Positions 1 through 64,000 of a stretch of 64,000 nt of DNA are shown piece by piece (within the stretch, counting starts at the first letter, position 1; each line of letters begins with the position of its first letter). Source of the DNA: Georgenia yuyongxinii (lineage in GTDB: Bacteria > Actinomycetota > Actinomycetes > Actinomycetales > Actinomycetaceae); assembly GCF_006352065.1 (NCBI RefSeq), contig NZ_CP040915.1, forward strand, positions 3,038,001-3,102,000, given 5' to 3'. Under the pieces are notes generated by a model. That model was given only the letters and a program-made list of their open reading frames with translations. It ran no database searches and was not told the DNA's origin. The translations under genes and the position numbers were made by a program.

Positions 1-2
1 GC

Positions 3-524
3 ACGGCCTGCGACGAGCACGTGCTCGCCGAGATCCGCGAGACCAAGTCCGCGGTGCTCGGCACGGGGGGCGGCAACGGCGGCGCCGCGGGCGTCATGCT
101 GGCGCAGCTCGCCCAGGTCGAGGGCTACGCCCCGCTGGTGGGTTACGTCCTGCGCTGCATGCAGTCCGGCGGCACGCTCGCGGCCGACTTCGTCGAGCAC
201 CTCGTCGCCGACGCCGTCGCCTACCTCGAGGAGGCGGTGGCCGCCGGCACCGTCCGGCCCAGCCGCGGTCCGGAGGCCCGGGCCCGGCTGCTGGTCGAGC
301 AGGGCATCGGCGCCCTCCTCCTCCAGCTCCCCGCCCACCAGGACCACCTCGACCTCCGGGAGCTGCCCGGCTGGCTGCGTGGCTACATGGACCGCATCGC
401 CCTGCCGCTCCTCGAGCTTTACACCGAACCCCTGCTCATGGACGCCAGCCTGCTCGACGCCTACCTCGCGACGAGCACCCCCGCACATCCGGCCGACCCA
501 TCCCCCATCCGGAGCTCCTCATGA
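3..524 (+). CDS. TetR-family transcriptional regulator, C-terminal part (5' end outside window)
   Basis: The frame is open through the left edge, so the N-terminal helix-turn-helix is missing and only about 170 residues of ligand-binding domain are visible. The visible part is all-helical, with the [28 protein letters not shown] stretch typical of TetR C-terminal domains that regulate exporters (kept general because the DNA-binding half is not seen). Its stop overlaps the ATG of the following ABC ATPase by four bases (ATGA, 521-524), so it is translationally coupled to the exporter it probably controls. Family assignment rests on fold-like pattern plus context and is moderately secure. Confidence 0.7.
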
Positions 525-1441
525 CCGATCTTGCCCTCGAGGCCCGCGGCCTCGAGAAGTCCTTCGGCACCACCCGCGCCCTCGACGGCTTCGACCTGAC
601 CGTGCGCACCGGCGAGGTCGCCGGCTTCCTCGGACCCAACGGCGCCGGGAAGTCGACAACCATCCGCGTGCTGCTCGGGCTGCTGCGCGCCGACGCCGGC
701 ACCGCCCGGGTGCTTGGCCGCGACCCGTGGGTGGACGCCGTCGACGTGCACCGCCGCTCCGCCTACGTGGCCGGTGACACCACCCTGTGGCCCAACCTCA
801 CCGGCGGGGAGACCATCGACCTGCTCACCCGCCTGCACGGCGGCCCGGCCCGCACCCGACGGCGCGCCGAGCTGCTCGAGCGGTTCGAGCTCGACCCCAC
901 CAAGAAGGCCCGCACCTACTCCAAGGGCAACCGGCAGAAGGTGGCCCTCGTCGCGGCGCTGGCCTCCGACGCCGAGCTGTTCCTGCTCGACGAGCCGACC
1001 GCCGGCCTCGACCCCCTCATGGAGGCCGTCTTCACCGACGAGGTGCGCGCGCTGCAGAGTCAGGGGCGCACGGTGCTGCTCTCCAGCCACATCCTCGCCG
1101 AGGTGGAGAAGCTCTGCGACACCGTGACGATCATCCGCGCGGGCCGCGCCGTCGAGACCGGCACCCTCGCCCAGCTGCGCCATCTCACCCGCTCCACCAT
1201 CACCGCGACGACGACGGCGGACCTTGCCTCCCTGCGCACGTTGCCCGGGGTCCACCACCTGACCCATTCGGGCGGCTACCTCGCCTTCGACGTCGACGAC
1301 GTGCACATCGCCGCCGTCCTACGGGTGCTGGCCGACACGGGCGTGCAGAACCTCACCATCGCCCCGCCGTCGCTGGAGGAGCTCTTCCTGCGCCACTACG
1401 GCGACGAGCTCCGCGCACCCGAGGAGGTACCGGTGCGATGA
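521..1441 (+). CDS. ABC exporter ATP-binding protein
   Basis: This is the ATPase subunit of a two-gene export system, 306 residues. Walker A is GPNGAGKST near residue 40, the signature is the variant YSKGNRQKV, and Walker B is [13 protein letters not shown] followed by the H-loop SSHILAE. The C-terminal 80 residues form the extension found in drug/antibiotic ABC-2 ATPases (CcmA-like). The start is supported by GGAG at 511-514 and by the four-base overlap with the upstream TetR gene. The stop overlaps the permease ATG by four bases. Together, regulator, ATPase and permease form one operon, consistent with an inducible drug-efflux pump. The substrate is unknown. Confidence 0.93.
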
Positions 1442-3096
1442 CCGTCACGCTCACCGCTCCCCCGCCCGGCGTGACGGCGCGCGGGCGGCGCACGAACCGG
1501 CCGTGGTCCGGCACCGGCGCCCTGGTGCGGCTGTACCTGCGCCTGGACCGGGTGCGGATCGTCATCTGGGTGCTCGCCCTCGGCCTGACCGTCGCCGCGA
1601 CGGTGCCCGCGCTCGAGACCGCCTATCCCGACGCCGCGGCCCGCCAGACCCGCGCCACCCTCATGTCCAACCCGTCCGCCGTCCTCATGAGCGGACCCAG
1701 CTTCGGCCTGGACCACTACACCTTCGGCGCCATGGTCGCCAACGAGGTGAGCCTGACGGTGCTCGTCGCGACCTCGATCATGGCCATCCTGCTCGTCGCG
1801 CGTCACACCCGCGCCGACGAGGAGGCCGGCCGCACCGAGGTCCTGCGAGCCCTGCCGGTGGGCCGCTACGCCCCTGCCGCCGCGGCACTCGCAGCCGTGA
1901 CCGTCGCCACCCTCGCCGTCGGCGCCGCGGTCGCCGCCGGGCTGGCGAGCGCCGGCCTAGAGACGGCGAGCTCGCTCGCGATGGGCCTGGGAACGGCGCT
2001 GACGGGGCTGGTGTTCGGCGCCGTCGCCGCGGTGACGACGCAGCTGACCGCGCACGCCCGGGCCGCGTCGGGCATGGCGATGGCGGTGCTGGGGGCGGCG
2101 TTCCTGGTCCGCGGCGTCGGCGACATCCTCCACACCGGCGGGTCCTGGCTGTCCTGGTTCTCCCCGCTCGCGTGGGCCCAGCAGACCCGGCTGTTCGTGG
2201 ACCTGCGCTGGTGGCCGCTCGGGGTCTCCCTCGCGGCGACCCTGGTGCTGCTCGCCGTCGCCGTCTCCCTCGCCCAGCGTCGGGACCTCGGTGCCGGCCT
2301 GCTGACCGGCCGGCCCGGCCCCGCCGTCGCCCCCGCCTCGCTGCTCTCCCCGGTGGGCGTGGCCCGGCGGCTCCTGCGCGGCTCGTTCGCGGGCTGGGGC
2401 ACGGGCCTGCTGTTCTTCGCCGTCGCCTTCGGTGCCCTGGCGAACTCCCTGAAGGACGCCGTCGCCGACCTGCCCAATCTGGGCCAGTGGATCGGCGCCG
2501 GCGCCGCGCTGGACGACCTGACCGCCACGTTCGCCGCGGCCATGCTCTCCTTCCTGGTGCTCGCGGTCGCGGCGTTCGCCGTCTCAGCGGTGCTGCGCCT
2601 GCGCGCGGAGGAGGAGGCCGGGCGCACCGAGCTGGTGCTGGCCTCGGGCACGTCACGGCCCGGCTGGCTGGGCGGGTGGCTGACGGTCGTGGCGGCGCAG
2701 ACGCTCGTGCTGCTCGTCATCGCCGGGTCGGGCCTGGGCCTGGGCATGGCGGTGGTGACCGCGGATGCCGGCTGGGTGGGCCGCCTGGCCGTGGGCGCGC
2801 TGGCCTACCTGCCGGCGGTGGCCGTGATCGCCGGGCTCGCGGTGGCGCTCGTGGGCCTGCTGCCGCGCCTGGCCGCGCTGGTCTGGGTGCTGGTGGCCTA
2901 CGTCATCTTCGTGACGTGGTTCGGCGGCCTGCTGAACCTGCCCGGGTGGGCGCACGACCTCTCGCCGCTGGCCCGCACACCGTACGTGCCGGTCGAGGAC
3001 GTCGCGGCCGGTCCGCTGGTTGGTCTGGCGGTCGTCGCGGTGGTGCTGGTGGGGCTCGGGTTCGTCGGGTTCCGACGGCGCGACCTGGGCGGGTAG
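1438..3096 (+). CDS. ABC exporter permease, large ABC-2 type (polyketide-antibiotic exporter-like)
   Basis: A 552-residue membrane protein with about 12 predicted hydrophobic segments in two similar halves. Each half carries a [12 protein letters not shown] / [13 protein letters not shown] motif (around residues 122 and 387), the hallmark of the duplicated actinobacterial permeases annotated as exporters of polyketide antibiotics. The frame is open further upstream, but ATG 1438 overlaps the ATPase stop (ATGA) and begins the recognisable protein. Partner of the ATPase at 521-1441. Substrate not predictable. Confidence 0.9.
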
Positions 3097-3421
3097 GCCA
3101 GGCGCCGGAAGCGGCCGGAAGCGGCCGGTCGCGCCGCGCGCGGGTCTTGGCGGCACGCGCGCCCGGTCCGCCACCCGCCCGTGCCGCGAACGACAGCGCT
3201 CGGCGAGGGCGGCCGGCGCGGCACGGCGGCCCCGGAGTCACGCCCTGTGAGGCTCCCCACCGTTTCCGCGCAGGGGCTGTGGCGGACCACCTCGCCGGGT
3301 TAGCGTCGACATCAATCCGCTACGGACGTGCCCGCGAGGGCGGCGCCAGTCGCACGGCGGTACTCTCGAATCCGACGGCGCGGGGCCATCTTCCTCCCCG
3401 CGGCAGAAGCCCGGAGAAGCG
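3097..3421. other. Intergenic region without a recognised gene
   Basis: About 325 bp between the ABC permease and the YdjC-type gene. It is very GC-rich in its first half, with short repeats such as GCGGAAGCGGCCGGAAGCGGCC. The second half presumably holds the promoter of the downstream gene. I see no open frame with family resemblance, no strong hairpin with a T-tract and no convincing -35/-10 pair. Confidence 0.5.
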
Positions 3422-4264
3422 ATGACGCGTCAGCTCGTGGTGACCGCGGACGATCTCGGCCTCGGCCCGCAGACCAACGCCGCGGTCGTCGACCTGCTCG
3501 CCGAGGGCCGTGCCCTGACCTCCACGACGCTCATGACCGTGGCGCCCGGCGCGGCCGACGCCGTCGCGCGCGTCCGGTCCGCCGGCATCGCCGCGCCGCG
3601 CCTGCACGTCACGATGACCAGCGCCCGCGAGATGAGCCCGTGGCGCCCGCTCGCCACCGACGTACCCACCCTGACCGACGGCCGCGGCACCTTCCACGCC
3701 GCGCTCGGTCGCCTCACCGGCACCGCCACCCCGGAGGACGTCACCCGGGAGATGACGGCGCAGCTGGCGTGGATGCGCGCCGCCGGCCTGCAGCCCGCGG
3801 CGCTCGACTCGCACTCGGGCATCCTCTACGGCGCGCGCGGCAAGAGCCTGCTCACCACCGCGATCGACTTCTGCGCCGACAACGGCCTCGGCTTCCGCCT
3901 GCCCCGCCGCCTGCCCCGGCTGGTCGACCTCGCCTGGCGCGGCCGCATCCGGCGGCGCTACGACGAGGGCGTGGCCCTGGCCGAGGCGCACGGCGTCCGG
4001 CTCCCCGAGACCATCGTCGGCTGCTGGCTGCCCGGCCGGCTGCTGCTCAGCTACGCCCAGCTGCGCGCGAACGTGCTCAGCCAGCTGCGCCAGCTGCCCG
4101 AGGGCATCTCCGAGCTGATCCTGCACCCCGCCCCCGAGGGCGTGGCGCGCCGGCTCGACCGGGCCGAGGGCCGCAAGCGGGTCTGGGAGCTACGGCTCCT
4201 GCGCGACCCGCTGTTCCTGCGCACGCTACGCAGCGAGGGCATCGGGCTCGTCCCGGCCTGGTGA
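3422..4264 (+). CDS. YdjC/ChbG-family carbohydrate deacetylase
   Basis: A 280-residue protein with the YdjC start signature TADDLGLGPQTN (metal-binding Asp pair), a conserved His in RLHVTMTS, and DSHSGILYG, corresponding to the family's DSHxH region. ChbG members deacetylate mono-N-acetylated chito-oligosaccharides, and others have hopanoid or glycan roles. Here LHVTMTS replaces the commoner GLHLNLT, and the last His motif is less typical, so substrate and even activity are uncertain. The start is backed by GGAGAAG just upstream. It stands alone, convergent with the EamA gene at 4322-5368. Confidence 0.8.
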   Translation: MTRQLVVTADDLGLGPQTNAAVVDLLAEGRALTSTTLMTVAPGAADAVARVRSAGIAAPRLHVTMTSAREMSPWRPLATDVPTLTDGRGTFHAALGRLTGTATPEDVTREMTAQLAWMRAAGLQPAALDSHSGILYGARGKSLLTTAIDFCADNGLGFRLPRRLPRLVDLAWRGRIRRRYDEGVALAEAHGVRLPETIVGCWLPGRLLLSYAQLRANVLSQLRQLPEGISELILHPAPEGVARRLDRAEGRKRVWELRLLRDPLFLRTLRSEGIGLVPAW

Positions 4265-4321
4265 GCCGCAGCCTTCTGGCCGAGTCAGCCTTGCGCGTGG
4301 CGGGCCATGAGCCGCAGGCGG

Positions 4322-5368
4322 TCAGGCCCGGTCCGGCCCGTCCGGCGTGAGGCTCGACGGCGCAGCTTCCGCGGGCGGTACCGTGTCCCCCGCCAAGGCG
4401 GGCTCCGCCGTCGGGCCTGCGGATGCCCTTTGGCCGGCAAGCGGCATCGGCGCCGCCCTCAGCTCGTCGTAGCGCACCGCGACCAGCCCGGCCACGATGA
4501 GAACACCACCGAGCAGCTGGACCGGCAGCGGCAGCTCCCCGATGAGCAGCCAGGAGAAGAGCACCGCGAACATCACCTCGGTGAGCCCGAAGAACGAGGC
4601 GATCTTCGAGCCCAGCCGCCGCGTGCCGGCGATGCCGGTGGCGTAGGCGAACGCCGTCGCGATGAGCGACAGGGCCGCGAGCGGGACCAGCCAGTGCACC
4701 TGCGTGCCCGCGAGCTCGACCGGCACGGCCCGCGCCCGCATCGGCATGATCCCCACCAGGCCGGCCAGCCCCAACGCGACGGTGGCCACCACCATGGCGC
4801 CGGCCGCCATCACCAGCGGCGGCAGCCCGGTGGCCGGGCGCGCGGAGAGCACGAAGTACGTGGCCAGCCCGACGGCGGCACCCAGCCCCCACAGCACGCC
4901 GCCGAGGTCGATGCGCAGGCCGCCGGTGACGTCGAGGACGAGCACCAGCCCCGCGAGCGCGAGCGCGATCCCGAGCAGGGTGAACCGCCGGGGGCGCTGG
5001 GCGTGGCGCACCCACAGCCACAGGACGACCAGCAGGAACCCGAGGTACTCCAGCAGCAGCGCCACCCCCACGGACAGGGTGGTCACCGCGTTGAAGAAGA
5101 AGAGCTGGCAGGCGGCCATGGCGATGAGGCCGTAGGTGATGATCAGCCCGGCGTTGCGGCGCAGCAGGTACCAGCGCCCGCGCAGGGCCAGCAGGGCCGG
5201 TCCGAGGAGGACGACGGCGGCCCCCGCCACCCGGGCCGTGACGGCCGCGCCGGGGCTCCAGCCGACCTCGAGCAGCGACTTCGCGAAGGCGCCGGAGGTG
5301 CCGAACGCTGCGGCGGAGGCGAGCGCGAACCACATGCCGGCGCGCAGGCGTCCCTGGTCGATGCTCAC
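4322..5368 (-). CDS. EamA-family (DMT superfamily) transporter
   Basis: A 348-residue membrane protein with ten hydrophobic segments in two EamA repeats (about residues 8-135 and 150-290), followed by a roughly 45-residue Ala/Pro-rich cytoplasmic tail. The family moves amino acids, nucleotides or metabolites, often outward, and the substrate cannot be read from sequence. It is divergently transcribed from a CGNR zinc-finger regulator (5483-6025), an arrangement that suggests the regulator controls it. Confidence 0.88.
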   Translation of the reverse strand: MSIDQGRLRAGMWFALASAAAFGTSGAFAKSLLEVGWSPGAAVTARVAGAAVVLLGPALLALRGRWYLLRRNAGLIITYGLIAMAACQLFFFNAVTTLSVGVALLLEYLGFLLVVLWLWVRHAQRPRRFTLLGIALALAGLVLVLDVTGGLRIDLGGVLWGLGAAVGLATYFVLSARPATGLPPLVMAAGAMVVATVALGLAGLVGIMPMRARAVPVELAGTQVHWLVPLAALSLIATAFAYATGIAGTRRLGSKIASFFGLTEVMFAVLFSWLLIGELPLPVQLLGGVLIVAGLVAVRYDELRAAPMPLAGQRASAGPTAEPALAGDTVPPAEAAPSSLTPDGPDRA

Positions 5369-5482
5369 GGTTCTCCTGTTCTCGCCCTGGCCCCGACGCG
5401 CACCGGGACGGCGGCATGATGATGTCAGGAGTCAAACTCGTTACACTGCTGACAGTACTCGGACGTGGGAGAGGGGGTCAAC
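5369..5482. promoter_or_regulatory. Divergent promoter region, EamA transporter / CGNR regulator
   Basis: The 114-bp gap between two divergent genes contains the least GC-rich stretch nearby (5410-5460, around TCAAACTCGTTACACTGCTG). TACACT at 5444-5449 could be a -10 for the rightward gene, but no good -35 is present at the right distance. GAGT and ACTC half-sites flank the segment. An operator for the CGNR protein is expected here by context only. Confidence 0.35.
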
Positions 5483-6025
5483 GTGGTCTTCGCTCGCGAC
5501 ACGGAGGTCGCCCTGGCGACCGCGGCGTCCCTGGTCAACACCCGCGGACGGGACGAGGACCGGCTCACCACGGCCGCCGAGCTGGACGAGTTCCTCGCCG
5601 GATGGGAGTTCACCGGGGCCCGCACCCACGACGCCGTCGAGCTGGCAGCGGTGCGCGACCTGCGGCCGGTGCTGCGCCGGCTGTGGACGGCCGGCGACCC
5701 GGACGTCGTCGCCGCGGGCGTCAACGCCCTGCTGGCCGAGGCCGGTGCGCTGCCGCAGCTGGTGCGGCACGACGGCTGGGACTGGCACCTGCACGCCACC
5801 CCCCAGCAAGCCCCGCTGGCCACGCGGATGGCGGTGGAGGCGGCGATGGCGCTGGCCGACGTCGTCCGGGCCGGTGAGCTCGACCGGCTGCGGGTGTGCG
5901 CCGGCGAGCACTGCGCGGACCTGGTCGTGGACCTCTCGCGCAACCGCTCACGGCGCTACTGCGACTCCGGCTGCGGCAACCGCGCCAACGTGGCGGCCTA
6001 CCGGGCACGGCGGGCGGTGCCCTGA
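5483..6025 (+). CDS. CGNR zinc-finger transcriptional regulator (ABATE domain)
   Basis: About 180 residues. The N-terminal two thirds match the ABATE stress-response domain (LVNTxGRxEDxLTTxxELxxFL...), and the C-terminus is a CGNR zinc finger, with [10 protein letters not shown], then [20 protein letters not shown]. An earlier GTG at 5465 is in frame, but the purine-rich GGGAGAGGGGG (5467-5477) sits correctly before GTG 5483, so I prefer 5483. Such proteins bind DNA through the zinc finger, and the divergent transporter is the obvious target. Downstream, the gene faces the MFS gene, with the 58-bp palindrome between them. Confidence 0.85.
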
Positions 6026-6040
6026 GCCAACCTCCTCACG

Positions 6041-6098
6041 CGAGATGTCATCTTCTCCGCGAGACGTCATGACATGTCGCGGAGAAGATGACATCTCG
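6041..6098. repeat. 58-bp palindromic element, intergenic copy (copy 1)
   Basis: A near-perfect palindrome centred at 6069/6070. The outer 22 bp (from CGAGATGTCATCTTCTCCGC at 6041) are exactly complementary to 6077-6098, and only two base pairs in the inner part mismatch. It lies 15 bp after the CGNR stop and 12 bp before the MFS stop, between convergent genes, where as RNA it would fold into a long hairpin and could act as a two-way terminator. The same 58-bp sequence recurs inside coding frames at 18913-18970 and 52711-52768. Read in its single open frame it gives [19 protein letters not shown]. Confidence 0.93.
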
Positions 6099-6110
6099 CC
6101 GGGCGCGGGG

Positions 6111-7331
6111 TCAGTGCGGCGGCAGGTGCGCCGGGTCACCGTGATCGCGACGGCGCAGCATCGGCGCCACCACGAGCGCGGCGACGACCGCCAGCACACC
6201 CATGAGGGCCACCATGGCGAACCCGCCGCCGGAGCCGTCGGCGTCGATGAGCGAGCCTGCGACCGAGGAGCCCACGGACACGCCCACGTTCACGCCGGTG
6301 CTCAGCCAGGTCAGGCCCTCCGTGAGGCGGTGCCGGTCGACGATGTGCTGGACCATCGAGTTGCCGTTGATGATCGTCGGCGAGATCGCGAACCCGGTGA
6401 CGAACATGACCGCACCCATGACGGCGAGGCTGTCGACCAGGAGAAAAAGCGCCGTGCCGACGGCGAGCGCCACCACCCCGGCGAGGAAGCGCCGCCAGGC
6501 GGGCCCGGTCCAGGTGTGCGCGCCATAGAGCAGGCCCGCGATCACCGACCCGAGAGAGAAGATGCCGAGCAGCACGCCGGCGGCACCTGGGCGGCCGTGC
6601 TCGGCGGTGAACGCGACGATCGCGACGTCCGTGGCGCCGAAGATGCCGCCGACGAACATGAACACCACGACGATCCCGGCGAGCGCGCCGGAGCGCATCA
6701 CGCTGCCGGTGCGCGCCGCCGTGACGGACGCGGGCTGGACGGGCGGCTCCGTGCCGCGCTGGCCGAGGAAGGCGTAGCCGCCGACGGCGATCACCACGGC
6801 CGCGACCACGACGCCAGACCAGGGGGCGACGGAGGTGGCCAGGGTGGTGGCGACCACCGGCCCGAGGACGAACGTCGCCTCGTCGAGCGCGGACTCCAGC
6901 GAGTAGGCCCGGTGCAGGTCCCTCGGGGTCCGGACCGCACGGGTCCAGCGGGCGCGCACGAGCGCACCGATGGAGCCGATGGTCGCGCCGGAGAGGACGG
7001 CGCAGGCGTAGACCGTCCACAGCGGGGCGCCGAGCACGGCGGCGACGGCGAGCCCGGCCAGGCCCAGCGCGGAGACGGTGACGGCCGGGGTCATCACCCT
7101 GGCCTGCCCGCGGCGGTCCACCAGCCGGGCGAGCTGGGGTGCACAGATTGCCTGGGCGATGACGAACGTGGCCGACACCGTGCCGGCGGTGGCGTAGGAG
7201 CCGGTCAGGTTCGCCAGCATCAGGACGATGCCGATGCCCACCATGGAGACGGGGAACCGGGCGAGGAAGCCCGCCGCCGAGAACGCCAAGGCGCCGGGCA
7301 GCGCGAGGATCTGGCGATAAGAATTGGGCAC
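6111..7331 (-). CDS. Major facilitator superfamily transporter
   Basis: A 406-residue membrane protein with 12 hydrophobic segments and the MFS loop motif LARLVDRRGQARV between segments 2 and 3. The frame is open about 70 codons further upstream, but that part is Arg-rich and not membrane-like. The GTG at 7329-7331 starts the typical VPNSYRQILALPGALAFSAAGFL N-terminus. It resembles multidrug or sugar efflux members, and the substrate is unknown. Convergent with the CGNR gene, and divergent from the thioesterase-like gene across about 140 bp. Confidence 0.87.
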   Translation of the reverse strand: MPNSYRQILALPGALAFSAAGFLARFPVSMVGIGIVLMLANLTGSYATAGTVSATFVIAQAICAPQLARLVDRRGQARVMTPAVTVSALGLAGLAVAAVLGAPLWTVYACAVLSGATIGSIGALVRARWTRAVRTPRDLHRAYSLESALDEATFVLGPVVATTLATSVAPWSGVVVAAVVIAVGGYAFLGQRGTEPPVQPASVTAARTGSVMRSGALAGIVVVFMFVGGIFGATDVAIVAFTAEHGRPGAAGVLLGIFSLGSVIAGLLYGAHTWTGPAWRRFLAGVVALAVGTALFLLVDSLAVMGAVMFVTGFAISPTIINGNSMVQHIVDRHRLTEGLTWLSTGVNVGVSVGSSVAGSLIDADGSGGGFAMVALMGVLAVVAALVVAPMLRRRDHGDPAHLPPH

Positions 7332-7474
7332 CGCACGATTCTTCCATCGCCGCTGTGGGCGCGATATGGGGCCGATGGTGAGTTTCCGCACCGGACGGGT
7401 CCGGACCGTAGAGGCGCAACCGCGCAGGACGCTAGGTTCTCGACGAGGACGAGCGCGGAAGAGAGAGGACGCTG

Positions 7475-8242
7475 ATGGCCTACTTCGAGCGCGTCGGCGC
7501 GTCCGCTTTCCGCGCCACCGGGCACGTCGGCGGGGCATGGAGGACCGACGAGCAGCACATCGCCCCGGCGCTCGGGCTGCTGGCCCACGCCGTCGAGCTG
7601 GACCGTGATGCGCGCCGCGACGACTCCCTGGTGGTGGGGCGCCTGTCCTACGACATCCTCGGCACGATCCCCATCGACGTCGTCGAGACCTCGGTGCGGG
7701 TGGTGCGCCCGGGCCGGACCGTCGAGCTGGTGGAGGCCACCCTCGGCCACGACGGGCGCGACGCGGTGCTGCTGCGCGCCTGGCTCATGCGGCCGGGCGA
7801 CACCACCCGCGTCCACGCCACACCGCTGCCACGGATCACCCCACCGGCCGACATGCCGGTCTGGGATGCCTCGACCGTCTGGCCCGGCGGATTCGTCGCC
7901 TCGGCGGAGGTGCGGCGCGAGCAGGTGGAACCCGGCCGGGCGGCGTTCTGGGTGCGCACCCCGCTCCCGCTCGTGCACGGCGAGGAGGTCAGCCGGCTGG
8001 CCAGTGCCGCCGGCCTGTTCGACATCGCCAACGGAATGACCGTGCGCGTCGATCCCAGGGATGTCGCCTTCCCCAACGTCGACCTGACCGCGCACCTCTT
8101 CACCCAGCCCCGGGGCGACTGGCTCGGTTTCGACACCACGGTGTCCTTCGGGCCGAGCGGCCTCGGGCTCACCAGCAGCGTCATCCACGATTCCGGCGGG
8201 CCAATCGGCACGATCGCCCAGATCCTCACCGTCCGCCCCTGA
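7475..8242 (+). CDS. Acyl-CoA thioesterase-like (double hot-dog) protein
   Basis: A 255-residue protein similar to TesB-like/TE_N thioesterase-family proteins. The first hot-dog half is ~1-110 (AYFERVGASAFRATGHVGGAWRTDEQHIAPALGLLAHAVE), and the second half ends LGFDTTVSFGPSGLGLTSSVIHD, the typical closing strand of this fold. It would hydrolyse acyl-CoA thioesters, but I cannot confirm the catalytic Asp/Gln/Thr set. A strong GAGAGAGGA precedes ATG 7475. It is a single gene, convergent with the TRIC-type gene. Confidence 0.75.
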   Translation: MAYFERVGASAFRATGHVGGAWRTDEQHIAPALGLLAHAVELDRDARRDDSLVVGRLSYDILGTIPIDVVETSVRVVRPGRTVELVEATLGHDGRDAVLLRAWLMRPGDTTRVHATPLPRITPPADMPVWDASTVWPGGFVASAEVRREQVEPGRAAFWVRTPLPLVHGEEVSRLASAAGLFDIANGMTVRVDPRDVAFPNVDLTAHLFTQPRGDWLGFDTTVSFGPSGLGLTSSVIHDSGGPIGTIAQILTVRP

Positions 8243-8299
8243 CGGCAGCGAGGTCGGGCCGGAGCTGCGCCGGGACGGACGACGGCGGCCGGCCGGACG

Positions 8300-9112
8300 T
8301 CAGCGGGTGTCGCCCAGGCGCCGCCGCCACCACCGCCGCACGCCGCCGGGCGGCGCGGCGTCGTCGGCCGGGGGCGCGGGCGCGGCGTCGTCGGCCGCTG
8401 GCGCGGCGTCGTCCGCACCGGCTCCTCCCGGCTGCCGACGCCGGTTCGGCCACTTGACGGGGAGATGGACCGAGTCAGGGTCCGGCAGCCTCCACTGCCG
8501 CCAGTGGGCCAGGATGCTCACCCCGGCGCCGACGATGATGGCTGCTAGCATCCCCAGGTTGTCCAGGCCTTGGCTGTGCAGGGGGATCGTCACCAGGCAC
8601 GCGAACACGGCCGGCGTCGCGTAGAGCGTGTTGCCCCCGAAGACCGCCGGCACCTGCCCGACCGCGACGTCGCGGATCATGCCGCCGCCGACCGCCGTCG
8701 TCACGCCCAGCAGGATGGCCGGCAGGACGCCCAGCCCGGCCGCGAGCGCCTTGGTCGCGCCCGTCGCGGACCAGCACCCCAGGACGATGCCGTCCGCGAC
8801 GAGGAACGTCCGGGTCCACCACCGGCCCTTGAGCGGCACGAAGAAGGCGACGGCGGCGCCGGCCAGGGCGGTGGCGAGGTAGTAGGGGTCGGTCAGAGCG
8901 ACAGGCGTGCCGACCTGCAGCAGGGTGTCGCGCAGCATGCCGCCGCCCAGCGCGGAGACGATGGCGAGGATCGCGAAGCCGACGAGGTCGAAGCGTCGCT
9001 GGCGGGCGATGGTGCCGCCGAGCACCCCGTTGAGGAACACGCCGGTGAGGTCGATGCCCCGGAAGACGTTCGGGAGCACCTCACCGAGCTGTGCTGTCAC
9101 GTCCGCGGCCAC
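8300..9112 (-). CDS. Trimeric intracellular cation (TRIC/UPF0126) channel-family membrane protein
   Basis: About 270 residues. Two homologous halves each carry the UPF0126 glycine signature (VSALGGGMLRD near residue 47 and TAVGGGMIRDV near 130), with about seven membrane segments. Bacterial TRIC homologues form K+-permeable or other small-solute pores. The C-terminal 60 residues are a hydrophilic tail rich in ADDAAPA repeats and Arg. The frame stays open far upstream, but homology starts at GTG 9112 (or GTG about 12 bases further in). The ribosome site is weak, so the exact start is uncertain. Confidence 0.83.
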   Translation of the reverse strand: MAADVTAQLGEVLPNVFRGIDLTGVFLNGVLGGTIARQRRFDLVGFAILAIVSALGGGMLRDTLLQVGTPVALTDPYYLATALAGAAVAFFVPLKGRWWTRTFLVADGIVLGCWSATGATKALAAGLGVLPAILLGVTTAVGGGMIRDVAVGQVPAVFGGNTLYATPAVFACLVTIPLHSQGLDNLGMLAAIIVGAGVSILAHWRQWRLPDPDSVHLPVKWPNRRRQPGGAGADDAAPAADDAAPAPPADDAAPPGGVRRWWRRRLGDTR

Positions 9113-9391
9113 ACCCGATAGTGTCCCCGCCCGGGCGCGAGGGCAAAGACCGCAACGCGGTGGCAGGGGCGGCACCGGCCGCGCTACCACAGCCGTGCTC
9201 CCGCGATGCGCGCCGTGCGCGCCGGGGGGATGCTGGGCGGACGACGGCGGCACAGGTGCCTGCCTGCCTGCGGTGCCCGGCGCGACAGCGCAGAGCACCT
9301 CCACACCGTCATGCGCGACAGCGCAGCGCGCCTCGACATCGTGCGGAACGCTGGCGCCACGACGCAGGTCACCACAACAACGGAGAGTGAG

Positions 9392-10651
9392 ATGAGCGCA
9401 CCAAGCGCGGAGGCGGTCCTTGGCGCCCAGGCGACCATCCGGGACTGGCAGGAGAACGTCTACCGCGACCTTCACGCTCATCCGGAGCTCGGTCACCAGG
9501 AGGAGCGCACCGCCGGGCTCGTCGCCGGAGAGCTGCGCGATCTGGGCTTCGAGGTCCACGAGAACGTGGGCACCACGGGTGTGGTGGGGGTGCTCACCAA
9601 CGGGGACGGTCCGGTGGTGCTGATGCGCGCGGACATGGACGCACTGCCCGTGGCGGAGGCCACCGGGCTCCCCTACGCCAGCACGGCGCACGCCACCGAC
9701 GGCGACGGCAAGGACGTCCCCGTCATGCACGCGTGCGGGCACGACGTCCACGTCGCCTGCCTGCTCGGCGCGGCCCGGTTGCTCGCGTCGTCCCGGCCGG
9801 CGTGGTCGGGCACGTTCGTGGCGCTGTTCCAGCCCGCCGAGGAGCTCGCCGACGGCGCGAGGAGCATGGTCGACGGCGGCCTGGCCTCGCTCATCCCGAC
9901 GCCGGACGTGGCCCTGGCCCAGCACGTGCTCGCCTACCCGTCCGGGACCGTGGGCACCCACGCCGGGCCGTTCCTCTCCCTCGCCGAGAGCGTCCGGATC
10001 ACGGTCTACGGCCGGGGCAGCCACGGCTCCATGCCGCACCTGTCGGTCGACCCGGCGGTCCTCGCCGCGATGATCGTGGTCCGGCTCCAGACCGTGGTCG
10101 CCCGCGAGATGACGCCGGGCGAGTTCGCGGTGCTGACCGTCGGCCGGATCGCGGTGGGCACCAAGAGCAACATCATCGACGACCACGCCGTGCTCGAGCT
10201 CAACCTGCGCGCCTACAGCGACGCGGCCCGCGCACGAATGCGCACCGCCATCGAGCGCATCGTCCGCGGCGAGTGCGCCGCCTCCGGGTCGCCGAAGGAG
10301 CCCGACTTCGAGACCTATGACCGTTACCCGCTCACCGACAACGACCCCGCCGTCACCGCCCGGGTCGCGCAGGCCTTCCGGGTCCACTTCGGGCAGGCGG
10401 CCGGCGACTTCGGCCGGCAGACGGCGAGCGAGGACTTCACCGACATCCCCACCGCGCTGGATGTCCCCTACACCTACTGGGCGCTCGGCGGGATCGACGC
10501 CCAGGTGTACGAGGCCGCCGCCGCACGCGGCACCGTGAGCGAGGACATCCCCGGCAACCACTCGCCACGGTTCGCCCCGGTCATCCAGCCGACCCTCGAG
10601 ACCGGCACGGCCGCCGTCGTGGTGGCCGCCCTGGCGTGGTTGGGCACGTAG
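9392..10651 (+). CDS. M20-family amidohydrolase (N-acyl-amino-acid hydrolase type)
   Basis: A 419-residue metallohydrolase. The family motifs are in order: LHAHPELGHQEERTA near residue 25, MRADMDALPVAE, the metal-binding MHACGHDVHVACLLG, QPAEE, and near the C-terminus ASEDFTDIP with a later NHSPRFAP. A dimerisation (lid) domain lies in the middle (VYGRGSHGSMPHLSVDP). Members hydrolyse amide bonds of N-acyl amino acids such as hippurate or N-acetyl-cysteine, and the true substrate is unknown. GGAGAG six bases before ATG 9392 fixes the start despite an open frame further upstream. Confidence 0.92.
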   Translation: MSAPSAEAVLGAQATIRDWQENVYRDLHAHPELGHQEERTAGLVAGELRDLGFEVHENVGTTGVVGVLTNGDGPVVLMRADMDALPVAEATGLPYASTAHATDGDGKDVPVMHACGHDVHVACLLGAARLLASSRPAWSGTFVALFQPAEELADGARSMVDGGLASLIPTPDVALAQHVLAYPSGTVGTHAGPFLSLAESVRITVYGRGSHGSMPHLSVDPAVLAAMIVVRLQTVVAREMTPGEFAVLTVGRIAVGTKSNIIDDHAVLELNLRAYSDAARARMRTAIERIVRGECAASGSPKEPDFETYDRYPLTDNDPAVTARVAQAFRVHFGQAAGDFGRQTASEDFTDIPTALDVPYTYWALGGIDAQVYEAAAARGTVSEDIPGNHSPRFAPVIQPTLETGTAAVVVAALAWLGT

Positions 10652-10711
10652 CGGGCGTGGCTGAGCACGCAGCAGGAGTGGCAGGGCGGTTCGGGCGGTA
10701 AGCGTTAGTCC

Positions 10712-10996
10712 CTACGAGAGCCGTCGGGTGATGTGAACCGTGACCTCGTCACCGATGTCCTTGCCCAGCTGCTTGCGGAGCTTGGCGCTGATCGAGAGCA
10801 TGTGGCCCCCCGTGCCCGTCGGCATGAACGCAGCGGTGAGCGGCACGCCGTCGACCGTCGCGACGACCTTGACCGACCGGCCGGTTCCGAAGAGCTCGGT
10901 GGAGCCGGGCATCTCCACACACGCCCACATCTCCCCCTTGACCTCGACGCCGATGGGCGCCGAGAACTCATGGTCGAGAACCTGTGTCGTGGACAT
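10712..10996 (-). CDS. DUF1905 domain protein
   Basis: 94 residues, all one DUF1905 beta-barrel-like domain: FSAPIGVEVKGEMWACVEMPG, KVVATVDGVPLTAAFMPTGTGGHMLSISAKLRKQLGKDIGDEVTVHI. The biochemical role of the family is unknown. The GAGGAGAGG site precedes ATG 10996. Longer in-frame extensions run into the riboswitch region on the other strand and are not supported. It is divergent from the riboswitch-controlled transporter. Confidence 0.85.
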   Translation of the reverse strand: MSTTQVLDHEFSAPIGVEVKGEMWACVEMPGSTELFGTGRSVKVVATVDGVPLTAAFMPTGTGGHMLSISAKLRKQLGKDIGDEVTVHITRRLS

Positions 10997-11122
10997 CGCG
11001 TACCTCTCCTCGCGGGATGGTCCCCCGCAACGTAGATCACACCACCGACGTCGGCCTCCTTTCCAGCTGCTTTCGTCCGATGCGGCATACTGGACGGGCC
11101 GACAACTGAATAGCCACCGAAC

Positions 11123-11300
11123 CGCGGCGGGAGAGTCCCGCAGTTGCGGGCGCCGAAGGAGCAACCTCCCCGGGAATCTCTCAGGCCCCCAAGACCGCCG
11201 CTGGCGAGGCTCCTCTGGAAAGAAACCCCTCGGGGTTCACCGACGGTGTAAGCGGGTTTCGGCCCGCGAAAGCTCTCAGGTCCGAATGACAGAGCGGGGA
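11123..11300 (+). promoter_or_regulatory. Tandem glycine riboswitch
   Basis: Two aptamers in series. Aptamer 1 (about 11123-11218) shows GGCGGGAGAGTCCCGC, the GCGCCGAAGGAGCAACCTCC core and AATCTCTCAGGCCCC. Aptamer 2 (about 11219-11300) shows the CACCGACGG core, GAAAGCTCTCAGGTCC and GACAGAGCGGGGA. These match the Rfam gcvT/glycine riboswitch pattern of two glycine-binding units joined by a short linker. A CATACT at 11086-11091 could be its -10. The leader ends about 50 bp before GTG 11350. Whether it acts on transcription or translation is not evident, as I see no clear T-rich terminator before the gene. Confidence 0.92.
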
Positions 11301-11349
11301 ACACCCACCCGCTGGCGCACCCTGACGCGCTCGTTCCCTGAGGAGTTCT

Positions 11350-12489
11350 GTGGCTCTGACTTCACATGCGCCCGCGCGCGTGCCGGAGACCGTTCGTCCC
11401 GGCCTCGCGCCATCCCCCGCCGCGCCGGCCCGCCTCGCGCCATCCCCCGCCGCGCCGGCCCGCCTCGCGCCATCCCCCGCCGCGCCGGCCCGCCGTGCGG
11501 CAACCACCACCACGCCGGCCCGCCGTGCGGCAACCACCAGCACGCCGGCCCGTCCGGCGGCTGCCCAGGCTGAGCCGTCGGCCACCCCAGGGCCCAACCG
11601 GCGGCTCGGCGTGCTCGCGATCGTCCTGTCCGCCACCGGCATGGGCTTCGCCGGGGTGTTCGGGCGGCTGGCGTCGCCGTCCGGCGCGGTGATCGGCGAG
11701 GCGCTGACGATGGGTCGCATGCTGGTCGGCGCGCTGGGGATGCTGACAATCCTGGCGGTGGCACGGCGGCTCGGTGTCCTGCGCCGCACCCGGCTGTCGT
11801 GGTCGGTCGTGCTCGGTGGGGTGTTCCTGGGAATCTCGCTGGCGACGCTGCTGTCCGCGACCGTGCTTATCGACCTCGCGCTCGCGGTGGCGCTGCACTA
11901 CCTCGGCCCGGTCGTGGCGACCGTGCTCGCGCGCGTGCTGCTCAAGGAGTCGCTCAGCCGCCTGGAGCTGGTCTCCCTCGGCATCAGCTTCGTGGGCATG
12001 ATGCTGGCCGCCGGGCTGCTCGGCGGGCAGTCTGCCGCGGCCTCCGAGGACTGGGTCCTGGGCATCGTGCTGGGCGTGGTGTCCGGCCTCACGTACGGCG
12101 CCGCGCTGCTGTGCTACCGGTACCGCGCCGACATGCCCTCGGACGTGCGCAGCTTCTGGAACTTCTTCTTCGGCACGGTGGGGACCGCGGCGCTGGTCGT
12201 TGTCACGCGGCCGGACCTGTCGGGGATGACGGCGACCCACTGGGTGTGGGCGGTCGCGTTCTTCCTGGTCTGCGGGCTGCTGGCCCTGGGGCTGCTGGTG
12301 GTCGCCGGCAAGCACCTGCGGGCATTCGAGCTCTCGAGTCTGTCCTACTGGGAGGTCGTGGTGGCGCTCCTGCTCGGGGCGGCCGTGTTCAGCGAGGCCA
12401 TCTCGCCGCTCGCGGCCATCGGGGCCACGCTCATCGTCGCGGCGGCGGTCATCCCGCTGGTGGCGAGCCGGCATGCCCGAACGGCCTGA
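11350..12489 (+). CDS. EamA-family transporter under glycine riboswitch control
   Basis: 379 residues. After a 70-residue low-complexity N-terminus made of tandem LAPSPAAPAR and RAATTTTPAR units, a standard ten-segment EamA permease begins at about residue 85 (LGVLAIVLSATGMGFAGVFGRLA). AGGAG at 11341-11345 precedes the GTG start. The glycine riboswitch immediately upstream implies that expression responds to glycine, so this may be a glycine (or related amino acid) exporter or importer. That is inference from regulation, not from the protein itself. The N-terminal repeat is unusual for the family, which normally starts directly with the first membrane helix. Confidence 0.88.
   Translation: MALTSHAPARVPETVRPGLAPSPAAPARLAPSPAAPARLAPSPAAPARRAATTTTPARRAATTSTPARPAAAQAEPSATPGPNRRLGVLAIVLSATGMGFAGVFGRLASPSGAVIGEALTMGRMLVGALGMLTILAVARRLGVLRRTRLSWSVVLGGVFLGISLATLLSATVLIDLALAVALHYLGPVVATVLARVLLKESLSRLELVSLGISFVGMMLAAGLLGGQSAAASEDWVLGIVLGVVSGLTYGAALLCYRYRADMPSDVRSFWNFFFGTVGTAALVVVTRPDLSGMTATHWVWAVAFFLVCGLLALGLLVVAGKHLRAFELSSLSYWEVVVALLLGAAVFSEAISPLAAIGATLIVAAAVIPLVASRHARTA
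11401..11550. repeat. Coding minisatellite, five 30-bp units
   Basis: Three nearly identical 30-bp units (11401-11490, core CTCGCGCCATCCCCCGCC) are followed by two variant 30-bp units (11491-11550, core GTGCGGCAACCACCA). All keep the reading frame of the EamA gene, each adding ten residues. The unit number is likely to vary between strains. Confidence 0.93.
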
Positions 12490-12520
12490 GCGGCCGCACA
12501 CGCACGCTGCGGCCAAGCTC
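12488..12520. terminator. Bidirectional terminator hairpin
   Basis: GAGC-GGCCGCA (12488-12498) pairs with TGCGGCC-(AA)-GCTC (12508-12520). It lies exactly between the convergent stops of the EamA gene and the ABC permease. There is no strong T-tract, as is usual in this GC-rich group. Confidence 0.65.
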
Positions 12521-13745
12521 AGTCCTGCAGCCGTATCGCCTGGCGCCAGGTCAGGGCGGTGCCGCCCTGCATCACGGCGCGCTGGTAGATCCGCTCGCCC
12601 AGCCGCAGCAGCAGGTACGCGGCGGCGACCGTCAGGAGCAGCGAGGCCACCGGCTCCCACAGCGCGACGTCGTCCTTGAGCAGGCGGATCGGCATGGCCA
12701 CCGAGGAGACGATCGGCACGTAGGAGGCGCCGGCTAGCCAGGGGCCCTCGGCGAACAGGCCGGCGAACAGCGCGACCATGATGATGCCGATGACCGGCCC
12801 GGTGTTGGACTGCAGGTCCTCGCTGCGGCTGGCGAGAGAGCCGAGCACGGCCCAGACGGACGCCAGCGCGAAGAAGCCGGCGATGAAGAAGACGATGAAC
12901 CAGCCGGACGCACCCAGCAGCCAGCCGAGGTCCTTGGCCATCCCGGCCACGTTGACCGCCACCAGGGCGACGACGGCGTACAGCGCCACCTGCGCCAGGG
13001 CGAGGACGGAGTTGCCCAGCACCTTGCCGTAGAGAAGCTGGCGGATGGGGATCGCCGTCGCAAGGATTTCCACCACCCGGTTCTGCTTCTCCTCGAGGAC
13101 GGAGCTCGCTATCGCCATGCCGAAGACGATCGCCGCCATGTAGAAGAGGAAGGCGAACGCGAAGCCCGCGGCGTTCGCCATGCCGCCGTGGTCGTTCGCG
13201 CCGAGCAGCTCGGTCTCGACCGCCGACCCGGCGGTGAGCACGTCGACGGTGGTCCCCGCCGCCTCGGCATTCGCGTCGAGGACGACGGCTGCGGCGGCGG
13301 CGCTCAGCGCCCCGCTGAGGGGGGTGCTCACCTCGTCCAGCCCGACCAGCGTCCAGCCGTCCTCCTCCTGTAGGAGGGCGGCGTCCACCTCCCTGGCGCG
13401 CACGGCGTCGCGGGCGGCGGCCGGGTCGGCGACCTCGACGGCCTCGAGCGTGTCGCCGGAGTCGTCGGTGGAGATCGCCGGCTCTGCGCGCTCGACCACG
13501 TCGCGTGCGGCGTCGGTGGCGACGGCCACGGTGTGGTCGGTGGTACGCGAGCCCATATAGGCGGAGATGCCGACGCCGGCGACGATCATCACGAGTGTGA
13601 TCACCGTGGAGATCAGGAAGCTCCGGTCGGTGAGCTTGACCATGATCTCGCGCACGGTTACCACGAGCCACGGGTTCTTCACGCCCGCGGCGGGCACGGC
13701 CACGTCGGGGTCCCGCGTGGCGAGGGGTGTGGTGAGGGTGCTCAT
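12519..13745 (-). CDS. ABC-2 type exporter permease (NatB-like)
   Basis: 408 residues. There is one N-terminal membrane helix (LISTVITLVMIVAGVGISAYMG), then a roughly 140-residue extracytoplasmic domain, then five to six membrane segments. The EEKQNRVVEILATAIPIRQLLYGKVLGN motif is typical of NatB/ABC2_membrane_3 permeases, for example the Na+ efflux NatAB type. Its ATG overlaps the stop of the ATPase gene upstream by four bases (13742-13745), so the two are one operon. Transported substrate not known. Confidence 0.9.
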   Translation of the reverse strand: MSTLTTPLATRDPDVAVPAAGVKNPWLVVTVREIMVKLTDRSFLISTVITLVMIVAGVGISAYMGSRTTDHTVAVATDAARDVVERAEPAISTDDSGDTLEAVEVADPAAARDAVRAREVDAALLQEEDGWTLVGLDEVSTPLSGALSAAAAAVVLDANAEAAGTTVDVLTAGSAVETELLGANDHGGMANAAGFAFAFLFYMAAIVFGMAIASSVLEEKQNRVVEILATAIPIRQLLYGKVLGNSVLALAQVALYAVVALVAVNVAGMAKDLGWLLGASGWFIVFFIAGFFALASVWAVLGSLASRSEDLQSNTGPVIGIIMVALFAGLFAEGPWLAGASYVPIVSSVAMPIRLLKDDVALWEPVASLLLTVAAAYLLLRLGERIYQRAVMQGGTALTWRQAIRLQD

Positions 13746-14638
13746 CGGGTGACCTCCCGGTAGATCTCGGACAGGGTCGGCCGGAGCGGGGTGAACTCCC
13801 GCAGGCCTCGCGCCACGGCGTGGCTTAGGACGCGGTCACGGATGGCGTCGTCGAGCTCGACGATGCCCTGGGAACCGTCGATGTCGACGACCTGGACGCC
13901 GGGCTCCTCACGCAGCCAGCCGGCATCGGGCTCGGTGGCGATGCGGAAGCGGCGAGGCCCGCGGGCGCGCAGCTCCTCGCTGGTTCCACCGGCCATGAGC
14001 GTGCCGTCGGAGAGGACCACCAGGGAGTCGCACAGCCGGTCCACCAGGTCGAGCTGGTGGCTGGAGAAGAGCACCGGCACGCCCTCGCGGAGCCGGTCGC
14101 GCAGGAGGTCGACCATGGAGTCGACGGCGACCGGGTCCAGACCGGAGAACGGCTCGTCGAGGATCAGCGCCGTCGGGCCATGCAGGAGTGAGGCGACGAT
14201 CTGCACGCGCTGCTGGTTTCCCAGGGAGAGGGACTCGAGCTTGTCCTTGAGACGGTCGCCGAGGCCGAAGCGGTCGAGCATGCGGGTGGCCTCGGTCGTG
14301 GCGTCGCGGCGGGTCATGCCGCGCAGCTGGCCCAGGTAGGTGAGCTGATCGATGACCGTCTGCTTGGGGTACAGGCCGCGCTCCTCTGGCATGTAGCCGA
14401 AGCGGGCGCGGTCGGCGGCGGTGATGGGCCGCCCGCCCCACAGCACCTCGCCGCCGTGCACGGCGAGGACGCCCATGATCATGCGCATCGTGGTGGTCTT
14501 CCCGGCGCCGTTGGCGCCGACGAAGCCGGTCATCCGGCCGGGCTCGACGACGAACGAGACGTCGTCGACGGCGGTCTTGTTGCCGAACGTCCTGGTGAGG
14601 TGCCGCACCTCGAGCGCGGTCGGCGTGTGGTGGCTCAT
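13742..14638 (-). CDS. ABC exporter ATP-binding protein (NatA-like)
   Basis: 298 residues with Walker A GANGAGKTT, a signature LSLGNQQRV, Walker B ALILDEPFSGLDP and H-loop SSHQLD. The C-terminal 90 residues form the extension (DUF4162-like) common in NatA-type exporters. First gene of a two-gene exporter operon with the permease at 12519-13745. A two-component system of the kind that often regulates such exporters lies directly upstream on the same strand, 139 bp away. Confidence 0.92.
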   Translation of the reverse strand: MSHHTPTALEVRHLTRTFGNKTAVDDVSFVVEPGRMTGFVGANGAGKTTTMRMIMGVLAVHGGEVLWGGRPITAADRARFGYMPEERGLYPKQTVIDQLTYLGQLRGMTRRDATTEATRMLDRFGLGDRLKDKLESLSLGNQQRVQIVASLLHGPTALILDEPFSGLDPVAVDSMVDLLRDRLREGVPVLFSSHQLDLVDRLCDSLVVLSDGTLMAGGTSEELRARGPRRFRIATEPDAGWLREEPGVQVVDIDGSQGIVELDDAIRDRVLSHAVARGLREFTPLRPTLSEIYREVTR

Positions 14639-14777
14639 CCGGGTCCCCTTTCTGGTCCGGCATCAGCCTAGGAATCGGCCGGTGCCCGCCGCTTCCGTCG
14701 CCGGGCGGACTCCCCCACGACGGAGGCCTCCCCCACGCGGCGGAGGCGGGCCGCGGCGACGCCAGACCGGGGCGCCG

Positions 14778-15479
14778 TCAGGCGTCGCCCGCGAGGCCCG
14801 CGCGGTACGCGAAGACCACTGCCTGGACGCGGTCGCGGGAGTCGGTCTTGGCGAGGATGTTCGAGACGTAGGTCTTCACCGTCGACTCTCCTAGGTACAG
14901 CCGCCCGGCGATCTCCGCGTTGGACAGGCCCTCGGCGAGCAGGCCCAGGACCTCCCGCTCGCGCGGGCTGAGGGTCGCGACCGCCCGGCGCACCTCGGCG
15001 GCCGGCACGGGCGCCGGCCGCGCGGCAGCCTGGCCGGTGCGTCGACCCGCGTCGTCCCCGACCAGGCGCGAGATCACCTTGAGCGTCACCTCGGGTGCGA
15101 GCAGGGCATGGCCGCCGGCGACCGCGTGAACGGCGTCGACGAGGTCGTCGGGGTCGGCATTCTTGAGGAGGAATCCGCTGGCGCCGGCGGCGAGGGCGTC
15201 GAAGAGGTAGTCCTCGCGGTCGAACGTGGTCAGGATGATGACTCGGCCGAGCCCACGCGCGACGACCTCGCGGGTCGCCTCGATGCCATCCATCACCGGC
15301 ATCTGGACGTCCATGAGCACCACGTCCGCCGGGTGCTCCGTGAGTGCGGCGAGCGCCTCGCGGCCGTTCGCCGCCTGCCCGACCACCTCGACGTCGTCCT
15401 CGACCGAGAGCACCATGGCGAAGCCGGAGCGCACGAGGGCGTGGTCGTCGACGAGCAGGACGCGGACGGGGTCGGACAC
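14778..15479 (-). CDS. Response regulator, NarL/FixJ family
   Basis: 233 residues. The receiver domain (1-120) has acidic residues DDH at the start, phosphorylatable Asp in VLMDVQMPVMDG (~55), and the conserved Thr and Lys (ILTTFD, FLLKNAD). The LuxR-type DNA-binding domain (170-230) shows LSPREREVLGLLAEGLSNAEIA and STVKTYVSNILAKTDSRDRVQAVV. The GTG start at 15479 has AGGAG five bases before it. It pairs with the sensor kinase encoded just upstream (15539-16900), and the adjacent exporter operon is the likely target. Confidence 0.94.
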   Translation of the reverse strand: MSDPVRVLLVDDHALVRSGFAMVLSVEDDVEVVGQAANGREALAALTEHPADVVLMDVQMPVMDGIEATREVVARGLGRVIILTTFDREDYLFDALAAGASGFLLKNADPDDLVDAVHAVAGGHALLAPEVTLKVISRLVGDDAGRRTGQAAARPAPVPAAEVRRAVATLSPREREVLGLLAEGLSNAEIAGRLYLGESTVKTYVSNILAKTDSRDRVQAVVFAYRAGLAGDA

Positions 15480-15538
15480 GGGACTCCTTGGGGTGGCGAC
15501 GGGCGGTTGGCGGGACGGGGTGGCGGTGTGGCCGGTGG

Positions 15539-16900
15539 TCAGGAGCCGCGGCGCAGCGGGAGACGCACCCGGACGCGCCAGCCGAAGACCTGCGCGCGTG
15601 GCCCGATCTCCGCCTCCCCGCCGTGGAGGTGCACCCGCTCGCGGATGCCGCGCAGGCCGTACCCGGAGCCGGCGCTGCCCGGCCGGGGCTGACCGTCGTC
15701 CACGACCTCCACCTCGGCCCAGCCGGCGCCGTCGGCGCCGCCCGTGCGGAGGGTCACCTGCGCTCGCGTAGCGGTGCTGTGCCGCACGACGTTGGCGAGG
15801 GACTCCTGCGCGGTGCGGTACAGCGACAGCGCGACCGGGCCCGGCACGCCGTCGAGGTCGCCGGGCCGCTGCTCCACCGCCGCCAGCTCGACGGCGAGCC
15901 CGGGACGCGCCTGCGACACCACGAGGTCGCGGAGCTCCGCCAGACCCGGCTCGGGGGCGCGCCCGCCGTCGCCGCCGCGCACGGTGTCCGTCTCGCTGCG
16001 CAGCACCCCGAGGAGCGAGCGCATCTCGCCGACGGCGCTGCGGCTGGCGTCCTCGATGGTACGCAGCGCCTCGGCGGCGGCGTCGGGCGCGCGGGTGAGC
16101 ACCTTGCGGGCGGCGCCGGCCTGCACCCCGATGACCGAGACGTGGTGGGCGACCACGTCGTGCAGCTCGCGGGCGATGCGCAGGCGCTCGTCCATCACCG
16201 CGCGGCGGGCAAGCTCCGCAGCCTGCTCGCGGATGCGCTCGGCCTGAGCGGCCATCCGCTCGCGGCGCAGCGCCCCGCGCCAGGAGGTCCGCCCGACGGC
16301 GATGGCGCCGCCGAAGTACAGAAGGTTCACGGCGGCGGTGTAGAGCACGGCAGCCGTCAGCTGGGACAGCGGCCCCTGGGGCACCTCGTAGGCCTTCAGC
16401 ATCTCGGCGTAGCCCGAGGTGACCGTGAACCCGATGACGAGCCAGAGCGTCATCGTCAGGAGCACGAGGCCCATCGCGATCCACAGCAGGCGCCGGTCTC
16501 GTGCCCAGGCGACGGCGGCGTACAGCGCCGCGAAGTACGCCACCTGGAAGGTGAGCTGCCCCGCCATCTCCGTGCTGAGGTACGACAGCACGACGAACCC
16601 GACGCTGGAGCCCACGAGGACGGCGAGGGGGAAGCGGCGCCGCACGGCGAGCGGGAGGATCATGACGGTTACGGCGACATAGGCGCGCCACGCCGCCTCG
16701 CCCTCGGCGCGCAACCCCATGTTCTTCGTCAGCAGCGTCATCCCGAGGGCGACGGCGAGGAACGCGGCCATGCCCACGACGTCGTTGCGCAGCTGTGCCA
16801 AGCCTGGCCGTGGCCGCTCCCACAGGGGGTCGGCTGGGTCGTTGAGCCAGGCGTTCAGCCGTTCCGGCACGGCTACGCGCACGGAGACGGGCAGGTCCAT
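15539..16900 (-). CDS. Sensor histidine kinase, NarL-partner type (HisKA_3)
   Basis: 453 residues. Seven or so membrane segments occupy residues ~35-205 with no large periplasmic domain, so the kinase probably senses the membrane or an intramembrane signal, as in DesK/LiaS-like kinases. The dimerisation helix carries the phospho-accepting His in RIARELHDVVAHHVSVIG (~residue 247). The ATPase domain ends with GSGYGLRGIRERVHLHGGEAEIG. ATG 16900 is chosen because the earlier in-frame extension is Pro/Gly-rich. The response regulator follows after 59 bp. Confidence 0.92.
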   Translation of the reverse strand: MDLPVSVRVAVPERLNAWLNDPADPLWERPRPGLAQLRNDVVGMAAFLAVALGMTLLTKNMGLRAEGEAAWRAYVAVTVMILPLAVRRRFPLAVLVGSSVGFVVLSYLSTEMAGQLTFQVAYFAALYAAVAWARDRRLLWIAMGLVLLTMTLWLVIGFTVTSGYAEMLKAYEVPQGPLSQLTAAVLYTAAVNLLYFGGAIAVGRTSWRGALRRERMAAQAERIREQAAELARRAVMDERLRIARELHDVVAHHVSVIGVQAGAARKVLTRAPDAAAEALRTIEDASRSAVGEMRSLLGVLRSETDTVRGGDGGRAPEPGLAELRDLVVSQARPGLAVELAAVEQRPGDLDGVPGPVALSLYRTAQESLANVVRHSTATRAQVTLRTGGADGAGWAEVEVVDDGQPRPGSAGSGYGLRGIRERVHLHGGEAEIGPRAQVFGWRVRVRLPLRRGS

Positions 16901-17166
16901 GTCCCGAACCCTAGCGACCCCGTACCAGAGGCGGCTCCGCCTTCCGGCGGAGCCCCGAACAGGCCGAGGGCCAACGGCGGGCCCGCCTCCCCCGTGCGGC
17001 GGAGGGGGCAGCACCGTGCCTGGCCCACCCGGTTGCTCGGGTCGGCGTCGCCGTCGTCAGCGACGCCTGCATACGAGCAGTCGTTTCGCCCCAGGCTGAG
17101 AGCTCGACGTCGATCGTCACCGCCTGACGGACGGCAGCCCCGGCAGGTCCCTGCGGCCGCGCCGGT

Positions 17167-17192
17167 CGGCCCCGGCACACGTGCCGGGGCCG
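17167..17192 (-). terminator. GC hairpin downstream of malate synthase
   Basis: A perfect 12-bp stem, CGGCCCCGGCAC with GTGCCGGGGCCG, and a two-base gap. It lies about 50 bp after the malate synthase stop and is the best transcription terminator candidate for the aceA-aceB genes. Confidence 0.65.
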
Positions 17193-17208
17193 CCGTCGCG
17201 GGACAGAC

Positions 17209-17234
17209 CGGCGAGAGGATGACATCTCGCCGGA
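17209..17234. repeat. Possible remnant of the palindromic element
   Basis: CCGGCGAGA (17209-17217) pairs with TCTCGCCGG (17226-17234) around GGATGACA. The right side ATGACATCTCGCCGG is identical to the end of copy 1 and its flank (6089-6103). It may be a decayed half element reused as a hairpin eight bases beyond the malate synthase stop. Confidence 0.55.
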
Positions 17235-17241
17235 AAGGCTG

Positions 17242-19104
17242 TCAGTCCACCCGGTTGGCGTATGCCGGGACCGTGAGGAACGTCGGGTACTCCTCGCCCA
17301 GCGCCACCTCCGTGAACAGCTCGGCGGCCTGGGTGATGCGGGCGCGGCGGCCGCCGTCCGCCCCCGTCTCGCCGAGCTCGCCGGGCCCGTCCGGCTCCCC
17401 CGCCTCACCCAGCAGGATCGCCGTCTCCTCACTCAGGATCTTCTCGACCAGCTCCCGGGTGACCGTCCGACCGTCCGCGAGCGCCGTGCCGTGGTGAATC
17501 CACTGCCACACCTGCGACCGCGAGATCTCCGCCGTCGCCGCGTCCTCCATGAGCCCGAAGATCCCGACGGCGCCGCGGCCTTCCAGCCATGCCTCGAGGT
17601 AGCGCAGGGCCACGGCGACGTTCGTGCGCAGCCCCTCGGCGGTGACGGCCCCCGGGGTGGCGGCGACGTCGAGCAGCTCGGCCGCGCCCACCCGCACGTC
17701 GTCGCGCTTGCGGCCCATCTGGTGCGGCATGAAGCCCAGGGTGGCGTCGAAGACGTCCGCCACCGCGCCCACCATGCCCGGGTGCGCCACCCACGAGCCG
17801 TCGAACCCGGCGGCGGCCTCGCGGGACTTGTCCTCGCGGACCTTGGCGAACACCACCGCGTCGCGCTCGGGGTCCTTGGAGGGGATGAACGCGGACATCC
17901 CGCCGATCGCGTGCGCGCCGCGTCGGTGGCAGGTGCGCACCAGCAGCTCGGTGTAGGCGCGCATGAACGGCACCGTCATGGTCACGTCCGCCCGGTCGGG
18001 CAGCACGAACTCGGGCCGGGTCCGGAAGTTCTTGATGACCGAGAAGATGTAGTCCCACCGGCCGGCGTTCAGTCCGGCGGAGTGCTCGCGCAGCTCGTAG
18101 AGGATCTCCTCCATCTCGAACGCCGCGGTGATGGTCTCGATCAGGACCGTCGCGCGGATCGCGCCGCGCTCGAGCCCTAGGTAGTCCTCGGCGAAGGCGA
18201 ACACGTCGTTCCACAGCCGCGCCTCGAGGTGGTTCTCGAGCTTGGCGAGGTAGAAGTACGGGCCCGCGCCGCGGCGCAGGAGCTCCTTGGCGTTGTGGAA
18301 GAAGTACAGCCCGAAGTCGACCAGCCCGCCCACCATGACCTGCCCGTCCACCCGCAGGTGCTTCTCGGTCAGGTGCCACCCGCGGGGGCGCACGACGATC
18401 GTGGCCAGCTCGCCGTCGCGCAGGGCGTACCGCTTGCCCGTGGGCCCGGTGAAGGTGATGTCGCGGCGGATCGCGTCGCGCAGGTTCACCTGCCCGTCGA
18501 CCACGTTGGCGAAGTGCGGGGTGTTGGCGTCCTCGAGGTCGGCCAGCCACACCTTCGCGCCGGAGTTCAGGGCGTTGATGGTCATCTTCCGCTCGGTGGG
18601 CCCGGTGATCTCCACGCGCCGGTCCTCCAGGCCCGGCGCCGGCGGCGGCACCTGCCAGGACGGGTCCCGGCGGATGTGCGCGGTCTCGGCCCGGAAGTCC
18701 AGGGTGGCGCCGTCGGCCAGGGCCCGACGGCGGCGCTGGCGTTCGGCGAGCAGGTCCGCCCGGCGGGGGGCGAACCGGGTGTGCAGCTCGGCGAGGAACT
18801 TCAGCGCCGCCGGCGTGAGGATCTCCGCGGCACCCGGCACCGCCGGACCGACCACCTCCACGGCCGGCGCGCCCCCTGCGCGCGCCGTGTGAAAGCGCCA
18901 ACCCCGAGGCGCCGAGATGTCATCTTCTCCGTGAGAAGTCATGACATGTCGCGGAGAAGATGACATCTCGCGGGCACTTTGCGCGGAGGCCGGCGACGGC
19001 GCGCTGGGGACGCTCGGTGCGACGACGTGCAGCGGGGACGCGGCGGCGGCGCGCCGGGGCGGGGCGACGGCGAGGCTGTGGGTGGTGGGTCCGGCGATGG
19101 TCAT
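17242..19104 (-). CDS. aceB: Malate synthase A, with N-terminal extension carrying a palindromic-element peptide
   Basis: Condenses glyoxylate with acetyl-CoA to malate in the glyoxylate shunt. The family core starts around residue 95 ([21 protein letters not shown]). The signature [22 protein letters not shown] is present, as are [15 protein letters not shown] and the late [10 protein letters not shown]. At 620 residues it is about 80 longer than usual (about 535). Residues 1-45 are Ala/Pro/Ser-rich and residues 46-64 ([19 protein letters not shown]) are encoded by the 58-bp palindrome. ATG 19104 has a well-placed GAGAGG, favouring translation through the element. An ATG inside the element or GTG 18862 are alternatives. 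A Gly/Glu-rich insert lies near the C-terminus. It follows isocitrate lyase after 28 bp. Confidence 0.93.
18913..18970. repeat. 58-bp palindromic element inside malate synthase gene (copy 2)
   Basis: Same length and layout as copy 1. The left arm CGAGATGTCATCTTCTCCG is repeated inverted at the right end (...TGACATCTCG to 18970), with a few inner mismatches. On the minus strand it adds codons 46-64 in frame with no stop. In the other two frames the element contains TGA stops, so only this phase is compatible with an uninterrupted gene. Confidence 0.93.
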
Positions 19105-19132
19105 GGCCGTGTCCTCTCTTGGCGCTGCTCGT

Positions 19133-20506
<1,374 letters not shown>

Positions 20507-20645
20507 GTCGTTGGCTCCTCGTTCTGCGAACACCCCGGCAGGTGCGGGGTGAAATTGGCTGTGAGTACACAGTGGGGGCGTGACGGGGTTCACATCTATC
20601 GCTACTTTGGGTGAAGTTCTTTCGTTCTTCACCGAGGGAGAAGAA
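20507..20645. promoter_or_regulatory. Divergent aceA / ramB-like control region with inverted repeats
   Basis: Three dyads are visible in 139 bp: CACCCCG-N7-CGGGGTG (20531-20551), CTGTG-N4-CACAG (20559-20572), and GGTGAAG-N10-CTTCACC (20610-20633). In corynebacteria RamB binds in the aceA promoter at an AAAGTTTGCAAA-like motif. I do not find an exact match, though the ACTTTGGGTGAAG stretch is somewhat similar. These dyads are candidate autoregulatory and aceA operators. Confidence 0.45.
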
Positions 20646-22196
20646 GTGCGCCCTGCAGTCTCATCGCCGACGGCGGAGCCTCCCGGCGGGGTCGGCTCGC
20701 CCGACCCGGCCACGCCCGCCGCCACTCCTACCGGCCTGTCCCCCGCCACCCCGGCCGAGACGCCCGAACCCGACGTCGACCTCGCCACCCTCGGCGCCCG
20801 CATCCGGCACGCCCGCCAGGCCAGCGGTCTCACGCTCGCGGCCCTGGCCCGCCAGGTGGACCGGGCGCCGTCGCTCCTGTCCCAGATCGAGAACGGCCGC
20901 AAGGAGCCGCGGCTGGCGCTGCTGGGCGCCATCGCCCGCGCGCTCGGGGTGAGCGTGGCGGACCTGATGCGCGCCGAGCCGCCGTCGCGTCGCGCGGCAC
21001 TGGAGATCGCGCTGGCCCAGGCGCAGACGCGGCCGCAGTACGCCGGGCTCGGGCTGCCCGAGGTGCGGCCCAGCGCGAAGCTGCCAACCGAGGCGCTCGA
21101 GGCGCTCGTGGGCCTGCACGCCGAGGTAGGCCGGCTGGCGTCCGTGCGCTCGGCCACCCCGGAAGAGGCCCGCCGCGCCAACGCGGCACTACGCCAGCGG
21201 ATGCGGTCGCGGAACAACTACTTCGCCGAGATCGAGCGGCTCGCCTCGAAGATCTCCACGGCCATCGGCCACGGCGCCGGGCCGCTGACCGAGCGCGGCG
21301 TGAACGACGTGACGGCGCACCTGGGCTTCACCCTGCACCGCGTCGCGGACCTCCCGCGGGCCACCCGCTCCGTGACCGACCTGCGCCACCGGCGCATCTT
21401 CTTGCCGGTGGCGTCCAACGGCGGGCACGACCCCCGCCACATCGTTCTGCAGACCCTCGGCCACTTCGCCCTGGGCCACGAGGACCCGCGCGGGTACGCC
21501 GACTTCCTGCGCCAGCGGGTCGAGGCCAACTACTTCGCCGCCGCGCTGCTCATGCCGGAGAAGCCGGCGGTGCAGTTCCTCAAGGGCGCCAAGGCCGCCA
21601 AGGCGCTGGCGATCGACGACCTGCGTGACGTCTTCGCCGTCTCCTACGAGACCGCCGCGCACCGCTTCACCAACCTGGCCACCGAGCACCTGGACCTGCC
21701 GGTGCACTTCATGCGGGTGGGCGAGGACGGGGTCATCTACAAGGCCTATGAGAACGACGACGTCACGTTCCCCACCGACGTCACCGGCGCCATCGAGGGG
21801 CAGATGGTGTGCCGCTACTGGGCGTCCCGAGCGGTGTTCCACAACCCCGACCGCTACTCCACGCACTACCAGTACACCGACATGGGGCGCGGCACGTACT
21901 GGTGCACCACCCACGTCGAGCGCACCGGGTCCGGGGACTTCGCCATCGACGTGGGGGTGCCGTTCGCGCACGTGAAGTGGTTCCAGGGCCGGGAGACCTC
22001 GGTACGGGCGACGTCGTCGTGCCCGGACCCGGCGTGCTGCCGCCGTCCCCCGGAGGAGCTGGCCGCCCGGTGGGGCGCGCACGCCTGGCCCAGCGCCCGC
22101 GCGCACTCGCACCTGCTGGCCGCCATCCCGCCGGGCACCTTTCCAGGCGTGGACGACACCGAGGTCTACGAGTTCCTCGACCGGCACGCCACATGA
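20646..22196 (+). CDS. ramB: RamB-like short-chain fatty acyl transcriptional regulator (XRE + ScfR)
   Basis: 516 residues. After a 45-residue Pro-rich lead comes an XRE helix-turn-helix (~45-110: [43 protein letters not shown]), a middle IrrE/DUF955-like region with HFALGH replacing the usual HExGH zinc motif, and the C-terminal ScfR/DUF2083 domain ([11 protein letters not shown]..., [11 protein letters not shown]). This order is that of RamB, regulator of acetate and glyoxylate-shunt genes in corynebacteria and mycobacteria. GTG 20646 is preceded by GAGGGAG and preferred to an upstream in-frame ATG. Divergence from aceA supports the assignment. Confidence 0.88.
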
Positions 22197-22225
22197 CTCG
22201 CCGGGCAGTCAGCGCGGCAGGCCTC

Positions 22226-22309
22226 TGACATCTCGGGGTGATCGGGTGACATCTCGAGGTGATCGGGTGACATCTCGAGGTGATCGCCTGACATCTCGAG
22301 GTGATCGGA
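22226..22309. repeat. Four tandem 21-bp repeats with TGACATCTCG core
   Basis: Units at 22226, 22247, 22268 and 22289, each TGACATCTCGAGGTGATCG plus two variable bases (the first has GG for AG). They lie between the convergent ramB-like and murQ genes. The first ten bases of every unit equal the outer end of the 58-bp palindrome. A protein recognising TGACATCTCG could bind both repeat types (inference). Confidence 0.95.
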
Positions 22310-22316
22310 CTTGCAG

Positions 22317-23288
22317 CTAGGCGCCGGTGCGGTGGGCCACGCCCGGCGCGCCGCCGTTCTGCTCGATCGCCACGCGGAGGATGCCGCCGGCGCGGTCGAG
22401 GGCGGTCTGGGTCTGGGCGGGAGCGAGCCCGGTGAGCAGGACGAGGATGGCCCGTTTGACCGAGCCGTCCACGCCGGTCAGCGCCGCGGCCGCCTCCCCG
22501 GCCCCCACCCCGGTGGCGCCCATGACGGTGCGCACCGACCGCGCCTGGAGCTTCTCGTTGGTCGCCTGCAGGTCGACCATGATCCCGTGGTAGGTCTTGC
22601 CCAGGCGCACCATGCTGAGGGTGCTGAGCATGTTCAGGACGAGCTTTTGCGCCGTGCCGGACTTCAGCCGGGTCGATCCCGCCACGATCTCCGGGCCGAC
22701 GACGACCTCGATCGGGACATCGGCCAACGCCGCGATCGCGGAGCCCGCGTTCTGCGAGATGGCGACGGTCAGGGCCCCGACCGAGCGGGCGTGGTCGAGA
22801 CCGCCGACCACGTACGGGGTGCGGCCGGAGGCGGAGATGCCGACGACGACGTCCCGGTCGGTCAGCCCGAGCCCAGCGAGCTCGGCGGCGGCCGCATCCT
22901 GGTCGTCCTCGGAGTTCTCGATCGCCCGGTGGATGGCGTCCGGCCCTCCCGCGATCAGCCCGACCACCAGTCCCGGGTCCGTGCCGAACGTGGGGGGGCA
23001 CTCGCTGGCGTCGAGGACGCCGATACGGCCGGCGGTGCCCGCTCCGACGTAGATCAGCCGGCCGCCGCGCCGCATCCGCTCGACGATGCCGTCCACGGCC
23101 GCGGCGATGGCCGGCGCCTGCGCGCAGACGGCTGGCGGGACCTTGGCGTCCTCGGCGTTCATCTCCCGCACGAGCTCGATGGTGCTGAGCGTGTCGAGGT
23201 CGGCACCGGTGGTGCTGACCTCTTCCGTGGTCAGCGAGGAGAGCTCGTCCAGCAGCTGGTCGAGGCGGGCGGGGTCGTCACTGAGCAC
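22317..23288 (-). CDS. murQ: N-acetylmuramic acid 6-phosphate etherase
   Basis: Cleaves the lactyl ether of MurNAc-6-phosphate, giving GlcNAc-6-phosphate and D-lactate. 323 residues with SIS-fold sugar-phosphate motifs: IYVGAGTAGRIGVLDASECPPTFG (~70-93), VGISASGRTPYV, SGTAQKLVLNMLST and GKTYHGIMVDLQATNEKL, all typical of MurQ. GTG 23288 lies within the end of the kinase gene (11-bp overlap) with GAGAGG upstream. The in-frame ATG at 23342 is less likely. It is the second gene of a kinase-murQ operon divergent from murR. Confidence 0.95.
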   Translation of the reverse strand: MLSDDPARLDQLLDELSSLTTEEVSTTGADLDTLSTIELVREMNAEDAKVPPAVCAQAPAIAAAVDGIVERMRRGGRLIYVGAGTAGRIGVLDASECPPTFGTDPGLVVGLIAGGPDAIHRAIENSEDDQDAAAAELAGLGLTDRDVVVGISASGRTPYVVGGLDHARSVGALTVAISQNAGSAIAALADVPIEVVVGPEIVAGSTRLKSGTAQKLVLNMLSTLSMVRLGKTYHGIMVDLQATNEKLQARSVRTVMGATGVGAGEAAAALTGVDGSVKRAILVLLTGLAPAQTQTALDRAGGILRVAIEQNGGAPGVAHRTGA

Positions 23289-24210
23289 GGTGGATGTACC
23301 TCTCGTGGGGCAGATCGCGTCGAAGGGCGACGGCGCGCGCACCGTCGAGAGCTGTGCCGGCCGGGTCGGTCGGGGTCAGGCCCCGCTCGCGCAGCGCGGC
23401 GGCCAGGCGCGCCGCGAACCAGGGCGACTGGGTGAGGCCGCCGAGCACGCAGACGTGCCCGGCGGGGTCGGTGGGATCGACGGCCGCCAGGGCGGCGTCG
23501 GCCAGGTGGGCCACCGCACGCTCGGCGATGGCCAGGGCGACGGCGTCGCCCGCCTCGGCGCGGCGCAGCACTGCGGGGGCGAACCGGGCGAGCTCCTGCC
23601 CGGGGTTGGACGACGCCGAGACCCAGCGCGCGGGGTCGCTCTCGGGGGCGATGACCGCGGGCAGGTCCTCGCTCAGGGACGTGACCGGGCGCAGCCCGCT
23701 CTCAGCACCCAGGACCGCACGGATGCCCTCGCGCCCTAGCCAGGAGCCACCGCCGAGGTCACCGAGCTGGGGGCCCCAGCCGTCGACGCGCCGCAGGGTG
23801 CCGTCCGGGGACAGGCCGAGTGCGACAGCGCCGGTGCCGGCGACCAGGGTGACGCCGGCCGCGCCACCCAGCGCGCCGACGTGCGCGGTGATGGCGTCGG
23901 AGGTGACTGCGACGGGCAGGTGAAGGCGTGCGACGAGGGCTTCGGCGATCTCCCCGGCGGCGGCCGGGTCCGTCAAGGTGCCGGCGGCTCCAACGCCGAC
24001 GGCGACGGGTGACTGTCCGTCCGGCAACCTGAGCTGGTCGACGAGGTCCGCGACGATGCCGGCGATCTCTGCTGGCCCGCCGTGGCTGGCAGCCCCGGCA
24101 GCGCCGGCGCGCTCGGCGGAGGCGACCGTCCCGTCGGCCGTGAGCGCGGCGAGGCGGCACCGCGTCTTGCCGAGGTCGATACACAGCGTCAGCCGGGTGT
24201 CCTGCACCAT
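23278..24210 (-). CDS. BadF/BcrA-family amino-sugar kinase, MurK-like
   Basis: A 310-residue ASKHA-fold kinase with phosphate motif 1 CIDLGKTRCRLAAL (7-20), an adenosine region VTLVAGTGAVALGL and WGPQLGDLGGGSWLGREGIRAVLGA. The family contains GlcNAc kinases and the clostridial MurK that phosphorylates MurNAc and GlcNAc. Because murQ overlaps it, the likely job is to produce MurNAc-6-phosphate for the etherase, possibly also GlcNAc-6-phosphate. Sequence alone does not separate these substrates. It is first in its operon, read from the divergent promoter at 24248-24276. Confidence 0.85.
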   Translation of the reverse strand: MVQDTRLTLCIDLGKTRCRLAALTADGTVASAERAGAAGAASHGGPAEIAGIVADLVDQLRLPDGQSPVAVGVGAAGTLTDPAAAGEIAEALVARLHLPVAVTSDAITAHVGALGGAAGVTLVAGTGAVALGLSPDGTLRRVDGWGPQLGDLGGGSWLGREGIRAVLGAESGLRPVTSLSEDLPAVIAPESDPARWVSASSNPGQELARFAPAVLRRAEAGDAVALAIAERAVAHLADAALAAVDPTDPAGHVCVLGGLTQSPWFAARLAAALRERGLTPTDPAGTALDGARAVALRRDLPHERYIHRAQ

Positions 24211-24247
24211 CGCCGCACCTCCTCGCTAGCCCAGGGCTGATGTAAAG

Positions 24248-24276
24248 CGTATACGTCGAACGGCGCTTCGCTGTAA
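24248..24276 (-). promoter_or_regulatory. Candidate promoter of the murK-murQ operon
   Basis: On the minus strand TTACAG (24276-24271), a 17-bp spacer and TATACG (24253-24248) form a reasonable sigma-70-type promoter, about 40 bp before the kinase ATG. It sits in the AT-richer centre of the 125-bp gap to murR. An operator for the RpiR-type protein is expected to overlap it. Confidence 0.5.
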
Positions 24277-24335
24277 CCTATTTTCAGCACAGGGTCGCGC
24301 ATACTGCAAGCACCCACCGCTCGAGAGAGGTTCAC

Positions 24336-25196
24336 GTGAGCGTCCAGTCGACCATCGAGGCCGCCACGGGGTCTCTGTCCCCCTCGCTGCTGCGCATCGC
24401 CAACGAGATCCGGGAGAACCCGGCCATCGTGCTCGACAGCACCATCAACGAGCTCGCGGAGGCGTGCGGCACTTCGGTGGCGTCCGTCGTGCGTTTCTGC
24501 CGCGCGATCGGACTGAACGGCTACACCCAGCTGCGCATGATGCTGGCCACCGAGCTGGGCAAGGAGTCGGCCCAGTTCGGCGGTTCGACGAGCTACGGCT
24601 CGGACATCACCAAGGGCGAGTCGATGCGCGAGATGGCGCAGAAGATCGCCTCGCTCGAGATACTGGCGATCGAGGAGACGATCAACTACCTCGACTACGC
24701 CAGCCTCGAACAGGCGGTGGACGCGCTCGACAACGCCGAGCGGATCCTCCTCTACGGCATCGGCGCCAGCCAGGTCGTCGCGGAGGACCTCCAACGCAAG
24801 CTCTTCCGCATCGGCCGCAACGCCTTCGCTCCCACCGACCCCCACGAGGCCTGGGCCGCTGCCGCACTGCCGGTCACCGGGGTGGTCGCCGTCGGGTTCT
24901 CCCACCTGGGCGAGACGCACGAGACGCTCGACTTCCTCCGTCGCGCACGCGACAACGGCGCCCGGACCATCGGCGTGACGGGGGCCAAGGGCTCGACCCT
25001 GAGCAAGCTCGTCGACCACGCCCTGTTCACCGAGGTCCGCGAGACCAAGTTCCGCGCCGGCGCCATGGTCAGCCGGATCGCCCAGCTCGCCGTCGTGGAC
25101 TGCATCTTCGCCGGCGTCGCGCAGCGTCGCTACGACTTCACAGTCGAGGCACTGCGGCGCACGCGCGAGGTGACCCAGAGCGCGCGGGGCAGCTGA
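24336..25196 (+). CDS. MurR/RpiR-family transcriptional regulator
   Basis: 286 residues. The N-terminal HTH_6 domain (1-75) has LSPSLLRIANEIRENPAIVLDSTINELAEACGTSVASVVRFCRAIGLNGYTQLR. The C-terminal SIS domain (~125-260) has ERILLYGIGASQVVAEDLQRKLFRIGR and VAVGFSHLGETHETL. MurR proteins sense MurNAc-6-phosphate or related sugar phosphates through the SIS domain and repress MurNAc genes. GAGAGAGG precedes GTG 24336. Position between the murK-murQ operon and the import/deacetylase genes makes it the local regulator. Confidence 0.93.
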   Translation: MSVQSTIEAATGSLSPSLLRIANEIRENPAIVLDSTINELAEACGTSVASVVRFCRAIGLNGYTQLRMMLATELGKESAQFGGSTSYGSDITKGESMREMAQKIASLEILAIEETINYLDYASLEQAVDALDNAERILLYGIGASQVVAEDLQRKLFRIGRNAFAPTDPHEAWAAAALPVTGVVAVGFSHLGETHETLDFLRRARDNGARTIGVTGAKGSTLSKLVDHALFTEVRETKFRAGAMVSRIAQLAVVDCIFAGVAQRRYDFTVEALRRTREVTQSARGS

Positions 25197-25350
25197 GCCC
25201 ACACCCGGGCACCAACGGACTTCCCCTCCACCGACAACCGGGCGCCTGCTCCATCGGGACCTCAGCGGCATAGCCCCCCACGTCGCCGGCCCGTCACGAA
25301 GTCACGATTCTGTAAATCAACTCCGCCGCCACACGCGCCGGTGAAAAAAC

Positions 25351-25379
25351 TTGCCAACGTGGGCCCGATGTGATTACTG
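25351..25379 (+). promoter_or_regulatory. Candidate promoter of the GNAT-PIG-L-importer operon
   Basis: TTGCCA (25351-25356), a 17-bp spacer and TTACTG (25374-25379) stand 54 bp before GTG 25434, in a 237-bp gap. The upstream part (25295-25350) is locally AT-rich (TTCTGTAAATCAACTCC, GTGAAAAAAC) and may hold the MurR operator. CTGTAA occurs in this gap and in the murK-murR gap, but one short shared word is weak evidence. Confidence 0.4.
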
Positions 25380-25433
25380 TCGAGCACGAGCAGGGCGACA
25401 AGGCCGCCGCCCGCACCGTTGAGAGGAACGCGA

Positions 25434-26405
25434 GTGCCCACGACCGATCTCACCGTCGCTCTCCGGACCTTCGCGCCCGGGGACGGCCGGGCCCTCGCCG
25501 AGGCGTGGACCGAGGCGGCGCCGCAGGACGCCATGACCGAGCGCCGGCTGCGCGACCTGGTGCTGCTCGACCGCAACTTCGACGCCGACGGCCTCTTCGT
25601 CGCCGAGCAGGACGGTCGCGTCGTCGGCTCCGCCTACGCGGTGCGCCGCCGGGTCGCGCACGACCGCGACGACCTGGAGCCCGGCACCGGCTGGATCCCG
25701 TACTTCTTCGTCGCGCCCGCCGCCCGCGGCAACGGGCTCGGACGCAGGCTCGTCGAGGCCGCGATGAGCTGGCTGAGGGCGCAGGGCGCCCGGGAGGTGT
25801 TCTTCTCGAACTACACCCCGAACTACGTCCTGCCCGGCCTTGACGCCGCCCGCTACCCCGCGGCCGCCCGGCTGCTGGCCTCACTCGGGTTCTCCGAGGT
25901 CGAGCACCCCAGCGCCATGGACCGTTCGCTCATCGGCTACCAGATCCCCGCGGACGTCCGGGAGCGGGTCACCCGGCTGCGCGCCGAGGGCTGGTACTTC
26001 GGATCGCCCACCGGGGACGACCTCGTGCCGCTGATCCGCATCGCCGGCGAGGCGTTCAACTCCGACTGGGCCCGGGCTATCCGCGAGGGGGTGCTCAGCG
26101 GGATGCCGCTGGAGCGGATCCTCGTCGCCAAGGACCCCGCGGGGGTGCTACTCGGCTGGGCGATGCACGGCACGTACGAGGCGGTCATCGAGCGTTTCGG
26201 ACCCTTCGGGGTGCTCCCCGAGAGTCGAGGCACCGGCCTGGGCAAAGTGCTGCTGCACCTGACCCTGGAGCGGATGACCGCACTCGGCGCACACAGCGCC
26301 TGGTTCCTGTGGGCCGACGAGGGCTCCACCGCCTCCAAGCTCTATGAGCGCACCGGCTTCGCGCCGACCCGTACCTTCTCCATCCTGCGCGCCCCGCTGG
26401 GCTGA
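25434..26405 (+). CDS. Tandem GNAT-domain N-acetyltransferase
   Basis: 323 residues with two GNAT folds. Domain 1 (~5-150) carries the acetyl-CoA loop FFVAPAARGNGLGRRLVEAA. Domain 2 (~190-320) carries PESRGTGLGKVLLHLTLERM. GAGAGG seven bases before GTG 25434 fixes the start. It is the first gene of the rightward operon that continues into a PIG-L deacetylase and an ABC sugar importer. A role in acetylating an amino sugar or peptide derived from peptidoglycan is suggested only by position. Confidence 0.85.
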   Translation: MPTTDLTVALRTFAPGDGRALAEAWTEAAPQDAMTERRLRDLVLLDRNFDADGLFVAEQDGRVVGSAYAVRRRVAHDRDDLEPGTGWIPYFFVAPAARGNGLGRRLVEAAMSWLRAQGAREVFFSNYTPNYVLPGLDAARYPAAARLLASLGFSEVEHPSAMDRSLIGYQIPADVRERVTRLRAEGWYFGSPTGDDLVPLIRIAGEAFNSDWARAIREGVLSGMPLERILVAKDPAGVLLGWAMHGTYEAVIERFGPFGVLPESRGTGLGKVLLHLTLERMTALGAHSAWFLWADEGSTASKLYERTGFAPTRTFSILRAPLG

Positions 26406-26470
26406 AAGCGCACCACTCGACGCGACCACAAGCCCGTCCGGCCCGGCCGGAGGCCGTAGAAAGGACCACC

Positions 26471-27163
26471 ATGACAAAGACGGTCATCGCCGTCGGCGGC
26501 CACATCGGGGACATGGAGCTCACCGCCGGCCCCACGCTGGCCAAGGTGGTGCTCGAGGGCGGCCGCGCCATCATCGTGGACTGCACCTACGGCGAGCGCG
26601 GCCACCCGCGCCTGGCCCCCAGCGTCTACAAGGAGCAGAAACTGCACGAGGCGACGTTCTTCGCCGAGAAGATCGGGGCGGAGCTGGTCACCCTCGACTA
26701 CTCCGACGGGTTCCTGCCCGATGACGAGGCCGTCGCGGAACAGGTCGCCGAGGTCATCCGCGGCGCCAAGCCGGACATCCTCATCACCCACTGGATCCGC
26801 AGCATGCACCGCGACCACGAGCGTGCCGCTCAGGCCGCGCTGCGCGGTGCCTTTCTCGCCTCCATCCCCATCGAGGAGCTCGACGCCGAGCGCCACTCCG
26901 TGCCGACGATCCTCCACGCCGAGAACTGGGAGGACATGGACGGCTTCGAGGCCGACACGTTCTTCGCCATCCCCGAGGAGGCGTACGCCCGGTGGCGAGA
27001 GGGCATCCAGGAACACGCCTTCGCACGCGGGGAGACCTACGGCTTCCGCTTCATCGACTACTACTCGGCCCTCATGGAAGTGAAGGGCTGCCTGGTCGGG
27101 GAGAAGCGGGCCGCCGCGTTCAAGACCGCCGGCAACGAGAAGTTCGCCCTCGCCGGGCCGTGA
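26471..27163 (+). CDS. PIG-L/LmbE-family deacetylase, variant GHIGDME motif
   Basis: 230 residues. PIG-L enzymes are zinc N-deacetylases acting on GlcNAc-type substrates. The first zinc motif (usually AHPDDE) appears here as GGHIGDMEL (8-16), keeping the His and the second Asp/Glu. The second zinc site HRDHERAAQAA keeps both His. The rest follows the family (DCTYGERGHPRLAP, THWIRSMHRDH). It belongs to the GHIGDxE subfamily often beside sugar ABC importers. In this cluster it might deacetylate GlcNAc or a murein fragment (inference). Confidence 0.85.
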   Translation: MTKTVIAVGGHIGDMELTAGPTLAKVVLEGGRAIIVDCTYGERGHPRLAPSVYKEQKLHEATFFAEKIGAELVTLDYSDGFLPDDEAVAEQVAEVIRGAKPDILITHWIRSMHRDHERAAQAALRGAFLASIPIEELDAERHSVPTILHAENWEDMDGFEADTFFAIPEEAYARWREGIQEHAFARGETYGFRFIDYYSALMEVKGCLVGEKRAAAFKTAGNEKFALAGP

Positions 27164-27206
27164 CCGTCCTACCCACACCGACCCCCGATCCACAAGGAGC
27201 ATCCTG

Positions 27207-28544
27207 ATGAAGAAGTCACTGCTCGCGGCCACCAGCCTCGGCACCGCACTCGCCCTGACCCTCGCCGCGTGTTCGGGTGGCGGCAACGCCGGCGACTCCG
27301 GCACCACCGGCGGAGCGGGGGGCGACGGCGCCCAGCAGGTCACGTTCCTCACCCACTGGGGCCCGGAACAGGTGGGCATGCTCGAGGAGGCGGCCGCCGC
27401 GTTCACCGAGGACAACCCCGACATCACCGTGAAGGTGCAGGCCGTGCCGTTCGGCAACCTGCTCTCCACCCTGCGCACCCAGGGCGCCTCCCCCGACGGC
27501 CCGACCATCGTGGGCATCTACGACGCCTGGCTGCCCGAGCTGGTTCGCGACGGCCTGGCCGCCCCCGCCCCCGACGACGTCGCCGGTGAGGTGGAGGCAA
27601 ACTGGCCGGAGAGCGTCGTCGGCGCCGCATCCCAGGAGGGCGCCGTCCACGGCATCCCGAACGAGGTCGACCTCTACCAGCTCAACTACAACAAGGCGAT
27701 CTTCGACGAGGCCGGCGTCGCCGAGCCGCCGGCCGACTGGGACGCCCTGGTCGACGCGTCCACGAAGATCAGCGCGACCGGGCCGCAGGGCATCGGGTTC
27801 ATCACTAGCTGGAACTCCGGCGCGGTGCACCCCTTCCTCTCCCTGCTCGCCTCGAACGGTGGCAGCTTCCTCAACGAGGACGGCACCGCCTCCGAGCTGA
27901 CCAGCCCCGAGGCGATCGAGACCGCCGAGCTCTACCAGCGCCTGGTGGACGAGGGCCTGACGGACCCGTCGAAGTCGACCGCCAACGCCAACACCACCGG
28001 TCCGTACCTGGACAACTTCGTCAACGGCAACACCGGCATGATCATCATGGCCAACTGGTGGGAGGCCTCCCTGCAGGACGCCATGGGTGACTCCTTCAGC
28101 GACGTCGGTACCGCCCCCATCCCGGTGGGCCCGAGCGGCTCGGAGTCCTCGTCGATCTCCTACTCGTGGATGACCATGGTCAACGCTAACGCCGAGGACG
28201 CCACGCAGGGCGCCGCGTGGGAGTTCCTCAGCTGGCTCAACGGCCCGGACTCCGGCGAGGCCGGCTCCTCGGCCATGGGTGACATCCTCCTCTCGATGGG
28301 CATCCTGCCCTCGCGCAACTCGGACATCGAGGCCCACTCCGAGGAGCTGGAGACCGAGTTCCTCAGCTCCTACGTCGCCGCGCTGGACACCGCCACGCCG
28401 TTCCCGACGGTGCTCGGCGGCCCGGCCGCCACGGACGCGCTCCAGCGTCAGATCGAAGCCCTGCTCAACGGGCAGGTCGACGCGCAGACCGCGATGAAGA
28501 CGGCGGCCGCCGACGTCGACGCCGCCCTGGCCTCCGCCCAGTAG
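27207..28544 (+). CDS. ABC sugar importer, substrate-binding lipoprotein
   Basis: 445 residues. A lipoprotein signal peptide ends at the lipobox LTLAACSGGG (Cys ~22), followed by a Gly-rich linker and a family-1 solute-binding fold (VTFLTHWGPEQVGMLEEAAAAFTEDNPDITVKV...). AAGGAGCATCCTG stands before ATG 27207. It is followed by two CUT1-type permeases, separated from them by a strong hairpin that would favour higher expression of the binding protein. MurNAc, a muropeptide sugar or a chitobiose-like substrate is inferred from the neighbouring murQ/murK/murR. Confidence 0.93.
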   Translation: MKKSLLAATSLGTALALTLAACSGGGNAGDSGTTGGAGGDGAQQVTFLTHWGPEQVGMLEEAAAAFTEDNPDITVKVQAVPFGNLLSTLRTQGASPDGPTIVGIYDAWLPELVRDGLAAPAPDDVAGEVEANWPESVVGAASQEGAVHGIPNEVDLYQLNYNKAIFDEAGVAEPPADWDALVDASTKISATGPQGIGFITSWNSGAVHPFLSLLASNGGSFLNEDGTASELTSPEAIETAELYQRLVDEGLTDPSKSTANANTTGPYLDNFVNGNTGMIIMANWWEASLQDAMGDSFSDVGTAPIPVGPSGSESSSISYSWMTMVNANAEDATQGAAWEFLSWLNGPDSGEAGSSAMGDILLSMGILPSRNSDIEAHSEELETEFLSSYVAALDTATPFPTVLGGPAATDALQRQIEALLNGQVDAQTAMKTAAADVDAALASAQ

Positions 28545-28551
28545 CACGCCA

Positions 28552-28582
28552 GTGGCCGGGGCGGCAGCCCCGCCCCGGCCAC
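28552..28582 (+). terminator. Attenuating hairpin after the substrate-binding gene
   Basis: A perfect 13-bp stem, GTGGCCGGGGCGG with CCGCCCCGGCCAC, with a 5-base loop, eight bases beyond the stop. Probably partial termination or mRNA stabilisation between the binding protein and permease genes. Confidence 0.75.
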
Positions 28583-28591
28583 GGCCCCGCA

Positions 28592-28645
28592 CCGCCCGAA
28601 CCGAACGAACCGCCCGAACCGAACGAACCGCCCGAACCGAACGAG
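28592..28645. repeat. Three tandem 18-bp repeats before the permease gene
   Basis: CCGCCCGAACCGAACGAA occurs at 28592 and 28610, with a one-base variant at 28628. The last unit ends in ACGAGGA, just ahead of GTG 28660, so the array sits in the leader between hairpin and permease start and may affect its translation. Confidence 0.95.
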
Positions 28646-28659
28646 GATGTGACGACGCA

Positions 28660-29607
28660 GTGACCACGCTGAAGGCCGTGGGGGAAGGGCCCGCCGTGCG
28701 GGTCCTGCCCCCGGCCCCCCGCTCCCGGAACCGACGGCGCACACAGGCAGGCTGGTCGGCGCTGTTCCTCAGCCCCACGCTGCTGATCATCGGCACCTTC
28801 ATCGTGGTGCCGATGATCATGACGGTGTGGATCAGCTTCCACCAGTGGTCGATGTTCACCCCGATCAACGACATGACGTTCGTCGGCCTGGACAACTACG
28901 CCCGGCTGCTGACCGATTCCACCCGCGTGCAGGCGGTCGCCAACACGGCGGTCTACGTGGGGCTGAGCGTCCTGTTCACGGTGCCACTGGCGCTGCTCGT
29001 CTCGCTCCTGCTCTACTTCCCGACGCTGCGCGGCAAGCACGTCGTGCGCGTCATCCTCTTCGCCACCTATGTCATCCCCACGGTCGCCATCGTCATCATC
29101 TGGTCCAACATCTACGCCCCGGGGTACGGGCCGCTCAGCGCCTCGCTCGAGGCGATCGGCATCCCCTCGCCGGCGTGGCTGAGCGATCCGTCATGGGCGC
29201 TGGTCTCACTGGTCATCTTCAACGTGTGGCAGATGCTCGGCTACTACGTGATCCTGCTGACCGCGGGGCTCACCCAGATCCCCGAAGAGCTCTACGAGGC
29301 GGCGAAGCTCGACGGCGCCGGCATCGTCCGCCGGACCGTCTCCATCACGGTCCCACTTCTCCGCCGCTCCTTGGTGTTCGTCATCCTCATGACATTCATC
29401 AACTCGATCCAGGTGTTCGACCCGATCTACCTGCTCACCCAGGGTGGCCCCGCCGGCTCGACGAACGTCGTCTCCTTCGAGATCCAGCGCTCCGCCTTCC
29501 AGTACGGCGTCGCCGGCGAGGCGAGCGCCATGGCCGTGTCGCTGTTCATGATGATCGTGGTCATCGGCGCCGTGCTGGGCATCATCATGAAGGGACGCGC
29601 CAAGTGA
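28660..29607 (+). CDS. ABC sugar importer permease 1
   Basis: 315 residues with six membrane segments and the EAA loop EELYEAAKLDGAGIVRRTVSITVPLLRRS near residue 215, typical of MalF-like CUT1 permeases. GTG 28660 is the first start compatible with the frame after the tandem repeats. Its stop overlaps the start of permease 2 (GTGA, 29604-29607). No ATPase gene is present in the cluster. In actinobacteria such importers usually share the MsiK ATPase encoded elsewhere. Confidence 0.93.
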   Translation: MTTLKAVGEGPAVRVLPPAPRSRNRRRTQAGWSALFLSPTLLIIGTFIVVPMIMTVWISFHQWSMFTPINDMTFVGLDNYARLLTDSTRVQAVANTAVYVGLSVLFTVPLALLVSLLLYFPTLRGKHVVRVILFATYVIPTVAIVIIWSNIYAPGYGPLSASLEAIGIPSPAWLSDPSWALVSLVIFNVWQMLGYYVILLTAGLTQIPEELYEAAKLDGAGIVRRTVSITVPLLRRSLVFVILMTFINSIQVFDPIYLLTQGGPAGSTNVVSFEIQRSAFQYGVAGEASAMAVSLFMMIVVIGAVLGIIMKGRAK

Positions 29608-30497
29608 GTACCGCCGTCGTCACCGCCTCTGCCCCCGTCCGGCCCGCCGCGGCCCGCCGGAAGCTCCCCGCACGGCAGGTCGTCACCCGGGTGGTTTTGT
29701 ACCTGCTGCTCGCCGTCGTCGTGCTGATCCCGCTCTTCCCGCTGTACTGGCTGGTGATCTCCGCGTTCAAGACGCCCGCCGAGTTCGTGCAGATCCCGCC
29801 CACCCCCTTCCCCGCCGAGCCCACGCTCAACCCGCTGACGACGGCGCTGACCGACGTGCCGTTCTTCCGGTCGATGGCCAACAGCGTGATCATCGCCGGC
29901 GGCGCCACGATCTCGGTGGTCATCACCTCGATCTTCGCCGGGTACGTCTTCGCCAAGCACCAGTTCCGCGGCAAGGACGTGCTGTTCTGGGCGATCGTGT
30001 CGACGATGTTCCTGCCGCCGATCGTCACCCTCGTGCCGCTGTACCACCTGGTCTCCAGCATGGGCCTCGCGGACACCTACCTCGGCGTCATGCTGCCGTG
30101 GCTGGCCAACGCGTTCGGCATCTTCCTCATGCGGCAGTTCATCATGGAGGTGCCCGACGAGCTGATCGAGGCGGCCCGGGTGGACGGCGCCGGCGAGCTG
30201 CGGATCGTGTGGCAGTTCGTCATCCCGCTGCTGAAGCCGGCCGTGGTCACCCTCGCGGTGTTCATGTTCGTCTACGCGTGGAACAACTTCCTCTGGCCGC
30301 TGTCCATCCTGCGCTCGGAGGCGATGTACCCGGTGGTGCTCACCCTCAACCGGTTGATGTCGTACACGATGAGCTTCGAGTTCCAGAATGTCGTGATCGC
30401 CGGCGCCCTTGTGGCGTCGCTTCCCACCCTGCTGGTCTTCCTCGTGGCCCAGCGGGTCTTCGTCCAGGGGATCGCCTCCACCGGCGTGAAGGGCTGA
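29604..30497 (+). CDS. ABC sugar importer permease 2
   Basis: 297 residues, MalG-like, with six membrane segments and the EAA loop PDELIEAARVDGAGELRIVWQFVIPLLKPA. The start overlaps the previous stop by four bases. The next gene, the D-lactate dehydrogenase type flavoprotein, starts five bases after its stop, so all belong to one transcript. Confidence 0.94.
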   Translation: MSTAVVTASAPVRPAAARRKLPARQVVTRVVLYLLLAVVVLIPLFPLYWLVISAFKTPAEFVQIPPTPFPAEPTLNPLTTALTDVPFFRSMANSVIIAGGATISVVITSIFAGYVFAKHQFRGKDVLFWAIVSTMFLPPIVTLVPLYHLVSSMGLADTYLGVMLPWLANAFGIFLMRQFIMEVPDELIEAARVDGAGELRIVWQFVIPLLKPAVVTLAVFMFVYAWNNFLWPLSILRSEAMYPVVLTLNRLMSYTMSFEFQNVVIAGALVASLPTLLVFLVAQRVFVQGIASTGVKG

Positions 30498-30502
30498 CGT
30501 TC

Positions 30503-33500
30503 GTGCCCGGCACGCCTGCCCCCCGGATCGCGGCGGGCGCCTCGCAGGTGGCGGCGGCCTCGCCGGTCGCGGCACGTACCTCCTCCGCGACGTCGGGGCA
30601 GGACCTGACCGACCCGCTCGTCGCGGACCTGGTCGCGGCTCTGGGCGCCGACGTGGTGCTCGCCGCCGCGGCCGACCGGCACGCCCGCGCGCACGACGCG
30701 TCCCACTTCCTGCTCGTCCCGCGCGTCGTCGTCGTGGCCCGCGACGCCGACGACGTCGCAACCACCCTCGCCGTCGGCACCCGCCACGCCACCCCGGTCA
30801 CCCTGCGCTCGGGCGGGACAAGCCTGAGCGGGCAGGCCATCAGCGACGGGGTGATGGTGGACGTCCGCCGGCACTTCCGCGGTATCGAGGTGCTCGACGG
30901 CGGTGCCCGGGTACGCGTTCAGCCGGGGGTGACCGTCCGGCAGGTCAACGCCCGCCTGGCCGCGGTGGGCCGCAAGCTCGGGCCGGACCCGGCCAGCGAG
31001 GGGGCGTGCACCATCGGCGGTGTCGTGGCGAACAACTCCTCCGGCATGTCCTGCGGCACGGTGCACAACACCTACTCGACGCTGGAGTCGATGAAGCTGG
31101 TCCTGCCCAGCGGAACCGTGCTGGACACGGCCGCCCCGGACGCGGACGAACGCCTGCGCCGCCTGGAGCCCGCCCTGCACGCCCGGCTCGTGGAGCTGCG
31201 GGACCGGGTGCGGGGCGACGAGGAGTCCGTGGCGACCCTGCGCCGCCAGTTCGCCATGAAGAACACCATGGGCTACGGGCTCAACGCCTTCCTCGACCAC
31301 ACCACGCCGGCCGAGATCCTCGCCCACCTGCTCGTCGGCAGCGAGGGCACCCTGGGGTTCGTCACCTCGGCCGTCTTCCGCACGGTGCCGCGGCACCGGC
31401 ACGCCGCCACCGGGCTGCTCGTCTTCGCCGACCTCGAGGCCGCGACGTCGGCGCTGCCGCTGCTGGTGGGCACCGGTCCGGCGGCCCTGGAGCTCATGGA
31501 CGCCGCGTCACTCCGGGTGGTGCAGGCGGATGTGGACGTGCCCGAGCTGATCCGCGACCTCGCCGTCCTCGACCACGCCGCGCTCCTGGTGGAGTACCAG
31601 GAGGCCGACGGCGCCGGGCTCGACCGCGTCCGAGCGGCAGCGATCGCCGCGATCGACACCCTGCCGCTGACCGCGCCCTACGAGCTGAGCACCGACCCAG
31701 CCGGCCGGGCCGGGCTGTGGCACATCCGCAAGGGGTTGTACGCCGCCGTCGCCGGTGCCCGCCCCTCAGGGACGACCGCCCTGCTCGAGGACGTCGTCGT
31801 GCCCGTCGAGCGGCTCGCCCACACCTGCGCCGAGCTCACCACGCTGTTCGCCCACCACGGATACGCCGACGGCGTGATCTTCGGCCACGCCAAGGACGGC
31901 AACATCCACTTCATGCTCACCGGCCGGTTCGACGAACCGGCCGGGCGGGCGCGCTTCGCCGCCTTCACCGAGGACATGGTGCAGCTGGTCCTGGCCCAGG
32001 GCGGCTCCCTCAAGGCCGAGCACGGCACCGGCCGGGTCATGGCGCCGTTCGTCGAGCGGCAGTACGGCCCGGAGCTGTACGCCGTGATGCGCGAGCTCAA
32101 GGATGCCTGCGACCCGACCGGGGTGATGAATCCGGGCGTCATCATGACCGCGGACGCCACCGCGCACCTCAAGCACGTCAAGACCTCTCCGCCGGTGGAG
32201 GCAGAGGTCGACCGCTGCGTGGAGTGTGGCTACTGCGAGCCGGTGTGCCCCAGCAAGGACCTGACCCTCACGCCCCGCCAACGCATCGTGCTGCGCCGGG
32301 CGATCGCGCAGGCCCAGCTCGACGGCGACCACGAGCTCGTGGCAGAGCTCGAGCGTGACTTCGAGTATGGCGGGCTCGAGACCTGCGCGGTGGACGGCAT
32401 GTGCCAGACGGCCTGCCCGGTGCTCATCAACACCGGCGACCTGGTCAAGCGTCTGCGCTCGTCCGGGCACTCCGCCCCCGAGCGCGCGGTGTGGTCCGCC
32501 GCCGCCCGGCACTGGGACGCGACGACGGTCGCCGCAGCCCGGGCCCTCGACGTCGCCGGAGCCGTGCCGGCCCCGCTCGTACGAGGTCCCAACCGGCTGG
32601 GCCGCGCCGTGATGGGTGAGGAGGTGCTGCCCTTGTGGTCGACGGATCTACCCAGGGGCGGGACGCGCCGGTCCCGCACCGCTGCTCAGGGGTCCCGGGC
32701 AGCCGCGGCGCCCCCCGTATCCGAGGCGCCCCCCGCGCCCCCCGTGCCCAGCGAGCCCGCCGCGCCCGCCGCGCCGGCCGCACCCGCCCCCGCGGCGCTT
32801 GCCGTGCCCGTCGCGCCCGAAGTACCCACCGCGCCGGCCGCACCCATCACACGGGCCGCACCCACCACACCGGCCGCAGTCGTCGCGGTCTTCCTGCCCT
32901 CGTGCCTGAGCGCCATGTTCAGCCCGGCCGGCGGCGGTCCGGGCTCCCAGCGCAGCTTCCAGGAGCTGTGCGCGCGCGCCGGCGTCGAGCTGGTCATCCC
33001 CGACGACGTGGACTCGCTGTGCTGCGGCACGCCCTGGGCGTCGAAGGGGCTCGCCGCCGGGCGGCGGGCCATGCGGGAGAAGGTGCTGGCCTCGTTGCGG
33101 GTCGCCACGCGCGACGGGGAGCTGCCGGTGGTGTGCGACGCGTCGTCGTGCACCGAAGGCCTGGAGAACCTAGTCGCGTCCGCGGGCACCAGCCGGCCGA
33201 TCCGGGTCGTCGACTCGGTCGACTTTGTTGTCGAGCACGTGCTGCCGGCGTTGCGCGTGCCCGAACGCGTACCCACCATCACGGTCCACCCGACGTGCTC
33301 CTCGACGCGTCTGGGCAGCACCGACTCGCTCCTCGCCGTCGCCGGCGCGATCGCCGACGAGGTGTACGTGCCCCCCGACTGGGCCTGCTGCGCCTTCGCA
33401 GGCGACCGCGGCATGCTGCACCCCGAGCTGACCGCCTCGGCGACCGCCGCCCAGTCCCAGCAGGTCAACGAGTTCGGGGCGGTCGCGCACGCGTCATGCA

Positions 33501-33601
33501 ACCGGACCTGCGAGATCGGGATGAGCCGGGCCACCGGTCGCGAGTACCGCGGGATCCTCGAGCTCCTCCACGAAGCGGCAGAGCCACCGCCGACGGTGTA
33601 G
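30503..33601 (+). CDS. FAD/Fe-S D-lactate (2-hydroxyacid) dehydrogenase, fused form
   Basis: 1032 residues. An FAD-binding domain (~60-250, VTLRSGGTSLSGQAISDGVMVDV; PDPASEGACTIGGVVANNSSG) precedes an FAD-oxidase C domain (~280-550), two 4Fe-4S Cys clusters (CVECGYCEPVCPS ~572; CAVDGMCQTACP ~627), and two CCG domains (LPSCLSAMF...LCCGTPW; HPTCSSTRL...WACCAFAGDRG). A roughly 80-residue Pro/Ala linker (~713-793) separates the Fe-S and CCG parts and is unusual. Such enzymes oxidise D-lactate or D-2-hydroxyacids and pass electrons to the respiratory chain. Being in the MurNAc operon, it probably consumes the D-lactate freed by MurQ. The GTG start five bases after the permease stop is tentative. 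Confidence 0.9.
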   Translation: MPGTPAPRIAAGASQVAAASPVAARTSSATSGQDLTDPLVADLVAALGADVVLAAAADRHARAHDASHFLLVPRVVVVARDADDVATTLAVGTRHATPVTLRSGGTSLSGQAISDGVMVDVRRHFRGIEVLDGGARVRVQPGVTVRQVNARLAAVGRKLGPDPASEGACTIGGVVANNSSGMSCGTVHNTYSTLESMKLVLPSGTVLDTAAPDADERLRRLEPALHARLVELRDRVRGDEESVATLRRQFAMKNTMGYGLNAFLDHTTPAEILAHLLVGSEGTLGFVTSAVFRTVPRHRHAATGLLVFADLEAATSALPLLVGTGPAALELMDAASLRVVQADVDVPELIRDLAVLDHAALLVEYQEADGAGLDRVRAAAIAAIDTLPLTAPYELSTDPAGRAGLWHIRKGLYAAVAGARPSGTTALLEDVVVPVERLAHTCAELTTLFAHHGYADGVIFGHAKDGNIHFMLTGRFDEPAGRARFAAFTEDMVQLVLAQGGSLKAEHGTGRVMAPFVERQYGPELYAVMRELKDACDPTGVMNPGVIMTADATAHLKHVKTSPPVEAEVDRCVECGYCEPVCPSKDLTLTPRQRIVLRRAIAQAQLDGDHELVAELERDFEYGGLETCAVDGMCQTACPVLINTGDLVKRLRSSGHSAPERAVWSAAARHWDATTVAAARALDVAGAVPAPLVRGPNRLGRAVMGEEVLPLWSTDLPRGGTRRSRTAAQGSRAAAAPPVSEAPPAPPVPSEPAAPAAPAAPAPAALAVPVAPEVPTAPAAPITRAAPTTPAAVVAVFLPSCLSAMFSPAGGGPGSQRSFQELCARAGVELVIPDDVDSLCCGTPWASKGLAAGRRAMREKVLASLRVATRDGELPVVCDASSCTEGLENLVASAGTSRPIRVVDSVDFVVEHVLPALRVPERVPTITVHPTCSSTRLGSTDSLLAVAGAIADEVYVPPDWACCAFAGDRGMLHPELTASATAAQSQQVNEFGAVAHASCNRTCEIGMSRATGREYRGILELLHEAAEPPPTV

Positions 33602-33815
33602 CCCCAGCGGCCGGCCCGGCAGGAACGGATTCCACGGCGTGCGAGCAGGCCCGATCGGGCTACCCGACCGCAGCTCGGCACACCCGAACCTGCGTCAGGA
33701 ATGCTGGCAGGTCCTCGTCGCCCAACCTTGCCGGCGCCCGAGCGGGACCACACAACGGCGGCCGACCGCCGTCGCCGGGCAGCGGCGGGCAGTGGCGGGC
33801 AGCGGCGACGCCGCC

Positions 33816-36590
33816 CTAGTCCGTCACCTCGAAGAACCCGTGCGCACCCCGCTCGGCGTCGACCATGGCGTGGGAGACGAACGGGTAGTTGCCCGCCTCC
33901 GGGAACGTCATCTCGACAAACCCGCCCTGCGCGGCCACCAGCGGCAGCACCTGCGCGCCGCCGGTCGGGTCGCCGCCGACGTCCTGCGGCCCGCCCACGG
34001 TGTACGCCCCCTCGGTGTAGACCGTGTCGAACTGACCGCCGACCACATGGAAGGCGCTGCCGCGGGAGGGACCGGCGTCGAGCACCCACACGCGGACGCT
34101 CTCGCCCACCCGGGCGGGCAGCCGGTCGTGGTCGTACTGGTTCGCGTAGCCGTTGAAGAGCACCAGGTCGGGCGTCTCGGCGGCGATCTTCGCCGCGTCG
34201 GCGGGGCCGCCCACCTCGCCGAGGTAGGCCTCGGACTGCACGAGCACGTACTCGCGGTCCACCTCGGTCAGGTTCGGCGGGTCGATGATGACCGCGCCGA
34301 ACATGCCGTTGGCGATGTGCATCGACATCGGCATCGTCGAGCAGTGGTACATCCAGATCCCGCTGCGCGTGGCGGTGAAGTTGTACGTCAGGGACTCCCC
34401 CGCCGCGATCGTGCGCATCGGCCCGTCCGGGGCGAGGGCGCCGGCGTGGAAGTCGATGGAGTGCCCGATGGTGCCGTCGTTGACCAGGGTGATCTCGAAC
34501 CGGTCGCCGACCTTGCCGCGCAGCGTCGGGCCGGGCGCGGTGCCGTTGAACGTCCACCGCTCCTGCGCCACGCCGGGCGCCACCTCGGCCTGGACCTCGG
34601 TGACGGTGAAGGTCACCTGGTGCACGGTCGCGTCCGGGGCCGGCGGCAGGGCGGCGTCGTGGGCCTCGAAGTCCTCACCGGGGTCGGCCTGCAGGTCGAG
34701 CAGGTCGGTCGCGGGAGTTCCCGTGCCCGACGGCGCGCCATGCCCCGCGGCCGCGTGGTCGCCGGTGGAGGTGCCCCCGTCGTCCCCGGACGCCACCGGG
34801 GCAGCGCCGACGGCGACGATGTCCAGGGTCATGCCCATCTGGCGGTGGCCGGCCACGGAGCACCAGCCCTCGAGGTCGCGGCCGATCACGCCGACCTCGA
34901 CCGTGGCGGTGCCGCCGACGCTGAGGCGGCCGGTGGACGCGCCGGTCTCGAGGACGAGGTCATGGACGTCGGTGCCGGTGTTGGTCAGCTCGATGATCAG
35001 TTCGTTGCCGGCGGGCACCTCGATGACGTCCGGGGTGAACCGCATGCCCTCGACCTGCACCTGGACGGTGGTGGTCTCGCCGGTGGCGGCGACGTCGGCG
35101 GACGCGGAGGAGGCACCGAGGCCGGCTGCGGCCGGGTCGCCGGCCACGCCGAGGACCACCGCGAGCGCCACGGCGCCCACGCCCCACGCGCCACCGAGGC
35201 GGCGACGCACCGGCGGCGCGCCGACCCGCAGGTCCCCGGTGACGAGGTCGTCGTCGCGGCGGCGGATGGCCCGGCGCCGCGCGAGGCCGGCGCGGGCCAG
35301 TAGCACGAGGAAGGCGACCATGACGGCCAGGCCGAGCATCGACGTCGTCACCCGCACCAGCGAGGGCAGCGGGAGGACGAACAGCACCAGGCACAGGTTG
35401 AGGGTGACGACGCGGGCGACGGCGGCGCGGTCCATCTCCTCGTTGACGGCGCGGACCACGGACGGGCCGCCGCCGAGCATGACCGGCGCGAGGTAGCTCA
35501 GTGCGCCGAGCAGCACCTGCCCGGCGAACCCGGCGGCGAAGGGCGCGACCAGGACGCCGAGGCCGTCGACGGCGGCGGGCCAGGTGGCGGCGGTGGCCAC
35601 GACCACGCCGAGCGCGGCGACGCAGAACGCGAACCACGCGACGGCGGCGGCCGCGGACAGGCTGGCGAACGAGGCGGGCGCCTTGGTGCGCGCGATGGTG
35701 ACCATCGGGCGGACCACCAGCGCGATGCCGGCCAGGTACACCACGGCACCAGCGACGGCGAGCGGGCGCAGGCCCGTGAGGGCGGCGGCGTCGACCACCA
35801 GCACGCCGGCGACGAGCACCCACAGCGCCCGCCCGGCGGCGAGCGGGGCGCCGGGGACCATCTTGGTGCGCAGCATGGTGGGCCACAGGACCACGAGGGT
35901 GCCCAGCACGGTCAGTCCGACGAACCCGAGCAGCATGGTGGTCACGTGGGCGACGTAGAGCTGGGCCTGGACGTCGGCGTCGGTGGTGGTGCGGGCGAGC
36001 AGCACGCCCAGGCCGGCCCCGGCGGCGAGGAACGCGACCGCCAGGACGTAGAACAGGGAGAGCTTGCCGAACCGGGCCATGAGCGCCCCGCGCCGCTGGC
36101 GCAGGATGACCCCGCCGTGAACGAGCGCGACCAGCGCCACCAGCGCCGCGCCGGCGGTGAGGACGGCGTCGTTGCCGGTGGTCATGCCGGCCACGACGCC
36201 GAGGGCACCGACGGTGTGCGCGGCGAGCCGGGCGACCATGAACGGCTGCCCGCCGGGCGCGGGGCGGCCGAGGAGGGTGTCGGCGAAGTGGCTGGACCAG
36301 ATAAGGATCGCCGAGGTGACCGCGCCGAGCAGCATGAGGTGCGTGAGCAGCCAGGCCGACTCCGGCAGCCACCGGTGCACGACGGCGGCGACGGCGGCGG
36401 CTGCCAGCCAGGCGATGACGACGGCGTTGGCCCGCACGTGCCAGGTGCGCCGGTTCAGGCCGGGCCGGGTGGGGCGGGCTGCGCCGTCGGGGCTGAGGCC
36501 CGGGCCGGTTCCGGTGCCGGTGACGCCCGGCCGGGGTGCTGTGTCGAGGCGGGTGCCGCCGTCGCGCGGGGGGCCGACAGGGATGGTCAT
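33816..36590 (-). CDS. nirK: Copper nitrite reductase (NirK) fused to a membrane domain and a cupredoxin
   Basis: Reduces nitrite to NO at the outer membrane face. 924 residues in three modules: ~1-480, about ten or more membrane segments; ~505-600, a cupredoxin with possible type-1 copper ligands (VHDLVLE, WCSVAGHRQMGM); ~655-924, the two-domain NirK. The NirK part keeps the expected ligands: GHSIDFHAG (type-1 and type-2 His), MYHCSTMPMSMHIANGM (His, Cys, His, Met) and SAFHVVGGQF (type-2 His). The extra cupredoxin could pass electrons into NirK. ATG 36590 overlaps the stop of the NnrS-like gene (ATGA). Separate membrane and enzyme genes are more usual. Confidence 0.92.
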   Translation of the reverse strand: MTIPVGPPRDGGTRLDTAPRPGVTGTGTGPGLSPDGAARPTRPGLNRRTWHVRANAVVIAWLAAAAVAAVVHRWLPESAWLLTHLMLLGAVTSAILIWSSHFADTLLGRPAPGGQPFMVARLAAHTVGALGVVAGMTTGNDAVLTAGAALVALVALVHGGVILRQRRGALMARFGKLSLFYVLAVAFLAAGAGLGVLLARTTTDADVQAQLYVAHVTTMLLGFVGLTVLGTLVVLWPTMLRTKMVPGAPLAAGRALWVLVAGVLVVDAAALTGLRPLAVAGAVVYLAGIALVVRPMVTIARTKAPASFASLSAAAAVAWFAFCVAALGVVVATAATWPAAVDGLGVLVAPFAAGFAGQVLLGALSYLAPVMLGGGPSVVRAVNEEMDRAAVARVVTLNLCLVLFVLPLPSLVRVTTSMLGLAVMVAFLVLLARAGLARRRAIRRRDDDLVTGDLRVGAPPVRRRLGGAWGVGAVALAVVLGVAGDPAAAGLGASSASADVAATGETTTVQVQVEGMRFTPDVIEVPAGNELIIELTNTGTDVHDLVLETGASTGRLSVGGTATVEVGVIGRDLEGWCSVAGHRQMGMTLDIVAVGAAPVASGDDGGTSTGDHAAAGHGAPSGTGTPATDLLDLQADPGEDFEAHDAALPPAPDATVHQVTFTVTEVQAEVAPGVAQERWTFNGTAPGPTLRGKVGDRFEITLVNDGTIGHSIDFHAGALAPDGPMRTIAAGESLTYNFTATRSGIWMYHCSTMPMSMHIANGMFGAVIIDPPNLTEVDREYVLVQSEAYLGEVGGPADAAKIAAETPDLVLFNGYANQYDHDRLPARVGESVRVWVLDAGPSRGSAFHVVGGQFDTVYTEGAYTVGGPQDVGGDPTGGAQVLPLVAAQGGFVEMTFPEAGNYPFVSHAMVDAERGAHGFFEVTD

Positions 36591-37831
36591 GAGGTGGCTC
36601 CGGTGGTGCTGGGGGTGGAACGGGCGGGCGTCCGGGGCGCGGCAAGCACCGCCCAGGCGGACACGGCGACGAACGCGAGCAGCGCGACGATGTTGCCCAC
36701 GCCGCCGGCCTGCACGGCCCACTCGACGTCGCGGGCGTCGCCGACCGCGAGCCGCAGCACCAGCGAGGCGTGCATGAGTGCGGCCGGCCCGTACATCACC
36801 GGGTGGTAGGGCAGCGGGCGGCGCAGCACGGCGGGGAAGATGACCGGGGCGTGCGCCATGATCATCGAGATGACGAAGCCGAGCATGACGGCGTGCAGCA
36901 CGGCGTCGTAGCCACGCCCCTCGGTCACCGCGCCGCCGAGCACCCAGATCGCCCCGCCGACCGCCAGCCACGCGTACCCGACGAGCAGGCACACGGCGAT
37001 GAACCGCGGCAGGCCGGTGCCGTTGACGGTGCGGCGGGCGACGTCCTTGGCCGCCAGCCAGCCGGCCGCGACGAGCAGCGCGAGCCCGACCAGGGTGAAA
37101 CCCACCTCCGGGGCGAGCAGCGCGACGACGGCGGCGCCCACCAGCGCCAGCGCGATGGCCAGCGCGGCGCGCGAGGCGGCCGGGGAGAGCATCTCCATGC
37201 GGGCGAGCTCGAGCCGCTCGCCGAAGATGGTCAGCACGAGGAAGCCCGCGAGCCACGGCGTCAGGAAAGGCACGGGCACCCCACCCGCCCACAGCACCGC
37301 GGCGCCGAGGGCCATGGCCGCGCCGAGCACCTGGATCGTCACCGCGGTGGCGGGCTGGCGGGCGAAGAGCTGGCGGTAGACCAGCAGCAGGAGCACCGCG
37401 GCCAGGACGAGCAGCCCCTGGCCGACGGCGAGCGGGGCGGCGGAGATCAGCGCCAGGCCGCCGAGGCCGGACGCGGCGGGGGCGGCGAACGCCCATGGCC
37501 GGCCCAGCGCGACGGCGCGCTCCAGGGAGATGACCGTGCCGACGAAGCCGAGGACCATGAGCGGGCCGTGCACGTCGGGGAGCCGGTCGAGGTTGAGGGC
37601 CGGGCCCAGGATCTGGGGCAGGCCGAGCAGGCCGAGGGCGGCGTCGAGGCCGAAGATCATCGCGATCGCGCCGGGCACGAGGAATACCAGCCGGAAGCCG
37701 GTGCGCTGGCGCAGCGGCCGCGGGCCCGGGGTGCCGGCCGCGCCTGTGCGCGACGAACCACCGGTACGCGACGTGCCGCCGGTGCGCGCCGGGGAGGCGG
37801 GCGGGCGGGGCTGGTGGACGGTGGGGCTCAC
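36587..37831 (-). CDS. NnrS-like polytopic membrane protein
   Basis: 414 residues, with a Gly/Thr-rich N-terminus then about twelve membrane segments. Conserved His sit in or near helices (LPDVHGPLMVLGF, VLHAVMLGFVISMIMAHAPVIFPAV, YHPVMYGP), as in NnrS-type haem/copper proteins that relieve nitrosative stress. It is coupled by four-base overlaps to the NirK fusion gene after it and to the regulator before it. The assignment as NnrS-like is by topology, His pattern and context, and it could also be another denitrification accessory. Confidence 0.7.
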   Translation of the reverse strand: MSPTVHQPRPPASPARTGGTSRTGGSSRTGAAGTPGPRPLRQRTGFRLVFLVPGAIAMIFGLDAALGLLGLPQILGPALNLDRLPDVHGPLMVLGFVGTVISLERAVALGRPWAFAAPAASGLGGLALISAAPLAVGQGLLVLAAVLLLLVYRQLFARQPATAVTIQVLGAAMALGAAVLWAGGVPVPFLTPWLAGFLVLTIFGERLELARMEMLSPAASRAALAIALALVGAAVVALLAPEVGFTLVGLALLVAAGWLAAKDVARRTVNGTGLPRFIAVCLLVGYAWLAVGGAIWVLGGAVTEGRGYDAVLHAVMLGFVISMIMAHAPVIFPAVLRRPLPYHPVMYGPAALMHASLVLRLAVGDARDVEWAVQAGGVGNIVALLAFVAVSAWAVLAAPRTPARSTPSTTGATS

Positions 37832-38700
37832 GAGAACATCTCGCGGTGGGGGCCGATGGTCAGGCCGCCTTCGGAGTCGAAGCCGTCCCAGGGGTCGCTG
37901 GTGGGCACGCCGGTGACGGGCTCGGCCTCGGCCGCGGTGACCGGCAGCCCACGGGCCCAGCCCCGCGGCGCCGGTGGGACGCCGTCGGGCGAGCTCGTCA
38001 CGTGGAGCAGGCAGGCGCCGGGCTCGGTGAACGCCTCGAGGGTGACGCGCTCGGGGGCGACGTCGCCCTCGGCGAGGATCTCCCGGGCCATGCCGAGGTG
38101 GGCGTTGCAGACCACCTCGGGGCGGTCCTTGGCCAGCTCGAGGACCGGGCAGCGGTACAGGCGCACGGTGCGCACGTCGCCGTTGCGCTCTGTCTCGGGG
38201 TCGAAGCCGGTGCGGTCGAGCAGGCGGCGCAGGTGCTCGACGGCGGCGGCCGAGCCTCGCCGCGGTGCGGCACCAGCCGCCTCGGACTCGTGCGCGGGCT
38301 CGCGCTCGAGGATGGCCCGGCCCCAGGAACGGCCGGCCTCGCGGGAGTGGTGACGCAGCACCGGGCCGTCGGGCAGCACGTTGGAAAGGTAGGAGACGAG
38401 CACCTGCGCGAGGACGGCGTACTCGGGACTGGAGAACGACGCTTCGGGCGCGTAGGTGTAGACCGACGCCGGGCGGCCGCGGCCCACGGGGGCGCGCTGG
38501 TCGCGCATGGCCAGGCCGGTGCGGACCAGCGCCTCGAGGTGCTCGCGCACGGTGTTGGGGTGCTGACCGAGCTGCTCGGCGACCTGCGCCACGGTCATCG
38601 GGTCCTGGTGCTCGACCAGGAGGTCGAGCACCGCCCGGCGCGGGGCGGAGAGCCGCTCCCGCCGATCGGAGCGCGCGGGACGAGGACCGAATTTACTCAC
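37828..38700 (-). CDS. HTH transcriptional regulator with cysteine cluster, SufR-like
   Basis: 290 residues. An N-terminal winged helix (~15-85: RRAVLDLLVEHQDPMTVAQVAEQLGQHPNTVREHLEALVRTGLA, GRGRPASVYTYAPE) is followed by a region with three Cys (YRCPVLEL, EVVCNAHLGM, ACLLHV) spaced like the Fe-S ligands of SufR-type regulators. An Fe-S centre would suit NO or redox sensing, fitting its place at the head of the nirK operon. GTG start at 38700. The missing fourth clear ligand keeps the Fe-S idea tentative. Confidence 0.8.
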   Translation of the reverse strand: MSKFGPRPARSDRRERLSAPRRAVLDLLVEHQDPMTVAQVAEQLGQHPNTVREHLEALVRTGLAMRDQRAPVGRGRPASVYTYAPEASFSSPEYAVLAQVLVSYLSNVLPDGPVLRHHSREAGRSWGRAILEREPAHESEAAGAAPRRGSAAAVEHLRRLLDRTGFDPETERNGDVRTVRLYRCPVLELAKDRPEVVCNAHLGMAREILAEGDVAPERVTLEAFTEPGACLLHVTSSPDGVPPAPRGWARGLPVTAAEAEPVTGVPTSDPWDGFDSEGGLTIGPHREMFS

Positions 38701-38754
38701 GGTCTGACCGTACTTATTCAGGGGTAAGCACGCCAGGACATTGGTCCCAAAACC

Positions 38755-38772
38755 GGCACGCCATGGCGTGCC
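38755..38772. repeat. Perfect 18-bp palindrome upstream of the nirK regulator
   Basis: GGCACGCCATGGCGTGCC reads identically on both strands, about 55 bp upstream of the regulator's GTG. It is a candidate operator for the regulator, or a site in the leader of the small rightward genes. Confidence 0.6.
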
Positions 38773-38830
38773 TCACGGCCGCCCACAGGTGCTGCTCCGG
38801 GTGCCAAACGGTCAAGGCATGATCCGGGGC

Positions 38831-39059
38831 ATGATGCGGAACACCCTGCCGGAGTGGGCACAGTGGGTGTCCGCACTGCCCCCTGCCGGATTTGCAGGCA
38901 CTGAGCGAGCTTGCCCGAGTAGAGGAACTTCGCATCATCGACGTGGTGTGGCAGTTCAATGTCGGGACGGTGCCGGGAAAGACCGCTCGGGAAGTCGACG
39001 GGGCCCTCAACTACGATGTCCAGGAGAACCCCGACGACGGGGAAGGAGATGCCTCATGA
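38831..39059 (+). pseudogene. Small hypothetical gene, apparently frameshifted
   Basis: From ATG 38831 the frame reads MMRNTLPEWAQWVSALP, then after the run of five C at 38879-38883 the sense continues one base out of phase as DLQALSELARVEELRIID, VVWQFNVGTVPGKTAREVDG, and an acidic end up to TGA 39057-39059. Removing one C restores a single 75-residue acidic protein whose stop overlaps the next ATG (ATGA). So either this gene is broken by a one-base insertion, or the C-run is a sequencing error. I do not recognise the family. Confidence 0.6.
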
Positions 39060-39268
39060 GCTCTAGCACGGGCGAGAGGCAGGGCGACCAGATCTGGTTG
39101 CCTGGCACCGTGGCTGACCGCATCCGTACGTCCAGTACCAATCAGATCCCTGTGATGCCATTCGAGGTCTCAGCCGCGAGGGTCGGCGTCATCATCGACC
39201 GCCGACTGGGACGTCAGACCCCCATGTGGATCAAGAAGCTCGCCGAGGCCACGCCGCACTCTTCCTGA
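39056..39268 (+). CDS. Small basic hypothetical protein
   Basis: 70 residues, basic, starting MSSSTGERQGDQIWLPGTVA and containing IPVMPFEVSAARVGVIIDRR. GGAAGGAG precedes ATG 39056, which overlaps the stop of the acidic small gene. The acidic-then-basic pair with a four-base overlap recalls toxin-antitoxin layout, but no known toxin motif is visible. GC content drops in this stretch relative to its surroundings, which may indicate recent arrival. Confidence 0.6.
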   Translation: MSSSTGERQGDQIWLPGTVADRIRTSSTNQIPVMPFEVSAARVGVIIDRRLGRQTPMWIKKLAEATPHSS

Positions 39269-39286
39269 CAGTGCGGCGTGCGCCGG

Positions 39287-39646
39287 TCAGCTCTCGAGTC
39301 GGTGCCGCAGCTCCTCGTACTCGGCCATGCCGATCTCGCCGCGAGCGAGCCGGTCGTCCAGGACCTGCCGCGACGTGACGGCCGACGGCGCAGGTGCCGC
39401 CGCGCCGGCGAGCCCCGCGCCCGGCGGGACACCCATGCCCGGAACCGTACTCATTCCCGGGCCTACTCCGCCCAGGGCCCGGCCGCCGGGCGGCCCGCCC
39501 GGCCCGTACTCGGGCCGGTCGCCGTCCCGCAGCATCCGCACGGCCAGCAGCACGAGAACCACGATTGCCGCGATCATCAACAGCACGACAAGCAGCGCGA
39601 TGATGCCGAGCAGCAGCCCGCCACCGACGCCGTAGTTGTACCTCAT
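39287..39646 (-). CDS. SHOCT-domain single-pass membrane protein
   Basis: 119 residues. A strong N-terminal membrane helix (LLLGIIALLVVLLMIAAIVVLVLLA), a Gly/Pro-rich linker, then a C-terminal SHOCT motif (VLDDRLARGEIGMAEYEELRHRLE). SHOCT modules occur at the ends of many small membrane proteins and have no assigned activity. Convergent with the small basic gene. Confidence 0.85.
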   Translation of the reverse strand: MRYNYGVGGGLLLGIIALLVVLLMIAAIVVLVLLAVRMLRDGDRPEYGPGGPPGGRALGGVGPGMSTVPGMGVPPGAGLAGAAAPAPSAVTSRQVLDDRLARGEIGMAEYEELRHRLES

Positions 39647-40243
39647 CACCCCACCCACCCCCTTCAGCGGCCCTGACGGTTGTCGCACCGCCGTCAGGGC
39701 CCCGGCGCCTCGTCGCGCCAGTACTCGTTGTACGCCCCAACGCGGCAGCGCGCCACAGGTCGACGGCGCGGAGCCCCGCGCCCGCCACCGCCCGGCGAAT
39801 GGGCAGGAAGTGGCGTCCCAGCCGTTCCGGCCTGCGCTGTGCGGCCGCGCTCTCAGGGGGCGCGCGGTGACGCCGGTCACCGAGCGATGTGTGGCCGATC
39901 ACACCGTTCACGGAGGGAACTGCGACGAGTTCCACACCAACACCACGACTTTGGTCACATTCAAGTAACGATCTTACCTGCACATTTCCATGACCTTTCC
40001 GCGTCACCATGCCGAATACCCCATGTCGATCCACTGAACCAGGGGGGTGGTCACGCTTCTGGATGTTTGCCATGGTGGAGCGTCCGTTTTTTCCTGGCCA
40101 CTCCACGGCCGGTTGGACTCGCGGTGCTGACCGGCGCCGCGGGACCGCCTCGGCGGGCTGCGTCCAGCGGCCCCGGGGAACGACCCGCGAACGGGCGCGG
40201 CGCTTCCACGCGCCGCCCCCGCCGATCCACGGAAGAGGTTTAC
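39647..40243. other. Long leader/intergenic region before the glycine betaine importer
   Basis: About 600 bp with no credible gene. The section 39880-40090 is markedly less GC-rich (ACTTTGGTCACATTCAAGTAACGATC, 39953-39978) and probably holds the osmotically controlled promoter. Two dyads are visible: GGTGAC-GCCG-GTCACC (39866-39881) and GGAACT-N6-AGTTCC (39916-39933). I looked for a known riboswitch (for example c-di-AMP type) and found no match. Confidence 0.5.
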
Positions 40244-41596
40244 GTGAGCGCGATCCGCGCAAAGCACGTCTACAAGGTCTTCGGCCGCCGCTCCGGCGAA
40301 GCCGTCAAGCGCCTGAAGGCCGGTAAGACCCGCGACGAGGTCAAGCCCCTGGGCACCGCCGCAGTCATCGACGCGACCTTCGAGGTCAACAAGGGCGAGA
40401 CCTTCGTGGTCATGGGCCTGTCGGGCTCGGGCAAGTCCACTCTGATCCGCACGCTCAACGGCCTGCTCCCTCCCACGGCCGGGACCATCGAGGTGGACGG
40501 CGACGACATCGCGGGCGTCTCCCCCGCCGAGCTGCGCGCGATCCGGCGCAAGAAGATCTCCATGGTCTTCCAGCACTTCGCCCTCCTGCCGCACCGCTCG
40601 GTGCTCGACAACGCCGCCTACCCCCTCGAGATCCAGGGCGTCGGCAAGGCGGAGCGGCGCGAGCGGGCCGCCGAGTCCCTCAAGCTGACCGGGCTGGCGG
40701 GCTGGGAGGACTCCCTGCCGTCCCAGCTCTCCGGTGGGATGCGCCAGCGCGTGGGCCTGGCCCGCGCCCTGGCCGCGGACACCGACATCCTGCTCATGGA
40801 CGAGGCCTTCTCCGCCCTGGACCCGCTGATCCGACGCGAGATGCAGGACCAGCTCGTCGAGCTCCAGGCCTCCCTGGGCAAGACGATCGTCTTCATCACC
40901 CACGACCTCAACGAGGCCATGTACCTCGGCGACCGGATCGCGGTCATGCGCGACGGCCGCATCGTCCAGATCGGCACCGCCGAGCAGATCCTCACCGAGC
41001 CCGCCGACGACTACGTCATGCAGTTCGTTGCAGACGTGGACCGTTCCCGCGTGTTGACCGCGGGTTCGCTCATGCGCCGCCCCGTCGTGACCATCCACGC
41101 CGGCGCCGGCCCCGCCGTCGCCCTGCGCGAGCTGCGCGAGGCCCAGGCCTCGGCCGCCTACGTGGTCGATCGGCGCCGGGTGCTGCACGGCTCGGTGTAC
41201 GACGACGAGATCCTCACCGCCCACCGCCAGGGCGCCACGACGCTCGAGGGTTTGGTCCACCCCGACTCCTCGGCCGTCAAGGCCGACGCCTCCCTGTCCG
41301 AGCTCTTCGCCCCCGCCGCGGAGGCTCGCCTGCCGCTGGCCGTGGTGGACGACGGCGGCAAGCTGCTCGGCGTCGTGCCACGCGTGGCGCTGCTCGAGGC
41401 CATGGCCCCGCCCGGCGCGCTCAGCGGGGACAGCCCGGCGAGCGCCGACAGCCCGTCGAGCGCCGAGAGCCCGGCGAGCGCCGACAGCCCGGCGAGCGCC
41501 GACAGCGCGGCCACGCCGGCCGAGAGCACGGCTCCGGCTGACGGGGCGGACGCCGCCGTCGACCACCACGCCACGAACGGAGGAGGTGCCCGATGA
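40244..41596 (+). CDS. proV: Glycine betaine/proline ABC importer, ATP-binding protein with CBS domains
   Basis: 450 residues. ATPase domain (~1-265): [17 protein letters not shown]-terminus typical of ProV/OpuAA, Walker [10 protein letters not shown], signature [15 protein letters not shown], Walker [14 protein letters not shown]. Two CBS domains (~270-395) may sense ionic strength or c-di-AMP. A Ser/Ala/Asp/Pro tail built of 18-bp repeats closes the protein. GGAAGAGG before GTG 40244 decides the start. The stop overlaps the permease ATG (41593-41596). Confidence 0.94.
41429..41510. repeat. Coding minisatellite in proV, four 18-bp units plus a partial
   Basis: Units GACAGCCCGGCGAGCGCC at 41429, 41447, 41465 and 41483 (one or two substitutions each) and a partial at 41501. 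Each adds six residues (DSPASA) to the C-terminal tail, keeping the frame. Confidence 0.93.
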
Positions 41597-42456
41597 ACTA
41601 CCGCATCCCCCTGGGCGACTGGGCCGACACCTTCGTCGACTGGCTGACCGACACGTTCAACGGGCTCTTCAAGTTCATCGGCAGCGTGCTGGACTGGCTC
41701 TTCGACGTCCTGGAGCTCGTCGCCGCCGAGCCGCCGTTCTGGATCGTCGGGCTCGTCCTGGCTGCGATCGCGTTTGCCGTGAAGGGCTGGAAGCTCGCCC
41801 TCGGCGCGCTGGTCGGCTTCGCGATCATCTACGGCGTCGACCAGTGGGACGCGGCGATGTCGACGCTCGCGCTCGTGGTCGTGGCCAGCGTCTTCGCGAT
41901 CGGCATCGGCGTCCCGCTGGGCATCTGGTCCGCCCGCAGCTCCACCGTCTCGGCCGTCCTGCGACCGGTGCTCGACTTCATGCAGACCATGCCCGCGTTC
42001 GTGTACCTGCTGCCCGCCGTCATCCTCTTCCGGGTGGGCGTGGTGCCCGGCATCGTCGCGACGATCATCTTCTCGATGGCGCCCGGCGTGCGGTTCACCG
42101 ACCTGGGCATCCGGCAGGTGGACACGGAGGTCGTCGAGGCGGGGCACGCGTTCGGCGCGACGCCCGGCCGCATCCTGCGCCAGGTGCAGCTGCCTCTCGC
42201 ACTGCCGAATATCATGGCCGGCGTCAACCAGGTGATCATGCTGGCGCTGTCCATGGTCGTCATCTCCGGCATGGTCGGCGCCCCCGGGCTCGGCCAGCCG
42301 GTCGTCCAGGCGCTGCAGAGCGTCAACATCGGGCTCGGCGTCGAGGCGGGCATCGCCGTCGTCATCCTCGCGATGTACCTCGACCGCGTGACGTCCGCGC
42401 TGGGTGAGCGCTCCCCGGTCGCGCGCGCCCTGAAGGTCCGCGCCGCGGACGCCTGA
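41593..42456 (+). CDS. proW: Glycine betaine/proline ABC importer, permease
   Basis: 287 residues, with an amphipathic N-terminal region and six or more membrane segments. The EAA-like loop is [34 protein letters not shown], and [19 protein letters not shown] is the ProW/OpuAB signature. ATG 41593 lies in the end of proV (four-base overlap). A strong hairpin follows before proX. Confidence 0.95.
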
Positions 42457-42460
42457 CCCG

Positions 42461-42487
42461 CGGGTGCGCCGGCTCGTAGCCGGCGCA
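42461..42487 (+). terminator. Hairpin between permease and binding-protein genes
   Basis: A perfect 12-bp stem, GGTGCGCCGGCT with AGCCGGCGCACC, and a 3-base loop, four bases past the proW stop. It may shield the upstream message or partly terminate it. proX may also have its own promoter in the remaining 110 bp. Confidence 0.7.
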
Positions 42488-42595
42488 CCGGCTTACTCCC
42501 TGTCGCGCGCCGAGTACCCGCCGCCGCGGCTCACACACCTGCCACACCGGCTAACAACCAGAGCGCACCCCCACGCTCACGGAAGGAAAACGGCA

Positions 42596-43492
42596 ATGCA
42601 GAACACGACACGTCGCGCGGCCATCCTCGCGACCAGCACGGCCCTGGCCCTCACCCTGGCCGCCTGCTCCTCGGCCGAGGGCGATAGCACCGCGGCCGGG
42701 GACGAAAAGGGCACCATCACGATCGGTGTCCACTCCGGCTGGGAGGAGGGCATCGCCGCGTCGCACCTGTGGAAGTACATCCTCGAGGAGCAGGGCTACA
42801 CGGTGGAGATGGAGACGGCCGACGCCGGCGTCGTCTTCACTGGGCTCGCCCAGGGCGACTACGACGTCAACTTCGACACCTGGCTGCCCTCCACCCACGA
42901 GTCCTACATCACGAAGTACGGCGACGACCTGGAGGACCTCGGCGTCTGGCACACCGACGCCCCGCTGACCATCGCGGTCAACGAGGACGCGCCCATCGAC
43001 ACCCTGGCCGAGCTCGCCGAGAACGCCGACGCCTTCGGTAACCGCATCGTCGGGATCGAGGCCGGGGCGGGCCTCACCAAGATCACCCAGGAGTCGGTCA
43101 TCCCGACCTACGGCCTGGAGGGCATGGAGTACCTCATCTCCTCCACCCCGGCCATGCTCGCCGAGCTCCAGGCCGCCACCGAGGCCGGCGAGAACATCGC
43201 CGTGACGCTGTGGCGCCCGCACTGGGCCTACGACGCCTACCCGATCAAGGACCTCGAGGACCCCGAGGGCGCGCTGGGCGAGCCCGACGGCATCCACACC
43301 TACGCGCACGCCGGCTTCGGTGAGGAGTTCCCGGAGGTCGCCGAGTGGATCGGGAACTTCGAGATGGACGCCGACACCCTCTCCGAGCTCGAGAACCTCA
43401 TGTTCAACGAGATGGGCGGCGAAGACAACGACGGCGCCGTCGAGCAGTGGGTGGCCGACAACCCCGACTTCATCACGGGTATCACGGGCTGA
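42596..43492 (+). CDS. proX: Glycine betaine/proline ABC importer, substrate-binding lipoprotein
   Basis: 298 residues. A lipoprotein signal ends in LTLAACSSAE (Cys ~23), followed by an OpuAC-type fold (ITIGVHSGWEEGIAASHLWKYILEEQGYTVEME, DTWLPSTHESY, WRPHWAYDAYPIKDLEDPEG), whose Trp residues (SGWEE, DTWLP, LWRPHW) probably form the aromatic box for quaternary amines. GGAAGGA precedes ATG 42596. Last gene of the osmoprotectant importer. Confidence 0.94.
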   Translation: MQNTTRRAAILATSTALALTLAACSSAEGDSTAAGDEKGTITIGVHSGWEEGIAASHLWKYILEEQGYTVEMETADAGVVFTGLAQGDYDVNFDTWLPSTHESYITKYGDDLEDLGVWHTDAPLTIAVNEDAPIDTLAELAENADAFGNRIVGIEAGAGLTKITQESVIPTYGLEGMEYLISSTPAMLAELQAATEAGENIAVTLWRPHWAYDAYPIKDLEDPEGALGEPDGIHTYAHAGFGEEFPEVAEWIGNFEMDADTLSELENLMFNEMGGEDNDGAVEQWVADNPDFITGITG

Positions 43493-43533
43493 CGTTTCCC
43501 CGTTTCGCGGCCGGCTGAGGCTGCGAGCTGGCA

Positions 43534-43570
43534 AGGAGGGCTCCCCGGCGTCGTGCCGGTGAGCCCTCCT
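43534..43570 (+). terminator. Terminator of the glycine betaine importer operon
   Basis: AGGAGGGCTC (43534-43543) pairs with GAGCCCTCCT (43561-43570), with a further inner CCGGC/GCCGG stem. It is about 40 bp after the proX stop and is followed by CGTCGATTTCT. Confidence 0.85.
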
Positions 43571-43583
43571 CGTCGATTTCTGA

Positions 43584-43647
43584 GCTGGTCGATTGCCGGG
43601 CTGGTCGATTGCCGGGCTGGTCGATTGCCGGGCTGGTCGATTGCCGA
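43584..43647. repeat. Four tandem 16-bp repeats downstream of proX
   Basis: GCTGGTCGATTGCCGG at 43584, 43600, 43616 and 43632 (last base A in the fourth). They lie between the proX terminator and the AbiEi/DUF559 gene. Confidence 0.95.
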
Positions 43648-43720
43648 GCCCGCGTGCTGTGTCCACAGTTCCGGGCGCAGACGATGCACCACCTGCCGCG
43701 CATAGGCAAGCCTTCTCGCC

Positions 43721-44680
43721 ATGGCTCCGCGGGCCGATCAGACGGCGATCCGGCAACTTGCCGACAAGCAGGACGACGTGGTCAGTCGCGCGCAGATCCG
43801 TCGGCTCGGCGCGACCGACGACTGGATCGCTCATCAGCTCTCGACCGAGCGATGGCAGCTCCTCTTCCCCGGCGTCTACCTGACCAGCTCCGGCCGCCCA
43901 CGTTGGCAGAGCCGGGCGCAGGCGGCACTCCTCTACGCCGGGCGCGGCGCCGTGCTCAGTCATACGAGCGCGGCCTTCCGGCACGGGCTCGTCGACCGCC
44001 CCGGCGACGTCGTCCATGTGAGCGTGCCGCATGGCCGGAGAGTGAAGCGCCAGCCCGGCTTCAAGCCGCACTACCGCCGGCAGATTCCTCCTGCCTGGGG
44101 CCGCCTTCGTGCCATCGGGCCCATAGACACGGTGCTCGACGTCGCCGACCTGCCGGGGACAAGTGCTGACGATGTGGTCGGCCTCGTCTGCCGCGCCGTC
44201 CAGCGCAACGTCGACAGCGAGCAGATCCTCAAGGCTGTCACCCGGCGCACCGGACAGCGTCACCGCAGCCTCCTGCTCGACCTGCTGGCCGTGGTCGACG
44301 AGGGGATCGAGTCGGCGCTCGAGTACCGCTATCACCGGGTGGAGCGCGCTCATGGCCTCCCTCGGTCGCAGCTTCAGAGCAGGGAGGTGCTGGACGGGCA
44401 CTGGCTGCGTGCAGACTGCCGCTACGTGAAGTACGGCGTTCGCGTCGAGCTCGATGGCCAGCTCGCGCACCCCTTCGGGCGCACGGACCGCGACGTCTGG
44501 CGGGACAACGCCGCCCTCATCCTCGCGAGCGAGCTGACCCTGCGGTACCGGTGGCGCCACGTGGTCATCACGCCGTGCCACGTGGCCCGGCAGGTGGCGA
44601 TCGCCCTGCGCTCTCGCGGATGGTCAGGCACGCCGCGACCGTGCGGTCCGGGGTGTGCGGTCGTGGGCATTTTCCGCTGA
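43721..44680 (+). CDS. AbiEi-like winged-helix / DUF559 endonuclease-like protein
   Basis: 319 residues. The N-terminus (~1-95) is an AbiEi antitoxin-type winged helix (QLADKQDDVVSRAQIRRLGATDDWIAHQLSTERWQLLFPGVYL; SHTSAAFRHGL). The C-terminus (~230-300) resembles the Vsr-like DUF559 fold, with candidate PD-(D/E)xK residues in DGHWLRADCRYVKYGVRVELDG. No partner toxin (AbiEii) is present, and proteins of this layout are common orphan genes in actinobacteria. Flanked on both sides by tandem repeats. Confidence 0.8.
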   Translation: MAPRADQTAIRQLADKQDDVVSRAQIRRLGATDDWIAHQLSTERWQLLFPGVYLTSSGRPRWQSRAQAALLYAGRGAVLSHTSAAFRHGLVDRPGDVVHVSVPHGRRVKRQPGFKPHYRRQIPPAWGRLRAIGPIDTVLDVADLPGTSADDVVGLVCRAVQRNVDSEQILKAVTRRTGQRHRSLLLDLLAVVDEGIESALEYRYHRVERAHGLPRSQLQSREVLDGHWLRADCRYVKYGVRVELDGQLAHPFGRTDRDVWRDNAALILASELTLRYRWRHVVITPCHVARQVAIALRSRGWSGTPRPCGPGCAVVGIFR

Positions 44681-44840
44681 CGAGACACGGGAGCGCAAGC
44701 CAGCGAGCGGCTGTGGTGGCCGGACATTGTCTGCCCGGGCAGGCGCACCTTCATGACGAAGCCATGGCGCGGTTGTCGGGGCTCTCGGCTCGCTTCGGCG
44801 ACCGCAGCGGCGCGTGCTCGCGGCCCCACGCGCATGACGC

Positions 44841-44930
44841 CGACGCGGATGTCGGAACGCCGACCCGGATGTCGGAACGCCGACCCGGATGTCGGAACGC
44901 CGACCCGGATGTCGGAACGCCGACCCGACA
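44841..44930. repeat. Four tandem 20-bp repeats plus a partial
   Basis: CGACCCGGATGTCGGAACGC at 44841 (one variant base), 44861, 44881 and 44901, then the partial CGACCCGACA. Each unit contains the small dyad CCGAC/GTCGG. It ends three bases before hairpin element copy A. Confidence 0.95.
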
Positions 44931-44932
44931 GC

Positions 44933-44977
44933 CTGGTAGTACATCGCTAAGGCACAGCCTGAGGAAAGTACTACCAG
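44933..44977. repeat. 45-bp hairpin element, copy A
   Basis: CTGGTAGTAC (44933-44942) and GTACTACCAG (44968-44977) are exact inverted arms around GGCACAGCC. The sequence ACAGCC just ahead is shared with copy B 249 bp away. Confidence 0.9.
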
Positions 44978-45181
44978 CCTCGCCAGAAGCGCCCACCCGC
45001 CAGGCGGGGACGGGTCCTGGCGCTTGGCACGTCCCGGCGCCGGCGGCGGGCCAGCGTCTACGGCTGCCGAAGGCCGACCCTGAGCGTCGGCACCGCGAAC
45101 GACCGCGAAGCTCCGGAGCTCCGTGCCGAGCAACGCGTCACGGCGGCTCCACGAAGCTGCCGGACGCCGAGGCCGGACAGC

Positions 45182-45226
45182 CTGGTAGTACTTTCCTCAG
45201 GCATAGCCTGAGAAAAGTACTAGCAG
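45182..45226. repeat. 45-bp hairpin element, copy B
   Basis: CTGGTAGTACTTTCCTCAGG pairs across a short ATA-like turn with CCTGAGAAAAGTACTAGCAG, with a near-continuous stem of about 20 bp and two mismatches. Same length and arms as copy A, with the same ACAGCC flank, showing a small dispersed palindromic family. Confidence 0.9.
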
Positions 45227-45267
45227 CCCTCAGAGGGACGCCGGCAGCACACGCCCGAGCCCGGACG

Positions 45268-45435
45268 CCGGCAGCCGCTCACGCCCCAACCCCCGGCAGC
45301 CGCTCACGCCCAACCCCCGGCAGCCGCTCACGCCCCACCCCCGGCAGCCGCTCACGCCCCAATCGCCGGCAGCCGTCCGGCCGGAGCCCCGGCAGCCGCT
45401 CACGCCCAAGCCCCGGCAGCCGCTCACGCCCAACC
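45268..45435. repeat. Tandem array of ~24-bp units, six good copies
   Basis: The core CCGGCAGCCGCTCACGCCC starts at 45268, 45293, 45317, 45341, 45389 and 45413, with a degenerate unit at 45366 and a partial one before the array (45241). Periods are 23-25 bp. Confidence 0.92.
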
Positions 45436-45539
45436 CCACCGGACCTCCCGGAAGGGTGCGCGAATGACGTCCCACCCAGATGCACGAATTTACGGAGCGG
45501 CGGCCCGGAGGAATAGCGGTCGGCCGTGCGAAACGCCCG

Positions 45540-46514
45540 TCAGTGCCCGGCTGCATCCTTGGGCGCAGCCGCTTCCTCGGTTGCGTCGGCCGTCTGTGCC
45601 CGCGCGGCGTCGTACAGGTCCGGCTCGAGGTAGATCTGCGCCTTGAGCGGCACCGCGGCACGCACCCGCTTCTCGGCCGCGTCGATCGCGGTGGCGATCT
45701 GCTCGGCGGTGGCGCCGGCGGGCACGGCAACCTTGGCGGCCACCAGCACATCGTCGGGACCCAGGTGCATCGTGCGCATGTGGATGACCCGCTCCACGCC
45801 GTCGCCCGGGATGGCCTCCTCGATGGCGCGGTGGTGCTCCGGCGCGGCGGACTCCCCGATCAGCATCGAGTACATCTCGATGGCCAGGAAGATCGCGATG
45901 ACAACGAGCAGCAGCCCGATGGCCGCCGACCCGACGGCGTCCCACCGGCCGTCGCCCGTCGCGAGCGTCATGCTCACGCCGAACAAGCCGAAGACCAGGC
46001 CGACGAGGGCGCCGAAGTCCTCCAGGAGGATGACGGGGATCTCCGGGGCACGGGACGCCTTGACGAACTCCATGAGCGAGTGTTTCCCGCGCACGGCGTT
46101 CGCTTCCTGGATCGCCACCCAGAACGACCGGGTCTCCAGCCCGATCGCGACCACCAGCACGGTGACCGGCACCCACTGCCACGCGGTGATGGGGTGCGGC
46201 TCTGCGAACTTGTGCCACGCCTCGTACAGCGCGAACAGGCCACCGACGGTAAACAGCACGATCGAGACGATGAAGGCGTAGACGTACCGGGCCCGCCCGT
46301 AGCCGAACTGGTGCACGTCAGACGCCCGGCGGGCGGCACGGCGACCGCCCACGAGGAGCAGCACCTGGTTGCCCGAGTCCGCCACCGAGTGGATCGCCTC
46401 GGCCAGCATCGAGCTCGACCCGGTCAGCAGGTACGCGACGAACTTCGAGATCGCGATCCCGACGTTGGCGGTCAGCGCCGCGATGATCGCCCGGGTGCCA
46501 CCACTGGCAGACAT
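45540..46514 (-). CDS. Cation diffusion facilitator (CDF) family transporter
   Basis: 324 residues with six membrane segments and a cytoplasmic C-terminal domain. The helix-2 metal site is MLAEAIHSVADSGNQVLLL (HxxxD), and HQFGYGRARYVYAF follows. The C-terminal domain (HMRTMHLGPDDVLVAAKVAVP) is of the dimerising type. Exports divalent cations such as Zn2+, Co2+ or Fe2+ in exchange for protons, and the metal is not predictable. A 76-bp gap separates it from the Trm112-like gene upstream on the same strand. Confidence 0.92.
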   Translation of the reverse strand: MSASGGTRAIIAALTANVGIAISKFVAYLLTGSSSMLAEAIHSVADSGNQVLLLVGGRRAARRASDVHQFGYGRARYVYAFIVSIVLFTVGGLFALYEAWHKFAEPHPITAWQWVPVTVLVVAIGLETRSFWVAIQEANAVRGKHSLMEFVKASRAPEIPVILLEDFGALVGLVFGLFGVSMTLATGDGRWDAVGSAAIGLLLVVIAIFLAIEMYSMLIGESAAPEHHRAIEEAIPGDGVERVIHMRTMHLGPDDVLVAAKVAVPAGATAEQIATAIDAAEKRVRAAVPLKAQIYLEPDLYDAARAQTADATEEAAAPKDAAGH

Positions 46515-46590
46515 GAACCACTCCCCTCGACGCGGACCGTCAAGGCCCGGGGCTCAGGCTAGTGGCACGGCGGGGAGTCGGCGCCTTGCG

Positions 46591-46824
46591 TCAGTCCTCG
46601 CTGGGGACCCGCTCGGCGTGGCGGGCCTCGGACTCGAGCAGGATCGGCACGCCGTCACGCACGGGGTAGGCCAGCGGGTTCACCTCGCTGGTGGAGACGA
46701 GCTCCGGCTGACCGTCGGGGCCGACGCCGTCGACCAGCTCCGCACCGGTGACCGGGCAGCGCAGGATCTGCCGCACCCACGGGTCGATCGCGAGGGTCTC
46801 GGTGTGGGCGACGTGCTCGTTCAT
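46591..46824 (-). CDS. Trm112-like small protein
   Basis: 77 residues. A Trm112/UPF0434 core (DPWVRQILRCPVTGAELV..., LAYPVRDGVPILLESEARHAE) with only one Cys of the usual zinc pair visible. Bacterial members are thought to assist methyltransferases or carry zinc, and the role is unsettled. CAGGAGAGA precedes ATG 46824. In mycobacteria a Trm112-type gene stands near the DUF3499 gene, as here. Confidence 0.88.
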   Translation of the reverse strand: MNEHVAHTETLAIDPWVRQILRCPVTGAELVDGVGPDGQPELVSTSEVNPLAYPVRDGVPILLESEARHAERVPSED

Positions 46825-46921
46825 GCCGGTCTCTCCTGCGGTCGGGGACCTCGCACAGGTTGAGGCGACGGTCGCGGTGCGGGACGAGCCTACCGTCCGG
46901 GGCGCCGCGAGCCGGAAGCCG

Positions 46922-47335
46922 TTACTCGGCCTCGCCCTGCAGCACCCGCAGGTGTCCACGGCGGGCGATCTCGCCGTCGGCCAGGGGCTCGGGCAGGTGG
47001 TGTGTGACCGGGGCGGGGGCGGCGGAGCCCGGCCGCTTAGCGGGCACGGCGGGCTGCGGCCTGGCCCGGGAGGCCTCGCGGACGGCGTCGGCCAGGGCGA
47101 CCAGATCGTCGTTGGAGGGGCTGGCGGGCTTGAACTCGGTGGCCAGCCGCACGACGTCCCAGCCGCGCGGCACGGTCAGGCGCTCGGCGTGCACGTCGCA
47201 CAGGTCGTACGCGTGCGGCTCGACCGTGGTCGAGAGCGGGCCGAGGACCACCGTGGAATCGGCGTAGACGTACGTGAGGGTGGCCACGGCGGCTCGATCG
47301 CAGGCGGACCTGCTGCACTGGCGGACGGCTCTCAC
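46922..47335 (-). CDS. DUF3499 family protein
   Basis: About 137 residues. The conserved N-terminus RQCSRSACDRAAVATLTYVYADSTVVLGPL and EPHAYDLCDVHAERLTVPRGWDVVRL place four Cys/His as a probable zinc-binding site. GTG 47335 gives the start usual for the family, and longer frames upstream are not conserved-looking. Function unknown. It is found beside the metallopeptidase-like gene across actinobacteria. Confidence 0.88.
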   Translation of the reverse strand: MRAVRQCSRSACDRAAVATLTYVYADSTVVLGPLSTTVEPHAYDLCDVHAERLTVPRGWDVVRLATEFKPASPSNDDLVALADAVREASRARPQPAVPAKRPGSAAPAPVTHHLPEPLADGEIARRGHLRVLQGEAE

Positions 47336-47519
47336 GACAGTCGACGCTACATCGTTCCGCGCCCCGTCCGGCGCACCCACGCCGTGAGAGCCGTTACCCC
47401 GGACGGTGGTCGTCGGCAACCGGAGCGTCGACGGTGCCGTCGCCAGGACGCGGGTCCCGGCCCCGCCCTCACCCGGGATGCGGCGCGATGCGAACGGCCG
47501 CGTCGATTAGCCTCGGGGG

Positions 47520-47984
47520 ATGCCCGACGCCGACCCACCCTTGCCCGCACTGCCCGTGCGGCGTCCGGCGCGCCGGCGTGACCGGCACGGCCGGGGCCTG
47601 CGGGGCCCGCTCATCCCGCCCTCGCTCCCGGGCTGGCGCACCCGCGCAGACCGGTTCGACGACGTCGTGCTGCGCGCCGTACGGCGGCTCGAGCGCCGGT
47701 GGGCGAAGCAGCTCGACGGGGTGGAGTTCGCCGTCGAGGAGGTTCCGCCGTCGGACCCGGCGCCGTGGGAGCACCGCACGGTGGTGCTGGGGCGCTACTT
47801 CCCCGCCGACCCGGCCGCCGGGCTGGCGCACCGGATCGTCGTGTACCGCCGGCCCGTGCTGGCGCGCTGCGAGGACGAGGAGGACGTCGAGGGGCTCGTG
47901 CGCGTCGTGCTCGTGGAGCAGGTTGCGGGCATGCTGGGTCGGGCACCTGAGGACGTCGACCCTGAGTACCCCGTCGAGGACTGA
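47520..47984 (+). CDS. Zincin_1-family (metallopeptidase-like) protein lacking HExxH
   Basis: 154 residues, Arg-rich at the N-terminus, then the minimal metalloprotease-like fold (FDDVVLRAVRRLERRW, VEFAVEEVPP, IVVYRRPVLARCEDEEDVEGLVRVVLVEQVAGMLG). The position of HExxH is occupied by VEQVAGMLG, so no zinc ligand is visible and the enzyme is probably inactive as a protease. Divergent from DUF3499, as usual in actinobacteria. Confidence 0.82.
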   Translation: MPDADPPLPALPVRRPARRRDRHGRGLRGPLIPPSLPGWRTRADRFDDVVLRAVRRLERRWAKQLDGVEFAVEEVPPSDPAPWEHRTVVLGRYFPADPAAGLAHRIVVYRRPVLARCEDEEDVEGLVRVVLVEQVAGMLGRAPEDVDPEYPVED

Positions 47985-48159
47985 CAGCCAGAACGAATAG
48001 CCAAGGTCGACCCATCGGTGGTCATCAGCGGCTAATATCGGGCACACCTTTCGTGCAGAAGGCGTCCTAATCACGCGCAGCCGCCGATCGGGACAAGGAG
48101 CTGTTCTCGGACGGAAATCCGGGGTCAGCCATGCCTACGCAACAGCCCGGGGAGGCGAC

Positions 48160-48810
48160 ATGACGGACCGCCCGTCGCAGCCCGCGATCGAGCGGTGGGG
48201 CGCCCCCCTCAATCTGGCGACGACGGCGGTGCTCGCCATGCACGGCCGCGGCCAGAGCGTTGCGGACATGCGTCGGTTCACCCAGCGCGTCGCCGAGCCG
48301 CGCGCGGCCTACTTCGCGCCGGTCGCGCCGGAGGGCTTCTGGTTCCCGGGCGCGCTCACCGACCCGATCGAGCTCAACCAGCCCGACCTGGACGACGCGC
48401 TGGAGATGGTCGAGCTCGCGCTGACCCAGATCACCCGCTCAGGTTTCGCGCCGGCGCGCACGGTCATGCTCGGCTTCTGTCAAGGGGCGAGCGTGCTCGC
48501 CCACCACCTCGTCGCGGCGCGGTTCTCCTACGCCGGGGCCGTGCTGCTCGCCGGCGGCTACCTCGGCCCGCGCGGCACCATGGCGCCCGCCGAGGGCCGC
48601 TGGGACGACCGGCCCGTGTTCCTGGGGCTGGCCGAGGACGACCCGACGGTGCCCATGCACCGCGCGGAGGAGACCGCCGACGCGCTGTGGATGCGCGGCG
48701 CGGACGTCGAGCTGCGGGTCTACCCCGGCGACGAGCACACGATCAACGAGGACGAGACCATCGCGACCCGGCAGCTGCTCGCGCGGGTGCGCGGGGACCT
48801 GGCGGCGTAG
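48160..48810 (+). CDS. Alpha/beta hydrolase, phospholipase/carboxylesterase type
   Basis: 216 residues. The oxyanion/nucleophile elbow is GFCQGA (~residue 107), with Cys in place of the family's usual Ser, as in dienelactone hydrolase. The acid is probably Asp in AEDDPTVP and the base His in GDEHTIN. MHGRGQS near the N-terminus replaces the common LHGxG. GGGGAGG precedes ATG 48160. Substrate unknown. Its 3' end is duplicated just downstream. Confidence 0.87.
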   Translation: MTDRPSQPAIERWGAPLNLATTAVLAMHGRGQSVADMRRFTQRVAEPRAAYFAPVAPEGFWFPGALTDPIELNQPDLDDALEMVELALTQITRSGFAPARTVMLGFCQGASVLAHHLVAARFSYAGAVLLAGGYLGPRGTMAPAEGRWDDRPVFLGLAEDDPTVPMHRAEETADALWMRGADVELRVYPGDEHTINEDETIATRQLLARVRGDLAA

Positions 48811-48842
48811 GCCCGCGGGTGCGCGGGGACCTGGCGGCGTAG
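48782..48842. repeat. 29-bp direct duplication of the hydrolase 3' end
   Basis: Positions 48782-48810 (last codons and stop, starting CGCGGGTGCGCGGGGACC) are repeated exactly at 48814-48842, three bases apart. A recent tandem duplication that leaves the first stop in place. Confidence 0.95.
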
Positions 48843-48916
48843 CGGCGCGCCGGCGGCTAGGTGCCTCACGGCAAGGTGCGTAGCCGCGCCGACCGGCACG
48901 GGAGCACAATGCCGGT

Positions 48917-49702
48917 ATGACGGCGGACGCGGCCGGGCACGCCTGGCCTCCCGACGACGCCTCCCGGCTCACCGACGCGCAGAAGTCCCTGCGGGCGCAG
49001 ATGCTCGCGACCGAGCACTGGAGCCTTCTGGCCTCTCGCAGCACCACGCAGAGCGAGGTGCTCACTCGTATCGCGATCTTCCTGACCCTCGTCTCCGCGG
49101 GGCTCGTGACGCTCGGCGTGCTCGGCAACGCCACGCAGTTTCGCGGCTGGTTCGGCGGTGCCGCGCTCGGCGTGCTGCTCCTGCTCGTGCTGCTCGGGCT
49201 CATCACGCTGCTCCGCGTCTACAACGTCGCGACCGAGGACCTGATGTACGTCCTCGCCATGAATCGTCTCCGGGGCGCCTATCTCGACCTCGACCCGGGG
49301 CTCGAGCGGTACTTCCTGATGTCCGCGGACGACGACCGGCTGGGCGCCGAGCGCACGTACCACTACTTCTTCAGCCGCGGCGCGAGTCACATGTTCGCGA
49401 GCTCGATGATGGTCATCACGGTCGTGACCGCCGTGGTCACCGGGCTGTTCGCCGGCAGCCTGGCGGTCGCGCTCGGCGGCGCGGTGGTGGTTGCCCTGGC
49501 GATCGGCACCATCGCCGGAGTGGTCTTGTTCGTGGGATTCCTGATGCGCGGGTACCGCCTGTATCTCCGGTCGTACGCGTCGCACGTCCCGCTTCGGCAG
49601 ACCCGGCCCCCAGCCCGGCATGAGCAAGCCGACGAGCCGACCAACCAGCCGCCCCCTCCGCCTGACCGCCGGCCCTTCTCTTCCAGCTCGACCACGGCGT
49701 AG
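48917..49702 (+). CDS. Hypothetical four-segment membrane protein
   Basis: 261 residues. A hydrophilic N-terminus, a pair of membrane helices (~50-100), a cytoplasmic stretch of about 55 residues (LRRVY... LDLDPGLERYFLMSADDD), a second pair (~160-210) and a Pro/Ser-rich tail. I do not recognise the family. The layout of two helix pairs around a soluble loop is reminiscent of SLATT-type membrane proteins, without motif support. Followed after 93 bp by the phosphatase. Confidence 0.75.
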   Translation: MTADAAGHAWPPDDASRLTDAQKSLRAQMLATEHWSLLASRSTTQSEVLTRIAIFLTLVSAGLVTLGVLGNATQFRGWFGGAALGVLLLLVLLGLITLLRVYNVATEDLMYVLAMNRLRGAYLDLDPGLERYFLMSADDDRLGAERTYHYFFSRGASHMFASSMMVITVVTAVVTGLFAGSLAVALGGAVVVALAIGTIAGVVLFVGFLMRGYRLYLRSYASHVPLRQTRPPARHEQADEPTNQPPPPPDRRPFSSSSTTA

Positions 49703-49795
49703 CCTCGACGGCGTCCGCACCCGGCTCGACCGGAAGGACCCGGCTCGACCGCACGGACCGACCCCTGACCACAGCAGCTCATCGGGACGGCAACC

Positions 49796-51076
49796 ATGGC
49801 ACTAAGAGGAACCTCGCGCACCGGCCTGCTATACGCCGGAGCCGTCGTCGGCGCCGTCGCGCTCGGGCTCGCCGGCACCGGCGGCTCATCCGGGGACGAC
49901 GAACACGGTGGCGGCCACCACCACGACCGCGCGCGCAACGTCATCTTCATCCAGGGCGACGGCATGGGGATCGCCCACCGCGAGCTGATCCGGCTGGCCA
50001 CGCTCGGCAAGGACGGGCAGCTGGCGATGGACTCTCTGCGCTTCGCGGGGTGGACGCACACCGACTCGGTCGACCCCGAGGAGGCCGTGACCGACTCGGC
50101 CGCCGGCGCCACGGCATTCGCCACCGGTGTGCGCACCTACAACGGTGCCATCGGGGTGGACGCGGACGGCCACCCGGTCCCAACGCTCCTCGAGCACGCC
50201 CGCGACCTGGGCAAGGCGACCGGCCTCGTGACGACGGCGCAGGTCACCGATGCGACGCCCGCGGCCTTCGGCGCCCATGTCCCCGACCGCGGCGACCACA
50301 GCGAGATCGCCCGGCAGTACATCGAGGAGTCCCGCCCCGACGTCATCCTCGGCGGCGGCGAGGACTGGTGGTTCCCGGCCGGCGACCCGGGCGCCTGGCC
50401 GGACCACCCGGACGAGGACGCCACCGAGGAGAGCCGGAGCACGCACGGCAACCTCGTCGAACAGGCCCAGCACAAAGGCTATGAGTACGTCAGCACCGCC
50501 GAGGAGCTCAAGAAGGCCGACGGCGACCGGCTGCTCGGGCTCTTCGCCAACCAGGAGATGTTCCAGCAGGCCAACGAGGGCGAGGGTGACGTGTACGCCC
50601 CGCCCGTGCCGCTGATGGACATGGCTGCGAAGGCGCTCGACGTCCTCTCCGAGGACCGCGACGGGTTCTTCCTCCTCATCGAGGAGGAGGCCATCGACGA
50701 GATGGCGCACAACAGCAACACCGCGCTGACCATCAAGTCCGGGCAGGCGCTGGACGAGACGGTCGCGATGGTTCTGGACTTCGCCAAGCACCACCGCGGC
50801 ACCCTCGTGCTCGTCGTCGGCGACCACGAGACCGGCGGCCTCGCGATCGAGAACGTCGACGCCGAGGACGAGTCCGGCGAGGGTCAGAGCGCCGAGGACG
50901 GGCCGTTCCCGCTCGCGGGCAGCGACCTGGAGTTCACGGTGGACTGGACCAGCGGCGCGCACACCGGCGCGGCCACCCCGCTCACCGCGGAAGGCCCGCA
51001 CGCCGTCGAGCTGGCAAGGTCCCAACCCAACACCGCGGTCTTCGACGTGCTGCTGGAGGCGATGCGCGGGCACTGA
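49796..51076 (+). CDS. Alkaline phosphatase, PhoA family, exported
   Basis: 426 residues. An N-terminal hydrophobic segment (LLYAGAVVGAVALGLAG) exports or anchors the enzyme. Metal/active residues of the PhoA family are visible: IFIQGDGMG (metal Asp), catalytic Ser in VTDSAAGATAFATG, EEEAIDEMAHN (metal Asp/His), VVGDHETGG and WTSGAHTGA. It would release phosphate from monoesters outside the cell. Convergent with the DUF5719 gene. Confidence 0.93.
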   Translation: MALRGTSRTGLLYAGAVVGAVALGLAGTGGSSGDDEHGGGHHHDRARNVIFIQGDGMGIAHRELIRLATLGKDGQLAMDSLRFAGWTHTDSVDPEEAVTDSAAGATAFATGVRTYNGAIGVDADGHPVPTLLEHARDLGKATGLVTTAQVTDATPAAFGAHVPDRGDHSEIARQYIEESRPDVILGGGEDWWFPAGDPGAWPDHPDEDATEESRSTHGNLVEQAQHKGYEYVSTAEELKKADGDRLLGLFANQEMFQQANEGEGDVYAPPVPLMDMAAKALDVLSEDRDGFFLLIEEEAIDEMAHNSNTALTIKSGQALDETVAMVLDFAKHHRGTLVLVVGDHETGGLAIENVDAEDESGEGQSAEDGPFPLAGSDLEFTVDWTSGAHTGAATPLTAEGPHAVELARSQPNTAVFDVLLEAMRGH

Positions 51077-51123
51077 GCCCGATCAGTGGTGGCGGCCGCG
51101 GGGCCGTCTGCGTCGTCTGCGGG

Positions 51124-52797
51124 TCAGCGCACGTCCACCCGCACCGCCCGCTCGGCGTGCGGGTCGGCCACCGTGGGCAGCACGGAGATCAGCTCACCGT
51201 CGGGCGCCTGGACGGTGAGGACGACGGCGGCCACCACACCGTCGGCGGCGCTGAGCTGGACGGCGGCGACGGCGCCGCCCAGGTCCCCCACCGGCGTCGC
51301 GACCGTGGCCTCGGCCGGGACCGTCACGGTCACCGGCTCGCCGCGCGCGCCGGCCCGGGTGGTGGGCACGAGCTCGACGTCGACCGGTACCTCGGCGGGG
51401 TTGCTCAGCGTCACCGTGGCCGTCTCGACGAGCTCGCCCAGAGCCGGCACGGGCAGGATCCCGGTGGTGCGCGGCTCCGCGGCGGCCGTCCAGGCCCGGT
51501 CCACCGGGGCGACGTCCGGGTCCAGCTCGCCCGGCGTGCCGGTGCGGGCGAGCACGACCGCGCCGGTGACCGGCCGGTCGGCCTCGATGCTGACGGCGTA
51601 GGCGCCCGGCGCGATCCCGGCCAGGGACAGGTCGAGGACGACGCCCGGGTCGAGAGCGACCGCCTCGGCGCCGGGCAGCTCCGTCGCGCCGTCGGGCCCG
51701 AGGAGCCGGACCTTGGCGGTGGCGACCTCCTCGCCGGGGTTGACGAGCCGCACGGCGGAGGTGGCGGCGTCGTCGAGGTTGGTCTCGCCGAGCAGCACCC
51801 CGGGGATGGTCAGGGCGAGGGCGGGCGCGGTGGCGGGCGCGACGACGTCGACCCCGGCGGGCACGAAGCCTTTGAGCCGGAGGTCCTGGACCGCGGCGGT
51901 CACCTCGCCGCCGGCGGCGTCCACGCGCAGGGCGAGGCGGGGGTCGCCGGTCAGGGCGCCTTCGAGGAGGACGGCGGTCTGCGCGCCGGGCGCGATCACG
52001 ATGCCGGTGAGCAGGGGTGCCTGGGCGACCCCGAGGGAGGTCCACGCGGTCACGTTGACGGTGGCGGGGGTGCGGCCGGGGTTGGTGAGGACGAGCTGGG
52101 CGCTGGCGCCGGGCTCGGTGGCGCCGCCGACGAGCCAGGTAGTAGTCGCGGGGGTCTGGCAGGCGGTGGCGCTCAGGCCGCGCAGGTCACCGCCGGTGGT
52201 GCGGGCGAGGGTGGCGCCGGCGAGCAGGGCGCTGGTCTCGCCGGCGGGCTGGGCCTGGACGATCGCGCTGCCGGTCGCGTCGGTGCGCAGCACGCGGGAG
52301 TCCCCGGCGGGCTGGAGCTCCTGGGACGCGCCACCCAGGGGTATGTACGCGGCCTCGGCGGCGGGTGCGTCGCCGCGCGGCAGGGTGAGCAGCTCGGTGC
52401 GGGTGGTGGGGGTGACGTCGGCCTGGCCCAGGGTGGGGTCGACCGCCATGCCGTGCCCGCTCGTGGGCGTGGGCGGCCCGGCGCAGACCACGGTGACGGG
52501 ACCGGCGGGCACATCGACGAGCGGGGCGGGCACGGCGGTGGCGTCGGCGGGGGCGTAGTACTGCCCGGCGACGACGGCGCCCGCGGCGGCGGCGAGGAGC
52601 AGGACCGCGGAGGTGGTGGTGCCGATGCGCCGCAGGGCCCTCGTGCTGCGCTTGGGGCGCGAGCCCGTAGTGGGCCGCGAGATGTCATCTTCTCCGCGGG
52701 CGCTCTCCCGCGAGATGTCATCTTCTCCGCCAGATGTCATGACATCTCGCGGAGAAGATGACATCTCGCCACCCTTGTTGGAGTTGGGGTTGGTCAC
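51124..52797 (-). CDS. DUF5719 family secreted/membrane-anchored protein with palindromic-element peptide
   Basis: 557 residues. The short N-terminus (VTNPNSNKGG) is followed by residues 11-29 (EMSSSPRDVMTSGGEDDIS) and a half repeat (GEDDIS, 35-40), both encoded by palindromic elements. Then come a basic stretch, one membrane helix (TTTSAVLLLAAAAGAVVAG) and a large extracytoplasmic beta-rich region with repeated Ala/Val/Thr modules, as in DUF5719. GTG 52797 overlaps the stop of the giant GT2 gene (GTGA) and GGGAGG stands before it, favouring translation through the element. Function unknown. Its constant partner is the GT2 gene. Confidence 0.88.
   Translation of the reverse strand: MTNPNSNKGGEMSSSPRDVMTSGGEDDISRESARGEDDISRPTTGSRPKRSTRALRRIGTTTSAVLLLAAAAGAVVAGQYYAPADATAVPAPLVDVPAGPVTVVCAGPPTPTSGHGMAVDPTLGQADVTPTTRTELLTLPRGDAPAAEAAYIPLGGASQELQPAGDSRVLRTDATGSAIVQAQPAGETSALLAGATLARTTGGDLRGLSATACQTPATTTWLVGGATEPGASAQLVLTNPGRTPATVNVTAWTSLGVAQAPLLTGIVIAPGAQTAVLLEGALTGDPRLALRVDAAGGEVTAAVQDLRLKGFVPAGVDVVAPATAPALALTIPGVLLGETNLDDAATSAVRLVNPGEEVATAKVRLLGPDGATELPGAEAVALDPGVVLDLSLAGIAPGAYAVSIEADRPVTGAVVLARTGTPGELDPDVAPVDRAWTAAAEPRTTGILPVPALGELVETATVTLSNPAEVPVDVELVPTTRAGARGEPVTVTVPAEATVATPVGDLGGAVAAVQLSAADGVVAAVVLTVQAPDGELISVLPTVADPHAERAVRVDVR
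52678..52768. repeat. Palindromic element in DUF5719 gene: full copy plus half copy (copy 3)
   Basis: The full copy 52711-52768 has a single mismatched base pair (52731/52748). A half copy (CGAGATGTCATCTTCTCCGC, 52678-52697) lies 12 bases away in the same direction as the full copy's left arm. Both are in frame in the minus-strand gene. Confidence 0.95.
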
Positions 52798-55700
52798 TCG
52801 GCCTCCCGCCGGCGTCGCAGGGGCAGGGCGAGCAGCACGGTCAGGCCGAGCACGACACCCTGCACCCACGTCCACGCCGCCCCCTGCGGGCTCTCGTGCG
52901 TGACGGTCAGCGTGCCCGTGTGCGGGGGCAGCTCGAACGCCTGCCGCCAGCCCTCGGTGGTGGCGCGCAGCGGGCGGCCGTCGTACCAGGCGCGCCAGCC
53001 GGGGTCGGACCGCTCGGCCAGCACGAGCGTGCGGCCCTCAGGCCCGCGCGGCAGCACCGTGCGGATGTCCACCGCCCTGGCGTCGAGGTCATGCACCCAC
53101 GCGCCGTCGGCCACCACACGCGCCCGCGCCACTGACTTCGTGGCCCCCTCACCGTCGCCGCGGGCCACGCGCCAGATGACCCCAGAGGCGTTCTCGGTGA
53201 TCCGCTCGAGCCCGTCCGTGGCGTCCAGCCGCGCGATGAGGTCGGTGCGCTCGGCGGTGGTCGGCTCGGTGCCGGCCGGCACGTGCACCGGCTCGGGCGG
53301 GACGACGACGATGCCGACGGCGTGCGCGCCGAGCCGGACCGCAACGTCTCCAGCGCCGCCCACGGTCAGGGCTGCGACGAGGTTGGCGAGCTCGGCGTCG
53401 GCGGCGTCGGTGCGCTCGGTGACCTCCGCCGTGGGAGCGCCGCTGAGGTCCAGGGCGGCCGCGACGGTGGCCGTCTCGGTCACCTGGGCGCCGTGGCCGC
53501 GCCAGATCTCGGCGCGCACGGTGTCCCCGGCGGGCCTGAGCGCGAGCACCCGCGAGCGCAGCACGGAGGACTGCATCTCGGCGGCCACGGCGGGCACGGG
53601 GGCGCCGGCGCGGCCGTGGACGGCGAGGACCGTGGTCGGCGCGTCGGAGGTACGGACCGCGGCCAGCCAGCCGCCGGCGGTGAGCAGTGGCCCGGCGAAT
53701 GCCAGGACGCTCAGCACGCCGGCACCCACCTGGGCCCAGCCGAAGCTGCGGGTGGCCAGGGCGGCCCTGGCCCCGTCGCCGGCGCTGACGGCCGCGACGA
53801 GCAGGCCGAGGACGGCCAGGCTCAGGCCCGACCCCGCCCAGCCGCGCACGATCTCGGCGGCCCCGGTCGTCCCGGTGCCGAGGGCGACGTCGGTGCGGGC
53901 GCTTGCGAGGGCAGCGACCAGGCCGACGACGGCGACCAGCCAGCCCGCCCGGACCGCCCGCACGCGGCCGCTCCCCCGCAGCAGCGCGGCGAGGGCGGCG
54001 AGCAGCAGGCTGACGCCGCCGGCGACCAGGGCCCACTGGCCGATCACGCCAAGCGCACCGTTCGCGTCGGCCAGACCCGGGAAGCCCGGCGGCTCAACCG
54101 GCCAGCCCAGCACGCTCAGCCACGCGGCGCCGGGCACGGCGGCGTAGGCGGCGCCCGGGTCGGCGAGGAGCAGCCGCCAGCTGCCGGCGTCGACGTCGAC
54201 GTCGGAGAGTGCCGCCACGAGCACCGGCCCGAGCAGCGCCAGCGCGGGGACCGGGACGAACAGCACCCAGCGGCGGCGGCGCGGGACCACCAGCGCGAGC
54301 AGGACGGCGAGCACGATGCCGGCGGGCAGCAGCACGGGCGCCCCGGCGGCGGCGACGGCGAAGGCCAGGGCGGCGGCACCGGCTGCGGTGACGGAGCCGG
54401 CGCGGTGCCGGTCCGGCTGGGCGGCGGGGTCGGTGGAGGGCGTGGCCGGCTCGGCGGCGGGGTCGGAGGAGGTCGTCGTGGCGGGGACCCGCACCCGCTG
54501 GGCGCCCACCAGCCCCGAGAGGATGACGTCACGACGCTCGGCCCCGACGGTGCGCGCCACGCCCAGCGCCACCCAGGGCAGGGCCAGGTGAGCGAGCACG
54601 GCTCCGAGCCGCCCCTGCCCGGTGGCCAGGAGCAGCGTCGGAGCGAGTGCCCACACCAGCGCCGCCCACCCGCGCAGGGCCACCGAGCGGGTGGCCGCGC
54701 CGGCGGCGAACCAGGCGCCCAGGCCGGCGAGCGGGACCGCGACCAGCACCAGGGCGGTGATGAGCGCGTTGGCGTTCGCGCCAAACGGGGCCACCAGCAG
54801 CATGGCGACGGCGAGGACCTGCTGGAAGGGGTCGGCCGGGCCGGGGTGGCCATCGCCTGTGGGGATCCAGCTGGCGCGGGCGACGGCCCACACCTCGGTG
54901 AACGTGGCATCGGCAGGCAGCAGGGCACCGCCGGTGAGCGCGCCGGCGAGGACCGTCGGGAGGTACGCGACCAGCGCGGTCACGGTGAGCAGGAGCGTGA
55001 CGAGCGTCAGGGTGACCCGGCGACGCCGGGCCAGGGCCGCCTTCTCGGCGATCTCGAGCTCGCTGGGCGCCTCGGTGACGTGGCGTGTGGTGCTGAGCAG
55101 GCGGCGGGCGTCGCGCTTGGCGGCGCGGATCTCCCGGCCCGTGGTCAGGAGCGGGCGCAGCGCCCGCGCGGGGATGCGGCGGGTACGGCGGATCTGCCGG
55201 CGGGCGCGCCAGAGCGCGCCGGGGCGGGCGAGGACGGCGAGGACTGCGGCGATCTCGGGTCCGGCGAGGGCGAGCTCCTTGGTCGCCACACGGCCGAGCG
55301 CGCGCAGCGGGGCGAGCACCAGGAGCACCACAGCAAGCAGCGGCACGAGCGGGCCGGGCGCGGCCAGCAGGGCGTTGTAGACCTGGGCGCGGCGGCGCGG
55401 GTGGAACGAGCGGCGCACGTCCACGGCGGGCGGGGCGGGCACGGCGACGGCACCGGTCGAGCCTGCGGCGCCGCCCGGACCGCGCGCGGGGCCGACCGGG
55501 TCCGGCGCGCCGCCCTCGCTGCGCAGCCCCAGGTAAGAGGCCCGCGCGTGGTGCACGATCGCCGTCGGGACGACGACCACCCGGTACCCCGCCAGGCGCG
55601 CACGGCGGCACAGGTCCAGGCCGTCGCCGAACGGGCCGAGCACGGGGTCCGTGCCGCCCAGCTCCGTCCACACGTCCAGGCGCACCAGCGCCCCGGCGGT

Positions 55701-56450
55701 GCCGACGGCGAGGACGTCCTCGCGGTGGTCGTGCTGGCCCTGGTCGATCTCACCGGGCTCGATGTCCGCGACGCGGCGCCCGGTGCGGGTGGTGCGCAGC
55801 CCGACCTCGAGCAGCCGGTCCGGCTCGTACCAGTCACGCTGCTTGGCGCCGGCGACGGCCACGGACCGGCCGGACTCGGCGGCGTGCAGGAGCTGGTCGA
55901 GGGCGGCGGGGGCGGGCGCGGAGTCGTCGTGGAGCAGCCACAGCCACTCCGCCCGGGCCTCGCGGTCCGGCTCCCCGCCGTGGGCGCCGACGGCGCGCAT
56001 CTCCCCGGTGGTGACCGGGCTGAGCTCGCCCGTCACACCCGACCAGGCGCGCGAGCCGGTGACGCCGACGAGCGAGCGGGACGCCGTCGCGCCGACGAAC
56101 CCGCGCCGGGCCGCCTTGGCCGCGGCCCGCTCGACGAGCGTGGCGTACTCAACCAGTCCTTGGCGGACGGCGTCGCCGAATGTGCTCGCGGTCGGGGCGT
56201 GCACGACGCGGACCCGGGTGACGCCGTCGAGCCCGGCGTCGGTGACCGCCTCGTGGAGCGGGATGCCGGTGCCGAGCTCGCGGCCGGGAGCGCCGACGTC
56301 GACGACGAGGACGACGTCGGGAACGTGGGTCTGCCCCGCGATCCCGGCGAGGGTGCGGGGCAGGTAGGTGGAGACGCCGGGGCTGACCACCACGGCGAGC
56401 GTGGCCGGCCGGGCCGGGTGGTGGGACGAGGGGAAGAGCGGTGCCGCCAT
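52794..56450 (-). CDS. Large membrane glycosyltransferase family 2 protein
   Basis: 1218 residues. An N-terminal GT2 domain (~15-330: ATLAVVVSPGVSTYLPRTLAGIAGQT, WLWLLHDDSAPAPAALDQLL with the DxD-like DDS) is joined to about a dozen membrane segments and an extracytoplasmic C-terminal domain. Such proteins always precede DUF5719 in actinobacteria and are believed to act in envelope glycan assembly. ATG 56450 is 11 bp after the WhiB stop, so whiB, GT2 and DUF5719 form one operon. Confidence 0.88.
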   Translation of the reverse strand: MAAPLFPSSHHPARPATLAVVVSPGVSTYLPRTLAGIAGQTHVPDVVLVVDVGAPGRELGTGIPLHEAVTDAGLDGVTRVRVVHAPTASTFGDAVRQGLVEYATLVERAAAKAARRGFVGATASRSLVGVTGSRAWSGVTGELSPVTTGEMRAVGAHGGEPDREARAEWLWLLHDDSAPAPAALDQLLHAAESGRSVAVAGAKQRDWYEPDRLLEVGLRTTRTGRRVADIEPGEIDQGQHDHREDVLAVGTAGALVRLDVWTELGGTDPVLGPFGDGLDLCRRARLAGYRVVVVPTAIVHHARASYLGLRSEGGAPDPVGPARGPGGAAGSTGAVAVPAPPAVDVRRSFHPRRRAQVYNALLAAPGPLVPLLAVVLLVLAPLRALGRVATKELALAGPEIAAVLAVLARPGALWRARRQIRRTRRIPARALRPLLTTGREIRAAKRDARRLLSTTRHVTEAPSELEIAEKAALARRRRVTLTLVTLLLTVTALVAYLPTVLAGALTGGALLPADATFTEVWAVARASWIPTGDGHPGPADPFQQVLAVAMLLVAPFGANANALITALVLVAVPLAGLGAWFAAGAATRSVALRGWAALVWALAPTLLLATGQGRLGAVLAHLALPWVALGVARTVGAERRDVILSGLVGAQRVRVPATTTSSDPAAEPATPSTDPAAQPDRHRAGSVTAAGAAALAFAVAAAGAPVLLPAGIVLAVLLALVVPRRRRWVLFVPVPALALLGPVLVAALSDVDVDAGSWRLLLADPGAAYAAVPGAAWLSVLGWPVEPPGFPGLADANGALGVIGQWALVAGGVSLLLAALAALLRGSGRVRAVRAGWLVAVVGLVAALASARTDVALGTGTTGAAEIVRGWAGSGLSLAVLGLLVAAVSAGDGARAALATRSFGWAQVGAGVLSVLAFAGPLLTAGGWLAAVRTSDAPTTVLAVHGRAGAPVPAVAAEMQSSVLRSRVLALRPAGDTVRAEIWRGHGAQVTETATVAAALDLSGAPTAEVTERTDAADAELANLVAALTVGGAGDVAVRLGAHAVGIVVVPPEPVHVPAGTEPTTAERTDLIARLDATDGLERITENASGVIWRVARGDGEGATKSVARARVVADGAWVHDLDARAVDIRTVLPRGPEGRTLVLAERSDPGWRAWYDGRPLRATTEGWRQAFELPPHTGTLTVTHESPQGAAWTWVQGVVLGLTVLLALPLRRRREAE

Positions 56451-56461
56451 GCTGGCGGGCG

Positions 56462-56782
56462 TCAGACCGCGCGGCGCTTGAGCTTGCGACGCTCCCGCTC
56501 GGACAGGCCGCCCCAGATGCCGAACCGCTCGTCGTTGGCGAGCGCGTAGTCGAGGCACTCCGCGCGCACCTCGCAGGAGGTGCACACCCGCTTGGCCTCG
56601 CGGGTGGAGCCGCCCTTCTCGGGGAAGAACGCCTCCGGGTCGGTCTGCGCGCACAGCGCCCGGTCCTGCCAGCCGAGGACGCCGTCGTCCTCGTCCTGGA
56701 GCAGGTGGAGGACGTCGCCCCCGACCCGGTCCGGCGCCTGCAGTCCCGAGGTCAGCGGACCATCACCGAGAATGTTCCACAT
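56462..56782 (-). CDS. whiB2: WhiB-family regulator, WhiB2/WhmD-like
   Basis: About 106 residues from ATG 56782. The four Fe-S cysteines lie in ALCAQTDPEAFFPEKGG...KRVCTSCEVRAECL, followed by the G[IV]WGG turn FGIWGGLSERERRKLKRR. The sequence between is almost identical to mycobacterial WhmD (cell division/septation). An in-frame ATG at 56821 would lie only a few bases from the predicted transcription start, so I favour 56782, which has GAGGGGA at ten bases. First gene of the operon with GT2 and DUF5719. Confidence 0.92.
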   Translation of the reverse strand: MWNILGDGPLTSGLQAPDRVGGDVLHLLQDEDDGVLGWQDRALCAQTDPEAFFPEKGGSTREAKRVCTSCEVRAECLDYALANDERFGIWGGLSERERRKLKRRAV

Positions 56783-56835
56783 AATTTCTAGTTCCCCTCG
56801 TACCGCGACCGAATCTCTCATCAAGCTCTCACCGA

Positions 56836-56864
56836 ATTACACGCGTGTCATCCGTTCCCGTCAA
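56836..56864 (-). promoter_or_regulatory. Candidate whiB promoter
   Basis: Minus-strand TTGACG (56864-56859), 17-bp spacer, TGTAAT (56841-56836), close to the actinobacterial vegetative consensus. Transcription would start near 56829, giving a leader of about 47 bases to ATG 56782. Confidence 0.7.
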
Positions 56865-57122
56865 GCGGTTCGGTGCTATCGGGGGCCGGCAATTTGTGCT
56901 CAAGCCCGAGGAATGCGGCGTGTCGCCCGCGTGTCGCTGCCGCGGTGACCGAATTGTTATGGACAGGTGACGACGTGTTCCGGAAATGCGCACGCTGCCA
57001 GGAAGATCTCGCACGCGGCCAGGAGGGATGTGACGAGGATATCGGCCGGTCGCGTTCCCACACCTTGGACGGCGGGCACGAGGGCCCGGGACGGGCTCGG
57101 ACGAGCCCTTAGGCTGGCGGGC

Positions 57123-57938
57123 ATGAGCTTTCCCGAGACGCTTCCTGGCCAGCTGCTCACCTCGTTCACCGGTGGGGACACGACCAGCCCGCGCCTGACC
57201 TGGTACGGCGCCGACGGCGAGCGGACCGAGCTCTCCGGCCGCGTGCTGGCCAACTGGGTCACCAAGGCCTCGAACCTCCTGGTCGAGGAGGCCGACGCCG
57301 AGCCGGGCACCAAGGTCGTGCTCGACCTGCCCGTGCACTGGCGGGCGCTGGTGTGGGCGCTGGCCTCGTGGACCTGCGGCGCGCAGCTCCTGCTGCCCGG
57401 CGCGGAGGACGTCGTGGAGGACAGCGAGGAGGGCCCCGACGTCGTCGTCACCCACCGCCCCGGCGAGGCGCCGGGCGAGGACCACGCCGACCTCGTGCTG
57501 GCCGTCGCGCTGCCGGCGTTGGCGCGGGAGTGGGACGGCGAGGAGCTGCCCTCGGGTGTGGTTGACGCCGCCGCCGAGGTCATGACGTTCGGGGACGTCC
57601 TCGGGTACGTCAGCGAGCCCGAGGACGACGACGTCGCCCTGGTGGGTGACGACCTCGAGGCCACCTTCGGCGAGCTCGCCACGTGGGCCGCCGGGACCGG
57701 CGAGCTCGCACCCGGCGCGTCCGACGGCGAGGACGACGAGGAGGACGAGCCCGACGAGCACGGCGACGTCCGGCGCGCGGTGCGGGTGCTCGTCTCTCCC
57801 CGCGGGATGGAGCAGCTGCTCGAGCAGGCGCTGGCGGTGTGGCAGGCGGGCGGGTCGCTCGTGCTCGCCGAGCCGGGCACGCCGGCGGACAAGCTGGCGC
57901 GGATCGCGGACGAGGAGCGGGTGGAGCTGCGCTGGTAG
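57123..57938 (+). CDS. TIGR03089 family protein (AMP-ligase-related)
   Basis: 271 residues. Resembles a shortened acyl-AMP-forming ligase: GDTTSPRLTWYGADGERTELSGRVLANWVTKASNLLVEE, then LDLPVHWRALVWALASWTCGAQLLLP, with no ATP-binding STG motif. In many actinobacteria it stands among envelope/rhamnose genes (near the LCP and rml genes in mycobacteria). An acidic insert (DGEDDEEDEPDEHGD) lies at ~204-218. Its stop abuts that of the convergent GT4 gene with no base between. Confidence 0.87.
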   Translation: MSFPETLPGQLLTSFTGGDTTSPRLTWYGADGERTELSGRVLANWVTKASNLLVEEADAEPGTKVVLDLPVHWRALVWALASWTCGAQLLLPGAEDVVEDSEEGPDVVVTHRPGEAPGEDHADLVLAVALPALAREWDGEELPSGVVDAAAEVMTFGDVLGYVSEPEDDDVALVGDDLEATFGELATWAAGTGELAPGASDGEDDEEDEPDEHGDVRRAVRVLVSPRGMEQLLEQALAVWQAGGSLVLAEPGTPADKLARIADEERVELRW

Positions 57939-59135
57939 CTACCGGCCGCCACCTCCGGCGAGGCGCAGGAGGATGTCCCGGTACCGGGCCCCGACGGCGG
58001 TGATGGAGTACTCGCGGGCGCGCTCCGCGGCCGCCTCACCCAGGCGCCCGCGGACGGTGGGATCGCCTGCCAGGCGCGCGATGGCCTGCCGGAGGCGGTC
58101 CTCGTCGCCCGGCGGCACGAGGAGGCCGGAGTCGCCGTCGGCAACAGCCTCGTTCAGCCCCGGCAGGTTCGACGCGATGACCGGCAGGCCGGTGCTCATC
58201 GCCTCCAGGAGCACGACCGGCAGGCCGTCCTGGTCTCCGGAGGCGGCCGGCACCGACGGCACCACGACGACGTCCGCCGCGGCGTAGGCGGCACGGACCT
58301 GCGTGCGGCCGAGCTGCCCGGCGAAGGTCACCGGCAGGCCGGTCGCCTGCCGCTCGAGCGGGGCACGCAACGGCCCGTCCCCCACGATCGTCAGCGTGAC
58401 CGTCCCGGGCGCCATGGCGCGCAGCGCGTCCAGCAGGACGCCCACGCCCTTCTTCTCCACGAGCCGGCCCACGAACAGCAGGCGGCACGGCCCGTCGGCC
58501 GTCGCGGGCTCGCGGGGCGTCCCTGGGGGCAGCGCCGCCCCCATCGGCTCGACGCTCACGGGGAGGTGGTCACCTGCGAGCGCGCGGACGGTCTCGGCCA
58601 TCTGCTCGTTGACGACGGTGATGTGGCCGGCGCGGCCTGCCACCCACGCCTTCAGCCTTCGCAGGACGGAGGTGTCGAGCGCGTACAGGTCGCCGCCATG
58701 GGTGGTCACCAGCCGGGGCACCGCCTGGCCGACCAGCGTCGCCACCAGCCCCTGCGGCACGATCCAGTGCGCGTGGACCACGTCGGGCCGGAAGCGGCGC
58801 ACGGCTCGCCGGGCCGCGAGAGCCTCGGCCAGCACGAAGGCGGGTACCTGAATCCACCGCGACCGTCGGGCCCGCAAGTTCTCGATGATGGCACCGACGG
58901 CGAGATCCTCCCACCGGCGCGGGAAGTAGGGGAACCGCAGCACGCGCACACCTGAGACCACCTCACGGGTGGGAGCACCCGGCACGCGCGGGACGAGGAC
59001 GAGGGTGTCGAACACCTCGGCCATCTCCACGGCGAGGTCGCGCACGAAGGCCGGGGTGCCGTCGTCGTCGCATCCAGGAAAGGTCGAGGCGAGGACGAGC
59101 AGGCGCGGTCGCGTCGCTGCGTCAGGCGGGTTCAT
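57939..59135 (-). CDS. Glycosyltransferase family 4
   Basis: 398 residues, GT-B fold. N-terminal acceptor half: LVLASTFPGCDDDGTPAFVRDLAVEM and DVVHAHWIVPQGLVATLV. C-terminal donor half: LLFVGRLVEKKGVGVLLDAL and the donor-site DGLPVVLLEAMSTGLPVIASNLPGLNEAV (family E-x7-E region). It probably transfers a hexose to a lipid- or polymer-linked acceptor. Convergent with TIGR03089, and 43 bp downstream of the subtilisin gene on the same strand. Confidence 0.92.
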   Translation of the reverse strand: MNPPDAATRPRLLVLASTFPGCDDDGTPAFVRDLAVEMAEVFDTLVLVPRVPGAPTREVVSGVRVLRFPYFPRRWEDLAVGAIIENLRARRSRWIQVPAFVLAEALAARRAVRRFRPDVVHAHWIVPQGLVATLVGQAVPRLVTTHGGDLYALDTSVLRRLKAWVAGRAGHITVVNEQMAETVRALAGDHLPVSVEPMGAALPPGTPREPATADGPCRLLFVGRLVEKKGVGVLLDALRAMAPGTVTLTIVGDGPLRAPLERQATGLPVTFAGQLGRTQVRAAYAAADVVVVPSVPAASGDQDGLPVVLLEAMSTGLPVIASNLPGLNEAVADGDSGLLVPPGDEDRLRQAIARLAGDPTVRGRLGEAAAERAREYSITAVGARYRDILLRLAGGGGR

Positions 59136-59178
59136 GGCCGCACTCTCCCACGGGCCTTCGGCGCCGTTGGACGGTTCG

Positions 59179-61257
59179 CTAGCTGCGGCGGACACCGAGG
59201 GTGTCCTTGCCGTCCGCGTCCCAGTCCCCCACCAGCACCTCGTCCCCGGCGCGGCCGTACGCGACGGTCACGTCGGCGGCGCCGGACGTCATGGAGTTGC
59301 GCAGGTGATACCAGATGCCGCGGCGCACCCCGACCGTGTCGGCCCCAACGCCGTCCCAGTCACCGACGATGAGAATGTCGCCGCTCCGCCCGTACGCGAC
59401 GATCTTGTCCGCCGGGCCGGAGGTCATGGTGTCGCGCACATGCACCAGCGGGCCGCGGCGCACGGCAAGAGTGTCGGTGCCGTTTCCGTCCCAGTCCCCC
59501 ACCAGCACCTGGTCCTCGGGCCGTCCGTAGAGCACCACCTCGTCCGCGGCGCCCGGGGTGAGCGAGTTCCTGATGAAGTAGTGCGCGCCGCGACGCACGG
59601 CAAGAGTGTCGGTGCCGTCACCGTCCCAGTCCCCCACCAGGACCACATCGCCGGGTCGTCCGTACATGACCACGCGGTCGGCGCCGCCCGTGGAGTTGGC
59701 GTTGCGCAGGTGGTACGCCTTGCCGCGGCGCGCGGCCATGGTGTCGGCGCCGTCGCCGTCCCAGTCACCGACGAGCACCTCGTCGTCCGCCCGCCCGAAG
59801 TCGAACCGAACATCCGCGGTTCCCGTGAAGGCGTTGTTGAGCAGGAAGTCCGCGGGCTCGTCGGGACGTCGGGATCTGCTCGGCGGCGCCGTGCCGCCGG
59901 CCGCGGATGCGGGTGCGGCGTAGAGCAGCCGCTTGGGGTCCCCCGCCCACCCGGGGCCGGGGTCTACCGCGGTGGCGCCGGCCATGATCGCGGCGGCCAC
60001 CTGCGCCGGGGTCAGCTGCGCCGCCGCACCGAGGAGGCGCGCCGCCACGCCGGCGACATGCGGGGCCGCCATCGACGTGCCGGTGCCGTGGGCCGCGGCC
60101 GTGTCGGAGCCGGCGAACGCCGAGAGGATGTGGTCTCCCGGCGCGTAGATGTCAGCGCAGCCGCCGTGGTTGGACACGGCCAGGCGCCGGTCGTCCCGCG
60201 TCGAGGCGATGACGGTGAGGGCCTGAGGGGCGCGGGCGGGGCTGACCTGGCAGGCGGGCACACCGTCGTTCCCGCCGGCGGTCACCACCGTGATGTTGTC
60301 CGCGACCATCGCGTTGACAGCGGCGTCCAGCGCGCTGCTCGGCTCGCCGGCGATGCTCATGTTGACGACGGCGGGCCTGGCGGCGTCGTGGTCCGCCACG
60401 ATCCACCGCGTGGCCTCGATGACCGCGGAGTCGGTGCCCTCGCCGGCACAGTCCAGCACCCGCACGGGCACCAACGTGACGGCCTTCGCCACACCGTACG
60501 CGTCGCCGCCGACGATGCCGGACACGTGGGTGCCGTGCCCGTTGCAGTCCGACGTGCCGCGCCCGTCCGCGATCGCGGTGTACCCCCGGCCCACCCGACC
60601 CGCGAACGCGGTGTGGGTGGCGCGGATGCCGGTGTCCATGACATAGACGGTCACGCCCGCGCCCGTGGTGTCGAACGAGTAGCTGCCGTCCAGGCCTCGC
60701 CGCTGGTCAATGCGGTCGAGGCCCCACGGCGCACCTTCCTGACGGCCGCTTGCCCGGACGTCGCCGGCCGTGACGAACGCGTCGTCGTGCGTGGGCACCG
60801 ACACGGTGCGGTCGGGCTCGGCCCACTTCACGTGCGGTGAGCTCGCGAGCTGCGCGGCGATCTCCTCGGCCGCCTCACGGCTCACCGGCTCGCCGAGCTC
60901 GACCGTGCGCAGCCCGAGGCCGAGCTCGTCGCCGGGCACCAGCTCCGTGTCGGGCACCTCCGCCGCTCCCGTGGCCACGCCGGGTGCCTCGGTCAGCGCC
61001 ACGCCGGGCTCATAGGCGACGATGAGGTCCGTCACCTCGCCCGCGCCCGACGGCGGAGCCCCGGTGGAGTCGGTGGCGACGGCTGCGCCAGGGACCGCCA
61101 GGCCGTCGGCTGCGCCGGCGGGCACCACTGCCGCACCGGCAGGCACGGCGCCCGCCGCGGTGAGCAGCATGGAGGCCACCAGTCCGGCAGCGACGACGGC
61201 GCGGCGCACCCGCCGAGGAAGCCGCTCCGGCTGCCGGCGGTCGTCGGCCGCGGCCAT
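59179..61257 (-). CDS. Secreted subtilisin-family (S8) protease with five C-terminal GDWDGDG repeats
   Basis: 692 residues. Signal peptide (ARG-rich, then VVAAGLVASMLLTAAGAVPAGAA), I9-type propeptide (~70-135), and S8 catalytic domain: Asp in VYVMDTGIR, His in DCNGHGTHVSG, Ser in GTGTSMAAPHVAG. The domain resembles fungal proteinase K types (RVLDCAGEGTDS). From ~465 to the end five repeats of about 45 residues follow (YGRxxDxVLVGDWDGDGxDTLAVRRG), which are FG-GAP-like and probably bind Ca2+ or the cell surface. A secreted or surface protease. Confidence 0.92.
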   Translation of the reverse strand: MAAADDRRQPERLPRRVRRAVVAAGLVASMLLTAAGAVPAGAAVVPAGAADGLAVPGAAVATDSTGAPPSGAGEVTDLIVAYEPGVALTEAPGVATGAAEVPDTELVPGDELGLGLRTVELGEPVSREAAEEIAAQLASSPHVKWAEPDRTVSVPTHDDAFVTAGDVRASGRQEGAPWGLDRIDQRRGLDGSYSFDTTGAGVTVYVMDTGIRATHTAFAGRVGRGYTAIADGRGTSDCNGHGTHVSGIVGGDAYGVAKAVTLVPVRVLDCAGEGTDSAVIEATRWIVADHDAARPAVVNMSIAGEPSSALDAAVNAMVADNITVVTAGGNDGVPACQVSPARAPQALTVIASTRDDRRLAVSNHGGCADIYAPGDHILSAFAGSDTAAAHGTGTSMAAPHVAGVAARLLGAAAQLTPAQVAAAIMAGATAVDPGPGWAGDPKRLLYAAPASAAGGTAPPSRSRRPDEPADFLLNNAFTGTADVRFDFGRADDEVLVGDWDGDGADTMAARRGKAYHLRNANSTGGADRVVMYGRPGDVVLVGDWDGDGTDTLAVRRGAHYFIRNSLTPGAADEVVLYGRPEDQVLVGDWDGNGTDTLAVRRGPLVHVRDTMTSGPADKIVAYGRSGDILIVGDWDGVGADTVGVRRGIWYHLRNSMTSGAADVTVAYGRAGDEVLVGDWDADGKDTLGVRRS

Positions 61258-61377
61258 GCGCTCATCCCTTCAGCAGGTGGAGGCGCCGGAAGGTGGAGGC
61301 GCCGGGCGCCTCGAGGTGCCCAGGACCTCGCCAGGCTAACCGGAGCGATGGCGTCCGAAGATGAGCGACACCCGCTC

Positions 61378-62580
61378 TCAGGGGACGTCCGCCTGGACGA
61401 GCGTGCCGGTGCCATGGACGCTTACAGGGCCCTCGTCCGAGCGGACGAATATCGCCTCACCGCGCTCGAGCACCGTGCGTTCACCATCGGCGCCCACATC
61501 CACCCGGCCGTCGAGGCACAGGAGGATGCGCGGGCCCCGCCCGGGCAACGGGTGCGGCGAAGCATCCGGCAGGTCGGCGAGGTCGGTGACCGACAGCTCG
61601 AAGTCGTCCACCGGGGCGTAGTACACGCGGGTCGCGCCGTGGAACACCTCGGGAGCGGGCCGGATCGGCGGGGCGGCCACGTAGTCCACGCACTCGAGCA
61701 TCTCCGGGACGTCGATGTGCTTCGAGGTCAGGCCGGCACGCAGGACGTTGTCCGAGGACGCCATGATCTCCACGCCCAGCCCCGACAGGTAGGCGTGCAC
61801 GCCGCCGGCGGGCACGAACAGCGCGTCGCCTGGCTGCAGGGTCACCGGGTTCAGCAGCAAGGAGGCCACCACGCCGGGGTCGCCGGGGTAGGTCTCCGCG
61901 AGCGCCACCACGGTGCCGTCGGCGCGGGGGGACGGCGAGCCGTTGACCAGCCGTTCGGCGCACGCCCCGGCGACCTCCTGGACCTGGGTCAGCGAGGGGC
62001 GAGTGGCCTCGTCGAGCAGGGTGGTGAACACGGTCCGCACGCCCGCTGCCGTCGGCTCCGCCCGGAGCGCGGCGTGCAACCGACGGGCGAGCGGGGTCTC
62101 CAGCCCCGCGAACAGCTCCGCGGCGCGGCGCGGCGCGCGGAACCCGCACATCGCCTCGAAGGTGGTCAGGGCGTAGACCAGCTCCGGCTTGTGATTTGGG
62201 TCGCGGTAGTTCCGCTCAGGCGCGTCCCGGGGGATCCCGGCGGCGTCCTCGGCGGCGAACCGCTCCCGGGCACGTTCGAGGCTCGGGTGGACCTGCAACG
62301 ACAGGGGCCGGGCCGGGGCGATGAGCTTGAGGAGGTAGGGCAGGCGGGGGCCGAACCGGGTGACGACGTCCTCGCCGAGCGTTCCCATCGGGTCGGCACC
62401 GATGAGCGCTTCGAGGTCCGCCGGCGCGCGGGGGCTGAGGACGGGTGCCGGGGCGGCCGGATGCGCACCGAACCAGAGCTCGGCCACGGGTGTGCCGTCC
62501 GGCCGCTCCCCCAGCAGCTGCGGGATCGAGTCGGCCGAACCCCACGCGTAGTCGCGCCTGACGCCCCGGAGTCTCAGCAC
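61378..62580 (-). CDS. manA: Mannose-6-phosphate isomerase, class I
   Basis: 400 residues. Converts fructose-6-P to mannose-6-P for GDP-mannose and glycan synthesis. Visible zinc-site residues: SLQVHPS (His), [25 protein letters not shown] (His, Glu), and [35 protein letters not shown] (His). GTG start at 62580. Divergent from rmlA. Confidence 0.95.
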
Positions 62581-62642
62581 CCTCGTCCCTTCCTTTGCAT
62601 CCGAATCTCACCGTAACGCCGGCCGTAGGCAAGAATGGACGG

Positions 62643-63512
62643 ATGCGCGGAATCATTCTCGCCGGTGGATCCGGCACGAGGTTGCACCCGATCACCCAGG
62701 GCGTGAGCAAGCAGCTCGTCCCGGTCTACGACAAGCCGATGGTCTACTACCCGCTGACCACGCTGATGCTGGCGGGCATCCGGGACGTGCTCGTGATCAC
62801 CACACCGCACGATGCCGACTCGTTCCACCGCCTGCTCGGCGACGGCTCCCAGTTCGGCATCTCCATCTCCTACACCGTCCAGGAGGTGCCCAACGGGCTG
62901 GCCCAGGCGTTCGTGCTCGGCGAGGAGTTCGTGGGCACCGACTCCGCCGCTCTCGTGCTCGGTGACAACATCTTCTACGGCCCCGGCATGGGCACCACCC
63001 TCAACCGGTTCGGCAACATCGACGGCGGCGCGGTCTTCGCGTACCACGTGGCAGATCCCACGGCCTACGGGGTGGTGGAGTTCGACGAGAACTTCAAGGC
63101 CATCTCCCTGGAGGAGAAGCCTGCGCAGCCGAAGAGCTCCTACGCCGTACCCGGCCTGTACTTCTACGACAACGACGTGGTGGAGATCGCCAAGGCGCTC
63201 GAGCCGTCCCCCCGCGGGGAGTACGAGATCACCGACGTCAACCGCGCCTACCTCGAGCAGGGACGGCTCAAGGTGGAGGTGCTCCCCCGCGGGACGGCGT
63301 GGCTGGACACCGGCACCTTCGACTCCCTGGCGGATGCGACCTCGTTCGTCCGTACCGTCGAGGCGCGGCAGGGCCTGAAGATCGGCTGCCCCGAGGAGGT
63401 GGCCTGGCGCCGGGGCTTCCTCACCGACGACGAGCTGCGCGAGCGCGCCGAGCCGCTGCGCAAGTCCGGCTACGGCGAGTACCTAATCAACCTGCTCGAG
63501 CACCGCATCTGA
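62643..63512 (+). CDS. rmlA: Glucose-1-phosphate thymidylyltransferase
   Basis: 289 residues. First step of dTDP-L-rhamnose synthesis: [22 protein letters not shown] (nucleotide loop), [37 protein letters not shown] (catalytic Asp), [18 protein letters not shown] and [17 protein letters not shown]. The start ATG 62643 gives the family N-terminus. Convergent with rmlD. Confidence 0.97.
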
Positions 63513-63540
63513 GCCTGTGGTCGGCGGCGTCGAGCGGTGC

Positions 63541-64000
63541 TCAACCGAGGTCGAGCACCGACGGCGCCGCCGCTTGCCAGCGCTCTCGCCAGTTCCCGAT
63601 CGGCGAGACGCCGGCAGGCTCCAGCGCCTCGTGCCCCAGGACCGAGTAAGCCGGGCGCGGGGCCGGGCGGACGAACGCCTCGGAGCTGGTCTCCTTGACC
63701 ATCTCCGGGTCCTTTCCGAGGGTGGACACGATCTCGCGTGTGAAGCCGTGCCACGACACCTCTCCTGCCGAGGTGGCGTGGTAGGTACCGGACGGGGCCG
63801 TCGCCTCGACGAGCCGGACGATGAGGTCGGCCACGTCGGCGGTCCAGGTCGGCTGCCCCACCTGGTCGACGACGACCTGCAGCTCGTCCCGCTCGGCCGC
63901 CAGGCGCGCCATCGTCTTGGGGAAGCACCCGCCGTGGGCGCCGTAGAGCCAAGCCGTGCGCACGATGAGGTGATCGTCGGACTCCGCGCGCACCGCCCAC
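63541..64000 (-). CDS. rmlD: dTDP-4-dehydrorhamnose reductase, C-terminal part (5' end outside window)
   Basis: Last 153 or so residues only, and the frame runs off the right edge. It contains HLIVRTAWLYGAHGGCFPKTMARLA and VDQVGQPTWTADVADLIVRLVEA, hallmarks of RmlD, which reduces dTDP-4-keto-rhamnose in the final step. The catalytic YxxxK and NADPH-binding Rossmann part would lie beyond the edge. Convergent with rmlA. Confidence 0.93.
   Translation of the reverse strand, partial: WAVRAESDDHLIVRTAWLYGAHGGCFPKTMARLAAERDELQVVVDQVGQPTWTADVADLIVRLVEATAPSGTYHATSAGEVSWHGFTREIVSTLGKDPEMVKETSSEAFVRPAPRPAYSVLGHEALEPAGVSPIGNWRERWQAAAPSVLDLG

Follow-up and report, generated by a model that had tools for sequence, protein, structure and literature searches.

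Interspersed palindromes that have turned into segments of proteins are best known from Rickettsia, and the mycobacterial MIRU repeats are 40-100 bp in length, neither palindromic nor periodic at 19 bp. The Georgenia repeat examined in this study is, like MIRU, a short actinobacterial repeat that overlaps stop or start codons. REPs, as described in PMC3733652, are short interspersed palindromes that are found mostly between convergent or unidirectional genes, 3' of coding regions, and often as inverted dimers; some of them are intragenic, adding 20-30 residues to a protein, and the shorter Rickettsia elements RPE-4 and RPE-6 are classed there as CGTC REPs. No word beginning with "actinobacter" occurs in that paper. 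Rickettsia palindromic elements (RPE) are, according to the review PMC10969869, ~150 bp in length with a very high intragenic share, whereas the Georgenia repeat is 56-60 bp in its palindromic form and intragenic in a small minority of cases; the two are alike in that a palindrome lies in frame within unrelated genes and is read as a conserved peptide. SPRITE of Streptococcus pneumoniae, mentioned in the same review, is also interspersed and resembles terminators.

We analyzed the genome of Georgenia yuyongxinii (G000) together with eight other Georgenia genomes (labelled G001, G002, G003, and so on), starting from a stretch of 64,000 nucleotides that is called the window hereafter. In the window, a gene for malate synthase, aceB (17242-19104, minus strand), encodes a protein of 620 residues with the Pfam domains MS_N, MS_TIM-barrel, and MS_C, and a 58-bp palindrome (18913-18970) lies within this gene, being read as 19 residues (46-64). 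The two arms of this palindrome (18913-18941 and 18942-18970; 29 nt each) adjoin with no gap and are 90% complementary, and an intergenic palindrome (6041-6098), placed between a CGNR zinc-finger gene (5465-6025) and a convergent gene at 6111-7331, has arms of 30 nt each (6040-6069 and 6070-6099) that are 93% complementary. The half-unit GAGATGTCATCTTCTCC occurs eight times in the window with up to three mismatches, as compared with an expectation of 0.07 and with none of 100 shuffles reaching eight; furthermore, the RNA fold z-scores of the two palindromes on both strands range from -6.8 to -9.6. The near-perfect 58-bp palindrome and its intergenic copy at 6041-6098, both claimed in the original prediction, are thus confirmed, and so is the claim that aceB uses the sole open frame: only one of the six frames through the palindrome is free of stop codons, and it is the frame of aceB itself. 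A single unit with two mismatches is also present just 3' of the aceB stop codon (17212-17228, minus strand), co-oriented with aceB; neither this unit nor a third copy at 52678-52768, described below, was part of the original prediction. No Rfam family was hit over the palindrome at the gathering thresholds. Elsewhere in the window, a glycine riboswitch was detected at 11118-11207 on the plus strand (RF00504, 68.8 bits).

The orthologue of aceB was found in all nine Georgenia genomes, in every one of which a purine-rich ribosome site is immediately followed by a protein start of MT and then by conserved segments, namely a VAPPRR-like and a VVAPS-like one. These segments are followed by a Pro/Ala/Ser/Thr-rich stretch of variable length, after which the catalytic part begins. 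It is in this stretch that the element is located in G. yuyongxinii only, and aceB of the other eight Georgenia has no insert; the comparison of orthologues proposed earlier places the insertion in a region of varying length. Given that MS_N begins at residue 82 of G. yuyongxinii AceB, the element at residues 46-64 is indeed in a variable N-terminal extension and not in the catalytic core, and the good ribosome site assigned earlier to the upstream ATG is equally borne out. The best named relatives of this aceB are those of Georgenia sp. SYP-B2076 and EYE_87, the N-terminal sequences of which are the same as those of G008 and G001. Upstream of the element, the frequency of mismatches between species is 0.41 at the third codon position as compared with 0.29 and 0.24 at the other two. 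Because the upstream start and the N-terminus are conserved in all nine Georgenia, the 19-residue peptide of AceB is very probably made, as far as can be judged from comparison of sequences, in line with the earlier proposal. Alternatively, the aceB copy might be untranslated, with the true start codon after the element and the region in question being a leader; a gene caller based on codon usage puts the start at 18861, i.e., downstream of the element, two ATG codons are present within the element itself, and PMC3733652 warns that misannotation may account for most REPs placed in N-terminal coding regions. The ribosome site, the ATG codon, and the conserved N-terminal segment are, nonetheless, all upstream of the element site in the nine species, and the mismatches in this upstream region fall mostly at third codon positions. 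In our judgment, the comparison across species outweighs the later start given by the codon-usage caller, and an untranslated copy appears quite unlikely. Two further matches to malate synthase were noticed in the G. yuyongxinii genome; one (2777884-2779434) has its counterpart in each of the eight remaining Georgenia genomes, and the other (808810-809790) is shorter and contains one internal stop codon.

The palindrome is a form of a wider family, the basic unit of which is 19 bp in length and directional with a core of GAGnnGTCA. While the palindromes are real, the earlier view of a 58-bp palindrome as the unit needs to be revised, since the basic 19-mer has a direction and is also found repeated in tandem; in G002 and G003, the units are arranged as head-to-tail arrays. 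When the spacing between cores on the same strand was counted up to 45 bp, 48 pairs were at 19 bp and seven at 38 bp in G. yuyongxinii (any other spacing, three or fewer), 34 and 24 in G002 (no other spacing), and 86 and 53 in G003 (any other, two or fewer). The first half of the unit, with the core, is common to the species, and the second half varies between species and between arrays: the commonest is TCTTCTCC in G. yuyongxinii and ACTCCTCC in G003, and G002 has AGTAGTGC together with other forms, its arrays being unlike one another. The whole genome of G. yuyongxinii contains 256 half-units with up to three mismatches as compared with one for the reversed pattern. In a sample of 864 kb, composed of the window and 40 evenly spread 20-kb stretches, 39 clusters including weak single units were found against one hit for the reversed control, which extrapolates to roughly 190 clusters in the genome. 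G001 has a few units. By inspection, at least one of its six cores looks like a chance match, and so does the small number of cores seen in G004, G005, G007, and G008. Also, we noticed in G001 a different repeat (locus L241, near 1896-1950), namely a 15-bp tandem and inverted repeat (GGCGCAGTGTC) that follows a gene with 19-bp units at its orthologue in G003; this 15-bp-period type is not dispersed among the 35 G001 loci searched. Tandem repeats of ~23 bp are, furthermore, found directly past a stop codon in G003 (locus L299), and it is suggested that Georgenia has gene-end tandem arrays of several kinds.

With respect to the neighboring genes, the 39 clusters in the 864-kb sample can be categorized into 13 between convergent genes, 20 between tandem genes, 3 between divergent genes, and 3 in called genes, where the aceB cluster is counted as tandem because the codon-usage caller starts aceB later. 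Among spacers longer than 40 bp in this sample, convergent and divergent ones make up 19% and 28% of the bases, respectively, and the clusters of G. yuyongxinii are thus over-represented in convergent spacers and scarce in divergent ones. The distance from a stop codon to the first co-oriented unit has a median of 24 nt in the same sample (n = 34). Among 23 single-direction clusters of G. yuyongxinii, 10 are co-oriented only with a gene end, 3 are anti-oriented only, 3 are both, and 7 are neither. In G002, 29 of 35 cores (GAGNYGTCA) are co-oriented within 150 nt past a stop codon, with 3 anti-oriented and 3 elsewhere; the corresponding numbers for 72 cores in G. yuyongxinii are 36, 15, and 21, the first of which should be read with the fact that the palindromes carry both core directions. 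A random 200-kb sample of G003 gave no strict core co-oriented with a gene end, one anti-oriented, and seven elsewhere, and the G003 arrays studied here came from a pattern search; the 23 clusters at 20 chosen G003 sites comprise 14 between convergent genes and 5 between tandem ones, in addition to 3 between divergent genes and 1 inside a gene. The leader between the stop codon and the first unit is rich in C and poor in G, with C outnumbering G in 43 of the 47 leaders examined at array ends (the G003 part of which includes chosen sites) and at 431 of 774 control ends. Even where the neighboring genes are in tandem, a palindrome has C-rich flanks on either side, which would also fit insertion into C-rich targets without any function.

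At single-direction arrays, a strong hairpin of the kind seen at most other gene ends is mostly missing. By taking a 44-nt window folding at -22 kcal/mol or below as a strong hairpin, we found one in none of seven single-direction array ends of G002 (71% of 183 unit-free ends; p 0.0006), one of 14 in G003 (74% of 101; p <0.0001), and one of eight in G. yuyongxinii (57% of 361; p 0.08). In G. yuyongxinii alone, the difference is thus not significant. This comparison is confounded by base composition, given that weak folding is to be expected of C-rich leaders and arrays regardless of any role, and base composition may explain a part of the deficit at single-direction arrays. The palindromic copies of G. 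yuyongxinii fold strongly but have no run of T by inspection, and single-direction arrays are mostly without a strong fold; SPRITE, in contrast, resembles Rho-independent terminators. We also considered insertion into pre-existing hairpins, but in a set of 33 palindromes, the two flanks of a copy showed no higher complementarity with one another than with other flanks (permutation p 0.69).

Sites of the repeat are only partly shared among the species. When 12 sites of G. yuyongxinii were tested, a matching array, placed about as far past the stop codon, was found in G002 for two genes (which we take from their sequences to be tpiA and rluB), with a second half different from that in G. yuyongxinii; a third site has a lone unit in G002, and one other has an array in G003. 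Where an orthologue was available, no unit was present at 8 of 11 sites in G002 and at 10 of 11 in G003. One further spacer, which we take from its sequence to separate argF from argG, contains elements in G. yuyongxinii and in G003 but not in G001. For 11 G003 arrays, the flanking gene has an orthologue in G001; units are absent from 10 of the corresponding G001 sites, and the remaining one (L240) has a single unit. A search of the 60-nt element against 39 relatives gave matches only in G. yuyongxinii and G003, and pattern scans covering 396 genomes from the order and 396 from the phylum gave only G. yuyongxinii and one single hit with two mismatches. Because G. yuyongxinii was the only Georgenia in these samples and the pattern included the second half of the G. 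yuyongxinii type, the scans cannot exclude relatives of the G002 type; indeed, G002 itself has only seven half-units of the G. yuyongxinii type against one in the control, yet its arrays are present. No pairs with a 19-bp period were found in 78 loci of other genera (575 kb). We also searched plasmid and phage records with no match to the element, and an origin from plasmids, phages, or viruses was rejected; two pattern hits in viral contigs, each an isolated pair within AT-rich sequence, look like chance matches.

Such a patchy distribution raises the question of whether the repeat is mobile. A selfish miniature mobile element might be supposed, in which a transposon, since lost or so far unseen, would have the 19-mers at its inverted ends as binding repeats for the transposase and prefer C-rich spacers behind genes for its insertion, with no role at transcript ends. 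The copy at 6040-6099 has seven counterparts with 95-98% identity elsewhere in the genome, two G003 loci with unrelated genes (L158 and L160) share a nearly identical interior of ~60 bp as if it had been copied whole, the inserts are absent from orthologous genes, and the flanks of the palindromes are C-rich on either side, all of which would be expected from such an element. In G002, however, the cores point with transcription in 29 cases and against it in 3, two positions of G. yuyongxinii keep arrays in G002 despite a different second half, and neither a full-length element nor a transposase was found in the loci examined, in addition to the lack of plasmid or phage matches. Terminal inverted repeats, as in MITEs, are present in the palindromic copies and absent from the single-direction arrays, and we saw neither a target-site duplication nor a matching autonomous transposon, no empty site being aligned well enough and the transposase search covering the Y1 class. 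A purely selfish element is therefore considered rather unlikely. Among the features of REP/REPIN, a short palindromic repeat in many copies that is mainly extragenic and 3' of genes is observed, and the size, the palindromic dimers, and the 3' location are like those of the REPs in PMC3733652, as is the presence of some intragenic copies. Mobilization by RAYT is nonetheless disfavoured and very unlikely: the Y1_Tnp profile (PF01797) matched none of the nine Georgenia genomes, while it matched 5 of 14 reference genomes as a control, and no GTAG/CGTC tag was found at the stem end by inspection, the outer ends being CGCGAGA with CGTC or TGTC only inside the core. Besides this lack of a tag and of a Y1 transposase, the Georgenia unit differs from REPs in that it is a directional 19-mer, repeats in tandem at strictly 19 bp, follows a C-rich leader, and has a second half specific to the species.

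Coding copies were searched in 82 distinct clusters of G. yuyongxinii and 30 of G003, both sets partly picked by pattern hits, and four of these 112 clusters were accepted as internal to coding regions: those in aceB, a DUF5719 gene, a PucR regulator, and a G003 flavoprotein. The DUF5719 gene (51124-52797, minus strand) is a probable second case in the window, in which a palindrome with one extra unit (52678-52768) is located 25 nt past the stop codon of the upstream gene and read in frame (EMSSSPRDVMTSGGEDDISRESARGEDDIS) as much of the N-terminal tail ahead of a hydrophobic segment; the putative GTG start overlaps the upstream stop codon (GTGA), and the eight orthologues have different low-complexity tails at this position. 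This is the weakest of the four, because the start is inferred and no conserved sequence exists upstream of the element. The PucR-type regulator of G. yuyongxinii (L004) has 18-19 extra residues that are absent from both orthologues found, and the flavoprotein of G003 (L157) contains a four-unit array absent from all eight orthologues including that of G. yuyongxinii, in which other sequence of varying length occupies the position. Codon scores upstream of the element are positive for PucR and the flavoprotein but -0.5 for aceB and -15.6 for DUF5719, the latter two having been accepted on comparative grounds despite the negative scores. Several other frames open through units (42599 in the window; L118, L123, L147, L190, and L165) were not counted as coding, their upstream codon scores being negative, nor was that at 2769 of L157, a weak single unit. 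Three genes terminate inside an element, giving the C-termini EMSSSR, EMSSSP, and LSRRR (L111, L153, and L155, respectively). As was originally claimed, the repeat resembles the Rickettsia palindromic elements in that in-frame copies are absent from orthologues (aceB, PucR, and the flavoprotein); the idea of a protein-coding class of palindromes holds only in part, however, since most copies are just 3' of genes and the large intragenic share of RPE is not seen. The Georgenia repeat is, accordingly, closer to REPs, of which a copy is intragenic now and then, than to a gene-colonising family.

Taken together, the repeat is probably a REP-like one at gene ends that serves as a signal for transcript ends, and its compact bidirectional form would also insert elsewhere and survive in proteins. 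The position, direction, period, and leader suggest the signal, and near-identical compact palindromes at unrelated places together with inserts missing from orthologues suggest that the compact form moves; the function at transcript ends and the act of insertion are inferred, as is the translation of the peptide. Units of 19 bp are arranged head to tail, usually from ~20 nt past the stop codon behind a C-rich leader and mostly in the direction of transcription, and a palindrome arises where two such arrays meet head to head or as the compact form of 56-60 bp. The element would then probably mark the transcript end in place of an ordinary GC-rich hairpin. The compact form may also spread to new places, and while most insertions into genes would be lost, those in a tolerant tail or loop could persist where the open frame of the element is in phase with the gene; in aceB, the ribosome would read the element as 19 residues. 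Rho loading sites are known to be rich in C and poor in G at the RNA level. More speculatively, the tandem GAGnnGTCA cores with a 19-bp pitch and a C-rich leader might constitute a genus-specific gene-end code, which a putative sequence-specific factor, possibly with Rho, would read to end or trim transcripts without a hairpin, and some units of which became protein segments through in-frame bidirectional insertions; this extension is possible but tentative.

Because palindromes inside genes are already known as REPs and RPEs, the coding copy in aceB is a further case of something known, and the periodic, directional, and mostly hairpin-free arrays at gene ends are the more unusual part. Our literature search, limited in scope, found nothing on the Georgenia repeat or on arrays at gene ends that are periodic and directional, follow a C-rich leader, and mostly have no hairpin. 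The aceB case nonetheless provides a coding palindrome in a high-GC actinobacterium with orthologues both with and without the insert, where the conserved upstream start answers the usual objection of misannotation. Arrays that keep a strict 19-bp period at gene ends, in which half of the unit is turned over between species and a hairpin is mostly absent, furthermore, point to a gene-end signal in Georgenia that can be tested.
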